The notes beneath the pieces were generated by a model, which was not told the origin of the DNA, searched no databases, and was given only the letters and a program-made list of their open reading frames with translations. DNA of 64,000 bases from NCBI RefSeq assembly GCF_014925385.1, contig NZ_JACSDK010000008.1:1-64000 (forward strand), given 5' to 3'. Shown one piece after another: positions 1 through 64,000 of the stretch; position 1 is the first letter of the stretch; each line of letters begins with the position of its first letter. Source of the DNA: Pelagibius marinus. Its GTDB lineage: Bacteria > Pseudomonadota > Alphaproteobacteria > Kiloniellales > Kiloniellaceae. The position numbers and the translations under genes are program-made.

Positions 1-75
1 GGCCGGGGCACCGGAGAACCTATTCCCAACCCGAAAAAAAAAAAGGGGGCGCCCGGGAGGGGGCCCCCCCTCGAG
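1..75. other. Low-complexity contig-edge sequence, possible vector/adapter trace
   Basis: The first 75 bases contain an 11-base A run, long G and C runs and an XhoI site, unlike anything else in the window. Bases 61-75 (GGG, seven C, TCGAG) match from memory the ApaI-XhoI part of a pBluescript-type polylinker. I read this as a contig end with artefactual sequence. A chance match in GC-rich DNA is possible. No gene is supported here. Confidence 0.45.
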
Positions 76-224
76 TTATCTCTGGAGGAAAATGCAGCTT
101 GGAAGCAAGAAGAAGCCTTGAACCAAGCGGCGGGACCAGACATTGCTGCCGGCCCCATCAGCCGTAGCTGACCTCTGATACCTGCCCCGCGCGGTGCGCC
201 GCCCGGGACCGGATGACTTCGATA

Positions 225-250
225 CGCCGGGAACCCGAAGGTTCCCGGCG
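225..250 (-). terminator. Hairpin at end of glp operon
   Basis: A perfect 11-bp stem (CGCCGGGAACC / GGTTCCCGGCG) with a CGAA tetraloop lies 18 bases past the glpV stop. There is no clear U-tract on the minus strand, so it may be a weak terminator or a 3' mRNA-protecting hairpin. No gene is supported between bases 76 and 268. Confidence 0.5.
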
Positions 251-268
251 CAACACTTCAAGCCCGGC

Positions 269-2002
<1,734 letters not shown>

Positions 2003-2074
2003 GCGATATCCTCCCTTGCGTTTTTGTTGACGACACTCAAATGCGGCACGTTGCGCCGCACCTACCGGTAACCA

Positions 2075-2356
2075 CTAGACGTAACGAAATACCAAAGCCG
2101 CGTAGATCGCGGACAGGACCAGCGCCCACCACAGCGGCCAGGGAACCAGGGCCAGCCAGGCGAGATGGATGTAAGCGCTGCCGAGCAGCGAAATGAAAAG
2201 CCTGTCGCCCCGCGTAGTATCCAGGCCCAGCACGCCGTGGCGCGGCGCGCCGCCCGGGCGCTGCAGTTCCCTAAGGGTCATCGCGACCAGCAGCAGGGCG
2301 ATAACGCCGAAGAACAGCCCCGTCTGCCAGGTCCAGGCCATCCATGATAGGCCCAT
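2075..2356 (-). CDS. DUF2160 small membrane protein of glycerol importer operon
   Basis: 93-aa protein with about three hydrophobic segments (residues ~9-28, ~52-72, ~74-92), Trp-rich, no signal peptide. It matches the DUF2160 family, which sits between the permease and binding-protein genes in glycerol ABC operons of alphaproteobacteria. The ATG at 2356 lies 2 bases past the glpQ stop, so it is translationally coupled. Its role is not established; an accessory subunit or assembly factor for GlpPQ is an inference from constant linkage. Confidence 0.8.
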   Translation of the reverse strand: MGLSWMAWTWQTGLFFGVIALLLVAMTLRELQRPGGAPRHGVLGLDTTRGDRLFISLLGSAYIHLAWLALVPWPLWWALVLSAIYAALVFRYV

Positions 2357-2358
2357 GA

Positions 2359-3155
<797 letters not shown>

Positions 3156-3159
<4 letters not shown>

Positions 3160-4019
3160 TTCTTCTCTCCCTGGGTGATGAGCGTGTAGAAGAGCCAGCA
3201 GACCAGCAGGGTCATGAGGAAGTAGATGATGCTCATGGCCGCCGCGACGCCCAGGTTGAACTCGCCCAGCGCGGCCTTGACCAGGTCGATGGACAGCACC
3301 GTGGTCGCGTTGCCGGGACCGCCACCGGTCAGCACGAAGGGCTCGGTGTAGATCATGAAACTGTCCATAAAGCGCAGCAGGATGGCGATGGTCAGCACGT
3401 GCTTCATCTTCGGCAGCTGGATGTAGCGGAAGACGGCCCAGCGCGAAGCGCCGTCGATCTGCGCCGCACGGTAGTAGTTGTCGTCGATCGAGCGCAGCCC
3501 GGCGTAGGCCAGCAACACCACCAGCGAGGTCCAGTGCCAGACGTCCATCAGGATGACGGTGAACCAGGCGGAAACCGGCTGCTGGGTGTAGTCGAAGGGA
3601 ATGCCGAGCCAGTTGAGGCCGTAGCCCAGGAGGCCGATGTCGGGCAGCGCGTAGATGTTCCACATGGCGCCGACTACGTTCCAGGGAATCAGCAGCGGCA
3701 GGGCCATGAGAACCAGGCAGACCGACGACCAGAAACCGCGGCGCGGCATGGTCAGCGCGATACCGACGCCCAGGGGCACTTCGATCACCAGGATGGTGAA
3801 GGTGAAGAAGAACTGGCGCAGCAGCGAATCGTGGAAACGTTCGGAAGCCAGCACCTCGCTGAACCAGCGCGTGCCCTCGAAGAAGAAGAGGTTGTTGCCG
3901 AAAGTGTCCTGAACCGAATAGTTCACCACCGTCATCAGCGGCACGATGGCGTTCAGCGCCACGATGAACAGCACCGGCAGCACCATGAACCATGCCTTGT
4001 TGTTGAGGGTCTTCTGCAT
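3156..4019 (-). CDS. glpP: Glycerol ABC transporter permease
   Basis: 287-aa permease of the MalF-type family with six predicted membrane helices, the first at about residues 11-32. The EAA motif region is around residues 190-210 (RSIDDNYYRAAQIDGAS). The start ATG at 4019 is 3 bases after the glpT stop codon. Forms the membrane channel with GlpQ. Order, spacing and partner genes agree with the R. leguminosarum-type glycerol importer. Confidence 0.88.
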
Positions 4020-4022
4020 GGC

Positions 4023-5108
<1,086 letters not shown>

Positions 5109-5111
5109 GAC

Positions 5112-6218
5112 TCAAGCCCCCATCGCGTTTCGGGGCGGCGCGACATAGCTGCTCGGCGCCGCCACCAACCGCTCATCCTCGTCGAACACCAGAAAGCCCG
5201 CCGGATCGAGATAGACCGGAACGCGGTCGCCGATCTCCACCCGGTGGACGCCGTGGGTCAGCGCCACCCAGCGCAGACCGTCGTGCTCCACATGGATGAA
5301 GCTCTCCGAGCCGGTGATCTCCGTGGTCGAGACCGAGGCCTCCACCTGGATCGCTGCGCCCGCGGGCGGACGCAGCAGCAGGTGGTGGGGCCGGATCGCG
5401 ACCTTGTAGGTCCCATCGGGCAGGCCCCCGGTCTCGGCGGGTGCGGCAATCGACTTGCCGTCGTAGCTCAGTTGGCTGCCGCGCTTTTCCATAGGCACCA
5501 CGTTCAGCGGCGGATCGGAGAAGGTCTGGGCCGTGATCAGATCCGCCGGGCGGCTGTAGACATCGATTGTCGCGCCGAACTGCGTCACCCGTCCCTCGGA
5601 AAGGGTCGCCGTCTTGCCGCCCAGCAGCAGCGCCTCGTGCGGCTCGGTCGTGGCGTAGACGAAGATGGCGCCGCTCTCCCCGAAGAGCCGCGGCAGCTCG
5701 ACGCGCAGTTCCTCGCGCAGCTTGTAGTCCAGGTTGGCCAGGGGTTCGTCCAGCAGCACCAGGCCGGCGTCCTTCACCAGGGCGCGGGCGATGGCGGTGC
5801 GCTGCTGCTGGCCGCCGGATAGATGCAGCGGCGTGCGATCCAGGAAAGGCGTCAGCTTCAGGAGCTCAGCGGCGGCGCGCACCTTCTTGTCGATGGTGCC
5901 CTTGTCCCTGCCCGACACCCGCATCGGCGAGGCGATGTTCTCGTAGACGCTCAAGGTCGGGTAGTTGATGAACTGCTGATAGACCATCGCGACCTGTCGC
6001 TTCTGCACCGGCATGCCGACGACGCTCTTGCCGTCGACCAGGATATCCCCCGTGGTCGGCCGGTCGAGCCCGGCCATGAGGCGCATCATCGAGGTTTTGC
6101 CCGACAGCGTCGGGCCCAGCAGCACGTTCAGCGAGCCCTTCTCCAGGGTCAGGCTGACGTCGCGGATGTGCTCTTCCACGCCGACGCTCTTGCTGACATT
6201 GCGAAGCTCCAGCGTCAT
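5112..6218 (-). CDS. glpS: Glycerol ABC transporter ATPase with altered H-loop
   Basis: 368-aa ABC ATPase with nucleotide-binding domain and C-terminal TOBE-like region. Walker A is GPTLSGKTS (35-43), the signature LSGGQQQR (133-140) is canonical, and Walker B is LVLLDEP (153-159) with Glu158. Where related ATPases read VTHDQ, this protein reads ATTEPHEA, so Thr191 replaces the switch histidine. The ATG at 6218 shares its A with the glpD stop (TGATG), and an upstream in-frame extension lies inside glpD. The partner is GlpT. Confidence 0.86.
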   Translation of the reverse strand: MTLELRNVSKSVGVEEHIRDVSLTLEKGSLNVLLGPTLSGKTSMMRLMAGLDRPTTGDILVDGKSVVGMPVQKRQVAMVYQQFINYPTLSVYENIASPMRVSGRDKGTIDKKVRAAAELLKLTPFLDRTPLHLSGGQQQRTAIARALVKDAGLVLLDEPLANLDYKLREELRVELPRLFGESGAIFVYATTEPHEALLLGGKTATLSEGRVTQFGATIDVYSRPADLITAQTFSDPPLNVVPMEKRGSQLSYDGKSIAAPAETGGLPDGTYKVAIRPHHLLLRPPAGAAIQVEASVSTTEITGSESFIHVEHDGLRWVALTHGVHRVEIGDRVPVYLDPAGFLVFDEDERLVAAPSSYVAPPRNAMGA

Positions 6219-7741
6219 CAGGCCGTCTCCTGCCGTTCCGCGGGGCCGCCTTGCCGGTCGAGCCAGGCCGTGAGGTTCTTCTTGGTGTCTTCGGAGACGT
6301 GCAGTCCCAGCTTCGAGCGCCGCCACAGCAGATCGTCGGCGGTCTCGACCCATTCGTTGTGCATCAGGTAAGTCAACTCCGCCGCGTAGAGTCCATCGCC
6401 CAGGTCCTCGCCCAGTCCCGCCATGCCGGTGGCGCCGCCGAGCAGCCGCTCCGTGCGCGTGCCGTAGCTGCGCAGGTAGCGGTGCGCCAGGTGCTCCGGC
6501 AGCCAGGCGTGGTTCTCGCGGAAACGTTTGTAGTAAGCCTCGAAGTCGGCGCCGGGAATGTCGCCGCCCGGCAGCGATATCTCGGCGGTCCAGGGCGCGC
6601 CGAGCGGGCCCAGCACCTCCTCCAGCTTGGCCAGGGCGTGCTCGGCCAGCTTGCGGAAGGTGGTGATCTTGCCGCCAAAGACGCTCAACAGCGGGGCGCG
6701 GCCGGCCCCATGTTCCATCTCCAGCACGTAGTCGCGCGTTGCCGAGGAGGCGCTCTTTGCGTCGTCGTCGTAGAGCGGGCGCACGCCGGAGTAGGTCCAG
6801 ACCACGTCGGCGGGGGCGATCTTGCGCTTGAAGTAGACGTTCACCGCGTCACAGAGATAGGCGACTTCAGCCTCGGAAATCCTCACCTGGCCGGGGTCGC
6901 CCTCGAAGTCCACGTCGGTGGTGCCGATCAGGGTGAAGTCGCCCTCGTAGGGAATGGCGAAAACGATGCGCCCGTCCGGGTTCTGGAAGATGTAAGGGAA
7001 GTCGTGGTCGAAGAGCTTCGGCACCACGATGTGCGAGCCCTTCACCAGGCGCAGCGACTGCGCCTTGTTGAGGCCGGCACGCTGTTCGATGAACTCGGCG
7101 GTCCAGGGGCCCGCGGCGTTCACCAGGGCACGGGCCGTGACCTCGCGCTCGTGGCCGTTGTGCAGGTCGCGCAGCAGCACGCGCCAGCGCTCGCCCTCGC
7201 GGCGCGCCGAGACGCACTCGACCCGGGTCAGCACCTCGGCGCCGCGCTCGCGCGCGTCCATGGCGTTCAACACCACCAGGCGCGAATCCTGAACCCAGCA
7301 GTCGGAATAGACGAAGGCCTTGCGCAGATCCGCCTCCAGCGGCTCGCCCGCCGGATGCTGGCGCAGGTCGACGCCCTCGGAGGCCGGCAGCAGCCTGCGC
7401 CCGCCCAGATGGTCGTAGAGGAAGAGGCCGAGACGGATCATCCAGGCCGGCCGCAGCCCCTTGTTGTGAGGCAGCACGAAGCGCAGCGGCCAGATGATGT
7501 GCGGCGCGGCGCGCAGCAGCACCTCGCGCTCGATCAGCGCCTCGCGCACCAGACGGAATTCATAGTATTCGAGGTAGCGCAGGCCGCCGTGGATCAGCTT
7601 GGTGCTGGCCGAGGAGGTGGCGCTGGCCAGGTCGCTCTTTTCGCAAAGCAACACCGAGAGCCCGCGGCCGGCCGCATCGCGGGCGATTCCGGCACCATTG
7701 ATGCCGCCGCCAACCACGACGATGTCCAGAACATCGGCCAT
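6218..7741 (-). CDS. glpD: Aerobic glycerol-3-phosphate dehydrogenase (FAD)
   Basis: 507-aa membrane-associated flavoprotein that oxidises sn-glycerol-3-phosphate to dihydroxyacetone phosphate and passes electrons to quinone. The N-terminal FAD-binding motif is VVVGGGINGAG (residues ~8-18), followed by the GlpD-typical SSASTKLIHGGLRYLEYYE segment. The length is that of the family. First gene of the glp operon and overlapping glpS, so oxidation and uptake are co-expressed. No glycerol kinase gene is present in the window. Operator-like TTTTCG repeats lie in its 305-bp upstream region. Confidence 0.95.
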   Translation of the reverse strand: MADVLDIVVVGGGINGAGIARDAAGRGLSVLLCEKSDLASATSSASTKLIHGGLRYLEYYEFRLVREALIEREVLLRAAPHIIWPLRFVLPHNKGLRPAWMIRLGLFLYDHLGGRRLLPASEGVDLRQHPAGEPLEADLRKAFVYSDCWVQDSRLVVLNAMDARERGAEVLTRVECVSARREGERWRVLLRDLHNGHEREVTARALVNAAGPWTAEFIEQRAGLNKAQSLRLVKGSHIVVPKLFDHDFPYIFQNPDGRIVFAIPYEGDFTLIGTTDVDFEGDPGQVRISEAEVAYLCDAVNVYFKRKIAPADVVWTYSGVRPLYDDDAKSASSATRDYVLEMEHGAGRAPLLSVFGGKITTFRKLAEHALAKLEEVLGPLGAPWTAEISLPGGDIPGADFEAYYKRFRENHAWLPEHLAHRYLRSYGTRTERLLGGATGMAGLGEDLGDGLYAAELTYLMHNEWVETADDLLWRRSKLGLHVSEDTKKNLTAWLDRQGGPAERQETA

Positions 7742-7878
7742 GTCCGAGTGCCTGCCTCCCCAATCTTCGCCCGGTTTCCGGGTCGTTCCGGCCTACTCCC
7801 AGGCCGATCCGGCCCAGGGGCCGGGTGTCTCATTGAGCGGGAAGCATAGAATGGCCCCGCGCGGTTTCGCAATCGGAA

Positions 7879-7931
7879 ATTTTCGTTTATGAACATTTTC
7901 GAACAGAACGTTGGAATCTGAAGTCTTTTCG
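7879..7931. promoter_or_regulatory. Candidate GlpR operator repeats upstream of glpD
   Basis: In the 305-bp gap between glpD and glpR (7742-8046) the sequence ATTTTCG occurs at 7879 and 7895, and CTTTTCG at 7925. The spacings are 16 and 30 bases, so the copies sit close to one or two turns apart. The same TTTTCG core makes the palindrome upstream of glpR, which supports GlpR binding. The rest of the gap shows no gene. Confidence 0.55.
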
Positions 7932-8046
7932 CACTGAAAATTGGCGGCATACCGGCAATCCCGGTCGCAGCCAGCGTCAGAAAATGAAAAATTTCGAAGA
8001 TTCCAACCGGGTGCGGCGGCTGCCCGGGCGCCCTCGCGCCGCCCCT

Positions 8047-8868
8047 TCAGACCGCGGGGGCGATGTGCAGCTCCACCTCGGCGGCGGCAAGGATGTCCAT
8101 CATCGGCTGGGCCGGTGCGCGGTCGGTGAAGATGGCGTCGAGCTGATCGATATGCCCCAGGCGCACCATGGCGTTGCGCCCGAACTTCGTGTGGTCGGTG
8201 GCCAGGAAGACCCGGCGCGCGTTCTTGATGATGGCCTGAGCGGCCCGGACCTCGCGGTAGTCGAAGTCCAGCAGGGTGCCGTCGTCGTCGATGCCGGAAA
8301 TGCCGATGATGCCGAAGTCGACCTTGAACTGCTGGATGGTGTCGATGCTGGCTTCGCCGACGATGCCGCGGTCGCGGCTGCGCACGACGCCGCCGGTGAC
8401 GATGACCTCGAAATCCGGCTTACCGCCCAAGATATTGGCAACATTGAGATTATTGGTGATCACGCGGAGCCCGCGATGGTCGACCAGGGCCTTGGCCACC
8501 TCCTCCGTCGTGGTGCCGATGTTGATGAAGAGGGAAGCGTTGTCCGGGATCTCGGCGGCCAGGATGTGGGCGATGCGCTCCTTCTCCCCCTGATGCAGCA
8601 CCTGGCGGGTCTGGTAGGCCAGGTTCTCGACGCTGGAGGGCAGGCCGGCGCCGCCGTGGTAGCGCCGCAGGAAGCCCTGGGTGCACAGTTGGTTGATGTC
8701 GCGCCGGATGGTCTGCGGAGTGACGTTGAAATGCTCCGCCAGGGCCTCGATGGCGACAAAGCCGCGCTCGCGCACCAGGGCGATGATCTGCTCCTGGCGC
8801 TGGTTCAGGTCGCTGCGGCCCTCGCCGCCGCTGTCCTGAGCCTCGGCGGGCCGGGGAAATGCTGGCAT
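8047..8868 (-). CDS. glpR: DeoR-family repressor GlpR
   Basis: 273-aa DeoR-type regulator. The winged helix-turn-helix is at residues ~20-75 (RQEQIIALV ... VTPQTIRRDINQL), and the DeoR C-terminal sugar-phosphate sensor has the NIGTTTEE loop and ITNNLNVA motif. In characterised GlpR proteins glycerol-3-phosphate relieves repression. The ATG at 8868 follows a GGAGGACAG ribosome site. It has its own promoter region with a perfect operator-like palindrome at 8910-8927, suggesting autoregulation, and it precedes glpD in the same direction. Confidence 0.9.
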   Translation of the reverse strand: MPAFPRPAEAQDSGGEGRSDLNQRQEQIIALVRERGFVAIEALAEHFNVTPQTIRRDINQLCTQGFLRRYHGGAGLPSSVENLAYQTRQVLHQGEKERIAHILAAEIPDNASLFINIGTTTEEVAKALVDHRGLRVITNNLNVANILGGKPDFEVIVTGGVVRSRDRGIVGEASIDTIQQFKVDFGIIGISGIDDDGTLLDFDYREVRAAQAIIKNARRVFLATDHTKFGRNAMVRLGHIDQLDAIFTDRAPAQPMMDILAAAEVELHIAPAV

Positions 8869-8909
8869 CTCTGTCCTCCGATGGGCGGGGAGTATAGGAA
8901 AAACCGGCT

Positions 8910-8927
8910 ATTTTCGGAACCGAAAAT
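8910..8927. promoter_or_regulatory. Perfect GlpR-type palindrome upstream of glpR
   Basis: ATTTTCGG-AA-CCGAAAAT is a perfect 8-bp inverted repeat with a 2-base centre, 42 bases upstream of the glpR start. It closely resembles the E. coli GlpR operator pattern (TTTCG/CGAAA half-sites). Likely the autoregulatory operator. Confidence 0.7.
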
Positions 8928-9089
8928 TCCGAAACCCGACGCTTCGCCCGCAAGGGGCTGATTTGGCAGTTGATTTCAGGGGCTGAAAAGCACGCGCGCC
9001 AGCCTATATAGAAAAGGCGCTCCGGCGTAGTATCCCCCAAAAACCAGCACCGACCCCTGCGCGGGCCGGGCCGATGATAGGATCTGGAC

Positions 9090-10763
9090 ATGGCAGAGGT
9101 CATTCCCCTCGCCCCGAAGCAACCGGAGACCCTGGTTCCGGGCGACTACAGCATGTCCATCGAGCCCGCCGGCAAGCGGGTGAAGGTGGTGTTCAACGGC
9201 CAGGTCATCGCCGACAGCCGCCGCGCCCTGGTGCTGAAGGAAACGCGGCTGCCGCCGGTCTACTACCTGCCGCGCGAAGACGTCTCCATGGACTTCCTGC
9301 AGCCCACGGACCATCACACCTACTGCCCCTTCAAGGGCACCGCCAACTACTGGTCGGTGGTGGTGGGCGACAAGGCGGCGGACAACGCGGCCTGGAGCTA
9401 TGAGGACCCGATCGAGGACGGCCTCGGCGTGCGCGGCTACGTCGCCTTCTACTGGAACAAGGTCGATGCCTGGTTCGAGGGCAGCCCGCAGGTCGAAATC
9501 GACGCCACGGAGAGCGGGATCGAGTCCGGCAACCCGCTGGCCGGCTGGCTGCTGCGCGAAGCCTGGGAGGCGACCTCCTCGGCCGAGCTGGTCGACCGCT
9601 TCGCCCGCCAGCTCGTCGAGGCCGGCTTCGTCATCTCGCGCCTTTCCGTCATCATTCCCACCCTGCATCCGCAGCTCGCCAGCAACGCCTTCGTCTGGCG
9701 CCAGGGGCAGAGCGTGGTCGACGAGCGTGACCTGCCGCACTACGGCCTGAAGTCGGAGGCCTACCTGAAGAGTCCCATCATCCGCATCTTCGATGGCGAA
9801 GGCGGCATCCGGCGGCGCCTGGAAGGCCCCAATCCGCCGCGGGACTTCCCGATCCTGGACGACCTGCTGGAAGAGGGCGCGACCGACTACGTCGCCATGC
9901 CCATGCACTTCTCCAACGGCAAGATCAACGTGCTGTCCCTGGCCAGCGACCGCCCGGGCGGCTTCACCACCCGCGAGTTGGGCTACATCTACGAAGCCCT
10001 GCCGATCCTCAGCCGTCTTCTGGAGGTGCACGCCCTGCACCGTACCTCGCGCTCGCTGCTCGACACCTATCTGGGCGCCCACACCGGTCAGCGCGTGCTC
10101 AACGGCCTGATCAAGCGCGGCGACGGCGAGGACATCCCGGCGGTCATCTGGTACTGCGACCTGCGCGGCTCCACCGCGCTGGCCGACAGCCTGCCGCGCG
10201 CCGAGTACCTGGACCTGCTGAACCGCTACTTCGAGGCGGTGGCCGGCGCGGTGCTGGAGCACGGCGGCGAGGTGCTGAAGTTCATCGGCGACGGCCTGCT
10301 CGCCATCTTCCCGATGCAGACCACCGACGGCGGCGCCATCCAAGAGCCGGTGTTCTGCACCAAGGACGGCGACAAGATGTACTGCGGCAAGAACGCCTGC
10401 CACCTGGCGATCAAGGCGGCCCGCGACGCGGTGAAGCGCATGGCTGCGCTGAACGAGGAACTGGCCGAGGCGGGTGGTCCCCCGCTTGCCTGCGGCATTT
10501 CCCTGCACCTGGGCAACGTCACCTACGGCAACATCGGCGCGGCCAGCCGCCTGGACTTCACGGTCATCGGCCCGGCCACCAACGAGGCCGCCCGCATGGA
10601 CGGCCTGACCAAGGAACTGGGCCTCGGCGTCCTGGTCTCGGAAGAGTTCGAGCGCTTTGTGCCCGGCACCCTGATCTCGGTCGGGCGCCACGCCTTCCGC
10701 GGCGTGACCCAGGAGCGCGAGATCTTCACCCTGCCCGAGCTGCTGGAAAACGCCGCCGAGTGA
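9090..10763 (+). CDS. DUF427-class III adenylate/guanylate cyclase fusion
   Basis: 557 aa. Residues ~20-131 form a DUF427 domain (RVKVVFNGQVIADS, ETRLPPVYYLPREDV, CPFKGTANYWSV, VAFYWNKVDAWFEG). Residues ~155-330 look like a GAF-type sensory region. Residues ~350-555 are a class III cyclase with metal-binding Asp357 (YCDLRGST) and Asp401 (FIGDGLLAIFP), and Asn498/Arg502 (NEAARMD) for transition-state stabilisation. A cysteine-bearing insertion with C423, C432 and C437 sits between the two metal Asps and the C-terminal half. The catalytic residues look complete, so it probably makes cAMP. Single gene, oriented away from glpR. What it senses is unknown. Confidence 0.85.
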   Translation: MAEVIPLAPKQPETLVPGDYSMSIEPAGKRVKVVFNGQVIADSRRALVLKETRLPPVYYLPREDVSMDFLQPTDHHTYCPFKGTANYWSVVVGDKAADNAAWSYEDPIEDGLGVRGYVAFYWNKVDAWFEGSPQVEIDATESGIESGNPLAGWLLREAWEATSSAELVDRFARQLVEAGFVISRLSVIIPTLHPQLASNAFVWRQGQSVVDERDLPHYGLKSEAYLKSPIIRIFDGEGGIRRRLEGPNPPRDFPILDDLLEEGATDYVAMPMHFSNGKINVLSLASDRPGGFTTRELGYIYEALPILSRLLEVHALHRTSRSLLDTYLGAHTGQRVLNGLIKRGDGEDIPAVIWYCDLRGSTALADSLPRAEYLDLLNRYFEAVAGAVLEHGGEVLKFIGDGLLAIFPMQTTDGGAIQEPVFCTKDGDKMYCGKNACHLAIKAARDAVKRMAALNEELAEAGGPPLACGISLHLGNVTYGNIGAASRLDFTVIGPATNEAARMDGLTKELGLGVLVSEEFERFVPGTLISVGRHAFRGVTQEREIFTLPELLENAAE

Positions 10764-10781
10764 TTCTCGGCGGAGCGAACC

Positions 10782-11660
10782 TCAGCCCCGGTAGCGCTCT
10801 TCCTCGGCGTAGTAGGCGTTGAAGCCGACCACGTCGCGCAGGCTGTCCCAGTCCAGCAGGTCCTTGGGATGCTCGCCGGCCTTGAAGGCGGCGAGCGCAT
10901 CCTGCATGGCCTTCATGGCCGCGGCCAGCAGGGTCAGGGGATAGGCGGCGAGACTGTAGCCGATCTCCTCCAGCACCTTGGGCGGCAGCACCGGCGTCTC
11001 GCCCTGCTCCACCATGTTGGCCAGCGCCGGCCTGTCGGTCGCAGAGCAAAAGGCGCGCATCTCCTCCTCCGACTTCGGCGCCTCCAGGAAGAGGATGTCG
11101 GCGCCGGCCGCCGCGAAGGCCTCCATGCGCCGCAGCCCCTCGTCCAGGCCGTCGGTCGCCCGGGCGTCGCTGCGCGCCAGGATCAGGATGTCGCCGCCGG
11201 CCTCGCGCAGCTCGTCGCGGGCATCGGCGGCGGCCTGGATGCGGGCCACCGCCTCGCCGCGCTCGACCACCGCCTTGCCGCGGGTGTGGCCGCAGCGTTT
11301 CGGCCAGACCTGGTCCTCGATCATCACCGAAGCAAAGCCGGCCTGGGCGTAGCCCTTCACCGTGCGCTTCACGTTCACCGCGTTGCCGTAGCCGGTATCG
11401 CCGTCGCCGATCACCGGGATACTGGTCGCCGCGCAGATGTTGCGCCCGGTGTCGACGATCTCGCCGTAGGAGATGAGACCGGTGTCGGGCAGGCCGAGGC
11501 GCGCGGCAGAGACGGCAAAGCCGCTCATGAAGGTGACCGGGAAACCGGCCTGTTCGATGAGCTTTGCCGAGAGGGCGTCGAAGCAGCAGGGCATCACCGC
11601 CAGCTCCGGCTTGGCGAGAAGCCCGCGCAGGGCGGCGGCACGGCTGGGGCGGTTGGTCAT
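10782..11660 (-). CDS. Isocitrate lyase/PEP mutase family carbon-carbon lyase
   Basis: 292-aa TIM-barrel enzyme of the ICL/PEP-mutase superfamily. It shows the family signatures GDGDTGYGN (metal site), EDQVWPKRCGHTRGK with the catalytic KRCGH-type loop, and ILARSDA. The length fits oxaloacetate decarboxylase, 2-methylisocitrate-lyase-like or dimethylmalate-lyase-like members; the exact substrate cannot be told. ATG at 11660 has GAGGA upstream; a longer form starting 16 codons earlier overlaps dctM and is less likely. It lies 19 bases after dctM in the TRAP operon, so it probably acts on the imported dicarboxylate or its product. Confidence 0.82.
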   Translation of the reverse strand: MTNRPSRAAALRGLLAKPELAVMPCCFDALSAKLIEQAGFPVTFMSGFAVSAARLGLPDTGLISYGEIVDTGRNICAATSIPVIGDGDTGYGNAVNVKRTVKGYAQAGFASVMIEDQVWPKRCGHTRGKAVVERGEAVARIQAAADARDELREAGGDILILARSDARATDGLDEGLRRMEAFAAAGADILFLEAPKSEEEMRAFCSATDRPALANMVEQGETPVLPPKVLEEIGYSLAAYPLTLLAAAMKAMQDALAAFKAGEHPKDLLDWDSLRDVVGFNAYYAEEERYRG

Positions 11661-11679
11661 GGAACGGTCCTCGAGAACG

Positions 11680-12954
11680 TCAGAGCTTGAAAGGAATATA
11701 GAGGGCAATGTCGGGGAAGAGGTAGATCACCAGCACCGAGCTCAGCATGATGATGATGAAGGGCCAGACCCCGGCCACCACCTCGCCGATCTCCGCCTTG
11801 CCAACGGCCTGTATGACGAAAAGGTTGAGGCCCACCGGCGGCGTGATCAGCGCGCATTCCACCATGATCACGAAGACGATGCCGAACCAGATGGCATCGA
11901 TGCCCAGCGGCATCAGCGAAGGGTGCAGCACCGGCATCATGATCAGCATCATGGAGAGGGCCTCCAGGAAGAAGCCCATCAGCAGCAGCACGATGCAGAT
12001 GATCAGCACGAAGACCCAAGGTTCGGTGATGTTGCTGGAGATCAGGAAGGAGATGTCCTGCGGGATGCGGTAGAGGGTGATCGCCTTGCCGAAGATCTTG
12101 GCGCCGGCCAGGATCAGGAAGATGGTCACCGTGGTCTGCATGGCATCGACGGCGGCGTCCTTGAAGCCCTGCCAGTCAAGTGTTCGCAGGACCACCGCAG
12201 TCAACAGGATCGAGAGCGCGAAGCCGACGCCGGCCGCCTCCGTTGGCGTGAAGACCCCGAGATAGAGCCCCAGGATGATGATCCCCGCCAGGGTGACCGT
12301 GGGCAGCGCCCGCCAGGTCGCCGCCAGCCTTTCGCGGAAGTCGGCCCGCGGCATGGGCTGGTAGGCGCTGCTGAAGCGGGCGTAGAGGATGGAGAAGACG
12401 ATGAAGGCGCCGGCCAGCATGAGCCCTGGCCCGATGCCGGCGAGGAAGAGGTCGATGATGGATTCCTCGGTCACCACGCCGTAGACGATCATCGGGATCG
12501 AGGGCGGGATGAGGATGCCGAGCGTGCCGCCCGCCGCCAGCAGGCCGAGCACGAAGCTGCGGTTGTAGCCGCGCTGGCTCATCTCCGGGATGGCCGCCGT
12601 GCCGATGGTCGCCGCCGTGGCCACCGAGGAGCCGGAGATGGCGGCGAAAATGGCGCAGGACAGCACCGTCGCCACGGCGAGCCCGCCGGGCCAGTGGCCG
12701 ACCCAGGACTGCACGGCAGCGTAGAGGTCGCGCGCCACTCCGCCTTTCAGCAGCACGTTGGACATCAAGAGGAACAGCGGCACCGCCAGCAGGATGAAAT
12801 TGTCGGTGGTGCTGTAGAGGCCCTGGGCCACCATGATCGGCGAAAAGCCGCCGATGACCAGCAGCAGCAGGCCAAGACCGCCAAGGGCGAAGGCGATGGG
12901 CAGGCCGGTGGCCAGCAGCACCACCAGCGCGGCGAGGATCAGGGCGGCCTCCAC
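11680..12954 (-). CDS. dctM: TRAP transporter large permease
   Basis: 424-aa, about 12 membrane segments, DctM subunit of a tripartite ATP-independent periplasmic transporter. Typical features are the GLPIAFALG N-terminus, SGSSVATAATIG re-entrant motif and ILIPPSIPMIVYG. The start is GTG at 12954, 14 bases past dctQ; no in-frame ATG lies closer to the dctQ end. Imports an organic acid using an ion gradient together with DctQ and DctP. Confidence 0.92.
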   Translation of the reverse strand: MEAALILAALVVLLATGLPIAFALGGLGLLLLVIGGFSPIMVAQGLYSTTDNFILLAVPLFLLMSNVLLKGGVARDLYAAVQSWVGHWPGGLAVATVLSCAIFAAISGSSVATAATIGTAAIPEMSQRGYNRSFVLGLLAAGGTLGILIPPSIPMIVYGVVTEESIIDLFLAGIGPGLMLAGAFIVFSILYARFSSAYQPMPRADFRERLAATWRALPTVTLAGIIILGLYLGVFTPTEAAGVGFALSILLTAVVLRTLDWQGFKDAAVDAMQTTVTIFLILAGAKIFGKAITLYRIPQDISFLISSNITEPWVFVLIICIVLLLMGFFLEALSMMLIMMPVLHPSLMPLGIDAIWFGIVFVIMVECALITPPVGLNLFVIQAVGKAEIGEVVAGVWPFIIIMLSSVLVIYLFPDIALYIPFKL

Positions 12955-12968
12955 TCAGAATATCCCCA

Positions 12969-13481
12969 TCAGAACTCACCGTGATCCTCGCCCACCGCGG
13001 GCGGGTTCTTCGGCAGGCGAATCAGCTCGGCCAGGGCCTGCAGCCCCAGCAGCGTGAAGCCCAGGGGGATCGCGATCTCGGTCATCCACTGCGGCACCGA
13101 CAGCATGGTCGAGGTGGCGCGGCCCAGGCGGATCGACTCCAGCATGATGTCGAGGCCGTAGAAGACCGCCACCCCGCAGAACAGGAGTATCCACAGCAGG
13201 GCGAAGCCGTCGGCGATGCGCCGCCCGGCGGGGCCCAGCCTGTTTACCAGGATCGTGATGGCGATGAGCTGACGGTGGCGCAGCACGTAGGCCGCGGCGA
13301 TGTAAGTCGCCCAGATCTGGAAGAAGCGGGACATCTCCTCCGCCCAGATAGTGGGCGCCAGGAAGACATAACGCATGATCACTTCGTAGGTGATCATGGC
13401 GCCCACGGCGACGAAGGCCGCGGCGGCCAGCCAGCCGAAGGCGTCATTGAGGCGGTCGATGAGTTTCAGCATGGTCTTCAA
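12969..13481 (-). CDS. dctQ: TRAP transporter small permease
   Basis: 170 aa with four predicted membrane helices, DctQ subunit. The EVIMRYVF and IWAEEMSRFFQIW segments are typical. Sits between dctP and dctM in the same operon; an alternative ATG three codons downstream is possible. Confidence 0.9.
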   Translation of the reverse strand: MKTMLKLIDRLNDAFGWLAAAAFVAVGAMITYEVIMRYVFLAPTIWAEEMSRFFQIWATYIAAAYVLRHRQLIAITILVNRLGPAGRRIADGFALLWILLFCGVAVFYGLDIMLESIRLGRATSTMLSVPQWMTEIAIPLGFTLLGLQALAELIRLPKNPPAVGEDHGEF

Positions 13482-13549
13482 AGGTCGAAGCGGCGGCGGC
13501 CCATCCCGGCCACCGCCGCTTTCGCTGCTCCTCTACGGAAAACCGCTTC

Positions 13550-14542
13550 CTAGTTGCGCAGCTTCTCGGCTTCCGTCACCAGCTTGGCGCCGAGATCGCC
13601 GGCCGCTTCCTTGTACTGCTCGATGACCGGCGCGCTGGCCGCACGCCAGGCGTCGATCTCGGCGGCGGTCGGCGTGTAGACGCCCATGCCTTCGGCCTTG
13701 GCGGCCTCGTAGGCATCGGCTTCGATCTTCGCCATCTTGTCGCGCAGCTCGGCCTCCACCTTGCGGGCCGCGGCGGCGATGATCTGCCGCTGCTCTTCGC
13801 TCAGGCCCTGCCAGACGTCCTCGTTGATCAGCACCAGGAACTCCACGTCGGCGTGGTTGGTCACGGTGATCGTGTCCATCACCTGCCACAGCTTGCGCGA
13901 CTTCACGCCGGAAACGCCGGTCATGCCCGCATCCACCGTGCCCCGCTGGTAGGCGACGTACTGCTCTGAGCCGGAGGTCAGCACCGGCGAGCCGCCGACG
14001 GCGGAGACAAACTCACCGAGCGTCTTGCCGAAGACGCGCACCTTCTTGCCCTTGACGTCATCCGGCGTCTTCAGCGGGCCGCCCTTGCTCAGCATGATGG
14101 CGCCGCCGTAGGCCTGCCACCACAGCACCCGGGTGCCGGTCCCGAGGATCTCCTTGTCGATGGCGCTGCGGATCGGGCTGTCGTGAGCCACGGCCTTGCG
14201 GACCATCTCCTCGCTGTTGAACATGAAGGGCACGTAAAAGATGTCGACCGCCGGAATGGTGCCGGCGAAGCGGGTGATCGAGGCCGTGCCCATCTCGATG
14301 GCGCCGGAGCCCACCGCCTGGGGTACTTCCTTGTCCTTGTAGAGCTGCGCCGAGGGATAGATCTCGACCTGCAGATCGCCGCCGGACTTCTCCTCAACCT
14401 CCTTCTCGAAGGCCAGCAGGTTCTGGCCGAGGTGCGACTTGATCGGCAGCTGCAGGGTGATCCTGAGGGTGGTCTCGGCGGATGCCGGCAGAGCGACAAG
14501 GCCGGCCGCCAGGACAGCGGCCGCCGCGAGGGCCTTCTTCAT
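13550..14542 (-). CDS. dctP: TRAP transporter solute-binding protein
   Basis: 330-aa DctP-type periplasmic binding protein. Residues 1-22 are a signal peptide ending ASA-E. The family's conserved ligand region is visible near KGKKVRVFGKTLGEFVSAVGGSPV, with the carboxylate-binding Arg expected in this strand. First gene of the operon dctP-dctQ-dctM-lyase; 68 bases to dctQ. The ligand is unknown; the downstream ICL/PEP-mutase enzyme suggests a substituted dicarboxylate or oxo-acid. Confidence 0.9.
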   Translation of the reverse strand: MKKALAAAAVLAAGLVALPASAETTLRITLQLPIKSHLGQNLLAFEKEVEEKSGGDLQVEIYPSAQLYKDKEVPQAVGSGAIEMGTASITRFAGTIPAVDIFYVPFMFNSEEMVRKAVAHDSPIRSAIDKEILGTGTRVLWWQAYGGAIMLSKGGPLKTPDDVKGKKVRVFGKTLGEFVSAVGGSPVLTSGSEQYVAYQRGTVDAGMTGVSGVKSRKLWQVMDTITVTNHADVEFLVLINEDVWQGLSEEQRQIIAAAARKVEAELRDKMAKIEADAYEAAKAEGMGVYTPTAAEIDAWRAASAPVIEQYKEAAGDLGAKLVTEAEKLRN

Positions 14543-14798
14543 GGTCTTCCTCCCATAAAAACGGAGAGATTTGCGGCCTCACCGCGCCCCTCCGACCTCT
14601 TGATTTTTTTTGTATCTGGCACCGCAGCACGATACGGCGGTAGGACAACTGGCTTAACTTTAGCGTCGCTGCATTTGAGGTTTCAAGCTTTGGCGCCAAG
14701 CCCCTAGTCAGGTCCGCGGCGGCGGCAGCGGCAAAGCCTGGCCTTGCCACCGGCCGGGCTCTATCGTAAGGCGAAAACCCGCTGCCGGCCGTGACCTT

Positions 14799-15191
14799 AT
14801 GCTGCTTTCCGCCAAACGCTCCCTGCTGCTGCTGCCGCCCGAGACCCCGCCGGGCCGGGCGGGCGAGAACCTGGCCCTGCTGAAGGCCGCGGCCGATCGC
14901 CTGCGCGTGCCCATGGTAAGCCCGCAGAGCGCCAACTGGCGGGTCGGCCTCGCCATGGGCCGCAACCAGCTGGTGATCGCCGGTCTGCCGGAAGGACCGG
15001 TGACGCAGGGCCTGCCGCCGGGCACCGCCGTCTTCCAGGTCGTCGACTGCCTGCCCGAGGAAGAGCGCCCGCCAGAGAGCGACTGGCCGGAGATGGCGGC
15101 GACCCCCGTGGCCACGGAGATGGTGGTCTTCGAATGGCTGGAGCGCGGTGCCAGCGAGGAGTTTCGCGACCTCATCAAACTCATCAAGTAG
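14799..15191 (+). CDS. Shortened isochorismatase-fold protein lacking catalytic residues
   Basis: 130 aa. The start (MLLSAKRSLLLL), the middle (NLALLKAAADRLRVPMV, NQLVIAGL) and the end (ATEMVVFEWLERGASEEFRDLIKLIK) follow the YcaC-like isochorismatase hydrolases, which are about 180-200 aa. The family Asp after the first strand is replaced in LLLLPPETP. The Lys and Cys regions are missing and the middle is shortened. It is therefore probably inactive as a hydrolase, though the frame is intact. 83 bases before gloB on the same strand. An alternative is a diverged member with another role. Confidence 0.6.
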   Translation: MLLSAKRSLLLLPPETPPGRAGENLALLKAAADRLRVPMVSPQSANWRVGLAMGRNQLVIAGLPEGPVTQGLPPGTAVFQVVDCLPEEERPPESDWPEMAATPVATEMVVFEWLERGASEEFRDLIKLIK

Positions 15192-15274
15192 AACGGCCCG
15201 CCAATGGTCCTCGCCCCCGTGATCCGGTATGCTGGGACCGAACATGAGGAAGGTCGAACCACAGGAGCGCCAGC

Positions 15275-16066
15275 ATGATCGTCGAGCAGATCTGGACCGC
15301 GAACGCCTACCGCAACTTCAACTACCTCATCGCCTGCCCGGAGACCGGCGAAGCCATGGCGATCGACCCGCTCGACCACAAGAAGTGCCTGGCCCTGGCC
15401 AAGGAGCGCGGCTGGGAGATCACCCAGATCCTCAATACCCACGAGCACGGCGATCACATCGGCGGCAACAAGGCCATGGTGGCGGCCACCGGCGCGAAGA
15501 TCCTGGCCCACAAGAACGCCAAGGACCGCATTCCCGGCATGGACCGGGGCTTGGGCGCCGGCGACGTAGTGTCGGTCGGCAAGTCCGTGGACCTGGAGGT
15601 GCTGGACACGCCGGGCCACACCATGAGCCACATCTGCCTGCTGTCGCGCACGGACCAGCCGGGCCTGTTCTGCGGCGACACGCTGTTCAACGCGGGCGCC
15701 GGCAACTGCCACAACGGCGGCCACCCCAACGAGCTCTACCACACCTTCGCCGAGCAGCTCTCCAGGTTGCCCGAGACGACGCAGATCTATCCCGGCCACG
15801 ACTACATCGCCAACAACCTGCGCTTCACCCTGGACCGCGAGCCGGACAACACGGAAGCCGAATCCCTGTTGGACAAGGTCGACCACCAGGACACCGACCA
15901 CGCAATGGTCACCACCCTGGCCGAGGAAAAGAAGATCAACACCTTCTTCCGCCTGCAGAACCCGACGGTGATCGCGCGCCTGCGCGAGGCCTTTCCGGAG
16001 CTGCCGGATGAGCCGAGCCCGAAGGAGGTCTTCCTGAAGCTGCGCGAACTGCGCAACAGCTGGTGA
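15275..16066 (+). CDS. gloB: Hydroxyacylglutathione hydrolase (glyoxalase II)
   Basis: 263-aa metallo-beta-lactamase fold enzyme. The binuclear metal motif is THEHGDHIGG (residues ~56-65), with further ligands at TPGHTMSH, FCGDTLF and YPGHDY. The C-terminal substrate-binding helical part ends with ELRNSW, which fits GloB family length. Hydrolyses S-lactoylglutathione to D-lactate and glutathione in methylglyoxal detoxification. GGAGCGCCAGC precedes the ATG. Convergent with the next gene. Confidence 0.93.
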   Translation: MIVEQIWTANAYRNFNYLIACPETGEAMAIDPLDHKKCLALAKERGWEITQILNTHEHGDHIGGNKAMVAATGAKILAHKNAKDRIPGMDRGLGAGDVVSVGKSVDLEVLDTPGHTMSHICLLSRTDQPGLFCGDTLFNAGAGNCHNGGHPNELYHTFAEQLSRLPETTQIYPGHDYIANNLRFTLDREPDNTEAESLLDKVDHQDTDHAMVTTLAEEKKINTFFRLQNPTVIARLREAFPELPDEPSPKEVFLKLRELRNSW

Positions 16067-16077
16067 ACGGTTGAACC

Positions 16078-16938
16078 TCAGGCGACGTGCTGCTGGGCGT
16101 AGGTGCAGATGGCGGCGATCAGCTTGTCGATGTTGGCCTGCAACTCGCTGAAGCCGCCGTTCTTCTCGATGCGCTCTTCGTCCATGTAGAGCTTGCGGTT
16201 GATCTCCAACTGCAGGCTGTGCCGGCCCTTGGCCGGATCGGAATAGCGGCGCACCAGCTCGACGCCCTTGTAGGGCTCGTTGATCTTCACCTGGTAGCCC
16301 ATGTCGCGGAGCTGCCCGGCCACGAAAGCGGTGAAGCCCGGCTCGCAGGTGGTGCCGTCACGGTCGCCGAGGACGAATTCCGCGCGGGCCACGGGGCCGT
16401 CCTCGCTGGCGGCGTTGCCCACCGCCGGCATGGAGTGGCAGTTCACGTGCCAGACCTTGCCGAAGCGCCGGTGGGTCTCCTCGATCGCCGAGGCCACGGC
16501 CTGGTGATAGGGCCTCCAGCAGCGGTCGATGCGTCCCCGCACCTCCTCCACGCTCAGCAGGCGGTCATAGAGCGGCGTGTCCGGCGGCATGATCCGCCAG
16601 ATGAGTCCGACGCCCAGTTCAGTCTTGCGGCTGGGCACCAGCGGGTCCGGCCAGGCCCCGTCCATCATCGACGGGTCGAGGTCGATGAGATCGCGGTTCG
16701 GATCGATGTAGATGCGCGGGAACTCGGCCGCGATCAGGGGGGCGCCGTGGTCCGGCGCCGAACCGAAGATCTCGTCGATGAAAGCGTCTTCGGAGCGGCG
16801 GATGAGCGCCAGCGGAGCGATGGTGCCGAAGTCGGCGGGATAGTCGGTACCGCTGTGCGGGCTGTCGAAAACCACGGGAACGGCCGGCGCCCGCGGCGCC
16901 AGCTGTCTCAAAAGACGGTCGGGAGCGATGCTGTTCAT
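16078..16938 (-). CDS. N-formylglutamate amidohydrolase family protein
   Basis: 286 aa, N-formylglutamate deformylase-like fold. Family motifs are DSPHSGTDYP near the N-terminus, the acidic DPNRDLIDLDPSM stretch, VNCHSMP and LQLEINRKLYMDE. Members of this family act in histidine degradation or in cleavage of N-acyl amino acids. No hut genes are nearby, so the substrate is open. ATG at 16938 is chosen; a TTG two codons upstream is also possible. Confidence 0.85.
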   Translation of the reverse strand: MNSIAPDRLLRQLAPRAPAVPVVFDSPHSGTDYPADFGTIAPLALIRRSEDAFIDEIFGSAPDHGAPLIAAEFPRIYIDPNRDLIDLDPSMMDGAWPDPLVPSRKTELGVGLIWRIMPPDTPLYDRLLSVEEVRGRIDRCWRPYHQAVASAIEETHRRFGKVWHVNCHSMPAVGNAASEDGPVARAEFVLGDRDGTTCEPGFTAFVAGQLRDMGYQVKINEPYKGVELVRRYSDPAKGRHSLQLEINRKLYMDEERIEKNGGFSELQANIDKLIAAICTYAQQHVA

Positions 16939-17132
16939 TGCCAAAGGATGTAAGCCAGTTCGGCGCGGGCGTCCAGCGTCATGACGCCGCGCCCCGGCTG
17001 CCCGCTTTGCGCATGGAAGGCCTGCGGGAATAGGGGTGTATCGCCGCGCCGCGGCTGTCTAGCATAGCCTTCGGCTCGCGGGCTTCCGCCCGCCTTTCCC
17101 CGATCGCAACCCGCCGGGAGTCCGCCCCCGAG

Positions 17133-18050
17133 ATGCCGCCGCGCCCTTTTATCGTCGAGCCGCAGGCCAACGAGCCGCTGCGCGGCATCCTGCTGATCGT
17201 GGCGGCCTTCTGCACATTCGCCATGCTCGACACCACGGCCAAGTACCTGGTGCAGAACTATCCCACGGCGCAGGTGGTCTGGGCGCGCTATGTCGGCCAT
17301 GTGGTGCTGGCCGCCGCCATTCTGCTGCCCCTTCACGGCCGCGGGCTTCTGGTCAGCCACCGCCCCGGCCTGCAGGTGCTGCGCTCGCTCTTCCTCTTCG
17401 CCGCCACCTGCACCAACTTCGCCGCCCTGCAGTTCCTGCAGTTGGCGCAGACCTCCTCGATCCAGTTCTCCACGCCGCTGATCGTGGCGGTGCTGGCCAT
17501 CCCGCTGCTGGGCGAGCACATCGGGCCAAGGCGCTGGGCCGCCATCTTCATCGGCTTCGCCGGCGTGCTCATCGTCATCCGCCCGGGCCTCGGCCTGGTA
17601 CACTGGGCCGCCGGCCTGTCGCTGCTGACCGCGCTCAGCGGCGCGTTCTACCAGATCACCACACGCAAGCTGGCCGGCGTCGACCGGGCGGTGACGACGC
17701 AGTTCTACAGTGCCGTGATCGGCGCCATCGCCGTCACGCCGCTGGTGCCCTTCTTCTGGCAGACCCCCGACCTCACCGGCATCCTGCTGATGGTCCTGCT
17801 GGGCGCCCTCGGCGGTTTCGGGCACTGGATGCTGATCCTCGCGCACCGCCTGGCGCCGGCGCCCATCCTGGCGCCCTTCCTCTACATCCAGCTGCTGCCC
17901 ATGATCCTGCTGGGCTATCTGGTATTCGGCGATTTCCCGGACGAATGGACCCTGGTCGGCGCCGGCGTGGTGGTGTTCAGCGGCCTCTACCTCTTCTACC
18001 GCGAGCGCCGGGTGAAGGCCGTACGCCCGCCGGTGCTGCCGCCGGATTAG
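17133..18050 (+). CDS. EamA/DMT-family inner-membrane transporter
   Basis: 305 aa, about ten membrane helices as two EamA repeats (residues ~17-145 and ~160-290). Typical sites are the second-half start ALSGAFYQITTRKL and end FLYIQLLPMILLGYLVFGD. Probably a metabolite exporter of unknown substrate. Convergent with the LysE gene 10 bases downstream. Confidence 0.88.
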   Translation: MPPRPFIVEPQANEPLRGILLIVAAFCTFAMLDTTAKYLVQNYPTAQVVWARYVGHVVLAAAILLPLHGRGLLVSHRPGLQVLRSLFLFAATCTNFAALQFLQLAQTSSIQFSTPLIVAVLAIPLLGEHIGPRRWAAIFIGFAGVLIVIRPGLGLVHWAAGLSLLTALSGAFYQITTRKLAGVDRAVTTQFYSAVIGAIAVTPLVPFFWQTPDLTGILLMVLLGALGGFGHWMLILAHRLAPAPILAPFLYIQLLPMILLGYLVFGDFPDEWTLVGAGVVVFSGLYLFYRERRVKAVRPPVLPPD

Positions 18051-18060
18051 ATCTTGCGGC

Positions 18061-18723
18061 CTAAGTCCTGCCGGCAGCCAGCCGCAGGCCGGCGGCGACG
18101 AAAAGCGCGCCGGTGATGCGCTCGATCACGCCGCGCAGCCGCGCATAAGCCGCCGCGACACGCGGACGCGCGAAGAGCAGCGCCGCCACGGCATACCAGG
18201 CGACGGCGATGGCCACCACCAGGGCGCAGATGCCGGCCTGGAAGGCGAAAGACGCGCCGGCCGGCACCGAAACCGCGAAAAGCGAGGCGAAGAAGGCCGC
18301 GGCCTTGGGGTTCGCCAGGTCCGTCGCCATGCCGAAAAGGAAGGCGCGGCGCAGGCCCACGGGCGGCTCACCGGATGGCGCGGCGGCCTGCGCCTTGCCG
18401 CGGCGCTGCAGCAGCAGCCGCAGGCCGACGACAATCAGGTAGGCGGCGCCGGCGATCTTGACCGCCGTGTAGGCCCAGGTGAAGGCTTCGAACAGGGCCG
18501 CCAGGCCGATCAGACTACCGCCCGACCAAAGCGTGGTACCCAGGCCGATGCCGGCCGCCGTGGCCACGCCCGCCCGGACGCCGCCGCGCGCCGTGGCGTG
18601 CAGGGTGGCCAGCAGGTTCGGTCCCGGACTTAACACCGTCACCGTCCACACCCCGCCGACAAGTGCGATCACCCCAAGATTTCCCGCCAGCCAGTCCGAA
18701 GAGAAAAAGCTGATGTAAGTCAT
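18061..18723 (-). CDS. LysE/RhtB-family amino acid exporter
   Basis: 220 aa with about six membrane helices. It shows the LysE-family N-terminal SPGPNLLATL motif and the ATDLANPKAAAFFASLF segment. Probably exports an amino acid or related metabolite. The ATG at 18723 has GGAGA nine bases upstream; in-frame ATGs further upstream lack a site. Divergent from the homocysteine methyltransferase, suggesting a shared promoter region. Confidence 0.87.
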   Translation of the reverse strand: MTYISFFSSDWLAGNLGVIALVGGVWTVTVLSPGPNLLATLHATARGGVRAGVATAAGIGLGTTLWSGGSLIGLAALFEAFTWAYTAVKIAGAAYLIVVGLRLLLQRRGKAQAAAPSGEPPVGLRRAFLFGMATDLANPKAAAFFASLFAVSVPAGASFAFQAGICALVVAIAVAWYAVAALLFARPRVAAAYARLRGVIERITGALFVAAGLRLAAGRT

Positions 18724-18796
18724 CAAACAAGTCTCCATTATGCCGCCTGACAAGCTGAACACGGCGCGCGACGCCGGTAAACCCCAGAGAGCCTCT

Positions 18797-19735
18797 ATGC
18801 CGCCGCCCTATTCCACCCTGAAGCAACGCCTCGACAACGGTGACATCGTGATCCTGGACGGGGCCACCGGCACCGAACTGCAGCGCCGTGGCATCGATAT
18901 GGACCCGGCCGCCTGGTGCGGCGTGGCCAGCCTCGATAACCAGCAGACGCTGAGCGAAATCCACGCCGACTATATCGCCGCCGGCGCCGAGGTCGTGACC
19001 GCCAACACCTTCGCCACTTCCCGCGTGGTCCTGGCCCAGGCCGGCTTCGGCGACCGGGTGGAGGAGATCAACCGCGCCGCCGTCGAAGCCGCGCTGCGGG
19101 CCCGCGAGGCATCCGGCAACCCGGAGGTCGTCGTGGCGGCCTCCCTGTCCCACATGGTCTACCTGGCCAGCGACAGGGAACCGGAGCCCATGCCGAGCGA
19201 GGAAGAAGCCGCCGAGGCCTTTCACGAGCAGGCGGAGATCCTTAAGGCCGCCGGGGCGGAACTGATCCTGCTGGAGATGATGTACCACCCGACGCGCGTT
19301 CCGCAGGTGCTCGCGGCGGCCCGGGCGACGGGCCTGCCGGTCTGGTTCGGCCTCTCGGCGCGCACAAGCGCGAAGGGCCGCCTGCTGAGCTATCTCGACA
19401 GCGCGGAAATTCCGCTGGCCAGGATCGTGGAACTGATCCCCGGGAGGGGGATCGACGCCGCCGGCTGCATGCACAGTGGCGCCGAAATCACCAGCGCCGT
19501 GCTGGGTCAGATCCGCAAGCGCTTCAAGGGACCGCTGATGGCCTACCCGGACAGCGGCTACTTCGAGATGCCGGAGTGGCACTTCCACGACGTCATCACC
19601 CCGGCCCGACTGGAGGGATTTTACCTCGACTGGCTGGAGAACGGCGCGCAGATCATCGGCGGCTGCTGCGGCCTGACCGTCGAGCACGTGAAGGCCGCGG
19701 TGCGCGCCCGCGACCGCTACCAGAACGCGCTGTAG
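18797..19735 (+). CDS. Homocysteine S-methyltransferase family protein
   Basis: 312-aa zinc-dependent methyltransferase barrel. The zinc ligands are AAGCMHSG (first Cys) and the GGCCGLT pair near the C-terminus; the ILDGATGTELQRRG start is typical. Transfers a methyl group from a donor such as S-methylmethionine or a betaine to homocysteine. The ATG at 18797 has AGAGAG upstream; a start at 18740 would add 19 residues but has no ribosome site. Confidence 0.88.
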   Translation: MPPPYSTLKQRLDNGDIVILDGATGTELQRRGIDMDPAAWCGVASLDNQQTLSEIHADYIAAGAEVVTANTFATSRVVLAQAGFGDRVEEINRAAVEAALRAREASGNPEVVVAASLSHMVYLASDREPEPMPSEEEAAEAFHEQAEILKAAGAELILLEMMYHPTRVPQVLAAARATGLPVWFGLSARTSAKGRLLSYLDSAEIPLARIVELIPGRGIDAAGCMHSGAEITSAVLGQIRKRFKGPLMAYPDSGYFEMPEWHFHDVITPARLEGFYLDWLENGAQIIGGCCGLTVEHVKAAVRARDRYQNAL

Positions 19736-19741
19736 CTTCCT

Positions 19742-20512
<771 letters not shown>

Positions 20513-22295
20513 CTAATGCGAATGCCGGGGCAGGTTCTTGACCACCTGGTGATAGTGCGTCGCCGGCTCCAGGCAGCCGCCGCCGGCCAGCTGGCCCACG
20601 GCACCGCGGTACATCTCCTGCCAGGGCGTCTGATTCTCCATCTCCGGCAGTTTGTAGTCCTTGCGGCGCGCCGCCAGCTCCTCGTCGCCGATCAGCAGGT
20701 CGACGCGCCGCGCGTTGAGGTCGATGCGCACGCGGTCCCCGGTCTGCAGGATCGCCAGGCCGGAGCCGACCGCCGATTCCGGCGAGGCGTTGAGGATCGA
20801 GGGGCTGCCCGAGGTGCCGCTCTGGCGGCCGTCGCCGATGGTCGGCAGCTCGATGACGCCCGCCTTGATGAGGGAGTCCGGAGGCTGCATGTTCACCACC
20901 TCCGCCGAGCCGGGATAGCCGACCGGCCCGCAGCCGCGCACGAAGAGCATGCAGTTCTCGTCGATGTTCAGCGAGGGGTCGTTGATGCGGTCGTGGTAGT
21001 CCTCCGGCCCTTCGAAGACGATGGCGCGGCCCTCGAAGACGTTTTCGCGGCCCGGCTGGGAAAGATACTGCTCACGGAAGTGGTCGGTGATGACCGAGGT
21101 CTTCATGATCGCCGAATCGAAGAGGTTGCCGCTCAGCACGACGAAGCCGGCCTCCTCCATCAGCGGGTTGTCGTAGGCGCGGATGACGTCGCGGTCGCTG
21201 GCCACCGAATCGCTGTGCAGCTCGCCCATGGTCTTGCCGGCGACGGTCAGCGCGTCGGTGTTGATCTTGCCGGCGCGGATCAGCTCGCCCATCACCGCCG
21301 GCAGGCCGCCGGCGCGGTGGTAGCCCTCGGCCAGGTGCGTGCCTGCGGGCTGGACGTTCACCAGCAGCGGGATGTCGTGACCGAAGGTCTGCCAGTCCTC
21401 AACCGCCAGCTCCACACCCATGTGGCGGGCGATGGCGTTGACGTGGATCGGGCAATTGGTGGAGCCGCCGATAGCCGAGTTCACCACGATGGCGTTCTCG
21501 AAGGCGGCGCGGGTCATGATCTTCGACGGCGTCAGCTCCTCCCAAACCATGTCGACGATGCGCCGGCCGGTCTCGTAGGCCATCTGGCCGCGCTCGCGGT
21601 AAGGCGCCGGGATCGCGGCGGCCCCGGGCAGCATCATGCCCAGCGCTTCGGCCAGGGAGTTCATCGAGGACGCCGTGCCCATGGTGTTGCAGTGGCCGGC
21701 GCTGGGGGCCGAGGCCGCCACCATGCTGATGAACTCGTCGTAGTCGATCTCGCCGGTGGCATAGAGGCGACGCGCCTCCCACACCACGGTGCCGGAACCA
21801 ACCAGCTTGCCGTTCCAATGTCCGTCCAGCATCGGGCCGCCGTTCATCGCGATGGCCGGCATGTCGACCGTGGCCGCCGCCATGAGGCAGGCGGGCGTGG
21901 TCTTGTCGCAGCCGGTGGTGAGAATGACGCCGTCGATGGGATAGCCGTGCAGGATCTCGACCAGCCCCAGGTAGGCGAGATTGCGGTCCAGCGCCGCCGT
22001 CGGGCGGCGCCCGGTTTCCTGGATCGGGTGCACGGGAAACTCGAAAGCGACGCCGCCGGCATCCCGGATGCCGTCGCGCATGCGCCGGGCGAGATCCAGG
22101 TGAATGCGGTTGCAGGGCGAAAGGTCGCTGCCGGTCTGGGCGATGCCGATGATCGGCTTGCCGGACGTCAGTTCTTCCTTGGTAAGGCCGTAGTTGAGAT
22201 AGCGCTCCAGGTAGAGCGCCGTCATGCCGGGATTGTCCCGGTCATTGAACCAACTTTGACTGCGCAGCCGCCGGTCCATCTTGGCGATTTTCACG
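20513..22295 (-). CDS. IlvD/Edd-family sugar-acid dehydratase
   Basis: 593-aa iron-sulfur dehydratase of the IlvD/Edd family, L-arabonate/D-xylonate-type branch. The three cluster cysteines are visible in [23 protein letters not shown] and [12 protein letters not shown]. Dehydrates a sugar acid to the 2-keto-3-deoxy acid. GTG at 22295 is preferred because GGAGG lies 9 bases upstream; the ATG five codons later is 24 bases from it. Co-transcribed with the SDR. Galactonate, fuconate or arabinonate are possible substrates; the sequence alone does not decide. Confidence 0.87.
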
Positions 22296-22434
22296 GGGTG
22301 TTTCCTCCAACCTCGGTTATTCGGTACGAAACGGACCGGCGATCCCGCGCCCTGTCCGCTGCGCCCGCTTGGCCCGGCGGCAATCACGGCCGCACGGACA
22401 ATCTCCTGAAACTCCGACCCGCCGACTGCCGGGC

Positions 22435-22965
22435 CTAGGCCTGGTCCTCCAGATCACGGGGCCTGACGAAGGCCGCCAACTCGGCCGGCGCCTCCCCCAG
22501 GGACGCCCAGGCCGCAACCCGGAACCGCGCCAGCGCGGCGGTCGGGAACTTTTCCGCCATACTTTGCGCCGCCGCGCTGTGATCCTGCCCCTCCGCGCCC
22601 CGGGCCAGCCCCAGTGCCAGCCGCTCCAGGCCCGGATTGTGGGCGATCAGCAGGATTCGCCCCGTTTCCGGGCTCTGACGGCGCAGGATTGCAAGCATTC
22701 GGCTCGGCGGCGCCAGATAGAGAGACTTCAAATAGCTGATTTCAGGCTCCGATGCTAGCGCTGTCAACACCAGTTTCAGCGTTTCCCTGGCCCGCCGGGC
22801 CGAGGAACAGAGTACCAGGTTGGGCTCAAGTCCCTGGGCCCGCAGGTATTCCCCCATCCGCGGCGCGGCCTGGCGCCCCCGCTTGGACAGGGGGCGGTCG
22901 AAGTCGTCCAGGGCGGCGTCCTTCCAGTCCGACTTCGCATGGCGCAGGAGCAGAAGTTCCGGCAT
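22435..22965 (-). CDS. sixA: SixA-like histidine phosphatase
   Basis: 176 aa of the histidine phosphatase (RHG) superfamily. The phosphate-pocket motif is [12 protein letters not shown] at residues ~4-15, then SSARRARET, with the second His in IAHNPGLE. SixA proteins dephosphorylate phosphohistidine on phosphorelay or PTS proteins. Divergent from the CYTH-CHAD gene across 258 bases. Confidence 0.85.
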
Positions 22966-23223
22966 GTCTTTCCTACACCTGCGGTTTTTTTGAGGAACAC
23001 GACGACTGCAACAAAACTGTCATATTTCCAGGCTTGCCGCGCCTGGGGCGGAGACGCAAAGCTGGCTGGCACAAAGCAAAATGCCTCCGCCGGCCGCGAT
23101 CTTAGGCGCCTCGGCGGGGCGAATACAGGGATCTGATTGACGGCAGGCGGCCCCGGGCAAGGGCAGTGCCGCGTCAGTATGTCGCCGGGGCAGGCCCGGC
23201 CGCAGGCGTGAGACGGACGGCGG

Positions 23224-24834
23224 ATGGTCAGGCCGAACCAAGCCGGGTCTTCGACTCCGGTGGAAACCGAGCTGAAATTGCGGGGCGACCCGGAGACGCT
23301 GCTGCGGCTGTGGCAGGCGCTGCCGCGCGCCGGCAGCGCGGGCACACCCAAGATCAAAGACCTGGAGAATGTCTACTACGACACCGCCGACCTGCGGTTG
23401 CGCAAGCGCGGCCTCGCCTTTCGCATCCGCCGCGACGGCACCCGCTTCATCCAGACGGTGAAGACCGGCGATACCGCGACTTCCGCCGTCATGGCGCGCG
23501 GCGAGTGGGAGAGCGAGGTCCCCTCCCTGGAGCCGCAACCGGACATCGTCGACGACCCGGCCATCCGCGCCGCCTTGGGGCTGTTGCTGCCCGGCGAGCT
23601 GCGTCCCGTCTTCACCACCCGCGTTCACCGCGAGGTGATGGAGGTCAACGGCACCGACTCCCTGGGCCGCCTGAAGGTCATCGAGGCCGCCTTCGACCGC
23701 GGCGAGATCGAGGCCGCCGGCGCCCGCGAGCCGCTGGCCGAGATCGAGCTGGAGCTGCTGGAAGGCCCACCGCGCGCCCTTTTTGACCTCGCCCTTTCCC
23801 TGCAGGACATCGCCCCGACCCAGATCGAGACGCGCAGCAAGTCGGCGCGTGGCTATGCCCTGGCGACCGGACGCAAGCCAACCTGGCACCGCGCCGAAGC
23901 GCTGGAGCTCACCGCCCGGATGCCTGTCGACGACGCCTTGGCGGCGATCCTGGGGACCTGTCTCAGGCACTGGACCGCCAACGAGCTGGCCGCCCTGGAC
24001 GGCGGCGACCCGGAAGGGGTGCATCAGCTCCGCGTCGGCCTCAGGCGGTTCCGCTCGGCCCTGTCGGTCTTCGGCGACCTGCTGCCGCCGGCGCAGCTGG
24101 AGTGGCTCAAGACGGAGGCCAAGTGGGTGTTGAACGCGCTCGGGCCCGCGCGCGACTGGGACGTCTTCCAGTCGGACCTGCTGACACCGCTGGAGGCGCA
24201 CCGCCCGGCGGACCCCGACCTGGAAGTGCTGCGCGCGGCCGCGCGCGAACGCCAGGCCGCGGCCTACAGCCAAGTGCGCGAAGTGCTGTCGGCGCCGCGC
24301 TACACCCGCTTCCTGCTGCAGCTCGGTGGCTGGCTGGAAGACCGCGGCTGGCATTGCGCCGAGCTGACCGCCGAACAGGACACGGCCCTGAACCAGCCGC
24401 TACTGGGCCTGGCCACGAAACTGCAGGCCAAGCGGCACCGCAAAGCCCTGAAGCTCGGCAAGGGCTTCAAGAAATTGCCCACCGCCGAGCGCCACGAACT
24501 GCGCATCGCGGTGAAGAACCTGCGCTACACCACGGAATTCTTCCGCGACCTCTACCCGGCCAAGCGCGCCAGACCCTACCTGGCGGCGCTGCGAGATCTG
24601 CAGGAAAGCCTCGGCCACCTGAACGACGTGGCTGTGGCCGAACACCTGCTGGCCGAGCTGACGCGCAGCGCGGGCCGGGGCAAGGCCGCCGGCCGGCTGC
24701 ATCAGGCCGCCGGGCGTATGATCGGCTGGTACGACCGCGCCCTGCTGGACTTCGAGCCGGACATGCGGCGCACCTGGAAGTCCTTCGCCGCCACCGCCCC
24801 GTTCTGGGAAAAGCCGAAAAAACAGAAAGCATGA
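23224..24834 (+). CDS. CYTH-CHAD protein, probable inorganic triphosphatase
   Basis: 536 aa. CYTH domain at residues ~12-205 starts with the ExExK motif (E14, E16, K18 in ETELKLR) and has basic substrate residues FRIRRDGTR and QTVKTG. CHAD domain at ~225-510 is helical with conserved His/Arg (VHQLRVGLRRFRS). Resembles E. coli YgiF, a triphosphatase; CHAD domains bind polyphosphate. The SixA gene is divergent next to it. The stop is one base before the ParA start, so the two are coupled. Confidence 0.9.
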   Translation: MVRPNQAGSSTPVETELKLRGDPETLLRLWQALPRAGSAGTPKIKDLENVYYDTADLRLRKRGLAFRIRRDGTRFIQTVKTGDTATSAVMARGEWESEVPSLEPQPDIVDDPAIRAALGLLLPGELRPVFTTRVHREVMEVNGTDSLGRLKVIEAAFDRGEIEAAGAREPLAEIELELLEGPPRALFDLALSLQDIAPTQIETRSKSARGYALATGRKPTWHRAEALELTARMPVDDALAAILGTCLRHWTANELAALDGGDPEGVHQLRVGLRRFRSALSVFGDLLPPAQLEWLKTEAKWVLNALGPARDWDVFQSDLLTPLEAHRPADPDLEVLRAAARERQAAAYSQVREVLSAPRYTRFLLQLGGWLEDRGWHCAELTAEQDTALNQPLLGLATKLQAKRHRKALKLGKGFKKLPTAERHELRIAVKNLRYTTEFFRDLYPAKRARPYLAALRDLQESLGHLNDVAVAEHLLAELTRSAGRGKAAGRLHQAAGRMIGWYDRALLDFEPDMRRTWKSFAATAPFWEKPKKQKA

Positions 24835-24835
24835 G

Positions 24836-25492
24836 ATGATTACCGTTCTCGTTGCCAATCCCAAGGGCGGCTGCGGCAAGACGACCGTGGCCACGCACCT
24901 GGCCGCCGCTTTCGCACAGGCCGGGCTGCGCACGGCCCTGGCCGACGCCGACCGGCAGGGCAGCAGCCTCGGCTGGCTGCGCAGCCGCCCGGAAAGCGCG
25001 CCGGCGATCCAGGGCCTCGACTGGCACGACGGTCCCGGCAAGGCGCCCAAGCAGGTCGACCGCCTGATCATCGACGCGCCCGCCGCCATGAAGATGAAGA
25101 AGATCGAGGAGCTGCTGCGCCTGGCCGACGTCGTCGTGGTGCCGGTGCTGCCCTCGGGCTTCGACGAGCCGGTGACCGGCGAATTCCTGAAACAGCTCGA
25201 GGCGCTGAAGCCGATCCGCAAGAGCAAGACCGCCGTCGCCATCGTCCGCAACCGGGTGCAGACCGGCACCCGCATGGCGGCCAAGCTGGACAAGTTCATG
25301 CTGGGCGTCGGGCACACCGGCGCCGGGCGCCTGCGCCACCGCCTGGTCTATGCCGACGTCGCCGGGCGCGGCCTCAGCGTCTTCGACCTGACCGGCAAGC
25401 AGAACGAGGCCCTGCGCGAGGACTGGGCGCCGCTGCTGCGCTACATCGAGAACTGCGACCCGGCCATGCCGTTCAGCGCCGCCGGGGAATAG
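24836..25492 (+). CDS. Orphan ParA-family ATPase
   Basis: 218-aa ParA/MinD-type ATPase with the deviant Walker A KGGCGKTT (residues ~10-17), Walker A-prime DADRQGSS (~38-45) and the IIDAPA switch. No parB or centromere-like repeat is nearby, and the protein lacks the N-terminal HTH of plasmid ParA. Such orphans position cargo such as chemoreceptors, carboxysomes or storage granules. The tight coupling to a CHAD protein raises the idea of polyphosphate-granule positioning; that is inference. Confidence 0.85.
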   Translation: MITVLVANPKGGCGKTTVATHLAAAFAQAGLRTALADADRQGSSLGWLRSRPESAPAIQGLDWHDGPGKAPKQVDRLIIDAPAAMKMKKIEELLRLADVVVVPVLPSGFDEPVTGEFLKQLEALKPIRKSKTAVAIVRNRVQTGTRMAAKLDKFMLGVGHTGAGRLRHRLVYADVAGRGLSVFDLTGKQNEALREDWAPLLRYIENCDPAMPFSAAGE

Positions 25493-25504
25493 CCTGGCCG
25501 CTGT

Positions 25505-26140
25505 TCAGGCTTTCGCCCGCGCCTTCTCGACCGCTTCCCGGAAGGGAGCGACGCGCGGGGCCACCTCCGCCGGGCCGTCGCCGGGCTTGTAGAGGCTGCC
25601 GCCCAGGCCGAAGCCCCGCACCCCCGCCTGCCAATAGGGCAGGATCTTCTCCGGCGTGATGGAGCCGACCGCCAGCACCGGCAACGCCGGCGGCAGCACC
25701 GCCATCATTGCCTTGACCACCGCCGGCGGGGCCCCCTCGGCCGGGAAGAGCTTCAGGGCGTCGGCCCCGGCGCGGGCGGCGCGCAGGCCTTCGGTCGGCG
25801 TGGCGAAGCCGGGCACGACGATCAGCTCGTCCGCCGCGCAGGCCGCGATCACGGCCGGGTCGCTGTTGGGGGTGACCACCAGGCGGCCGCCGACCTCGAC
25901 CACGCGGCTGACGTCCGCCGTGTCGAGCACGGTGCCGGCGCCGATCAGGACATCCTCGCCGAAGGCCCGCGCCAGGGCGGCGATGCTCTTCAAGGGCTGC
26001 GGCGAGTTCAGCGGCACCTCGATCATGGTGATGCCGGCCTCGACCAGCGCTTCACCGAGGGCCATCACCTCTTCCGGCTTCACGCCGCGCAGGATCGCCA
26101 CCAGGGGCAGGCCCTCCAGCCAGGGCTTCAATCCGTCCAT
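25505..26140 (-). CDS. dgoA: 2-dehydro-3-deoxy-6-phosphogalactonate aldolase
   Basis: 211-aa KDPG/KDPGal aldolase with the PLVAILRGV start typical of DgoA, Glu41 (MIEVPLNS) and the Schiff-base Lys130 in DALKLFPA. Splits 2-keto-3-deoxy-6-phosphogalactonate into pyruvate and glyceraldehyde-3-phosphate. Two bases after dgoK, last gene of the epimerase-dgoK-dgoA operon. KDPG (glucose-type) activity is a possible alternative. Confidence 0.88.
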
Positions 26141-26142
26141 GG

Positions 26143-27048
26143 TCAGCTCCCGCCCTTTCTCAGGTGTTGCGCCAGGGCGAAAAGACCGGCGGCCACGGCA
26201 TCGGTCTCCAGGGTGACGGCCGTCTTGCCGAGTTTTCCCAGCGCCGCCTCGTAGAGCACCGTCAGGGCCGGCGCGCCGAGCAGGAAGACCGCCGACTCCC
26301 CCGCGCCTACCGTCGAGGCCAGTTCGTCACCGATCAGCAGGCCGGAGAGGTAGCTGCGCACCTCGTCCTCCGGCAGGTCGCCGGCCAGCACCCGGCTGCG
26401 CGCCGTGAAGAGGCGGTTCAGCAGGCCGCCTTCCTGCGCCAGGCCCACCCCTTCCAGGAACCAGCGGCCGGCGTTCACAGCGCCCTTGGTCATCAGGCGG
26501 CCGAGGATGGAATGCCCCTGCAGCAGGTCGTAGACCTCCCCCGTCATGTAGGTGGCGAAGCCCTGGATGGCGCCGTTCTCGACCGTCACCCACTTGCTGT
26601 GGGTGCCGGGCAGGCAGACCAGGCCGCCGCCCGCCGGCATCTGCGCCAGGGCGCCCAGAACCTGGGTCTCCTCGCCGCGCATGACGTCGGGCTGGTCGGG
26701 GCGCGATTCGTCCAGCAGGCCGGGCACGATCCAGGCCTCGCCCTCACCCCAGTCGACGCGCTCCAGGCCGCCGGCGATGTCGGACAGGGCCGCCGGGCAG
26801 TCCACATAGGGAATTTCGCGCCAGCCCTGGCGGCTGCCGATCATGCCGCTCATGATCACCAGGGCGTCGGGTGCCTGCTTCAGCCAGTCGCCGACCTCGG
26901 CCAGCAGGGCCGCGGCGAAGTCGCCGCCGCGCACGCGCAGGATACCGCCGGCCGCCTCGCGCCGCTCCAGAATCCCGCCGGCGGCATCCAGAAGATAGGC
27001 GCGGAACGAGGAGGTGCCCCAATCAACAGCAATGACGGAATCGCTCAC
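26143..27048 (-). CDS. dgoK: 2-dehydro-3-deoxygalactonokinase
   Basis: 301-aa kinase of the DgoK family with the N-terminal phosphate motif [16 protein letters not shown] and downstream [11 protein letters not shown] and PGTHSKWV motifs. Phosphorylates 2-keto-3-deoxygalactonate for DgoA. The start is GTG at 27048, overlapping the upstream stop as GTGA, which shows translational coupling. Confidence 0.9.
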
Positions 27049-28025
27049 AGGTAGTCCTCGATGTAGTTCTCGACGATGGCTTCCAGACTGGCGTCTTTGG
27101 GCAGGCCCAGTTTCGTGGCGCGCTCGTAGGAGGCGTCCTTGGGCCAGCCGTCGCAGATCCGCTGGATGAAGGGATCGGGCTTGAAGACGATCTCACCCAG
27201 CTTGCGGTCCCCCGCGACTCGGCGCAAGGCATCGATCATGTCGCGCACCGTCACCGTGAAACTCGGCAGGCTGAACGCCCGGTCGTCGTCCAGGTCGGCG
27301 CCATCGGCCTCGTGCAGGGCGATGAACCCCCCGACGATGGCGCGGTAGCCAAGCACCGGCATCACCGTGTCCTCCGAAACGGGGATCCTGCAGGTCTCGC
27401 CGTTCAGCGGCTCGCGGAACAGACCGCTGACGAAGCTGGAGGCCGCCGCGTTCGGCTTGCCGGGACGCACGATGACCGTCGGCAGGCGCGCCGAGCGGCC
27501 GTCGAAGAAGCCCTTGCGGGTGTAGTCGTTGACCAGCAGCTCGCAGATCGCCTTGGTGGCACCGTAGGTGGTCTGCGGCGTCTGCTTGGCATGGTCGCCG
27601 ACCACCGGGGCCATGCCGGCGCCGCCGAAGACCGCGATGGAACTGGCGAAGACCACGCGCGGCAGACTGGCGCGGGCGCGGCAGGCCTCGAAGACGTTCA
27701 GGCCGCCGGTCAGGTTGACCCGCAGGGCCAGGTCGAAGTCCTTCTCGCCGCCGCCGCTGACCACCGAGGCCAGGTGGAACACCGAGATGTCGTCGCGGTC
27801 GACCAGGGCGGCCACCTGCGCCGGATCGGAGATGTCGCCGCTGAGGATTTTTACCCGCTCGTCGGCCCAGGCCGGGCGTTGCGGCGGCTCGGCCACGTCG
27901 AAGAGCAGCAACTCGTCGATGGGCTCCTGCGAGCCGCTGGGCGCCGTCAGCCCGCCGCGCTGCAGCAATGCCTGCGCCAATCGTTGTCCAATGAAACCGG
28001 TTCCCCCGGTGATGACGACTTTCAC
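27045..28025 (-). CDS. NAD-dependent epimerase/dehydratase, D-erythronate dehydrogenase-like
   Basis: 326-aa extended SDR. NAD site TGGTGFIGQRLA (~6-17), catalytic YGATK (Tyr ~153), Ser in VFASSIAVFGG. The arrangement resembles D-erythronate 4-dehydrogenase (DenD); nucleotide-sugar epimerase activity is less likely in this sugar-acid operon. GTG at 28025 has GGGAGG 8-9 bases upstream; the frame continues far upstream without support. First gene of the dgoKA operon, directly after the palindrome at 28127. Confidence 0.8.
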   Translation of the reverse strand: MKVVITGGTGFIGQRLAQALLQRGGLTAPSGSQEPIDELLLFDVAEPPQRPAWADERVKILSGDISDPAQVAALVDRDDISVFHLASVVSGGGEKDFDLALRVNLTGGLNVFEACRARASLPRVVFASSIAVFGGAGMAPVVGDHAKQTPQTTYGATKAICELLVNDYTRKGFFDGRSARLPTVIVRPGKPNAAASSFVSGLFREPLNGETCRIPVSEDTVMPVLGYRAIVGGFIALHEADGADLDDDRAFSLPSFTVTVRDMIDALRRVAGDRKLGEIVFKPDPFIQRICDGWPKDASYERATKLGLPKDASLEAIVENYIEDYL

Positions 28026-28126
28026 GGCCTGCCTCCCTCTCTCCCGGCGCCAACTCCCCGGATTGTCTTCCGGTTTCGTATCGGTCCACCTGCCAACTTG
28101 GCGCTCGGTCACTTGTTTGCTATTGA

Positions 28127-28142
28127 TGGATAGCGCTATCCA
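28127..28142. promoter_or_regulatory. 16-bp perfect palindrome, candidate LacI/GntR-type operator
   Basis: TGGATAGC-GCTATCCA is a perfect palindrome with a central CG, as in LacI-family operators. It lies in the 225-base gap between the divergent sugar-acid operons (27045-28025 minus; 28251-31089 plus), so one regulator could control both. No LacI or GntR gene is in the window. Confidence 0.65.
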
Positions 28143-28250
28143 AGGAAACTTCATAGCGCCTAAAACAACAAGCACCCGCAGCCGCGCGGAAGGAATTTTC
28201 GTGGCTGACGTGTGAATTCTGCCCGGGCGCTCAAGCAGTTGGAGAACAGT

Positions 28251-29186
28251 GTGAAGCCGGAACTGGTAATGGTCGGCCCGATGATGCCGCATGTCATGGA
28301 AGCGCTGGACAGCGACTTCACCGTCCACCGTCTGTGGGAAGCCGAGGACAGGCAGGCCCTGCTGGCCGAGGTCGCCGGCAAGGTGCGCGCCATTGCCACG
28401 AGCGGCCATCTGGGCGCCGACGCCGCCATGATCGACGCCCTGCCGAAGCTGGAGATCATCTCCTGCTACGGCGTCGGCGTCGACGCCATCGACCTGAAGC
28501 ACGCCGCCAAGCGCAAGGTGATCGTGACCAATACCCCCGAGGTGCTGAACGACGACGTGGCCAACATGGCCATCGCCCTGCTGCTCGCCACCTCGCGCGA
28601 GATCGTCAACGGCGACCGCTACGTGCGCGCCGGCAAGTGGCTGAAAGGCGCCATGCACCTGACCCGCGCGATCCGCGGGCGCAAGCTCGGGATCCTGGGC
28701 CTGGGGCGCATCGGCAAGGACATCGCCCGAAAGGCGGAGGTTTTCGGCATGGAGATCGCCTACCACGGCCGCAGCCGGCAGGACGGCGTCAGCTACAGCT
28801 ACTACGACGACCTGGTGGAAATGGCGCGCGACTGCGACTTCCTGGTCGCCATCTGCCCCGGCGGCCCGGCGACCGACAAGATCGTCAACCGCGCGGTCCT
28901 CGACGCCATCGGGCCCGAGGGCACCTTCATCAACGTGGCCCGCGGGTCCGTCGTCGACGAAGCGGCCCTGGTCGCGGCCCTGCAGGAAGGCACCCTGGGC
29001 GCCGCCGGCCTGGACGTCTTCGCCGAGGAGCCGAAGGTGCCCGAAGCCCTTTTCGCCATGGATCAGGTGGTGCTGCAGCCCCACGCCGCCAGCGCCACCC
29101 AGGAAACCCGCCGCGCCATGGGCGACCTCGTGGTCGACAATCTGCGCGCGCACTTCGCCGGAAAGCCGGTGCTGACGCCGGTTTAG
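28251..29186 (+). CDS. D-isomer-specific 2-hydroxyacid dehydrogenase
   Basis: 311 aa. Rossmann motif LGILGLGRIGKDIA, catalytic Arg in NVARGSVVDE, Glu in DVFAEEP and His in LQPHAAS, as in hydroxypyruvate/glyoxylate and 2-ketogluconate reductases. GTG at 28251 is chosen because GGAG lies six bases before it; a GTG 39 bases upstream lacks a site. First of a three-gene operon with the FAH and HIBADH-like genes. Probably reduces a 2-keto acid from sugar-acid breakdown. Confidence 0.85.
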   Translation: MKPELVMVGPMMPHVMEALDSDFTVHRLWEAEDRQALLAEVAGKVRAIATSGHLGADAAMIDALPKLEIISCYGVGVDAIDLKHAAKRKVIVTNTPEVLNDDVANMAIALLLATSREIVNGDRYVRAGKWLKGAMHLTRAIRGRKLGILGLGRIGKDIARKAEVFGMEIAYHGRSRQDGVSYSYYDDLVEMARDCDFLVAICPGGPATDKIVNRAVLDAIGPEGTFINVARGSVVDEAALVAALQEGTLGAAGLDVFAEEPKVPEALFAMDQVVLQPHAASATQETRRAMGDLVVDNLRAHFAGKPVLTPV

Positions 29187-29237
29187 CCCGGCGCAGCCGT
29201 CCCTCCCCCCGACACGCCACCCCGAGAGGAAAGAACC

Positions 29238-30083
29238 ATGAAGCTGCTGCGCTATGGAGCCATGGGCCAGGAAAAGCCCGGCGCGCTCGACCGCAAAGGC
29301 ACCCTGCGAGACCTGTCCGGCCATATCGACGACCTGGCCGGCGCGGCCCTGCTGCCGGAGTCTTTGGAGAAGCTTAAGGCCCTGGACCTGGAGAGCCTGC
29401 CCGCCGTCGAGGGCTCGCCGCGCCTCGGCCCCTGCGTCGGCAAGGCCGGCAAGTTCGTCGCCATCGGCCTCAACTATGCCGACCACGCCGCCGAATCCGG
29501 CGTCGACGTGCCCAAGGAGCCGGTCATCTTCATGAAGGCGACAAGCTGCATCTGCGGGCCCAACGACAACGTGGTCATCCCGCGCAACTCGCAGAAGTGC
29601 GACTGGGAGGTGGAACTGGCCTGCGTCATCGGCACGCCGGGCAAGTACATCGACGAGGCCGATGCCCTCAGCCACGTCGCCGGCTACTGCGTCGTCAACG
29701 ACGTCTCCGAGCGCGGCTTCCAGCTGGAGGGCACCGGCCAGTGGGTGAAGGGCAAGAGCGCCGACACCTTCGGCCCGGTCGGTCCCTGGCTGGTCACGAC
29801 CGATGAAGTGCCGGACCCGCAGGACCTGCGCATCTGGCTGGAAGTCAACGGCCACCGCTACCAGGACGGCAGCACCCGCACCATGGTCTTCACCATGGCC
29901 CACCTGATCAGCTACGTCAGCCGGTTCATGAGCCTGCAGAGCGGGGACATCATCACCACCGGCACGCCGCCGGGCGTCGGCATGGGCCAGACTCCGCCGA
30001 CCTACCTGAAGCCCGGTGACAGCATAACGCTCAGCATCGAGGGCCTGGGCGAGCAGCGCCAGCACGTGGTCGCCGCCGACTGA
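29238..30083 (+). CDS. Fumarylacetoacetate hydrolase family protein
   Basis: 281 aa with the FAH C-terminal fold: VAIGLNYADHAAE, the metal-ligand DWEVELACVIG, GYCVVNDVSERGFQ and TGTPPGVGMG. This subgroup includes 2,4-diketo-3-deoxy-L-fuconate hydrolase and ureidoglycolate lyase-like proteins. With the SDR and IlvD/Edd genes at 20-22 kb it could complete a non-phosphorylated route giving pyruvate plus lactate. The GAGAGGAAAG site is clear before ATG 29238. Confidence 0.87.
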   Translation: MKLLRYGAMGQEKPGALDRKGTLRDLSGHIDDLAGAALLPESLEKLKALDLESLPAVEGSPRLGPCVGKAGKFVAIGLNYADHAAESGVDVPKEPVIFMKATSCICGPNDNVVIPRNSQKCDWEVELACVIGTPGKYIDEADALSHVAGYCVVNDVSERGFQLEGTGQWVKGKSADTFGPVGPWLVTTDEVPDPQDLRIWLEVNGHRYQDGSTRTMVFTMAHLISYVSRFMSLQSGDIITTGTPPGVGMGQTPPTYLKPGDSITLSIEGLGEQRQHVVAAD

Positions 30084-30120
30084 CGGCGAGACAGCAACGA
30101 GAAGAACAGGGAGTCCCCCC

Positions 30121-31089
30121 GTGAGCAGCAAGAAACAGCGCGTCGGCTTCATCGGCGTCGGCCTGATGGGCCATGGCATGGCCAAGAACATCGTCGAGAA
30201 GGGCTACCCCCTCTCGATCATGGGCCACCGCAACCGCAAGCCGGTGACGGACCTGGTCAGGCGCGGCGCCAAGGAAGCCAAGAGCCCGGCGGATATGGCG
30301 AAGAACAGCGACGTCATCTTCCTCTGCGTCACCTCCTCAGTGCAGGTGGAGGACCTGATCCGCCGCAAGGACGGCATCAAGGCGGGCGCCCATAAGGGCC
30401 TGATCATCGTCGACTGCTCCACCGCCGACCCCACCTCGACCATCGAACTGGCCGAGGAACTGAAGCCTCTGGGCGTACGCCTCATCGACGCGCCGCTCGG
30501 CCGCTCGCCCAAGGAAGCCGAAGAGGGCCTGCTGAACACCTTCATCGGCGCCGACGCCAAGACCCTGAAGGAGGTGCGCCCGATCATCGAGACCTGGGCG
30601 GAGAACATCATCCACGTCGGCCCGCTCGGCGCCGGCCACAAGATGAAGCTGGTGAACAACTTCGTCGCCATGAGCTACGTTGCGATCTACGCCGAGGCCT
30701 TCACCACCGCGCAGAAGACCGGCGTGCCGCTGGAGAAGTTCCACGAGGTGATCTCCGCCGGCGGCCTCAACAGCGGCATGTTCCAGAACGTCTGCAAGTG
30801 GGTGATCGGCGGCGATCCGAAAGCGCACGAGTTCACCCTCGCCAACTGCGACAAGGATATCCGCTACTACAATCAGCTCGCGGATTCCGAGAAGCTGACC
30901 ACGGTGGTGGCCAGCGCGGTGAAGCAGAGCTATGCCATGGCGCTCGCCATGGGCCGCGGCGCCGACAACATGCCGATGCTGGCCGACGCGGTGGCCAACT
31001 TCAACGGGGTCACCATCCAGCCGGAAAGCCGGCGCACGGGTAAGAAACCCGCCAAAGCCAAGGCGAAGAAGGGAAAAAAGAAGAAGTAG
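30121..31089 (+). CDS. 3-hydroxyisobutyrate dehydrogenase-family protein with Lys-rich tail
   Basis: 322 aa of the beta-hydroxyacid dehydrogenase family. NAD site VGFIGVGLMGHGMAKN (~8-23), the substrate-binding DAPLGRSPKEAEEG loop, and catalytic Lys in GAGHKMKLVNN. GTG start at 30121 with GGGAG upstream. The last ~18 residues are mostly lysine and alanine, an extension not expected in the family. Third gene of the operon. Probably oxidises or reduces a hydroxyacid such as tartronate semialdehyde or a glucuronate-type acid. Confidence 0.83.
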   Translation: MSSKKQRVGFIGVGLMGHGMAKNIVEKGYPLSIMGHRNRKPVTDLVRRGAKEAKSPADMAKNSDVIFLCVTSSVQVEDLIRRKDGIKAGAHKGLIIVDCSTADPTSTIELAEELKPLGVRLIDAPLGRSPKEAEEGLLNTFIGADAKTLKEVRPIIETWAENIIHVGPLGAGHKMKLVNNFVAMSYVAIYAEAFTTAQKTGVPLEKFHEVISAGGLNSGMFQNVCKWVIGGDPKAHEFTLANCDKDIRYYNQLADSEKLTTVVASAVKQSYAMALAMGRGADNMPMLADAVANFNGVTIQPESRRTGKKPAKAKAKKGKKKK

Positions 31090-31107
31090 CCGCCGGACGG
31101 CCGGGGA

Positions 31108-31983
31108 TCAGCCGCCGAACTGGCCGGCCGGCAGGCCCGTCACGCCGGGGTCGAGCTCGAAGAGGCCGCCGGCCAGCGGCTGCTCTTCCAGCTCTTTCTC
31201 GGAAAGCCCGATCGACGCCGAGGTGACGAAGAGCCGGTCCAGGCCGGTGCCGCCGAAGGCGACGCTGGTGACTTGCGAGACCGGCATTTCGATCACCCGG
31301 TCGACCTGGCCCGAGGGCGTGAAGCGGGTAATGCGCCAGCCGCCCCAGTGGGCCACCCAGAGGCAGCCCTCGGCGTCGCAGGTCATGCCGTCGGGATAGC
31401 CGTCGCCTTCCGGGATCGTCATGAAAACCCGCTTGTTCTTCAACTTGCCGCCCTTGGAGACGTCGAAGGCGTAAATCGTCCCTTCGAAGGTGTCGGTGTG
31501 ATAGAGCGTTGCGCCGTCGGGACTGAACGCCGGGCCGTTGGTCACCACATAGCCCTTGTCGACGCGGTGCCAGTCGAGATCGGGATCCAGGCGGTAGAGA
31601 CTGCCGTGGGCCTCGCGCTCGTTGCAGTCCATGGTACCGGCCCAGATGCGCCCTTCAGCATCGGCCTTGGCGTCGTTGAAGCGGTTGTCCGGATAATCCG
31701 GCTCAGGCTGGCCGATGACCTCCGGCATCATGGTGCCCGGCGTCAGGAAGGCAAAACCGCGGTCTTTGAAACCCGCCACCAGGCCCTCGCCGTTGGCACG
31801 CTCGATCACCCAGCCGATCGGCTCCGGCATGATCCAGGAAGTCTTGTCGCCGTCTTCCGGGCGGTAGCGGTGCAGCGCCGGCGCCTTGATGTCGACCCAG
31901 TAAAGTGCTGCCTCGCGCGGCGACCACAACGGCCCTTCTCCCAGGGTCGCCCCCGCCTGCCAAAGGCACTGCACGTCCGACAT
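31108..31983 (-). CDS. SMP-30/gluconolactonase family sugar lactonase
   Basis: 291-aa six-bladed beta-propeller. The Glu ligand is in LGEGPLWSP (~residue 16), with NRFNDAKADAEGRIWAGTMD, GPAFSPDG and YPDGMTCDAEG motifs giving the Asn and Asp calcium or zinc ligands. Hydrolyses a sugar lactone to the free acid, the step before the dehydratase. Convergent with the operon at 28251-31089. Confidence 0.87.
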   Translation of the reverse strand: MSDVQCLWQAGATLGEGPLWSPREAALYWVDIKAPALHRYRPEDGDKTSWIMPEPIGWVIERANGEGLVAGFKDRGFAFLTPGTMMPEVIGQPEPDYPDNRFNDAKADAEGRIWAGTMDCNEREAHGSLYRLDPDLDWHRVDKGYVVTNGPAFSPDGATLYHTDTFEGTIYAFDVSKGGKLKNKRVFMTIPEGDGYPDGMTCDAEGCLWVAHWGGWRITRFTPSGQVDRVIEMPVSQVTSVAFGGTGLDRLFVTSASIGLSEKELEEQPLAGGLFELDPGVTGLPAGQFGG

Positions 31984-32085
31984 CCGCGTTCTCCCCGCGC
32001 CGTTTTCCTTGGAGGCGCAGATTAAGGGTTTTGGGCGGACATCAAAACAACCAATTGTCGGGCCGCTCAGCCGCGGAAATCCGGC

Positions 32086-33687
32086 TCATTGCAGGTAGCG
32101 CAGCTTGTAGTAGTGGTCAAAACGCGCCGCATCGCCGCCGTCCACGTTCAGATACTGCAGCACATCGTCGGCGGCGCGCACGCCGGTGATATAGGCGCCG
32201 TGCACCGCCAGAGGCTGGTATTTCGGGTCATAGGCCGAGGCGACCGCCTCGCCGGCCCAGAACAGGGGCAGCGTCTCGCGCGGATCCTTCAGGGCCTCCC
32301 GCGCCTCCTTGGCCAGCATCCTGCCCTGGCGCCGCGGCGCGAAGGCGAGGTAGGAATTGCCGCCCTTGGCGAAGGGGTCCTTCGACCAGTCCTGGCGCAG
32401 GAAATTCGCCCGGAACTTGCCGCCGCGATCGGTAAAACCGGCCAGAACGCTCTTCTGGGTCCAGCGCCGCCCGCGTCCGTAGACCTGGCCCAGTGCCGCG
32501 AAGACGTGCGCCACGGCCTCCGCATCGCTCATCTCGGCGATCTGGTCGTGGTCCTGGTTCATCAGCAGCCCCGTCAGCACGTGCGGACCGAGATGTTCCT
32601 TGGGGAAGGACGAGAAGAAGGTCCGCGCCTTGCCGCGGGGATTGCTCAGCACCGTCATGTGCCCGGCGGATTCGCCGCCGTCGTCGATCCAGACCCGCTC
32701 CTTGAATTCCAGGCTGAACTTCGTGATCGCGCCCATGCGCACCAGGCCCAGGGCCTCGCGTTTGCGGTCTGTCAGCAGCGGCCCGAGGATGGCGTCGCCC
32801 TCGCCGCTCACGGGATTGAGCATCCCGGCGGAGAAGGTGCAGATGGCGCTGCGCCCGGTGAAGGTCTGGCCGCCCTGCGTGGTCACGACAACCCTGTCGT
32901 CCGCCGGGCGCTCGATCTTCACCACCTTTTTGGCGGTGGAACCGGCCCGGCTCTTCTCCAGCCGGCCGCCGGCTTTCTTGAACTCCTCGGCGATCTTCGC
33001 CGGCAGGCTGTCGAAGCCGCAGAGGCCGAAGGGTTTGACGTCGTCATGCTCCATGCGCAGTTCCTTGCGCTCCATGAGCTGGTCGACGATGGCGTCGGTC
33101 TTCAATCCCGCAATGGAGATCTCATTCAGGGGGCCCGGCGTGTGGGCCGAAAGCGTATAGCGCAGCAAGGCCAGGCCGCGCGCCGAGAGGTCGTTCTTGG
33201 CGGCATAGCGCTCGATGAAGGTTTCCGCCGTCATATCCGCGCTGGCTTTGGGGTCGAACTCCTGGATCTTCTGCAGGGCGTCGGGCAAATCCCAGAATTC
33301 CGGCTGGACGATCACCTCGGCCAGCATCTTCGTGCGCTTCCAGGGGCTGAAGTACATGCGGTTGCGGGGGATCTTCAGGATTCCCATGCCGCATTTATGC
33401 AGCGGCGAGGCGGAGAAGCCGTGCTTGCGCACCTCGCGCCAGAATTCCAGGTAGCGGTCCTGCTCGGCGATGTGGATGTACTCCGCCCCGCCCTCGACGG
33501 GTACCGGCTTGCCGCTCTTCTTCACGAAATTGTGGATCGACTTCATGCGCCCGCCGATGCGGTCCGAGCCTTCCAGCAGCAGCACCTTCAGGCCGGCCTG
33601 CTGCAGGTTGCGGGCGGCTGTGACGCCGCTGATCCCCGCGCCGAGCACGATGCAGTCGAAAAGCGTACCTGGTCCTGGTGTCGGCAT
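32086..33687 (-). CDS. FAD-dependent amine oxidase-like flavoprotein
   Basis: 533 aa. Dinucleotide motif IVLGAGISGVTAARNL (~13-28), then LLEGSDRIGGRMKSI typical of flavin monoamine oxidases, and the C-terminal LFWAGEAVASAYDP FAD site with YITGVRAADDV. The substrate is unknown; a carotenoid or protoporphyrinogen enzyme is less likely from these motifs. No signal peptide. Single gene, divergent from the aldose epimerase. Confidence 0.83.
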   Translation of the reverse strand: MPTPGPGTLFDCIVLGAGISGVTAARNLQQAGLKVLLLEGSDRIGGRMKSIHNFVKKSGKPVPVEGGAEYIHIAEQDRYLEFWREVRKHGFSASPLHKCGMGILKIPRNRMYFSPWKRTKMLAEVIVQPEFWDLPDALQKIQEFDPKASADMTAETFIERYAAKNDLSARGLALLRYTLSAHTPGPLNEISIAGLKTDAIVDQLMERKELRMEHDDVKPFGLCGFDSLPAKIAEEFKKAGGRLEKSRAGSTAKKVVKIERPADDRVVVTTQGGQTFTGRSAICTFSAGMLNPVSGEGDAILGPLLTDRKREALGLVRMGAITKFSLEFKERVWIDDGGESAGHMTVLSNPRGKARTFFSSFPKEHLGPHVLTGLLMNQDHDQIAEMSDAEAVAHVFAALGQVYGRGRRWTQKSVLAGFTDRGGKFRANFLRQDWSKDPFAKGGNSYLAFAPRRQGRMLAKEAREALKDPRETLPLFWAGEAVASAYDPKYQPLAVHGAYITGVRAADDVLQYLNVDGGDAARFDHYYKLRYLQ

Positions 33688-34072
33688 CTTGCAGTCCCCT
33701 TTTCAGGGGCCGCGAAGTGCCATGAGGCCGGCCCCCGACAGTCTCGGGTTGGATCGGACCTACCTGCGGACAATGCCCTGCGCCTGACTTGGCGGGGGAG
33801 AAATCACCGCGACATGCCCTGCGCGTCGCAGAATGAGCCTACGCCGGGCGGCGGCGGATTGCCACGCCCGGGCTGTGACCATTGCAGGACGAGTCATAAC
33901 AGGGTTTGCCGCTGATGGCCCCGGCAACACGGCACTACCCCTAAAGGAGGAGCGCCGCCGCCTGGAGGCATCACGCGCAATGCTCGGTGGCACAGACGGC
34001 GGAATTGCCCATAAGATGGACCGGAGCAGCGATAGCAGACGCAACCGCCGACAGAGGGAGACGAAGCACAGC
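33688..34072. other. Intergenic 385 bases, no gene seen
   Basis: Divergent promoter region of the flavoprotein and aldose epimerase. A strong GGAGGAG at about 33944-33950 has no start codon at a usable distance. An in-frame extension of the epimerase to 33833 exists but its sequence is not family-like. Confidence 0.5.
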
Positions 34073-34987
34073 ATGTCCGACAGCACGGAGGAATCTCCAC
34101 TTGTCTCCAGCGAACCGCTGGCGCTCACCGACGGCCTTGCGGAGGTGGAGGTGGCGCCGCAGGGCGGCTGCATCCTGGCCTACCGCTGGACCCGCGACGG
34201 CGAGACGGTCGACTGGCTGCGTCCGGCGCCGCCCGAGGCCGCGCCGGCGCCCACCGACACCGCCTGCTTTCCGCTGGTGCCCTACTCAAACCGCATCCGC
34301 GACGCCCATTTTGCCTTCGAGGGGCGCGACTACCGCCTGGCGCGCAACTTCGGTGACTCGCCGCACAGCATCCACGGCCACGGCTGGAAGGTACCGTGGC
34401 AAATAGCCGGGCGGACCGAAAGCAGCCTGGAGCTTGTCTACAGCCATGACGACGAGGACTGGCCCTCGTCCTACCGCGCCGGCCAGCGCTTCGCACTCCA
34501 CGACGGCGCTTTGAGCGTCGAAATCTCGGTTACCAACACCGGCGCGCGCGCCATGCCGGCGGGCCTCGGTCTGCACCCTTACTTTCCGCGCAGCCCGCAG
34601 TGCCGCCTCTCCGCCGCGCTGGAGGGTATGTGGAAGACCGACGCCGAGGTCATGCCCACGGAGCTGATCAAGGCGGACCTCAGCGGCGGTCTGCTGCCCG
34701 AGGAAGCGGCGCTCGACAACTGCTTCACCGGCTTTGCCGGTCAGGCCGTGATCGACTGGCCGGAGCGCCATGCCAGCCTTACCCTGCAGGCCGACGGCGA
34801 GCTGTCCTTCCTGGTGGTTTTCACCCCACCGGGTGAGGACTTCTTCTGCGTCGAGCCGGTGAGCCACAGCACCGACGCGGTCAACCTGGTCGCACAGCGC
34901 GACGATACCGGCCTCAAGGTGCTGCCGCCCGGCGAGCGCTTCGCCGCGACCCTGCACTTCATCCCGCGCCTGGACGCGGCCAAGTGA
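34073..34987 (+). CDS. Aldose 1-epimerase family protein
   Basis: 304 aa, galactose-mutarotase fold. His in SPHSIHGHGWK, LGLHPYFPRS, and the C-terminal Glu in FFCVEPVSHSTDAVN are the typical catalytic pair region. Interconverts sugar anomers. ATG 34073 is chosen because homology begins there. It overlaps the next gene by four bases (GTGA). Confidence 0.87.
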   Translation: MSDSTEESPLVSSEPLALTDGLAEVEVAPQGGCILAYRWTRDGETVDWLRPAPPEAAPAPTDTACFPLVPYSNRIRDAHFAFEGRDYRLARNFGDSPHSIHGHGWKVPWQIAGRTESSLELVYSHDDEDWPSSYRAGQRFALHDGALSVEISVTNTGARAMPAGLGLHPYFPRSPQCRLSAALEGMWKTDAEVMPTELIKADLSGGLLPEEAALDNCFTGFAGQAVIDWPERHASLTLQADGELSFLVVFTPPGEDFFCVEPVSHSTDAVNLVAQRDDTGLKVLPPGERFAATLHFIPRLDAAK

Positions 34988-36468
34988 CGGCAAGCGGCGA
35001 CAAGGCGCCGCCGGAAGCAGAACCCAGCACCGGCCTGGGACGCCGGCCGAGCCGGCCCGCCGTCCTGCTGGGGCCCTGGCTCGTCGCCCTCATGGGCTGC
35101 GAACTGCTGACGCTCTTCGCCGACAGCAGCGTCGCCGAACGGATCACCGAAATCCTGCTGCTGGGCGTGCCGCTGCTCGGCTGGCGACGCCTGCGCCTGC
35201 GCGAGGCCTACCTGCTGTGCCTCTGCGGCCTGCTGCTGCTGCTCGCCCTCCTCTATGATCCGCAGCCCTGGGAACTGGCCCTGCACGGCCTGGACCGCGC
35301 CGGCTTTCTGGCGGCCTTCATCCTGCTCATGGGTCTGCTGCGCGAAGGCGGCATCACCTCGCCCGCGGTCCTGCAGTGCGGCACCTACGTGACTCAACAG
35401 CCGCCGCAGTGGCGCTTCCTTGCCGTCTTCCTGGGCAGCCACTTCTTTTCGGTGCTGATCAACCTCGGCTCGCTCAGCCTCCTGGCGCCGATCATCCAGC
35501 GCGGCGTGCGCGGCGACGACAAGCAGCGCGAGGACCTGGACGAGATCGCCCTGGTGCGCGAACGCCGCCAGCTGTCGGCCCTGCTGCGCGGCTTCGCCTG
35601 GTTCCTGCTCTGGGCGCCGACGGCGGTGACCCAGGCGATCCTGCCGACCCTCATTCCCGGCGTCGATCCCGGCCGGGTGCTGATCATCGGCGGCCTGCTC
35701 TCCCTTGTCATGCTTGCCGTCAGCTGGGGTGAGGATGCGCTGCGCTGGTATCCGCTGCGCCGCCGGCTGCGCGCCAGCGGCCAGTTGCCGCAACGCCAGA
35801 ACCTGCCGCTGCCGCGTGGCGCCCTGCTGCGCCTCGCCGCGGTCAGCGCCCTGCTGTTCGGCCTGACGCTGCTGTTCACCCGCTGGGGCGAGGTGCTGCT
35901 GGTCGGCGGCGTCATGCTGGCCGCGCCGGCCGTGTTGCTGGTCTGGGTTTTTCTGCAGCAGATGGAGCGCGGCGTACTGGCACGCCTTGCCGGCACCCTG
36001 CAGCGTCTAGGCGAAGTCACCGGCACCGGCCTGCCGTCCTTCCTGCGCGAGGCGGTCTCGCTCGCCTGCGCGGGCTTCATCGGCACGGTGGCCGCGGCGC
36101 TGGTGCCGGCCGAGCAGGTCGCCAGCGCCCTTTCGGTCCAGGACCTGCCGGGCTGGGCCTTCCTCTCGCTGCTGTCGCTCTTCGTCTGGCTCGGCGGACA
36201 GGTCGCCCTCAGCCCCATCACCACCGCCGTCTTCCTGGGCAGCCTGGTCGCGGAACTCGGCCCCGTGCCCGCCGATCCCTCCATGATCGTGCTGGCCATC
36301 GCCGCCGGCTGCGCCATCTGCACCCTGGGCGCGCCCTTCGCCTCGGGCACGCTGATGCTGGCGCGCGCCTCGGGCTATAGCGGCGTCGAGCTGACGTGGA
36401 AGTGGAATTCGGCCTATACGCTCGGTTCCATGGCCGTTCTGGCGGTCTTCTACGCCCTCCTCACCTGA
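34984..36468 (+). CDS. Polytopic membrane protein of unknown function
   Basis: 494 aa with about 11-12 hydrophobic segments spread over the length and a cytoplasmic-looking charged loop near residues 175-195. The re-entrant-like GGQVALSPITTAVFLGSL and CTLGAPFASGTLMLARASG stretches recall ion-transporter superfamily (IT/CitMHS) permeases, but I do not recognise the family. GTG at 34984 overlaps the aldose-epimerase stop, so it is probably co-translated. A sugar-acid transporter would fit the context; that is inference. Confidence 0.72.
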   Translation: MTASGDKAPPEAEPSTGLGRRPSRPAVLLGPWLVALMGCELLTLFADSSVAERITEILLLGVPLLGWRRLRLREAYLLCLCGLLLLLALLYDPQPWELALHGLDRAGFLAAFILLMGLLREGGITSPAVLQCGTYVTQQPPQWRFLAVFLGSHFFSVLINLGSLSLLAPIIQRGVRGDDKQREDLDEIALVRERRQLSALLRGFAWFLLWAPTAVTQAILPTLIPGVDPGRVLIIGGLLSLVMLAVSWGEDALRWYPLRRRLRASGQLPQRQNLPLPRGALLRLAAVSALLFGLTLLFTRWGEVLLVGGVMLAAPAVLLVWVFLQQMERGVLARLAGTLQRLGEVTGTGLPSFLREAVSLACAGFIGTVAAALVPAEQVASALSVQDLPGWAFLSLLSLFVWLGGQVALSPITTAVFLGSLVAELGPVPADPSMIVLAIAAGCAICTLGAPFASGTLMLARASGYSGVELTWKWNSAYTLGSMAVLAVFYALLT

Positions 36469-36471
36469 GGC

Positions 36472-36500
36472 ATTTTCATCTAGTGAGAATTTTCATATAG
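36472..36500. promoter_or_regulatory. Two direct repeats upstream of the SLC13 gene
   Basis: ATTTTCATCTAG (36472-36483) and ATTTTCATATAG (36489-36500) repeat with one mismatch and 17-base spacing, in AT-rich sequence of an otherwise GC-rich gap. Candidate binding sites for a regulator of the permease at 36694. The remaining gap to 36693 holds no clear gene. Confidence 0.45.
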
Positions 36501-36693
36501 AATGCAATGGGAGGCCGTTGAATCGGCTTCCCGATTGGCGCAGAAATCCGCGCCGTGTTCTTCCGTAAGGGGCGATATGCAAGGGAATCACCTTCCGCTT
36601 CGCGTAACGAATTGGGGCTTTCGCTGCGAACCGGCGTCCCAGCGGCGCCCGAATCGCGTCCTCAACAGCCGGCAACCTGGCTAGAGCGCTCCC

Positions 36694-38580
36694 ATGATCG
36701 CCCCGGAACTCATCGCGCCCTTCCAAATGGGCGTTCTCTTCCTGCTGATCGTCGTGGCGCTGACGATTTTCGCCACCGAGGCCCTGTCGATCGAGCTGAC
36801 CTCGCTGGCGGTCATCGCGGCGCTGCTGGTCTTCTTTCATTTCTTCCCGGTCATCGGGCCCGACGGGGAAGACAAGCTGGATTTGCGCCATCTCTTCTCG
36901 GGCTTCGCCAACCCGGCGCTGATCGCCGTGCTGGCCCTGCTGGTCCTGGGCGAAGGCCTGACCCGCACCGGCGTGCTGGACGAAGCGGCCAACACCGTCA
37001 TCCAGTTCACCAAGCAGAACCGCGCGGTCGCCGTCGCCCTCATGCTGGTGGTGGTGATGTTCTTCAGCGCCGTCCTGAACAACATCCCGGTGGTGGTGCT
37101 CTTCGTTCCCATTATGCAGGTGCTGACCCGCCGCTTCCGACAATCGCCCAGCCGCTACATGATGCTGCTCAGCTTCGCCTCGGTACTGGGCGGCATGACC
37201 ACCCTGATCGGCTCCTCCACCAACCTGCTGGTGTCCCTGGAACTGGACGACCTCGGCGAAGAGCCTTTCGGCTTCTTCGATTTCACCGTCCCGGGGCTGG
37301 TGTTGGCCGGCAGCGGCCTGATCTACCTGTTCTTCGTCGCGCCGCGCCTGCTGCCCGACCGGGCGCCGCTGGGCGGCGTGATGGAAGAGCGCAGCCGCCA
37401 CTTCATGGCGCAGGTCTCCGTCACCCAGGGCTCCCGGCTGGTCGGCCTGGCGCCGGTCGGCGGCATCTTCCCGGACCTGAAAGACGTGACCGTGCTGATG
37501 ATCCAGCGCGGCGAGCGCGCCATGGTGCCGCCCTTCGAGGACCTGACCCTGGAGGTCGGCGACATGATCATCCTGGCCGCCACCCGCCAGGCGCTCGGCG
37601 CCCTGGCCAAGGGCGAGCCGGAGCTGCTGCATCCCGAGCTCATGGCCGACGCCTTCCGCGGCCCCGAGGAGAACCACGACGGCGAGGCCACTGCGCATCG
37701 CCCGCCCTGGACCGTCAGCGGACAGATCCAGGCGGAGGTCATGGTACGGCCGGAATCGGAGGTCGTCGGCCGCACCCTGGAAGAGGTCGGCTTCCGCTAC
37801 AAGCATCACTGCGTCGTGCTGGGCATCGAGCGCCGCAGCCGCATGCTGCGCGAGCGCATCACGCGCATTCCCCTGAAGGACGGCGACGTGCTGCTGATCC
37901 AGGGCCGGCCCGAAGACGTCGACCGCCTGCGCGGGGAGCGCAGCGTGGTGCTGATGGAGTGGTCGCGTCAGCCCCTGGTGACGCCGCAGTACCAGCGCAT
38001 CGCAGCGGCCATCTTCCTGGCGGTCATCGCCGCTTCGGCCAGCGGCGTGGTGCCCATCGCCCTGGCCGCCTTCTGCGGTGCCTCGGTCATGATCGCCTCG
38101 GGCATTCTCTCCATCGGCGATGCCGTGAGGGTGCTGGACCGCAAGATCGTCCTCACCATCGCCATGGCCCTGGCCCTGGGTTCGGCCATGCAGGAGACCG
38201 GCGGCGCCACCTTCCTGGCCGAACAGCTCATGAGCGCCATGGCGGGCGCGTCGCCGGGCCATGTGCTCTCCGCCTTCTTCCTGCTGATGGCGCTGCTGTC
38301 CAACGTGCTCAGCACCAAGGCCACCGCGGTGCTCTTCACCCCCATCGCCGTCGACCTGGCGCGGGTTATGGGGCTGCCGGTGGAGCCCTTCGCGGTGGCG
38401 GTGATCTTCGCCTCCAACTGCTCCTTCGCCTCGCCCATCGGCTATCAGACCAACCTGGTGGTGATGACGCCCGGCAACTACCGCTTCATGGATTTCGTGC
38501 GCGTCGGCCTGCCGCTGATCCTGCTGGTCTGGGTCGCCTTCACTCTGTTTGCCCCGTGGTATTACGGCCTGCCGCGGTGA
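36694..38580 (+). CDS. SLC13/DASS permease with two RCK-C (TrkA-C) domains
   Basis: 628 aa. N-terminal membrane half (residues ~8-225) with SLC13 motifs FFSAVLNNIPVVVLFVP and IGSSTNLLVS. Two cytoplasmic TrkA-C domains follow (~230-310 and ~345-420). The second membrane half (~430-625) has LSNVLSTKATAVLF and SNCSFASPIGYQTN. This layout is known for sulfate or organic-anion permeases. It overlaps the convergent MipZ-like gene by 41 bases. Confidence 0.88.
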   Translation: MIAPELIAPFQMGVLFLLIVVALTIFATEALSIELTSLAVIAALLVFFHFFPVIGPDGEDKLDLRHLFSGFANPALIAVLALLVLGEGLTRTGVLDEAANTVIQFTKQNRAVAVALMLVVVMFFSAVLNNIPVVVLFVPIMQVLTRRFRQSPSRYMMLLSFASVLGGMTTLIGSSTNLLVSLELDDLGEEPFGFFDFTVPGLVLAGSGLIYLFFVAPRLLPDRAPLGGVMEERSRHFMAQVSVTQGSRLVGLAPVGGIFPDLKDVTVLMIQRGERAMVPPFEDLTLEVGDMIILAATRQALGALAKGEPELLHPELMADAFRGPEENHDGEATAHRPPWTVSGQIQAEVMVRPESEVVGRTLEEVGFRYKHHCVVLGIERRSRMLRERITRIPLKDGDVLLIQGRPEDVDRLRGERSVVLMEWSRQPLVTPQYQRIAAAIFLAVIAASASGVVPIALAAFCGASVMIASGILSIGDAVRVLDRKIVLTIAMALALGSAMQETGGATFLAEQLMSAMAGASPGHVLSAFFLLMALLSNVLSTKATAVLFTPIAVDLARVMGLPVEPFAVAVIFASNCSFASPIGYQTNLVVMTPGNYRFMDFVRVGLPLILLVWVAFTLFAPWYYGLPR

Positions 38581-39802
38581 CCACCGCCTCGATCAGGTCG
38601 CCGACCTCCTCGCGGGCATTCTTAAGGCTGGCGCTGCTGCCGTGCGGCAGCTCCGCCGCCATCAGGTCGAACAGCGTCAGGCCGCGGAAGAACAGGCCGC
38701 GGAAGACCACGCGCTCGGAAAAGCCGGGCTGCAGGCGGAAGCCCAGGCGTTCGGAGAGCACATCGAGCAGCTGCGTCATCTCCCGGGCGTTGCGTGTGTC
38801 GAGGTGGCCGGTGCGGTTGCGGGCGACGACCCAGTCTATCGCCGGCACGCCGGCCTGCCTGCGCCGCTCGCGTTCTTCCCACACCAGCCGGCAGAAGGCG
38901 CTGGGCGCCCGCACCTCCCGGCTCTGAGTGTTGATCTCCGCCAGAGCGTCCACGTCGATGAAGCTGTCGTTGATCGGCGTGACCAGCACGTCGGCCAATC
39001 CATAGGCGGCATTCGACAGGCTGCTGGCGTGGCCGGGGGTATCGATCACCACCACGTCATGATCCGACAATTCCCCCAGGACCGCCTCAAGGCGGTTGCG
39101 CTCCTCCAGGCTCGGCCCGGTACCGGCCTCCGGAGCATCGAAGCGCCGGTAACGGGGCACCACCAGGTTCCGGGCGGACTGCTTGGCTGCCCGCGCGCGA
39201 AGCTCCAGAAAGCGGGACAGAGTCCCCTGGCGGCCGTCGAGATCGACGCAGGCGACGCGCTTTCCCTTGTCGGCCAGACCCATGGCCAGATGGATGGCGG
39301 TGGTGGACTTGCCGGTACCGCCCTTCTCGTTGCCGACGACGATGACGCTGCCGCCCCCCCGCCTGGCCGCTTCCCGCGGCGGCGGCTGTGGGGCGGGCTG
39401 GCCCAGCGCGGCGGCGATCTCCGCGAGCGCCCCGCGGACTTCCGGACTCGGCGTTCCGTCGGCCAGTGCGACCGCTTCGGCAACCCGCATCAGCAACGCC
39501 AGCGCATCCGGATTCTCCGCCAGACGGGCGAGGCTGGCCAGGGCGCCGGCCCGTGCCGCCCTGCCGTCCGCCCTCAAGCGGTCAAGGCTGTTCTCGAAGC
39601 CGCGAACCGCCTGCGCCAGGTCGAAGCCTTGCTGCTCGTGCAACTCGTCGAGAATTCGGTCGATGGTGGCGCGCCGCGCCAGACTGACCGCCGGCTCCGC
39701 GGCAGCGACCACCGCCGCCGCCGCAAGGCAGCCTTTCATCAGTGACGGCCTGCGCGACCAACCGTGCAGTACGCCACCGGCAAACTTGCCCAACAAGGTC
39801 AC
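38540..39802 (-). CDS. MipZ-like division ATPase with TerB-like N-terminal region
   Basis: 420 aa. Residues ~152-410 follow Caulobacter MipZ: VGNEKGGTGKST (~157-168), ACVDLDGRQGTLSRF, DVVVIDTPGH, LVTPINDSFIDVD, DWVVARNR and the RVVFRGLFFRGLTLFDL end. MipZ places the division plane by inhibiting FtsZ. Before it, residues ~40-135 are helical with a LADGTPSPEVRG stretch like the acidic motif of TerB. GTG 39802 is chosen with GGGGGG upstream; a TTG at 39910 is possible. It could be a MipZ paralogue and not the division protein itself. Confidence 0.78.
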   Translation of the reverse strand: MTLLGKFAGGVLHGWSRRPSLMKGCLAAAAVVAAAEPAVSLARRATIDRILDELHEQQGFDLAQAVRGFENSLDRLRADGRAARAGALASLARLAENPDALALLMRVAEAVALADGTPSPEVRGALAEIAAALGQPAPQPPPREAARRGGGSVIVVGNEKGGTGKSTTAIHLAMGLADKGKRVACVDLDGRQGTLSRFLELRARAAKQSARNLVVPRYRRFDAPEAGTGPSLEERNRLEAVLGELSDHDVVVIDTPGHASSLSNAAYGLADVLVTPINDSFIDVDALAEINTQSREVRAPSAFCRLVWEERERRRQAGVPAIDWVVARNRTGHLDTRNAREMTQLLDVLSERLGFRLQPGFSERVVFRGLFFRGLTLFDLMAAELPHGSSASLKNAREEVGDLIEAVVTAAGRNTTGQTE

Positions 39803-40046
39803 TGGCCGCCCCCCGCAGCAAGTGCGCCTGCCGGACAACCGCCGCGTGCGGCAGCGCTCTGTTGCGCCTTTCCGCCCCGGCGGCTGTGGACAGGCCTCCC
39901 CTGGGGTCAAGCATAACGCGATTGAGCAGGCCGGACAGAATTTTCACTAAGCGCTTCTGGAAGCTCGCGGTTCCAGTCGGCGCCGCAGGGGTGCTGTGGA
40001 AAAGAAGCCGCCCGAATCGGCCGGGGCCTCGGGCAGCCAAAGGGCA

Positions 40047-40754
40047 CTAACCCAGCGGCGCGACCGGCGCTGTGCAGTTTTCAGCGCCACGAAAGACGCA
40101 GAGACGGTAGCGAATGAGCACGGCATACGCTTCCAGGTAGCGGTTAACGTCGGCCCAGCTCTTGAAGGAAGTGCCGTCGAAACTGGCCTGGCCGAAATGG
40201 CGGTCGACGGTGGCGCCCAGCACTTCGCCGGTCACGGCGTCTGTCCATTCGGCCTCCACCAGCAGATCGGCGCCGGGGGAGATGGGGCTGGTCAGGGCGT
40301 CGCTGACAACCTGCTTTTCAGGGTCGTCGCGAGCGACCAGGGCAACGGTGTCCATCGCCACCGGCTCCTGCGTGGCGGGCAGCACGGCGAACTGTACCCG
40401 GACGGTGCCCCGCTGCGGTTCCAGCGCCAGCAGGTAGTCCTTGCCCAGTTCCCGGCCCATGAGGATGTGGAAGTTGTTCGCCAGGGTCTGACGGTCGCCC
40501 GGCGAAACCGTACGCATCGCCTCCAGCGGCGCAAAGTACATGACCGGGTCGAGCATGATCTTGTCATAGCTGCCGTCGCGGGCGCGCTCGCTGATGTAGA
40601 CCAGATCGGGGGCGAACTCGCCTTTGCCCGGCCTCAAGTCCGCCTGGATCTCGGCGGGCAGGATCGCGGAGGTATTGGATCCGGCGCCGCCTTCCATAGC
40701 GGCGCAGGCGGCCAGCAGCCCCAGCAATCCCATCGACATCAAGTGGCGCGGCAT
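40047..40754 (-). CDS. DUF3313-like outer-membrane lipoprotein
   Basis: 235 aa. Lipobox [11 protein letters not shown] at residues ~10-20 with the lipidated Cys at about 17. The rest resembles DUF3313 lipoproteins ([45 protein letters not shown]). The start ATG 40754 has GAGGAGG five bases upstream. Function unknown. Single gene, divergent from the DUF454 gene. Confidence 0.8.
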
Positions 40755-40935
40755 GGATTCCTCCTCGTTCCGGTTGCACCGCAAGATGCGATGCCTGACC
40801 CGCGGGTGGCAACGAAAAATGCGCCGCAGCCGGCCCACGGGCCGCCCCGGTCAACCCAATCTAAAGAAAACCTTGGTATCCCGGCCGGGCTGTCCTATTT
40901 CGTTACCGAGCAATCATTCGAGGCCGCCAGCCAGC

Positions 40936-41373
40936 ATGACCAGCCGAAGCGCCACCGAAAATGACCGCGACATCAGTGCCCGCCGCCGGCTGGCCTGGGC
41001 CTGGACAGCCGCGGGCTACGCCTTCTTCGGCATCGGCCTGCTGGGGACGGTGCTGCCGGTTCTGCCGACCACCATCTTCTGGATTGTCGCCGCCGGCTGC
41101 TTCGCCAAGGGTTGCCCGGCCATGGCCCGCAAGATCTTCGCCTGGCCCGGCATCGGCCCGGCGGTCGAGGCTTTCCTCAGCCACGGCGTCATCGGGCGCA
41201 AGGCCAAGGTCAGCGCGCTGATCGGCATGGCCGCGGGCAGCGCCATCGTACTGCTGACCGTGCTGTCGCTGCCGGCCAAGCTGGTGACCATCGCGGTCAT
41301 CGCCCTGGCGGCGCTCTATGTCGTCAGCCGTCCGGAACGCCTGCCGGAAAGCGAAGTGGGAACCGGCGACTGA
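40936..41373 (+). CDS. DUF454 (YbaN-like) inner-membrane protein
   Basis: 145 aa. Hydrophobic segments at ~20-55 and ~85-130 with the family motif [28 protein letters not shown] and [11 protein letters not shown]. Role unknown in the family. Confidence 0.87.
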
Positions 41374-41485
41374 GGCACGCCCTCAGCCTCGCCGGTCGTC
41401 GCCCAGACATAGGAAAAGCTCGACTCAGATTGTCTATCCGAGTTGACGCGCCCGTGCCGATCACCCGGCCGAAAGACGGACTTCC

Positions 41486-42835
41486 TTACGCGATAGCAAG
41501 CACCGGATCGACCCAGGGGTCCTCGGTGATCACATATCCCAGATCGCTGAGCGAGGCGACGGTCAGGTCCGACGTGTAGTTCACGTCATTGATGTAGCCG
41601 GTCATGATCTCGTTGCCGAAGTCGGCCTCCGCCCAGTGAGACTCGACCGTACCGGCTCCGCCAATGGTCTCCAGCGGCACGCCGAGCGGGTCAGCGGATC
41701 CGATAAGGTCGGCATAGGCAAGCATCGCATTCTCGCCGGTGAAGGTCGGATCGCCAGTGCCGGATCCGCTGACCAACCCGAGGAAGTCCCAGATGGTGCC
41801 GAAGCCGATGGTGTGCATCATCTCGTGGAAGACGATATCGTCCCACAGGCCGTCGTCGTAGTAGCTTTGCGCGTCGGCACTGTCGAACTCCATGATGCCG
41901 ACCGCGGGCAGGTAGCCGTCGGTGCGGATCGCCGTCGGGCCAGCCTGGCCGAGGATAAAGCCCTCGCCGTCGATGTAGGTCAGAGTGGCGGAGATCAGGA
42001 TGTCGTCGATGATATCGCCGCGGTAGAAGACATCCTGAATGTCGTCGGTGATGACGCTGCTGATCCAGTCGGCGGCCCAGATGAAGGCATTCTGCAGGTC
42101 CACCGTCCAGTCACTGCCGTCGAACTCGACCAGGATGTTGTAACCGCCGGGATCGCCGCTTAGGTACTCCGTCAGGAGATTCGGATCAACCGGGTCCCCG
42201 CCGCCAACCGTGTCGTCACCGCCGTTCTTCCCGCCCTTGCCGCCGCCGTTGCCGCCGCCACCTCCTCCGCCGCCGGGATTGTCGGGCTTCACGAAGGAAG
42301 TGAAGTCGAGGAAGAGCAGATCGCCGCCTGCCGTGGTGTTCTCCGCAAAGGCCGGTGCAAACTCGCTGTGCGGGATCGGGGGAACGAAGCCGTCGTCTTG
42401 GTAGCCTTCCGGCAGTTCGAAGGGCGCCAGACCGTCGATGGCCGCCAGGGCCTCGGTCCCGCTGAGCAGCTCGATCACCTCGCCCGGCTGCGTCAGCGGT
42501 GCCGGCGCCGCGTGGCTCTGCGCCTCGGCGACCGCATTGGCCGCGAAGTTGAGCACGTCATCGACGGGCTCGAGCAGCGGGAACAGGGGCTCCGCCTCGA
42601 ACACGACAGCATCGCCGGGCGTGAGTTCCGCCGGCACCTCGCCGTCGGGTTCGACGACGACGACCGTGTCGGCATCGAGGACCCGCAGCATGCGCAGCTG
42701 TCCCTCGACAGACACGGCAGCCGGCAGATCGTTCTGCAGCGGCGCCACGGCAACGCCAGGAGGCGTCAGGCCCTCCGCAGGCGCGGCATCAGTCGTCGTA
42801 TCGTAGTCAGGAATCAGGGTCGGTTGGATCGCCAT
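41486..42835 (-). CDS. Leishmanolysin-like (M8-type) zinc metalloprotease
   Basis: 449 aa. Zinc motif HEMMH at 337-341 (HEMMHTIGFGTIW), third ligand His400 in SHWAEADFG, and Met-turn Met411 in EIMTGY, the layout of M8 peptidases. A glycine-rich linker (~190-215) separates a ~185-residue acidic N-terminal region. No Sec signal peptide and no RTX repeats are seen. Secretion by a type I system is possible but not shown. The ATG at 42835 has GAGGG upstream. Confidence 0.82.
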   Translation of the reverse strand: MAIQPTLIPDYDTTTDAAPAEGLTPPGVAVAPLQNDLPAAVSVEGQLRMLRVLDADTVVVVEPDGEVPAELTPGDAVVFEAEPLFPLLEPVDDVLNFAANAVAEAQSHAAPAPLTQPGEVIELLSGTEALAAIDGLAPFELPEGYQDDGFVPPIPHSEFAPAFAENTTAGGDLLFLDFTSFVKPDNPGGGGGGGGNGGGKGGKNGGDDTVGGGDPVDPNLLTEYLSGDPGGYNILVEFDGSDWTVDLQNAFIWAADWISSVITDDIQDVFYRGDIIDDILISATLTYIDGEGFILGQAGPTAIRTDGYLPAVGIMEFDSADAQSYYDDGLWDDIVFHEMMHTIGFGTIWDFLGLVSGSGTGDPTFTGENAMLAYADLIGSADPLGVPLETIGGAGTVESHWAEADFGNEIMTGYINDVNYTSDLTVASLSDLGYVITEDPWVDPVLAIA

Positions 42836-43441
42836 GGTCGCGCCCTCGCTTGAGCGTTAGCGGGGAGCATCACTCCCCAGCCTCCATTGACCCCGCATGA
42901 AATATAGCAGCAACTTTTCTTACATTGTAGTTAACGGCGGCAGTAATTTCGGAATTTTACCAGCGCAACAATAAAACCGCGCAAGCAGAACAACCACCGA
43001 GCGCAGCAAGGCCGCGGTGCTTGCTGACGTTCCTCCTATCGCAGAAAATTTTTTGCCCCTCTTGGGGCTCTCTTTTGCGCACCGCCTCACCTCCCCGCCC
43101 CGTCAGTGCGCCTGCCTGCCGCCGCAGCCCGCGTGCCCGACGACCCCTCGGCCGGCCCGCGAGAAACTGAACAAGGGACACAAGCTATGCACAGCAGGGA
43201 GGTGCCCCGACGACTGCCCGCCGCCGGCGCCACACCTTCGCTTCAAAAGCCGATCGCCCGCCAGTCTCTCCCTTGGCCCGGTGCCGCCGCTCGGCGCCGG
43301 GTCCTTCCCTGTCCGCGCAAAGTATTGGTATGGAGACCAAGCCACTACTGCGCCAATACACCGCCATCTTCCTACTACCTGCCGCCGGATAAACCCGCTA
43401 GGGTTTCGACATAACAAAAAACAATCGGGAGGAAAGTTCAG
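42836..43441. other. Intergenic 606 bases with AT-rich stretch, no gene seen
   Basis: Divergent gap between the metalloprotease and the sugar dehydrogenase. Bases ~42895-42970 are AT-rich and probably hold promoters. A hairpin is at 43055-43068. Short reading frames at 43017-43481 look like chance frames. Confidence 0.5.
43055..43075 (+). terminator. GCCCC/GGGGC hairpin with U-rich tail, no parent gene
   Basis: GCCCC-TCTT-GGGGC followed by TCTCTTTT reads as an intrinsic terminator on the plus strand. No plus-strand gene ends before it, so it may end a small RNA from the AT-rich stretch upstream or an attenuated leader of the dehydrogenase mRNA. Confidence 0.4.
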
Positions 43442-44686
43442 ATGCGAAAGGCTATTCCTGCAGTATCACTCGCCACCCTGATGCTGGCGACGCCGGCCCT
43501 GGCCCAGAGCAATTTGGAAAAGCTCGGCCAATTCAAAACGACGGGCGTGACCGAGTTCGAGGTCATCGATCAGGGCGGCGCCTACGCCGACGGCATCCGT
43601 GAAAACCTGAAGCGGATCAACCTGCCCGCAGGCTTCAAGATCGAACTCTATGCGGTGGTGCCCGATGCCCGTCACATGGCAGTCGGCCCGCAAGGCATCG
43701 TGACCTTCGTCGGCACGCGCAAGACCAAGGCTTGGTCGGTCACCGACCGCAACAAGGACCGCGTCGCCGACGAGGTGAAGAGCTTCGCGCCCTCGATCGG
43801 CCTCAAGATCCCGAACGGCCCCTGCTTCTCCGACGACGGTTTCCTCTACATCGCCGAGCAGAACCGGGTGCTGGTCTACCCGGCCGCCGAGTTCTTCTAC
43901 GAGAGCCCGGACGTCGCCGCCTTTGAGGTGGTGCCGCAAGGCAAGCTGATTCCGGTGTCAGAGGAGAGCTACAACCACACGGCGCGCGTCTGCACCATCG
44001 GCCCGGACGACAAGCTCTACATCACCATCGGCCAACCCTTCAACGTGCCGGCGCCCGAAAAGATGGACCTTTACACCCAAGAGGGCATCGGTGGCATCAT
44101 CCGCATGAACCGCGACGGCACCAACCGCGAGGTCTACACCTACGGCGTCCGCAACTCGGTCGGCCTCGACTTCAATCCGGCCAACGGCGAGCTGTGGTTC
44201 ACCGACAACCAGGTCGACGGCATGGGCGACAACATCCCGCCGGGCGAGCTGAACCGCCAGACCGCCAAGGGCCAGCACTTCGGCTTCCCCTGGTACGGCG
44301 GCGGGGACACCCGCACCAACGAGTATGCCGATTCCGAACCGCCGGCCGACGTGGTCTTCCCGGCGGTCAACATGGTGGCCCACGCCGCCGACCTCGGCAT
44401 GCACTTCTACCAGGGCAGCCAGTTCCCTTCGAAGTACAAGGGCGGCATCTTCTCGGCCCAGCACGGGTCCTGGAACCGCACCACGCCGGTCGGCGCGCGG
44501 GTGATGTTTACTCCGGTCAACGAGGACGGCTCGGCCGGCGAGACCACGGTCTTCGCCGACGGCTGGATCGACGATAACGAAGAGTACCTGGGACGGCCCG
44601 TTGATGTGGTCGAGCTGCGCGATGGCTCGATCCTGGTCTCCGACGACCTCGCCGGCGCCATCTATCGTATCTCCTACGGCGAATAA
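43442..44686 (+). CDS. PQQ-dependent sugar dehydrogenase (sorbosone-dehydrogenase-like)
   Basis: 414 aa with Sec signal peptide (cleavage near ALA-Q, residue ~22) and a beta-propeller of the soluble glucose/sorbosone dehydrogenase family: YGVRNSVGLDFNP, ELWFTDNQVDGMGD, FGFPWYGGGD and SAQHGSWNR motifs. Periplasmic oxidation of an aldose or aldehyde with PQQ as cofactor is likely. The next gene encodes a cytochrome c that can take its electrons, and pqqABCDE lies 3-7 kb away. Confidence 0.87.
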   Translation: MRKAIPAVSLATLMLATPALAQSNLEKLGQFKTTGVTEFEVIDQGGAYADGIRENLKRINLPAGFKIELYAVVPDARHMAVGPQGIVTFVGTRKTKAWSVTDRNKDRVADEVKSFAPSIGLKIPNGPCFSDDGFLYIAEQNRVLVYPAAEFFYESPDVAAFEVVPQGKLIPVSEESYNHTARVCTIGPDDKLYITIGQPFNVPAPEKMDLYTQEGIGGIIRMNRDGTNREVYTYGVRNSVGLDFNPANGELWFTDNQVDGMGDNIPPGELNRQTAKGQHFGFPWYGGGDTRTNEYADSEPPADVVFPAVNMVAHAADLGMHFYQGSQFPSKYKGGIFSAQHGSWNRTTPVGARVMFTPVNEDGSAGETTVFADGWIDDNEEYLGRPVDVVELRDGSILVSDDLAGAIYRISYGE

Positions 44687-44764
44687 GTCGGCAGGGATCC
44701 TGTTGCGGCGGCCGGGCTCACCCCCGGCCGCTGTTCCTGCGTCTCATGGGAAGACCTCTACGCA

Positions 44765-45103
44765 ATGACTGTGACGAAGACGCCTCTCCTGCTCCTCGGG
44801 ATCGCGGCCCTTGCCGTCGCCTTCTCCGCGCCCGCCCAGGCCGCCGATCCGGCCGCCGGCCGCAAGAAGGCGCGCCAGTGCCAGACCTGCCACGGCATCG
44901 ATGGCATCGCCAAGATCCCCATCGCCCCACACATCGCCGGGGAGAATCAGATCTACCTGGAAAATCAGCTGAAGGCCTTCCGCTCCGGCAAGCGCGAGCA
45001 CGAGATCATGTCGGTGGTCGCCAAGGGTCTGAGCGACGAGGACATCTCCGACCTCGCGGCCTGGTACGCCTCGATCAAGATCACCGCGACCATGCCGGAG
45101 TGA
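44765..45103 (+). CDS. Small class I c-type cytochrome
   Basis: 112 aa. Signal peptide (residues 1-26, cleavage near AQA-A), haem motif CQTCH (~39-43), and Met ligand in EIMSVVA near residue 81. The ELKAFRSGKREH and LSDEDISDLAAWYAS segments match cytochrome c553-like proteins. Probable electron acceptor of the upstream dehydrogenase; spacing is 78 bases. Confidence 0.88.
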   Translation: MTVTKTPLLLLGIAALAVAFSAPAQAADPAAGRKKARQCQTCHGIDGIAKIPIAPHIAGENQIYLENQLKAFRSGKREHEIMSVVAKGLSDEDISDLAAWYASIKITATMPE

Positions 45104-45125
45104 GCCGCGAGGCGGAAAAGGAAAA

Positions 45126-45158
45126 CGGCATGCGATGCCGGAGGGACATCGCATGCCG
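45126..45158 (-). terminator. Intrinsic terminator of the YHS gene
   Basis: Perfect 12-bp stem CGGCATGCGATG / CATCGCATGCCG with a 9-base loop. On the minus strand it is followed by TTTTCCTTTT, about 65 bases past the YHS stop. It also lies 23 bases after the cytochrome stop on the plus strand but has no U-tail there. Confidence 0.75.
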
Positions 45159-45224
45159 TGGAGCGGCCGGTTTCCCGGGGGCTCAGGCCGGCCGCAGCAA
45201 ACCCTGGATCCAGACGCTTGGGGG

Positions 45225-45749
45225 CTACTGGGCGCCCAGGGTGACACCCGCCGGCGGGGAAGCCTCCAGGCGGGAATCGGCGAGATGGCGGATCAGCGGC
45301 CAGTTGTTCTCGGCGCCCCTCAGGAAACCGGGAACGTTCTCCTTCCACTTGACCTGCACATCCTTGTTGAGGTTCAGGTAGAGCTTGTCGTCGACGATGG
45401 CCCAGGCCTGCGGGTCGCCGTCGAACTTGCGGCCCATGGCGGTGCCGAAGGCGCAGAAGCCGCCGTACTGCGGGGCATACTTGGCGGGATTGCCGGCGAA
45501 GAGGTCGCGGTGCTCGGCGCTGGCGAAGCGGTAGGTCGCCCCGCCGTGCTCGGCGGTGTAGCGGCTGTCGCCGAGGACCGGCTTGCCCTCGGTGAAGTAG
45601 GCGACCACGTCAAAGCCGTGTACGGCATAGCCTTCGACGATGTTGACTTCCTGCGCCGCGGACACGACCTGTGTCATGGTCGGCACGGCAGCGCCGGCCA
45701 GGGCCATCGTCAGCAGGGCGCCGCGAAGGGCTTTGTTGAGGTTCGGCAT
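45225..45749 (-). CDS. YHS-domain periplasmic protein
   Basis: 174 aa. N-terminal signal peptide (cleavage near VSA-A). YHS domain ~40-110: EGYAVHGFDVVAYFTEGKP, TYRFASAEHRDLFAGNPAKYAPQYGGFCAFG. YHS domains are often linked to metal handling. The C-terminus is LNLNKDVQVKWKEN, typical of this group. Divergent from the AraC regulator across 86 bases, so it is a likely target of it. Confidence 0.85.
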   Translation of the reverse strand: MPNLNKALRGALLTMALAGAAVPTMTQVVSAAQEVNIVEGYAVHGFDVVAYFTEGKPVLGDSRYTAEHGGATYRFASAEHRDLFAGNPAKYAPQYGGFCAFGTAMGRKFDGDPQAWAIVDDKLYLNLNKDVQVKWKENVPGFLRGAENNWPLIRHLADSRLEASPPAGVTLGAQ

Positions 45750-45835
45750 AACGGTTCACTCCGAATTGGTTTTTCTGTAGTGACGTTCGGGGCCTTGGCC
45801 CCTTGAACAAAACCTAGTCAGACGGATTTGATCTT

Positions 45836-46714
45836 TTGTCCGAAGAAACACGCCAATCGTCCGAAGTCGCCACCTCCGAGACCGCCGGCGCCTTCCCCTG
45901 GCTGAGCCGGCGCAGCCTCAGCGCCAGCGTCTTCTTCTCCGGCCCGCTGTGCGGCAGCGCCGACCATGCGGACGACGGCCCCCAGGGTCATCTGCACCTG
46001 GTGCAGCGCGGCCCCGTGACGCTGCACGCCGCCGGCAGCGCCCCCCAGCGCATCGAACGGCCGAGCCTCATCCTCTTCGCCCGCCCCCGCCGCCACCGCC
46101 TGGAGACTGACGAGCCCGCCGGCGCCGACCTGGTCTGCGCCCGCCTGGCCTTCGAAGGACCCGAGGCCGACCTGCTGCTGCTGGGCTTCCCGGAGCGCCT
46201 GGTCATCGCGCTGGACGACCTGGAGGGCCTGGAGCCGGTGCTGGGCCGCCTTTTCGGCGAGGCCTTCGCCCAGGAGTTCGGCCAGCAGGCCGCGGTGGAC
46301 CTGCTGATCGAACTGTTGATGGTCATGCTGCTGCGCCACTGTGTCGCCCGGGGCCTGACGGAGAGCGGCCTGCTGGCCGGCCTCGCCGACCCTAAGCTGG
46401 GGCGGGCGCTGGCGGCCATGCATCGGGCGCCGGAGGCCGAGCTGCCCCTGGAGCGCCTGGCCGATATCGCCGGCATGTCGCGCTCCACCTTCGCCGCCGC
46501 GTTCAAGGCGCGGGTCGGCATTTCGCCGGGCGACTACCTGACCACCCTGCGCATGACCATCGCCCGCCAGGAACTGCTGACCGGACGCCCGCTGAAAGCG
46601 GTCGCCGCCGAGGCCGGCTACGCGAGCCCCACCGCCCTGGCCCGCGCCTTTCATCGGCAGTTCGGCTGCGGCCCGCGCGAGTGGCTGGCCCGCCAGACGC
46701 GGACAGGCGCCTGA
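45836..46714 (+). CDS. AraC-family regulator
   Basis: 292 aa. N-terminal cupin-like effector half (~20-180) and C-terminal double HTH (~200-285) with LERLADIAGMSRSTFAAAFKA and VAAEAGYASPTALARAFHRQFG. Start TTG at 45836: an in-frame stop is just upstream and no ATG lies before the cupin-like half. Probably controls the divergent YHS gene. Confidence 0.85.
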   Translation: MSEETRQSSEVATSETAGAFPWLSRRSLSASVFFSGPLCGSADHADDGPQGHLHLVQRGPVTLHAAGSAPQRIERPSLILFARPRRHRLETDEPAGADLVCARLAFEGPEADLLLLGFPERLVIALDDLEGLEPVLGRLFGEAFAQEFGQQAAVDLLIELLMVMLLRHCVARGLTESGLLAGLADPKLGRALAAMHRAPEAELPLERLADIAGMSRSTFAAAFKARVGISPGDYLTTLRMTIARQELLTGRPLKAVAAEAGYASPTALARAFHRQFGCGPREWLARQTRTGA

Positions 46715-46716
46715 AT

Positions 46717-46742
46717 CCGCAGAAAAGGCCCGTTTCCTGCGG
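46717..46742 (+). terminator. Hairpin after the AraC gene
   Basis: CCGCAG...CTGCGG stem with inner AAA/TTT pairing directly after the AraC stop, followed by TTCTCC. Weak terminator candidate. Confidence 0.35.
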
Positions 46743-46792
46743 TTCTCCGGCTACCCCGTAAGAGGTTCGATTCCTCACCTGAGGGCGGTAAA

Positions 46793-47749
46793 ATGCCGCC
46801 CATGTCTTTGTCCTGGCGAAATCACCTGACGGCCGCCCTGGGTGCGGCGCTGTTCCTGGCCGCCGGCCCCGCCGCGGCGCTGGAGCCGCCCGCCCTGGAG
46901 GAACTGGAGACCCTGCTGCGCGACCTCGGCTTCGATCCGGGCAAGGTCGACGGCGTGGTCGACGACGACACCATCGCCGCGATCCGCCGCTATCAGGACT
47001 TCGCCCTGCTGCCCGGCGACCCCGAGCCCAGCGAAAGGCTGCTGAACGAGTTGCGCGGCGTCGCCGCCGCCTTCGCGGCCCTGAATGCCGGCAAGGAGGA
47101 GCCGCCGACGGCCGCCCCGCCACCGGCGGTTCCCGACCTCGGGGCCGGTGCGCCGGAGAGGGGCGAGACCGAAAGCCAGCCAACCCCGGTCGCCGAGAAG
47201 GTCGTCGTGCCGCCGCCCCCGCCGCCGCCCAAGCTGAAGCCGCTCGAAGCGGCGGAGACGGAAGAGGCGATGGAGGAAAAGGAACAGTTGGCCGAGCTGC
47301 CCCCGGCCGAAACGCAAGACCTCGCGCCCCCGGCTGAGAGCGTGGCGCCGGAAGCCGCCGTGACACCGCCCCCGGCAGAAGAGCCGCCGGCGGAAGCCGA
47401 AATCGAGGCGCCCCTCGATCCCGCCGCCGCGCTGGCGGCGCGCATCGAGGCCGAGCTGGCGCCGCACCGCGAAGAGTTGGCGGCGGGCCGCGTCACCCGC
47501 GAAGCCCTCGCCCAGCGCTTCAACGACCAGGGCCGCCAGGCGCTGCAAGGCTCGGACTATGAAACCGCGATCCTGAAATTCTCGGTGGCCATCCACCTGC
47601 TTCCCGACTTCGCCGGCGCCTATTCCAACCGCGGCACCGCCTATCAGCGCAACGAAGAGACGGACCTGGCCGCCGCCGACTTCGCCAAGGCCAAGCAACT
47701 CGGCTTCGGCGGCTTCCGCCTGAAGGACGGCAAAAAACCCTTTCAGTAG
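46793..47749 (+). CDS. Secreted protein with peptidoglycan-binding-like and TPR regions
   Basis: 318 aa. Signal peptide (~1-28). Residues ~33-80 resemble a PG_binding_1 domain (LLRDLGFDPGKVDGVVDDDTIAAIRRYQ). A long Pro/Glu/Ala-rich linker (~100-215) follows, then TPR repeats (~240-305: LQGSDYETAILKFSVAIHL, GAYSNRGTAY). Probable envelope structural or scaffold protein of unknown role. A second ATG is at 46802. Convergent with pqqE. Confidence 0.75.
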   Translation: MPPMSLSWRNHLTAALGAALFLAAGPAAALEPPALEELETLLRDLGFDPGKVDGVVDDDTIAAIRRYQDFALLPGDPEPSERLLNELRGVAAAFAALNAGKEEPPTAAPPPAVPDLGAGAPERGETESQPTPVAEKVVVPPPPPPPKLKPLEAAETEEAMEEKEQLAELPPAETQDLAPPAESVAPEAAVTPPPAEEPPAEAEIEAPLDPAAALAARIEAELAPHREELAAGRVTREALAQRFNDQGRQALQGSDYETAILKFSVAIHLLPDFAGAYSNRGTAYQRNEETDLAAADFAKAKQLGFGGFRLKDGKKPFQ

Positions 47750-47753
47750 GAGG

Positions 47754-48881
47754 CTAGGCCAGCGGTTCCGGCACCTTTTCCGCCGCCGCCTCGCCCGCCT
47801 TGCGGGTGCGGTAGTGGAAAGCGGTTTCGTCCTTGGCGGACTCCGCCGTCGCCAGCGCCTGCATGGCCTCGTGCACGGGTGACTTGCCGCAGGCCGGGTC
47901 GACATTGCCCGCTTCCCCGGTCAAGGCGAAGGCCTGGCAGCGGCAACCGCCCCAGTCGATTTCCTTGCGCTCGCAGGAGCGGCAGGGCTCCGGCATCCAG
48001 TCGGTGCCGCGGTAGGCCTTGAAGGCCTCGGAGTTCTCCCAGATGTCGCGCAGGCTGCGGTCGGTCACCCGGTCGAAGGTGAGGCTGGTGATGGACTCCG
48101 CCGCATGACAGGGCAGCACCTTGCCCGCCGGCGAGATGTTGAGGAACTGCCGGCCCCAGCCGCCCATGCAGGATTTCGGGCGCCGGGCGTAGTAGTCGGG
48201 CACCACGTAGTCGATCACCATGACGCCCTTCAGCCGCGCGCGCGCCGCCTCGACGATCTCCGTCGCGCGTTCCAGCTGCGCGCGCGTCGGCATCAGGGAA
48301 GCGCGGTTCAGGTAGGCCCAGCCGTAGTACTGCACGTGGGCGATCTCGACCCGCTGGGCCTCCAGCTTCTCGGCCAGGGCCAGCATCTCCTCCAGGTGCT
48401 CCAGGTTCTGCCGGTGGACAACCATGTTAAGGGTCAGCGGCAGGCCGATCTCCTTTACCCAGCGCGCGCAGTCGAGCTTCTTCTCGAAGCCGCCCTTGTA
48501 GTTGCCGATGCGGTCGCAACCCGCCGCCTCGCTGTCCTGGAAAGAAAGCTGCAGGTGATCGAGTCCCGCCTCCGCCAGGGCGGCCAGGCGTTCCTTGCTC
48601 AAGAGCACGCCGGCGGTGATGAGGTTGGTGTAGAGCCCCTCGGCGGCCGAGGCCGCCACCAGGTCTTCCAGGTCGCGCCGCGCCGTGGGCTCGCCGCCGG
48701 AAAAATGGATCTGCAGCACGCCCAGCTCGGCGGCTTCCTTGATCACGGCCTTCCACTGCCCGGTGGAGAGCTCGGCGCTGCTCGCCTCCAGCGCCAGGGG
48801 GTTGGAACAGTAGGGGCACTGCAGCGGACAGCGGTGTGTCAGCTCGGCCAGGATGGCCAGGGGAAAGTTCAACTCTGTCAT
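47754..48881 (-). CDS. pqqE: PQQ biosynthesis radical SAM enzyme
   Basis: 375 aa. Radical SAM motif CPLQCPYC (C18/C22/C25 area) and a C-terminal SPASM domain with Cys in CRSCERKEIDWGGCRCQ. With PqqD it cross-links Glu and Tyr in the PqqA peptide, the first step of PQQ synthesis. Last gene of pqqABCDE, 10 bases after pqqD. Confidence 0.95.
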   Translation of the reverse strand: MTELNFPLAILAELTHRCPLQCPYCSNPLALEASSAELSTGQWKAVIKEAAELGVLQIHFSGGEPTARRDLEDLVAASAAEGLYTNLITAGVLLSKERLAALAEAGLDHLQLSFQDSEAAGCDRIGNYKGGFEKKLDCARWVKEIGLPLTLNMVVHRQNLEHLEEMLALAEKLEAQRVEIAHVQYYGWAYLNRASLMPTRAQLERATEIVEAARARLKGVMVIDYVVPDYYARRPKSCMGGWGRQFLNISPAGKVLPCHAAESITSLTFDRVTDRSLRDIWENSEAFKAYRGTDWMPEPCRSCERKEIDWGGCRCQAFALTGEAGNVDPACGKSPVHEAMQALATAESAKDETAFHYRTRKAGEAAAEKVPEPLA

Positions 48882-48891
48882 GTCGTCCCCC

Positions 48892-49179
48892 TCATGCTGC
48901 GAGAATCCGCTTGTCGGCCAGGTCCTGCAGCAGCGCGCCGACGTCCTTCAGGATCACGTCGCGCGGCGCCTCGAAGGTCCCCGCCAGGTCGTTCACGATC
49001 TCGCCCACAGAGGCCTTGCCGTCGCAGCGCTTGACGATCTCCAGCGCGATGCTGTCCAGCACGAAAAGCCGCTCCGGCGCCAGGATGACCCACTGGTCGC
49101 GCTGCTTGTCGAAGCGCAGCTTCACGCCGACCGGCAGGCCGGGCACCGAATCCTCGGTAATGGTGGTGCGCTCCGTCAT
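48892..49179 (-). CDS. pqqD: PqqA-binding chaperone PqqD
   Basis: 95-aa RiPP recognition element protein (VKLRFDKQRDQWVILAPERLF, IVKRCDGKASVGEIVNDLA). Presents PqqA to PqqE. ATG 49179 lies 2 bases after the pqqC stop. Confidence 0.93.
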   Translation of the reverse strand: MTERTTITEDSVPGLPVGVKLRFDKQRDQWVILAPERLFVLDSIALEIVKRCDGKASVGEIVNDLAGTFEAPRDVILKDVGALLQDLADKRILAA

Positions 49180-49181
49180 CC

Positions 49182-50015
49182 TCAGAGATCCAGCTCGGTC
49201 ACCGGCACCATGCCTTCCGGAACGAAGGCACCGGGCGGGATGTGGCCGGGGGCGACATAGGCGTGGTAGAGCGCGTCGAGCTGGGCCCAGAGCACATCCG
49301 TCTTGAAGCGCACGGCCGCGAGCACCTGTTCCTGCTGCTCGCGGGTGCGCGCCTCGCGCAGCACATAGCCCAGGCCGAACTTCACGTCCTTGGGCGCCTC
49401 GTCCAGGCGGCGCTTGAAATAGGCGATGGTGCGCTCGTTGGCGAAGTCGTAGTGCTCAAGCAGGCCGGCAATACGCTCCTGGTGGATCTTCGGCGCGAAG
49501 AGCTCGGTCAGCGAGGAGGCGATGGCCTCCAGCAGCGACTTCTCCCGCACGAAGCGCACATAGGCTTCCACGGCAAAGCGCGTGGCCGGCAGCATGCCGG
49601 CGCCGGACACCACGTAGGCGCGATCCAGCCCGACGCCCTCGGCCAGCATGAGCCAGCGTTCGATGCCGCCTTCGTTGCCTTCCTTGCCGTCGTGGTCCTC
49701 GATGCGCTTGCGCCATTCACGGCGCAGCTCCAGGTCCTCCATGCGCGACAGGATGGTCGCGTCCTTCAGCGGGATGTGGCTCTGGTAGCAGTAGCGGTTC
49801 AGCACCCAGGCCTGCACCTGGCCGTGGTTGCACTTGCCGCCGTGCAGCAGCTTGTGAAAGGGGTGCAGGGAGTGATAGCGCTCGGCGCCGATCTGGCGGA
49901 TGCGCTCCTCGAACTCGTCCTGCGGCAGCAGGCGGCCGAAAGGCGGCGCGGCCACGGGAGCCGGATCGATAGAAGCCACGGAAGGCGTTGCCGCAGAAGA
50001 GGTTGCCAGGGTCAT
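49182..50015 (-). CDS. pqqC: Pyrroloquinoline-quinone synthase
   Basis: 277 aa, all-helical oxidase that carries out the final ring closure and eight-electron oxidation. YHSLHPFHKLLHGGKCNHGQ, QSHIPLKDATILSRM and GGIERWL motifs carry the active-site His residues. ATG 50015 overlaps the pqqB stop (ATGA). The first ~25 residues are an Ala/Pro/Ser-rich extension. Confidence 0.94.
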   Translation of the reverse strand: MTLATSSAATPSVASIDPAPVAAPPFGRLLPQDEFEERIRQIGAERYHSLHPFHKLLHGGKCNHGQVQAWVLNRYCYQSHIPLKDATILSRMEDLELRREWRKRIEDHDGKEGNEGGIERWLMLAEGVGLDRAYVVSGAGMLPATRFAVEAYVRFVREKSLLEAIASSLTELFAPKIHQERIAGLLEHYDFANERTIAYFKRRLDEAPKDVKFGLGYVLREARTREQQEQVLAAVRFKTDVLWAQLDALYHAYVAPGHIPPGAFVPEGMVPVTELDL

Positions 50016-50959
50016 AACGTGATCTCCATGCCGTCGTAGGCGACTTCCCAGCCCGCCGCCTCGACCGCGGCCCGCTCGGCCGAGTCCGACAGCAGAATGG
50101 GGTTGGTGTTGTTGATGTGGATGAAGACCTTGCGGCCCACCGGGCTGTCGGCGAAGGTCGCCAGCGTGCCTTCGGGGCCGGAGAGGCTCATGTGGCCCAT
50201 GCGCCGGCCGGTCTTCACGCCGGCGCCCTGCACCTTCATCTCGTCGTCCTGCCACAGCGTGCCGTCGAACATCATCAGGTCTGCGCCTTTCATCTCCGCC
50301 TGCAGGACCGGCGACGGCGCGGCGCAGGCCGGCACGTAGAGAAAGCGGCGGCGGCTGCCGTTGCTGCCCGCCGTATTCTCGATGCGCAAAGCGATGGTGT
50401 CTTCCTCGACGGTGCCGAAGTTGCCGTTGCCGGCCTTCTCGTCTTCCAGATAGAGAGCCACCTTGCCGGGGATGGCGAAGGGCGTGATGGAGAGGCCCAA
50501 CGCCTCGCCCTCCTTGGTCGCCGGCGCGAAGGTCTCGCCCAGGCCGAGACGCCGGCGGTCGACGAACTTCGGATTGAGTACGTTGAAGATGGTGTTGTTC
50601 TCCAGCACCGACAGCACCCGGCTGGTGGCGTAGACCGCCAGGGGATGGCTCTCGCGCAGGGTCAGCAGGCCGGCCACGTGGTCGACGTCGCCGTTGGTCA
50701 GCACCACGGCGCGGATCGGGCTGTGGCGCACGCCGTCGCGGGGATGGAGTTGCGGATTGTCGTTGATCTGCTGGCGCAGGTCAGGTGAGGCGTTCAGCAG
50801 CACCCAGTTCTCGCCGTCGGCCGAGACCGCCACCGAGGACTGTGTGGACGGTCGCGCGAGCGGATCGCCGCGCCGCGCCCGCTGCGAGGCTTCGTTGTTG
50901 CTGTTCCACTGCGGGAAGCCGCCGCCGGCCGCCGCACCGAGCACCAAAACCTGTAGCAC
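50012..50959 (-). CDS. pqqB: PQQ biosynthesis oxygenase PqqB
   Basis: About 315-aa metallo-beta-lactamase-fold protein. LGAAAGGGFPQWNSN, TNGDVDHVAGLLTLRE (metal site) and MGHMSLSG are family motifs; it hydroxylates the cross-linked tyrosine. GTG 50959 is preferred because GGGGGAAGC precedes it and the family starts here; ATG at 50980 would add seven residues. Confidence 0.92.
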   Translation of the reverse strand: MLQVLVLGAAAGGGFPQWNSNNEASQRARRGDPLARPSTQSSVAVSADGENWVLLNASPDLRQQINDNPQLHPRDGVRHSPIRAVVLTNGDVDHVAGLLTLRESHPLAVYATSRVLSVLENNTIFNVLNPKFVDRRRLGLGETFAPATKEGEALGLSITPFAIPGKVALYLEDEKAGNGNFGTVEEDTIALRIENTAGSNGSRRRFLYVPACAAPSPVLQAEMKGADLMMFDGTLWQDDEMKVQGAGVKTGRRMGHMSLSGPEGTLATFADSPVGRKVFIHINNTNPILLSDSAERAAVEAAGWEVAYDGMEITL

Positions 50960-51142
50960 GCTTCCCCCAAGGATCGTCATGCCGGACACCAGCGCCGGCG
51001 CGACCCGCTTCCACCCGGCCATAGAGGCCGCCGGAGGCGCATCGGGAAGCTACGACTGCGCAAAGGAAAAAGGCCGGGCGTTCCGCCGAACAGGGTTCGA
51101 CAGCAATCCCGGCCTATCGATGCATTCCCCTTAGGGGAAGGA

Positions 51143-51220
51143 TCACAGATCCGCGCAGGCGTAGCTGTTGATTTCCATGCCGACGGAGATCTCGATAACT
51201 TTAGGGGTTGTCCAGCTCAT
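51143..51220 (-). CDS. pqqA: PQQ precursor peptide
   Basis: 25-aa peptide. The Glu16-x3-Tyr20 pair in GMEINSYACADL is the substrate for cross-linking. A strong AGAGGAGGAAAG ribosome site precedes ATG 51220. First gene of pqqABCDE, 183 bases before pqqB. Confidence 0.93.
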   Translation of the reverse strand: MSWTTPKVIEISVGMEINSYACADL

Positions 51221-51701
51221 TACTTTCCTCCTCTGGGGATGTGGCCTAGCGGCCCTTCTTTTCCGACCTCTCGCGTGGTGCCTCGCCGGAGCGAGGAGCG
51301 CCGATGACCCAAGTCTCCTGAGCATCGTGGGCGACATGTTAACGGCTCCCCAAATACCCGCCCACAATACTAAAGTCGCATAGACTGGCCGACCTTGCCT
51401 CGAGCAAAGCGCCATGCTTACAGAAGCTTGGCAGGCAGTTTTTAATGACTTCAAGACGTTGGCGACAGGTAACCCGCGCCCTTCGAAAACTGCGCGAATT
51501 TGCCGTGGTAGAATGCGCGCAAAGGTGAATTCAACCGGATATCGGCAGGCTCTCCGATCTCCAGGCCGCAGCAGCGCTTCACATTCCCGAGAGCGCCGCG
51601 GATTGAGCGGTTTCCGGGATGTCCGCCCCTGCGCATTAACCAAGATTGAAGTGTCTGCCACTAAAAATAGAGGAACTTTGGCTGTCCGCAGGCGTCTTTG
51701 A
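51221..51701. other. Intergenic 481 bases, divergent pqq/kinase promoters
   Basis: No convincing gene. A short plus-strand frame at 51414-51701 has no ribosome site and no recognisable features. Promoters for pqqA and the histidine kinase are expected here. Confidence 0.5.
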
Positions 51702-53615
51702 ATGATTCCCGGCCTCCTCTCTTTGCCTCAAGCACGGGAGCTCCTGAACTGCCGGTTGTGCCGGCGGATCACGCTGCTTGTCTGCCTGGCCATTTTGACG
51801 GTGGAGATGGCTTTCCTGCCGCCGACCTACGTGAAGCGCCGGGACGAACTGCGCAGCCACCAGGAGATGGAAGTGCTGCTGACCGCCAAGGCGTCGCTCA
51901 GCTGGTACGAGCAGCACACGCCGGCGGACATTCTGAAGCGCACCTGGCCCACCTTCGAGCATGTGGCCGTCGAAGGCGTCGCCCTCTACGCGGAAAACGG
52001 CGTCCTTCTCGGCAGCCAGGGAAGGAGACCCGACCTGCTGTCGAATGAGGGCATGCGGGGCCCTACGACGGCCCACGAGGAGCAGCTGACCTTCCGGCAC
52101 TTTCCGGAGGAGAGCGGCGCCTATGAAGTTCTCTGGCCGCCGTCGGTCAGCAACCTGCCCTTCACCGTGGTGGCGCGCCTCGGCACCGCGGCAATCGACG
52201 CCGAACTCAATGCCTATATGTTCCGCGTCGGGGTCCTGATCCTGATCCTCTCCATGGCCGTCTCCGTCGTCACCGTCGCGGTGCTCGGTCGCAGCGTGCT
52301 GACCCCGCTGCTGGCGATCCACAAAAACCTCACGGCCGCGCACAGCGACCCGGTCAACGCCGAGCAGTACAAGCTCGACATCAAAGCGGACAACGAGATC
52401 GGCGAAACCGTAACCGTGCTGAACGCGCTGTTGAGCCGGCTTTCCGCGATACGCCGCAGCCACGTCTACGAGCGTGAGAAGCGCTTCCAGGACTTCGTCG
52501 CCTCCAGCTCCGACTGGTTCTGGGAGATGGACGAGAACCTGCGCTTCTGCTTCTTCTCCGATCGCTACACCGACGTCACCGGCGTGCCGGAAACCGTGCT
52601 GCTGGGCAAGACCCGCGAGGAGACCGGCATTCCCGGGGTCGACCAGAGCATCTGGCAGCAGCACCTCAACGATCTGCACAGCCACCGCCCCTTTCGCAAT
52701 TTCGTGCATCCGCGCCAGCGGCCCAACGGAGACGTCGTCTGGCTGTCGATCAACGGCGATCCCTGGTTTGACGGCGACGGCAACTTCCGCGGCTACCGCG
52801 GCACCGGGCGCGACATCACCGATCAGATGGCGATCCAGGAGGCCCTGCGCACGGCCAAGGAAGAAGCCGAGGCGGCCAATCGCACGAAGTCCGAGTTCCT
52901 GGCCAACATCAGCCATGAGCTGCGCACGCCGCTGAACGCGATCATCGGCTTTTCCGAGGTCATGCTGGCCGGAGAGAAGACGCCCGGCGCCAATCCGCGG
53001 CACCACGGCTATCTGGAGGACATCCACAGTTCCGGCCTGCACCTGCTGTCGCTGATCAACGACATCCTGGACCTCTCAAAGATCGAGGCCGGGGCCGACG
53101 AGCTGGACGAGGAAGCGGTCGACGCCGCTGAGCTGGCGCGCGCCGTGCTGCGCGTGGTGCGCCAGCGCGCGGAAACCTCCGGCGTCACCATAGAATGGAG
53201 CGGCGACATGCAGCTGCCGCTGCTCTTCGCCGACGAGCGCAAGCTGAAGCAGGCGCTGCTGAACCTCATGACCAATGCCATCAAGTTCACGCCGTCGGGC
53301 GGGCGGGTGCGGATGAGCATTCGATGCAGCGCCGAGGAAGGCTTCATCTTCGAGGTCACGGACAACGGCATCGGCATGGCGCCGGAGGACATCCCCACGG
53401 CGCTGCGCCAGTTCGGCCAGATCGACAGCGCCTTGAACCGCAAGTACGAAGGCACCGGACTGGGCCTGCCGCTGACCAGCGCCCTGGTCGAACTGCACGG
53501 CGGGCGGCTGGAGGTCGAAAGCCAGCTCGGCGAAGGCACCAAGGTCTCCATCCACCTGCCCGCCGGCCGCATCCTCGAGAGGGGTAGTGGCCGCCGGGAA
53601 AGCGCGGGCTCCTGA
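51702..53615 (+). CDS. PAS-domain sensor histidine kinase
   Basis: 637 aa. Membrane helices at ~22-42 and ~175-200 flank a ~130-residue periplasmic part. A HAMP-like linker (~200-255), PAS/PAC domain (~258-380) and HisKA with His405 (NISHELRTPLN) follow, then HATPase with GIGMAPEDIP and GTGLGLPL. No response regulator gene is adjacent. The input signal is unknown. Confidence 0.9.
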   Translation: MIPGLLSLPQARELLNCRLCRRITLLVCLAILTVEMAFLPPTYVKRRDELRSHQEMEVLLTAKASLSWYEQHTPADILKRTWPTFEHVAVEGVALYAENGVLLGSQGRRPDLLSNEGMRGPTTAHEEQLTFRHFPEESGAYEVLWPPSVSNLPFTVVARLGTAAIDAELNAYMFRVGVLILILSMAVSVVTVAVLGRSVLTPLLAIHKNLTAAHSDPVNAEQYKLDIKADNEIGETVTVLNALLSRLSAIRRSHVYEREKRFQDFVASSSDWFWEMDENLRFCFFSDRYTDVTGVPETVLLGKTREETGIPGVDQSIWQQHLNDLHSHRPFRNFVHPRQRPNGDVVWLSINGDPWFDGDGNFRGYRGTGRDITDQMAIQEALRTAKEEAEAANRTKSEFLANISHELRTPLNAIIGFSEVMLAGEKTPGANPRHHGYLEDIHSSGLHLLSLINDILDLSKIEAGADELDEEAVDAAELARAVLRVVRQRAETSGVTIEWSGDMQLPLLFADERKLKQALLNLMTNAIKFTPSGGRVRMSIRCSAEEGFIFEVTDNGIGMAPEDIPTALRQFGQIDSALNRKYEGTGLGLPLTSALVELHGGRLEVESQLGEGTKVSIHLPAGRILERGSGRRESAGS

Positions 53616-53634
53616 GCGCACTCCCCCGCTGAGC

Positions 53635-54993
53635 CTAAGGGAACACGCCGATGAGGTGGCCCCAGAGATAGTGCAGCGGCGAAACGATCACCAGCGCCAG
53701 CAGCACAAAATACAGCATGACCTTCATGGCCTTGCGCAGCGGCACGCCGAGGAAGGTCAATCCCACCAGCACCGGCGGCGCCTGATAGGGAAAGGCGAAG
53801 ATCACGAAGGCCGGCACCTGCGCCAGCAGCACCGCATCCAGCGGCCAGCGGAGGCTTTCCGCCATGGAACCGGCCAACGGCGTGAAAACCGCCGGAATCG
53901 CGGGCAGCGTGGTCACCATCGCCAGCATCATCGCGCTCACCTGCAGCACCGCGTACTTGGCGGCATCGGGCAGCCCCGCCAAGGGGACCGCCGCCGCGAT
54001 ATGGCTCCACAGCAGGTCGCCGAGGCCGCTGTGACTGACCACGCCACCCAGGCCGATGGTGCCGGCGGCGAAGAACCAGGGACCGAAGTTCAGCTTGCCG
54101 ATGGACTGGGGCGGCAAGAGGCCGACACCGGGCAGCAGGCTGACGACAGCCGCCGCAAGGCCGATCCAGGCCGAGGATATGCCGTGCAGGCTGTCGGTAG
54201 TCCAGAACGCCAGGGTGACGGCCAGGAGGAAGGCGATCTTCACCTGGTCGCGGGTCCAGGGCTCTGGCGTCATCGGCGGCAGGGAGATTTGCCGTTCACC
54301 GGGAAAGAGGCGCAGCACCAGCAGCGGGATCAGCAGGAAGGCGCCGAGGCCCAGGACCGGGAAGTTCAGCAGCAGGTATTCGCCGTAGGTCAGCGTGCGC
54401 CCGTAGATCGCCTCCGCGGCGCCCATCAGCACCAGGTTGGGCACGTTGGACGTCAGGATGGTGAAGGCCGGGATGACCGCGCCCAGCACCGCAGCGATGA
54501 AGAGGCCGTGGCGACGCGGATCGTCTTCGGCGAGGCCCAGGCGATCTGCCAGGGCGCGCACCAGCGGCGCAAAGATCAGCACCCGGCCCATGGCCGAGGG
54601 GATAAAGAAAGCCAGCAGCAGGCCGGTCGAGGAGATCAACCAGATTAGCGCCGGGTAGGACTTGAGGTGCCCCAGCAGGCGGTCGAACAGCGCATGGCCC
54701 ATGTCATGGCGACCGATGACCTCGCTCAGCACCATGCCGGCGAAGACCAGCCACACCGCCTTGGACTCGAAACCGGCCAGCGCCACGTGGTCCGGCGCCA
54801 GGCCGGTCAACAGCAGGGCGGCGAAGAAGACCAAGGCCGTCAGCTCCGCCGGGATCGCCAGGGTCGCCCAGAGGAAAGCGGTGAGTACCGCCAGCGTCCC
54901 GAGCGACAGCAGGGGTGAGGCCCCCGCGACCAGGGTGCCGGCAAAGGCGGCCGCAAGAACCAGCGCCACGCTTCTGCTGACTGCTTTTTCCAC
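53635..54993 (-). CDS. SLC13-family sodium/anion symporter
   Basis: 452 aa, about 12 membrane helices. FESKAVWLVFAGMVLSEVIG, FFIPSAMGRVLIFAPLV and ILTSNVPNLVLMG carry the family's helical hairpin motifs. No TrkA-C domains, unlike the permease at 36.7 kb. GTG 54993 has GGGAG six bases upstream. Likely carries a dicarboxylate or sulfate-type anion. Confidence 0.85.
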   Translation of the reverse strand: MEKAVSRSVALVLAAAFAGTLVAGASPLLSLGTLAVLTAFLWATLAIPAELTALVFFAALLLTGLAPDHVALAGFESKAVWLVFAGMVLSEVIGRHDMGHALFDRLLGHLKSYPALIWLISSTGLLLAFFIPSAMGRVLIFAPLVRALADRLGLAEDDPRRHGLFIAAVLGAVIPAFTILTSNVPNLVLMGAAEAIYGRTLTYGEYLLLNFPVLGLGAFLLIPLLVLRLFPGERQISLPPMTPEPWTRDQVKIAFLLAVTLAFWTTDSLHGISSAWIGLAAAVVSLLPGVGLLPPQSIGKLNFGPWFFAAGTIGLGGVVSHSGLGDLLWSHIAAAVPLAGLPDAAKYAVLQVSAMMLAMVTTLPAIPAVFTPLAGSMAESLRWPLDAVLLAQVPAFVIFAFPYQAPPVLVGLTFLGVPLRKAMKVMLYFVLLALVIVSPLHYLWGHLIGVFP

Positions 54994-55255
54994 CGCGGCT
55001 CCCGGCCTCCGGCCTTCACACAACTGGATCCATGCCGCGCGACGGACGTCCGCAGCCGCCCGGACGGGGCGGCTGTCGTGGTCGGATATTGTCGCGGGAT
55101 GGCACCACTGACACGCAGCCGCCAGCATAGCCAATCTACCGCCGCGCGCCTAGCCGCGAGACAGCCCCGCGGCGCCTGGATCGCGGCCGCCCGCCGGGCT
55201 ATGATGCCGGAAAACCTGCCTGGCAAAGACCGACTTGAAGGCAAGAGGGGTGGAA

Positions 55256-55747
55256 ATGATCAAGGGACTTCACCACAACGCCTATCGCTGCCGCGATTCA
55301 GAGGAAACGCGGCGTTTCTACGAGGATTTCCTCGGACTGCCGCTGGCCAAAACGCTGGAGATCGGCACCACCAAGACCGGGCGCGAGACGCAGGCGCTGC
55401 ACACCTTCTATCGCCTGGGCGACGGCTCCTACCTCGCCTTCTTCGAGGTGCCGGGACAGGCCTTCGAATTCAAGACGCAGCACGACTACGATCTGCACAT
55501 CGCCCTGGAGGTCCCGCCCGAGGCGCTGGACGAACTGCTGGCGCGCGGCAAGGCCGCCGGCATCGAGACCCGCGGGCCGGCGGACCACGCCTTCATCGAC
55601 TCCATCTACTTCCGCGACCCCAACGGCTACGTCATCGAACTGACCGCCAAGCGGCCTGAGCACGCGGCCATGATGGACCCGGCGACCAACGGCGCCCGCG
55701 AAAAGCTCGACGCCTGGCAGAAGGCCAAGACGGAGGCGGCCGAATAG
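55256..55747 (+). CDS. VOC (glyoxalase I-like) domain protein
   Basis: 163 aa, one VOC unit (KGLHHNAYRCRDSEETRRFYEDFLGL, metal His near residue 6; Glu in YVIELTAKR). Start ATG 55256 with GGTGGAA; a TTG upstream is less likely. Substrate unknown: dioxygenase or lyase both possible. Confidence 0.83.
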   Translation: MIKGLHHNAYRCRDSEETRRFYEDFLGLPLAKTLEIGTTKTGRETQALHTFYRLGDGSYLAFFEVPGQAFEFKTQHDYDLHIALEVPPEALDELLARGKAAGIETRGPADHAFIDSIYFRDPNGYVIELTAKRPEHAAMMDPATNGAREKLDAWQKAKTEAAE

Positions 55748-55782
55748 GCCGCAGCGGCTCGGAAAGGCATCTTCCAATACAC

Positions 55783-55799
55783 CAATAATGCGATTATTG
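55783..55799. promoter_or_regulatory. AT-rich inverted repeat upstream of lipoprotein gene
   Basis: CAATAAT-GCG-ATTATTG, a perfect 7-bp inverted repeat in otherwise GC-rich sequence. Operator candidate, or a weak terminator of the VOC gene since TTTC follows. Confidence 0.4.
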
Positions 55800-55835
55800 T
55801 TTCTTCGGTTGATACCTTTGATTGAGGAAGCATCC

Positions 55836-56375
55836 ATGTCGCCTTTCGCCCGCCGCAGGAAGCGGCCGCCTGTGATTCGGGGCCTCCTGGCCGCCGCCGC
55901 CCTGCTCGCCCTTTCGGCCTGTGCCTCTTCGGAAGTGGCCAGCATCAAGGCCGCCAGCCAGGACCAAATCCACGATCTCCGGGTGTCGGAGATCACCGTC
56001 ACCATCGAGACGCCCAAGCCGCACCCCGAACTGCAGGCCGAGTTGAAGAAGCAGCTTGAAGAGGCCATGCCGATCTGCGCCAAGGGCGCGATCGATCATC
56101 GTCTCAACGTCGTCATCACCGAATTCGAGGATCAAGACGTCGGCAAGGCGATCTTTCTGGGCGATGAGATCGAATTGAAGGGCCGCGCCGAGTTCGACGC
56201 CGTCGCCACCCGCGAGCAGACCGGGGCCTACTTCGTGGAGAACAGCTTTGCCTGGGGCGGCTTCATCGGCGCGGCCATGATGTCGGACGCTGAGATCTCA
56301 CTCAGCAAAGGCTTCGCCGAGAACCTCTGCAAAGAGGTCTTCGACGTCGACCTGGCACAGATCCGCAAGAATTAG
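55836..56375 (+). CDS. Lipoprotein of unknown function
   Basis: 179 aa. Basic N-terminus, hydrophobic core and lipobox LSAC at about residues 24-27. The rest is not recognised; it has a DQDVGKAIFLGDEIELKGRA stretch. ATG 55836 has GAGGAAGC upstream. Confidence 0.7.
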   Translation: MSPFARRRKRPPVIRGLLAAAALLALSACASSEVASIKAASQDQIHDLRVSEITVTIETPKPHPELQAELKKQLEEAMPICAKGAIDHRLNVVITEFEDQDVGKAIFLGDEIELKGRAEFDAVATREQTGAYFVENSFAWGGFIGAAMMSDAEISLSKGFAENLCKEVFDVDLAQIRKN

Positions 56376-56501
56376 AGCTGACCGGACCGGCTGCCCGCAG
56401 CGGGCGGAGTCGTTGCCGTTTGTGCGTTTGACCACGCCACGGCGCGGTCTGCCGCGTTAGACTGGCGCTTCTCCCGGACCGCAATCACGGAGGGTGGAGC
56501 C

Positions 56502-57212
56502 ATGGCAGGCGACGGCGGCAAGGACTATGTCCTGGGACGGCTGATCCTCGACTACATCAAGGCCTTCATGTGGCCGCTGGTCGCGATCATCGTGGTGTTG
56601 ATCTATCAGGACGACGTCCGCCAGATCCTGTCCGAGCGCGAGGTCGATATCTTCGGCCTGCGCATCGGCGAGAAGGTGGAGCAGATCGAATCCCAGGCGA
56701 TGGCGGAGATCGAGGACATCCGCCTGTTGCTGGAAGCCCAGCAGGCCGCCGAGCAGGCCGACGCCGGCAGCGAGGCGGCGCCGCAGATCAGCGAAGACAT
56801 AGATGCCAAGCTCAGGAGCCTGGAGGCCAACCTGTCGCGTGAGATCGCCCGGGTTCAGGTCGAGCAGCAGGCGCTGCGCACGGCGCCGGCGGCCGAGCGC
56901 CAGGCGACGGTGGAGGCGGACAGCAGCCGCGCCGGCAAGGCGGCCGCCGCCGAGCGGCGCGGCTTCGAGGCGCTCATCGATCACGACGTCAAGGCCGCCA
57001 TCGCCGCCTTCGACGAGGCGCGCCGCATTTGGCCGGAATACCACAACGTGGCGGAGATCGGCCGCGCCCTGCGTCGCCTGGAAGCCTCCCTTGCCGACCC
57101 AGAAAGCGACGCCTGGCCCCGCCTCTACCGCGAAATCATAACCCGCTATTCCTGGGGCCTGCCGGACGATCTGCGCAACGAAATCCGCGCCGGCGCCGCT
57201 GCAGCTTTCTAG
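56502..57212 (+). CDS. Membrane-anchored coiled-coil protein, unknown
   Basis: 236 aa. One membrane segment (~20-37) and a long acidic/Ala-Gln coiled coil (~50-150). A TPR-like stretch near 150-190 (FEALIDHDVKAAIAAFDEARRI) follows. Function unknown. Next gene on the same strand is the Cys-repeat protein 320 bases on. Confidence 0.7.
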   Translation: MAGDGGKDYVLGRLILDYIKAFMWPLVAIIVVLIYQDDVRQILSEREVDIFGLRIGEKVEQIESQAMAEIEDIRLLLEAQQAAEQADAGSEAAPQISEDIDAKLRSLEANLSREIARVQVEQQALRTAPAAERQATVEADSSRAGKAAAAERRGFEALIDHDVKAAIAAFDEARRIWPEYHNVAEIGRALRRLEASLADPESDAWPRLYREIITRYSWGLPDDLRNEIRAGAAAAF

Positions 57213-57531
57213 GGCAGCGCACTCGTGGACAGAAGTCGATTGGGTGGTACCTCCATTTCTCCGCGACCTGGGCGAAGACCGGACATCACCCACTTCAAGA
57301 GGCAAAGTCGCAGATTTGTCATTTGCCGCCATCACGCATTCGATGTTGACTTGCCGCAGTCGGAAGAACGAAGCGCGACTTTATGAACGGATTGCGTGAG
57401 CAATCAGTCGCTGTCGACGTTTTCTTATTCAGCTGCGCTTGAGAGAAAAGCGACTCTCCTGACTCAACACTGCAAGTGTGATACCTTCTAAAACTGTACG
57501 TGCTGCGCAACTCAGGTTCGGAGGATGTCCT
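57213..57531. other. Intergenic 319 bases before the MNIO cassette
   Basis: More AT-rich than its surroundings. The GGAGG at 57520-57524 belongs to the next gene. A promoter is expected, but no clear -35/-10 pair is seen. Confidence 0.5.
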
Positions 57532-57972
57532 ATGGCTGATGTCAAACATCACGCAAACCACAGCGTCCGCGTATCTATCCCAATGTCGGTCGCATCCGAC
57601 ATCGGCAAGTTCAAGGAGACACTGGGCAGCATTCTCGACAGGCTCGGCTGCCCAGCCTGCTGTTCGGCGCACGATATCTATTTCGAGATGCAGCGTGACT
57701 TCCGGTTTGACGGTGATCTGGATATCGCCCAAGCGGCCTTCGCACCAAAGCGCCTTGCGGCGGCCGCCTCCGTCCCCGTTGTGTCGGCCAGCCTCTCGCC
57801 GAAGCTGGCGGGTAATATCAAGGAGGTGTTCAGTGCGCTCGACCGTATTGTCGACCTCAGCGCACACCCCGCATGCACTTCGGGAGATGACCTCTTCCTG
57901 AGGGTCGAGAGCAACTTCTTGATCAACAGTGCCGGCCAGCTCGATGAGCAGGCACTGGTCATTGGCCGGTAA
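57532..57972 (+). CDS. Cys-motif repeat protein, candidate MNIO-modified RiPP precursor
   Basis: 146 aa with a strong GGAGG seven bases before ATG 57532. No signal peptide. Two diverged internal repeats: LDRLGCPACCSAHDIYFEM (35-53) and LDR (103-105) followed by PACTSGDDLFLRV (113-125). Shared residues are P-A-C-[CT]-S-[AG]-x-D-[IL]-[YF]-[FL]; cysteines are C40, C43, C44 and C115. Its 3' end overlaps the MNIO gene by 29 bases. By analogy to known MNIO clusters it is a substrate or carrier; a partner-protein role is the main alternative. I do not recognise the family. Confidence 0.6.
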   Translation: MADVKHHANHSVRVSIPMSVASDIGKFKETLGSILDRLGCPACCSAHDIYFEMQRDFRFDGDLDIAQAAFAPKRLAAAASVPVVSASLSPKLAGNIKEVFSALDRIVDLSAHPACTSGDDLFLRVESNFLINSAGQLDEQALVIGR

Positions 57973-59422
57973 GAACCGGTTCCGGCCCCCAAAGCTGGGG
58001 GCCGGTATGATCTACACTCCTGCGCTACGCTCGTTTCTGCAGCCGCGTATCGATAGGTTAGGCGTGCTCGAGGTCGAGCCGCAGACGATGTGGCTGGCCG
58101 AAGATGCGATCGACGGGCCGTTTCGCGAGAACTTCGACTTCATCGAAGCGATCGCCGCCCTGCCCGTCGCCAAGCTGGTCCACAGCGTCGGCGCGCCGCT
58201 GGGCGGTACGCGCCGGCCGAACCCGGATCAGATTGCGCTGATCCGCGCGACGGCGGACCGGCTGGACAGCCCCTGGGTGAGCGAGCACCTCAGCGTTGCC
58301 GGCACACCGCACCGATCGGCGGGTTTCCTGCTGCCGCCGCTGCAGACGCCCGAGGGCGTCGAGACGGCGGCGAAGAATATCCGCATCTTTGCGGAGGGCA
58401 TCGGCCGCCCTGTCGCCATCGAGACCGGCGTGTCCTATGTCGGCCGGAAGCCGTTCGAGATGGCGGACGGCGAATTCGTCGCTGCGGTGGCAGAGACCGC
58501 CGATTGCGGAATCTTGCTGGATCTGCACAACGTCTACTGCAATGAGCGCAACGGGCGCACGACACTCGATACCTATGTTGAGGCACTCCCGCTGGACCGC
58601 GTATGGGAGATCCACCTGGCGGGGGGAAACGAGGCGGAGGGCGTGTGGCTCGACGCCCATTGCGGCCAGATGCCGCCGGATCTTGCAGTGCGGGCCCGCG
58701 ACATCATCCGGGCCCTGCCCAACCTCGGCGCGGTCAACTACGAGATCTATGAGACTTTTCTCGCGGACATGCCGGAGAGCACCCTCGAAGCGATCCTTGA
58801 CGAGCTGGAGGACCTCTGGGGCGAAGCCGGGCGGGCAAGCACGGCAAGCAGCGGGGAAGCCGAGCGCCGCCCGAGCCCGCCCCCCGACATCGCAGAGCGC
58901 CCCTCCCCCAGCGCGTGGGAAGAAGGCATGACACAGGCGGTCTGGCAGGGAACACCCGACTGTCATCCCTTCCCGGACGACACCGCAGCAATACGGCTCT
59001 ATGCCCGCCTGGCGCGCAGTTTCCGCGGCTCGATGATGCTGAGGGTGCTCAGCCGGTCTCTGCGGTACCTGATCCTGCGCGAGGCCGATCGTGGCGACGC
59101 CATTCTGGAACGATACTTCAAGGCGGTATCGCCCAAGCTGTATGCGCATCTCGAAGCCAAGGCATTCCGCGACTGGGTGACCCAGGCGGGCGAAGCCGAT
59201 CCGCTGCTCGAGGCGCTCATGGACTACGACATCGTCATGGTCGAAATGTTGGCGGATCCGCGCCCGCGCGAGGTCAGGTTCCCCGGTGACCCGCGCCCGG
59301 TTTTCGAAGCCCTTGCCGCATCCCAGCTCCCCAAGTTCCCCGAGCCGCCCGCCTGGGAAATCGAGATCCTGCCCGATCAGGGCCAAACCTCGGCCTTCCG
59401 GGGGATCGATTCAGGAAGCTGA
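57944..59422 (+). CDS. MNIO (DUF692) multinuclear iron oxidase with extra C-terminal domain
   Basis: 492 aa. Residues ~18-295 are a DUF692 TIM barrel: LEVEP (E43/E45), HSVGAPLGG (H80), WVSEHLS (E114/H115), IETGVSYV (E160), LLDLHNVYCN (D193/H195/N196), EIHLAGG (H224), LDAHCGQ (D237/H239), VNYEIYE (E267). The usual DVNNVY is DLHNVY here. A Pro/Glu-rich linker (296-325) leads to a ~145-residue C-terminal domain not recognised. ATG 57944 keeps the first barrel strand (LGAGMIY); ATG 58007 would cut it. MNIO enzymes oxidise Cys or other residues in RiPP precursors. Confidence 0.78.
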   Translation: MSRHWSLAGKNRFRPPKLGAGMIYTPALRSFLQPRIDRLGVLEVEPQTMWLAEDAIDGPFRENFDFIEAIAALPVAKLVHSVGAPLGGTRRPNPDQIALIRATADRLDSPWVSEHLSVAGTPHRSAGFLLPPLQTPEGVETAAKNIRIFAEGIGRPVAIETGVSYVGRKPFEMADGEFVAAVAETADCGILLDLHNVYCNERNGRTTLDTYVEALPLDRVWEIHLAGGNEAEGVWLDAHCGQMPPDLAVRARDIIRALPNLGAVNYEIYETFLADMPESTLEAILDELEDLWGEAGRASTASSGEAERRPSPPPDIAERPSPSAWEEGMTQAVWQGTPDCHPFPDDTAAIRLYARLARSFRGSMMLRVLSRSLRYLILREADRGDAILERYFKAVSPKLYAHLEAKAFRDWVTQAGEADPLLEALMDYDIVMVEMLADPRPREVRFPGDPRPVFEALAASQLPKFPEPPAWEIEILPDQGQTSAFRGIDSGS

Positions 59423-59453
59423 AACGCGTCCGGCGGGTCGCTTGGCGGGAAAT

Positions 59454-59490
59454 AAGAGGCCCCGGCGCGCCAACGCCGGGGCCTCTTTCT
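59454..59490. terminator. Strong bidirectional terminator
   Basis: Perfect 14-bp stem AAGAGGCCCCGGCG / CGCCGGGGCCTCTT with a 6-base loop and T-rich flanks on both sides. Lies between the convergent MNIO and xsc genes and isolates the MNIO unit. Confidence 0.9.
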
Positions 59491-59509
59491 TTCTGCGCCT
59501 TGGAAGGGA

Positions 59510-61285
59510 TCAGGCCGGGGCCTGCGGGCGCATGTCCTTGGGGTCGATGCCGGCGACCGCGACCGGCTTCTTCATGGCGTCGCGGCGGAAGGGCTCGCCC
59601 AGTTCCTGGTTCAGAATCACCTCGATGAAGGTGGTGACGCCGTCGTCCTGCGCTTTGCAGGCCGTTTGCAGGGCGTCCGTCAGTTCTTTCTGGGTTTTGA
59701 CGGTGACGCCCTTCAGGCCGCAGCCCTCGGCGACGCGCGCGTAGCTGAGGTGCGGGTCCAGCTCGGTGCCGACGAAGTTGTCGTCGTACCACAGCGTCGT
59801 GTTGCGCTTCTCCGCGCCCCACTGATAGTTGCGGAACACCACCATGGTGATGGCCGGCCACTCCGCGCGGCCGACCGAGGACATCTCGTTCATGGAGATG
59901 CCGAAGGCGCCGTCGCCGGCGAAGCCGACCACCGGCACGTCGGGACAGCCGATCTTGGCGCCGATGATCGAGGGGAAGCCGTATCCGCAGGGGCCGAAGA
60001 GGCCCGGGGCCAGGTACTTGCGGCCTTCCTCGAAGGTCGGATAGGCGTTGCCGATGGCGCAGTTGTTGCCGATGTCGGAGGAGATGATGGCGTTCTTCGG
60101 CAGGCCCGCCTGGATCGCCCGCCAGGCCTGGCGCGGCGACATGCGGTCGGCGTCGCGTGCACGCGCGCGCTCGTTCCAGGTGGTGCCGGGATCGTCGTCC
60201 TCGTGGTCCATGGAGGAGAGCGCCTGCAGCCAGGCCGACTTGGTCTGGTGGATGAGGGCCTTGCGCTCCTCGCGCCCGGCGTTGCCGGCCTCGGGCGAGA
60301 GCTGCTCCAGCAGCTGCTCGGCGACCAGCCTGGCGTCGCCCTGGATGCCGACCGAGACCTTCTTGGTCAGGCCGATGCGGTCGGCGTTGATGTCGACCTG
60401 GATGATGGCCGCGTCCTTGGGCCAGTAGTCGATGCCGTAGCCCGGCAGCGTCGAGAAGGGATTGAGCCGGGTGCCCAGCGCCAGCACCACGTCGGCCTTG
60501 GCGATCAGCTCCATGGCCGCCTTGGAGCCGTTGTAGCCCAGCGGCCCGGCGAAGAGCGGGTGCGAGCCCGGGAAGGCGTCGTTGTGCTGATAGCCGCAGC
60601 AGACCGGCGCGTCGAGGCGCTCGGCCAGGGCCTGGGAGGCGGGGATGGCGCCGCCGATGACCACGCCGGCGCCGTTCAGGATCACCGGGAACTTGGCCCC
60701 GGAGAGCAGCCTGGCGGCCTCGGCGATGGCGCGCTTGCCGCCGGCCGGGCGCTCGATGCGTACGATCTGCGGCAGCTCGATGTCGATCACCTGGGTCCAG
60801 TAGTCGCGCGGCACGTTGATCTGCGCCGGGGCCGAGCCGCGCCAGGCCTTCTCGATCACCCGGTTCAGCACCTCGGCGATGCGCGTGGGGTCGCGCACCT
60901 CTTCCTGGTAGCAGACCATTTCGCGGAACATCGGCATCTGGTCGACTTCCTGGAAGCCGCCCTGGCCGATGGTCTTGTTGGCGGCCTGCGGGGTGACCAG
61001 CAGCATCGGCGTGTGGTTCCAGTAGGCGGTCTTGACGGCGGTGACGAAGCCGGTGACGCCCGGGCCGTTCTGGGCAATGGCCATGGCCATCTTGCCGGTC
61101 GAGCGGGTGTAGCCGTCACAGATCAGGCCGCCGTTGGTCTCGTGGGCGACATCCCAGAAGGTGATCCCGGCCTTGGGGAAAAGGTCCGAAATCGGCATGA
61201 AGGCCGAGCCGATGATCCCGAAGCCGTGCTCGATGCCGTGCATCTGCAGGACCTTCACAAAGGCTTCCTCGGTCGTCATTTTCAT
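59510..61285 (-). CDS. xsc: Sulfoacetaldehyde acetyltransferase
   Basis: 591-aa thiamine diphosphate enzyme. Catalytic Glu49 (HETNGG), TPP motif GDGAFGISMNEMS and the Xsc-typical VFRNYQWGAEKRNTTLWY region. Converts sulfoacetaldehyde and phosphate to acetyl phosphate and sulfite in taurine and related sulfonate breakdown. No taurine transporter, Tpa or pta is adjacent. ATG 61285 has GAGGAATC upstream. Confidence 0.92.
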   Translation of the reverse strand: MKMTTEEAFVKVLQMHGIEHGFGIIGSAFMPISDLFPKAGITFWDVAHETNGGLICDGYTRSTGKMAMAIAQNGPGVTGFVTAVKTAYWNHTPMLLVTPQAANKTIGQGGFQEVDQMPMFREMVCYQEEVRDPTRIAEVLNRVIEKAWRGSAPAQINVPRDYWTQVIDIELPQIVRIERPAGGKRAIAEAARLLSGAKFPVILNGAGVVIGGAIPASQALAERLDAPVCCGYQHNDAFPGSHPLFAGPLGYNGSKAAMELIAKADVVLALGTRLNPFSTLPGYGIDYWPKDAAIIQVDINADRIGLTKKVSVGIQGDARLVAEQLLEQLSPEAGNAGREERKALIHQTKSAWLQALSSMDHEDDDPGTTWNERARARDADRMSPRQAWRAIQAGLPKNAIISSDIGNNCAIGNAYPTFEEGRKYLAPGLFGPCGYGFPSIIGAKIGCPDVPVVGFAGDGAFGISMNEMSSVGRAEWPAITMVVFRNYQWGAEKRNTTLWYDDNFVGTELDPHLSYARVAEGCGLKGVTVKTQKELTDALQTACKAQDDGVTTFIEVILNQELGEPFRRDAMKKPVAVAGIDPKDMRPQAPA

Positions 61286-61515
61286 TGGTTGAGATTCCTC
61301 ATTACTGGGATTAAGCCGCGCCGGGCTCCGCCAAGCCCCACAACGATATCTGCCCCTGGTATAGGGCAACGGCTGGCCCCCTCCCAAGAGCCAGATGGCC
61401 CGGCCCTATGGAGCCAACCTTCCGGCCGCCGCTTTCGGCTTCCCTGAACGAGATCCCCTCCCGCGCGCCCTGCCGCCACCGAGCCCAGAGGCCGCCGCGC
61501 CGTCTTGTTGCAAAA

Positions 61516-61540
61516 CTAATAAATATTATCTTATTATTAG
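61516..61540. promoter_or_regulatory. AT-rich inverted repeat in xsc/ABC promoter region
   Basis: CTAATAA and TTATTAG (7-bp arms, 11-base centre) in a strongly AT-rich stretch of the 330-base divergent gap (61286-61615), 76 bases before the binding-protein gene. Promoter/operator candidate. No gene is seen elsewhere in the gap. Confidence 0.55.
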
Positions 61541-61615
61541 TAATGCGATGCCCGGCTGAAAACAATTTCGACACAGCAACCAGAAGTTCCGGCATCCAAC
61601 GAACGGGAGGAAAAC

Positions 61616-62563
61616 ATGAAACTTGCAAAGGCTGTGGGGCTCGTGCTCGCCGCGAGCGTCCTGGGAAGCAGTGCCGCGGCGCAGGAGAAACCGGCGCTGG
61701 CGTTCATCGTGAACGCCGCCTCCGATTTCTGGAAACTGGCGGAGGCCGGCGTAAGGGACGCGCAGGCCGAACTGCCGGGCTACGAGCTCCAGTTCCGCTA
61801 CCCGGCACAGGGGACGGCCGCGCTGCAGAACGCGCTCATGGACGATCTCCTTGCGGCGGGAACGGACGCGATCATGATCTCGTCGGTCGACCCGAAGACC
61901 TCGGTTGACGCCTTCAACCGCATCGCCGCTGAGATTCCCTTGTTCACCACGGACAGCGACGCCCCCGACAGCAACCGGATCGCCTACCTGGGCTCTTCGA
62001 ATACCGCAGCCGGCATCCAGGCCGGCGAGATCGCGGTAAAGGCCCTGCCGGAGGGGGGAAAGTGCATGGGCTTCGTCGGCTTCCTCGGCGCCGACAATGC
62101 CGTTGAACGCATCGCGGGCTTCCGCCAGGCGGTGGAGGGCTCGGGCATCGAACTGGTCGACGTCCGCGGCGACGACGTCGACTTCGCGCGCGCCCGCAGC
62201 AATGTCGACGACGTGCTGGCGGCGAACCCGGAAATCGACTGCATGGTGGGCTTCTACTCCTACAACCCGCCGAAAATCTACGAGGCCCTTCAAGCCGCCG
62301 GCAAACTGGGGGAGATCACTGTCATCGCCTTCGACGAGGATCCCATCACGCTGGGCGCGGTCCGCGAAGGCTCCTTTGCCGGAACCGTGGTCCAGGACCC
62401 CTATCAATGGGGCTATCAAGGCATGAAGCTGATGGCCCGCTACCTGGAGGGCGACAAGTCGATCATCCCGGAAGACGGCCTGATGATCGTTCCGACCAAG
62501 GTGATCGACAAAAACAACGTCGACTCCTTTGAAGCCGAGCTGAAAAAACGCATTAACGGATAG
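61616..62563 (+). CDS. Ribose-type sugar ABC substrate-binding protein
   Basis: 315 aa, RbsB-like (pentose/hexose-binding type). Signal peptide (~1-22, cleavage AAA-Q). VNAASDFWKLAEAGVRDAQAE, IMISSVDP, FTTDSDAPDSN and IAFDEDP motifs. The GGGAGG site is strong. Followed by the ATPase gene; substrate unknown. Confidence 0.88.
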   Translation: MKLAKAVGLVLAASVLGSSAAAQEKPALAFIVNAASDFWKLAEAGVRDAQAELPGYELQFRYPAQGTAALQNALMDDLLAAGTDAIMISSVDPKTSVDAFNRIAAEIPLFTTDSDAPDSNRIAYLGSSNTAAGIQAGEIAVKALPEGGKCMGFVGFLGADNAVERIAGFRQAVEGSGIELVDVRGDDVDFARARSNVDDVLAANPEIDCMVGFYSYNPPKIYEALQAAGKLGEITVIAFDEDPITLGAVREGSFAGTVVQDPYQWGYQGMKLMARYLEGDKSIIPEDGLMIVPTKVIDKNNVDSFEAELKKRING

Positions 62564-62589
62564 GATTCCCGCCGACTGGCCGATAGAGT

Positions 62590-62613
62590 GCCGGCGATCA
62601 CCTGATCGCCGGC
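62590..62613. repeat. 24-base palindrome between binding protein and ATPase genes
   Basis: GCCGGCGATCA and TGATCGCCGGC arms around a CC centre, ending 27 bases after the SBP stop. It can fold into a stable mRNA hairpin and may protect the SBP mRNA or reduce read-through, raising SBP over ATPase. Confidence 0.7.
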
Positions 62614-62668
62614 GCTTTCGGCGACCGTCATGCTTGCCCCGATCATCGGACCGTTCGACGGGTGACAC

Positions 62669-64000
62669 ATGAGCACTGATACGGCTTTCGAGCTGCAGCT
62701 TCAGAACATCACCAAGGTCTATCCCGGGGTCGTCGCGCTCGACGATGTCTCCCTGCGGATCTCGGCCGGCGAGGTCGTCGGGCTGATCGGGGAGAACGGC
62801 GCAGGCAAGTCGACGCTGATGAAGGTCCTGGGCGGGGTCATCGCGCCCTCCTCCGGCTCCATTACGATTTCCGGCGAAACCTACGAGGCGCTCAGCGTCC
62901 AGCAGTCCTTCGACCACGGTATCGCCTTCGTCCACCAGGAACTCAACCTCTTCGACAATCTCTCTGTCGCCGCCAACATGCTGCTCGGGCGAGAGATCCG
63001 CAGCGGCTTTCTCGGCCTTGTCGACGAGGCGGCCATGGCGCGGGCGGCCCAACCCATCCTCGACAGGATCGGCGCGCGCTTCAGCCCATCGGCCCAGGTG
63101 TCGGAGCTGTCGATCGCCGAGCAACAGATGCTGGAGATCGCGAAAGCCCTGTCGATGGACTCGCGGCTCGTCATCCTGGACGAGCCCACCTCCAGCCTGA
63201 CGCTCTCCGAAACCAACAGGCTGCTCAAGATCATCGCCGACCTGAAGGCGCACGGCGTCGCCGTGCTCTTCATTTCCCACCGCCTTTCCGAGGTGGAGCA
63301 GTGCGCCGACCGGGTCGTCGTCCTGCGCGACGGCCGAGACGTCGGCCACCTCTCCCGCGACGAGATCAACTACGATGCGATGATCCGCCTGATGATCGGC
63401 CGGACCCTCGCTTCGCGCCCTCCTGAGGAAAAGCGCGCAGCAGAACCGGTCGTCGCCCTGCAGGTCGAGGACCTGCGGACCCATGCCTACCCCGCCGGAA
63501 GCGCCAGCCTGGCGGTCCGCAGCGGCGAGATCATGGGGCTCGCCGGGCTGGTCGGCGCCGGCCGCACGGAGTTGGCGCGCGCGATCTTCGGAATCGACGG
63601 CGTCCACGGCGGCACGATCAGGATCGCGGGCCGGACGCTGTCCGGCCACAACCCGCAGGAGGCGATCGCCGCCGGCCTCTGCCTCGTGCCCGAGGACCGC
63701 AAGGGCCAGGGTCTTATCCTCGATTTCTCGGTCGGTTCCAACATCTGCCTCGCCGACCTCCAGGCGGTCAGCCGCAACGGGTTCGTCGACCGCCGGCGGG
63801 AGGCCGCCCGGGCCGCCGAGCAGCGTGACCGGCTGAAGATCAAGGTGGAAAGCCTGGACCGCGCGGCGGCTGAGCTTTCCGGCGGAAACCAGCAGAAGGT
63901 GGCGCTCGGCAAGTGGCTCGCCCTGGACCCGCGGGTAATCATCTTCGACGAACCCACCCGCGGCATCGATGTCGGATCCAAGGCCGAGATCTACGGGCTC
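62669..64000 (+). CDS. Ribose-type sugar ABC ATPase, cut by window end
   Basis: 444 codons in frame to the last base; the stop is outside. Two ABC domains: first Walker A IGENGAGKST (~39-48), atypical signature LSIAEQQM, Walker B VILDEPTS; second domain with AGLVGAGRTE, LSGGNQQK and IIFDEPTRG, the RbsA/MglA layout. ATG 62669 follows GGTGACAC. Permease genes should follow beyond the window. Confidence 0.9.
   Translation, partial: MSTDTAFELQLQNITKVYPGVVALDDVSLRISAGEVVGLIGENGAGKSTLMKVLGGVIAPSSGSITISGETYEALSVQQSFDHGIAFVHQELNLFDNLSVAANMLLGREIRSGFLGLVDEAAMARAAQPILDRIGARFSPSAQVSELSIAEQQMLEIAKALSMDSRLVILDEPTSSLTLSETNRLLKIIADLKAHGVAVLFISHRLSEVEQCADRVVVLRDGRDVGHLSRDEINYDAMIRLMIGRTLASRPPEEKRAAEPVVALQVEDLRTHAYPAGSASLAVRSGEIMGLAGLVGAGRTELARAIFGIDGVHGGTIRIAGRTLSGHNPQEAIAAGLCLVPEDRKGQGLILDFSVGSNICLADLQAVSRNGFVDRRREAARAAEQRDRLKIKVESLDRAAAELSGGNQQKVALGKWLALDPRVIIFDEPTRGIDVGSKAEIYGL

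Follow-up and report, generated by a model that had tools for sequence, protein, structure and literature searches.

A conserved two-gene MNIO locus in Pelagibius marinus with a probable partner domain fused to its enzyme

The locus analysed here raises the question of whether a small cysteine-containing protein and the MNIO enzyme encoded directly after it belong together, and of how such an enzyme could work with no partner gene at its side. Both genes lie near the end of a 64,000-nucleotide stretch of the Pelagibius marinus genome, referred to as the window. The original prediction, made from the letters of the window, saw in them a candidate undescribed RiPP system. The reading that we consider fairly probable is a self-contained MNIO modification unit, in which the small cytosolic protein would be the substrate and the enzyme an oxidase carrying its own fused partner.

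The small protein and its conserved pairing with the enzyme

The small Cys-motif protein (57532-57972, + strand) is a putative MNIO substrate of 146 aa, and the two repeats first noticed in it are confirmed. Both were matched by a repeat HMM with 64.4 and 29.8 bits against at most 12.7 bits in 1000 shuffles, the HMM resting on nine repeats taken from six further loci, all outside the window's genus. The higher score belongs to repeat 1 (residues 12-65; 57565-57726, +), which is of the C-type with a GCPACCSAHD core (G39, C40, C43, S45 and D48), and the lower one to repeat 2 (residues 84-132; 57781-57927, +), of the H-type with HPACTSGDD (H112, C115 and D120). The small proteins have no significant Pfam or NCBIfam match (best line at E 0.086), and among solved structures none significantly matches the small protein or the repeat (best E 0.75 and 0.13 respectively). 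A single-sequence structure model of the small protein reached a pLDDT of 34.6, which is unreliable, and was set aside.

These two kinds of repeat, C-type (GCxxCxSxxD) and H-type (HPxC), recur among the nine precursors of the subfamily described below. The C-type is found as a single copy per precursor in eight of them, and its G-C-x-x-C-x-S-x-x-D pattern is invariant in the 8/8 rows of the alignment (A7). GCxxCxS is present in all nine precursors and the D in eight, the exception being the G1599 precursor, a weak match of 22 bits whose GCPECCSGFP keeps the Cys and has lost the D. The H-type accompanies the C-type in 5/9 precursors, on either side of it, and has N in place of D in that of G1553. 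Hence, of the residues originally named for a check of conservation, C43 and D48 stand, whereas C44 does not, as position 44 is C, H or T across eight precursors, and C40 had been overlooked; the conserved Cys are C40 and C43 in repeat 1 and C115 in repeat 2. None of the nine precursors has a strongly hydrophobic N-terminal stretch (11-residue Kyte-Doolittle maximum of 1.24, by hydropathy only), and given this absence the product of any modification would probably stay in the cytoplasm. Two of the nine share a LNPQPLPP stretch, located at the N terminus in Mycolicibacterium (L007:5787-6005) and in a linker in G553 (L044:1468-1902); it may be a recognition element, and no mention of it was found in the open-licence literature.

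The expected co-occurrence of both genes in other genomes was borne out. Recovered both by starting from the enzyme and by starting from the precursor, the pair is found in nine genomes of three phyla, with a gene for a GCxxCxS protein just upstream of the enzyme in 9/9 subfamily loci. The repeat HMM, to which six of the nine loci supplied repeats (the window, its sister species G004 and G1599 did not), matches in 9/9 of these loci at E 2.6e-5 or better versus 0/61 other MNIO loci at E < 0.05. One of the 61 (L058) contains the bare GCxxCxSxxD pattern, with 11.2 bits and on the strand that does not encode its MNIO. In a tree of 70 MNIO domains, made by a quick method and carrying a long-branch warning, the nine members are on one branch separate from the 61 others with an SH-aLRT support of 100. 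Between the stop of the small gene and the conserved LGxG of the enzyme lie 11-78 bases in eight loci; the Anaerolineales locus has a longer gap, of 220. The two genes are a real, conserved pair; that they are chance neighbours without joint function is refuted by this recurrence in nine genomes of three phyla, and we give that idea next to no weight.

The pair is rare in the samples searched. Counting the window's genome in each case, close copies of both genes are found in 2/98 relatives and the cassette in 2/8 genomes of the genus. Repeat profiles returned 1/400 genomes in the phylum of G099 (G099 itself), 3/396 in the phylum of G098 (G098, G553 and G595) and 2/398 in the window's phylum, namely the window and a false match. 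The latter (G1244, E 9.8e-4) was rejected, its frame being antisense to a long ribonuclease-E-like ORF with no MNIO in the 3-kb locus, as judged by eye. Searches with the enzyme, in samples that overlap the genomes already counted with the repeat profiles, gave further members as G098 and G1308 of 151, G553 and G1553 of 151, G595 of 36, and G099 and G1599 of 150; a GTDB contig scan showed the pair in 2/2 relatives, Mycolicibacterium wolinskyi and an Anaerolineales MAG. In these searches subfamily enzymes are found at E 3.8e-122 or better versus 4.6e-39 or worse for the other MNIOs listed. The rarity is an estimate, as scoring in large genomes covered 10 to 17 first-look candidates. Plasmids gave no match to the small protein of the window at an E limit of 0.1 or to the Chloroflexota one at a limit of 1, and the enzyme matches 352 records, none over more than 80% of its length. 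Viral contigs gave 36 pattern matches and 0 relatives.

Both genes are under purifying selection relative to the sister species G004, with a dN/dS of ~ 0.15 (0.114/0.736) for the enzyme gene and ~ 0.06 (0.061/0.956) for the small one. The latter bears on a different reading of the pair, which we regard as unlikely, whereby the enzyme would have its true substrate elsewhere and the small protein would assist it in the cytosol as a metal- or redox-active partner (a metal donor, an adaptor or a regulator). CxxC and HxxC are common metal-binding spacings, and both are found here; stronger conservation than that of its enzyme is unusual for a RiPP precursor; and no transporter or protease is common to the loci, as inspected by eye in six stretches. 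Weighing against it, the small protein is present with each of the nine subfamily enzymes, no other recurrent candidate substrate was seen by eye beside the pair, and its size and gene order fit MNIO precursors, as a small gene before the MNIO gene is the order reported for them in PMC12452194. We thus prefer the small protein as the substrate, while a metal or disulfide site that stays unmodified would explain the conserved CxxC as well. In one locus (L089:8692-10758, genome G1308) a trypsin-like serine-protease ORF, so named by eye, lies directly 3' of the pair; it was unseen in the other loci inspected.

The enzyme: start, iron site and C-terminal domain

The enzyme gene (57944-59422, +) encodes 492 aa when read from the ATG at 57944, with an alternative TTG start at 57962. 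The former is not a start codon in G004 whereas the TTG is conserved there, in a comparison limited to starts ahead of the conserved LGxG. The 29-base overlap first described between the two genes is therefore doubtful, and the overlap is probably 11 bases. The enzyme matches PF05114 at residues 78-245 with an E of 1.3e-37 and 130 bits (cut-off 25), and it is far below the cut-offs of all five NCBIfam MNIO models that it matches, with 111.6 bits versus 310 for BufB, 65.7 versus 400 for ApyH, 42.3 versus 600 for ChrH, 87.4 versus 360 for HvfB and 18.3 versus 325 for MbnB. By these profile scores it is a divergent MNIO and, with residues 320-492 as an extra C-terminal part, it agrees with what had been predicted.

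The catalytic barrel extends from L18 to about residue 291 (57995-58816, +). According to PMC10880893, the iron ligands of TglH are H71, H107, E151, D184, N187, H216, D229, H231 and E258; aligned to TglH, all nine map onto the enzyme, as H80, H115, E160, D193, N196, H224, D237, H239 and E267, and are identical in 9/9 subfamily enzymes. The surroundings of the site differ from those of other MNIOs. Indeed, the bridging Glu is followed by Thr-Gly in 9/9 subfamily enzymes; among the 61 other MNIOs the first of these two positions is Asn in 59 and the second is Gly in none, the E267 column itself being gapped in the alignment rows of these 61. Moreover, the position of TglH Asn73, essential for beta-carbon excision, is V82 in the window's enzyme (V in eight and I in one of the nine), which disfavours the Tgl reaction. 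A structure model of the enzyme made from a three-sequence alignment has a mean pLDDT of 64.0, with a mostly confident barrel whose nearest solved fold is TglH (E 2.6e-19, TM-score by target of 0.80). The 50 fold matches listed are, by title, MNIO, sugar-isomerase and endonuclease IV entries, the C-terminal part of the model being of low confidence.

The C-terminal domain (residues 320-492; 58901-59419, +) is DUF2063-like and a probable fused partner. A profile of eight C-terminal domains compared by hhalign with one of 30 DUF2063-type partners, the usual separate partner of MNIOs, gave a score of 40.1 (E 1.7e-5, probability 78%) over 72 columns. By comparison, 40 column shuffles scored no higher than 17.3 and 26 flanking-ORF clusters no higher than 19.2; the clusters are a rough control, as one that mixes MNIO and partner ORFs scored just 14.8. 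With '-glob 0' the score was 31.1 (E 7.5e-6, probability 66%) over 168 columns, the shuffles having been run without this option. The region matched starts at the helix preceding 'Y...P' and reaches the 'F' and 'P.L' positions, which are conserved. A DUF2063-partner HMM matches the C-terminal region in 4/8 enzymes when run on the set of eight (those of G1308, G1553, G553 and Mycolicibacterium), and these four matches weaken to E 0.02-0.97 in a larger locus set; on the window's own enzyme it gave no match (E 1.1, set of eight). None of the eight domains reaches the curated Pfam DUF2063 cut-off, one of them being found at E 0.047 and the window's not at all, and no solved MNIO partner was matched by the C-terminal domains in a sequence search. 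In the structure model 13/18 ten-residue blocks of this region have a pLDDT below 60; it ends in a strand-helix-strand arrangement of low to medium confidence, which might be a shortened RRE. Taken together, the domain seems to be remotely related to DUF2063. The Mycolicibacterium enzyme has a shortened version of the domain (L007:6943-7308), with a sudden divergence close to its end that looks like an interrupted frame. A comparison with mycobacterial partner-like ORFs (24.5, E 0.016) was discarded as the iterated family had drifted to 90 ORFs, many of them out of frame by eye.

In the window's class, 30/31 MNIO loci contain a DUF2063-type ORF, which in L011 is fused to the MNIO, and none is beside the pair of the window or of G004. 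The Pelagibius marinus genome itself has three further MNIOs (L001-L003), each with an adjoining DUF2063-type partner ORF. In the nine subfamily loci (stretches of 3.4-16 kb), the partner HMM, made from PME-type 1 partners, found no separate DUF2063 ORF, its sole output being weak matches to the enzymes themselves. This HMM was built from the loci of the class and is unreliable for PME-type 2 partners; it also matched 0/30 ordinary Actinomycetota MNIO loci, so that partner absence is telling in the window's class only and says little in that phylum. For these two reasons, the origin of the HMM and its 0/30 in Actinomycetota, our confidence in the self-contained unit is slightly reduced and stands at fairly probable. 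In genome G070, the L011 locus has an ordinary MNIO naturally fused to DUF2063 in a 571-aa frame, preceded by a Cys-rich ORF whose start, judged by eye, resembles a signal peptide.

The C-terminal domain could instead serve for dimerisation or have an activity of its own, with recognition falling to the catalytic domain or to some other type of partner that escaped notice. The remoteness of the DUF2063 similarity, the weak model in this region and the unreliability of the HMM for PME-type 2 partners all leave room for it, but the profile match is well above the shuffles and spans the region from the 'Y...P' helix to 'F' and 'P.L', and we hold this explanation to be quite unlikely. The original suggestion that the C-terminal domain replaces the partner thus gains from its resemblance to DUF2063-type partners, and a built-in partner role is supported, not proven.

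Surroundings of the two genes

A hairpin of 14 pairs (59454-59487) lies between the enzyme gene and a convergent gene for a TPP-dependent enzyme (59510-61285, -) with three Pfam TPP domains and 85% identity to Azospirillum plasmid genes annotated xsc, sulfoacetaldehyde acetyltransferase. It had been taken for a strong terminator closing the unit, which is not what the comparison suggests. Indeed, a terminator scan of the window gives 2 terminator-like sites versus a mean of 2.1 in shuffles. In G004, where the TPP enzyme is 98% identical and ~ 7 kb from the MNIO pair, inspection by eye shows no comparable T-tailed hairpin past the MNIO gene and a similar one at the 3' end of the TPP-enzyme gene. 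Given this placement, the hairpin is probably the terminator of the minus-strand, xsc-like TPP-enzyme gene rather than a dedicated end of the unit.

The 236-aa gene upstream is present in 6/7 sister genomes. In five cassette-free sister stretches (L098-L102) none of eight other window proteins was found, so that a clean empty site was not recognisable. Further away, a pqqA-like ORF of 25 aa (51143-51220, -; by eye) is near lactamase-fold (Pfam), PqqC-like and radical-SAM-like ORFs (50012-51022, 49182-50255 and 47754-48881, all -), the names in this region other than the Pfam matches having been assigned by eye. From its gene content, the region 47754-51220 looks like a PQQ cluster and would be a second peptide-modification system in the window.

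Proposed working and comparison with known systems

The self-contained unit is supported by the conserved pairing, the conserved iron ligands and the partner-like C-terminal domain, and from these we infer the modification of the small protein, the target Cys, the product and a role of metal, as follows. The enzyme would be a di- or tri-iron oxidase with a recognition partner of DUF2063-like helices, and perhaps a shortened RRE, fused at its C terminus. The strand and helix ahead of the motif would dock on this fused domain, which would present the small protein to the active site. The Cys that the two repeat types have in common, C43 in repeat 1 and C115 in repeat 2, would bind iron and be turned by oxidation with O2 into a heterocycle such as an oxazolone/thioamide or a thiooxazole, the Cys products listed for oxazolins and bufferins in PMC12452194. 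The CxxC (and HxxC) site with its modified Cys would then probably bind a metal inside the cytoplasm. A bolder proposal, which we put forward tentatively and rather doubt, is that this deep MNIO clade modifies a folded cytosolic protein and not a peptide, in a single chain with a built-in partner and a Thr-Gly active site, perhaps by a new reaction on a CxxC/HxxC metal site used in place.

Two genes, one of them for an MNIO chain with its partner built in, would make about the smallest MNIO system to study, and the role of DUF2063-type partners could be addressed in it by trimming a single protein. Which MNIOs work without separate partners is a question left open in PMC12452194, and the present clade may provide an answer. 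Should the folded small protein indeed be the product, MNIOs would act on proteins, a possibility that the survey raises and of which we saw no test in its accessible part.

The word "undescribed" in the original prediction is doubtful, given that small CxxC and CxxCC families beside MNIOs are already listed in PMC12452194, a 2025 survey, and one of them may be the present family. The accessible part of the survey holds no mention that we found of an MNIO fused to its partner, and no other description of an MNIO-DUF2063 fusion or of this pair was recognised in the open-licence literature. The survey lists adjamnio-IV, a CxxCC family of 119-146 aa with 5-6 Cys and 10 sequences, given as 'Adjamnio-IV - MNIO' with no partner, and adjamnio-7, a small CxxC family beside an MNIO with no signal peptide. 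That the precursor belongs to adjamnio-IV (or adjamnio-7) and is new only in the fusion is, in our view, an evenly balanced matter; it concerns naming and is compatible with the self-contained unit. By description alone, the window's protein resembles adjamnio-IV in its CxxCC (CPACC), its 146 aa and its place beside an MNIO, and the precursors of G553 (145 aa) and G1553 (143 aa when read from an internal Met), with 5 Cys and CxxCC, fit that family in length, Cys number and motif. Three relatives of the window's precursor have 5 Cys. In contrast, the window's protein has 4 Cys against the 5-6 of adjamnio-IV, and three relatives of 69-78 aa lack CxxCC and contain 2 Cys.

Among characterised systems, TglHI (3-thiaglutamate; TglH PDB 8hci/8hi7) has the closest solved fold, the same nine iron ligands and the LDLHN and HLAGG motifs; it differs from the present locus, where no separate TglI-like gene is seen, V82 replaces Asn73 and the motif is internal, in contrast to the C-terminal Cys of the TglHI substrate. 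The bufferin maturases BufBC are alike in having a PF05114 enzyme after a precursor gene and a DUF2063-type partner, whereas here the BufB score is below one half of its cut-off, the precursor has no hydrophobic N-terminus and a separate DUF2063 ORF is not seen. MovX, of the Vibrio methanobactin-like system, is also described as an MNIO that needs no separate partner and has an extra domain; according to PMC12452194, this domain is a winged helix-turn-helix and the target a C-terminal Asn, unlike the DUF2063-like domain and Cys-based motif found here. Finally, the L011 fusion likewise combines MNIO and DUF2063 in a single chain, but it has a standard-type MNIO, a clear DUF2063 match and an oxazolin-like locus, and it is off the branch that holds the nine subfamily members.
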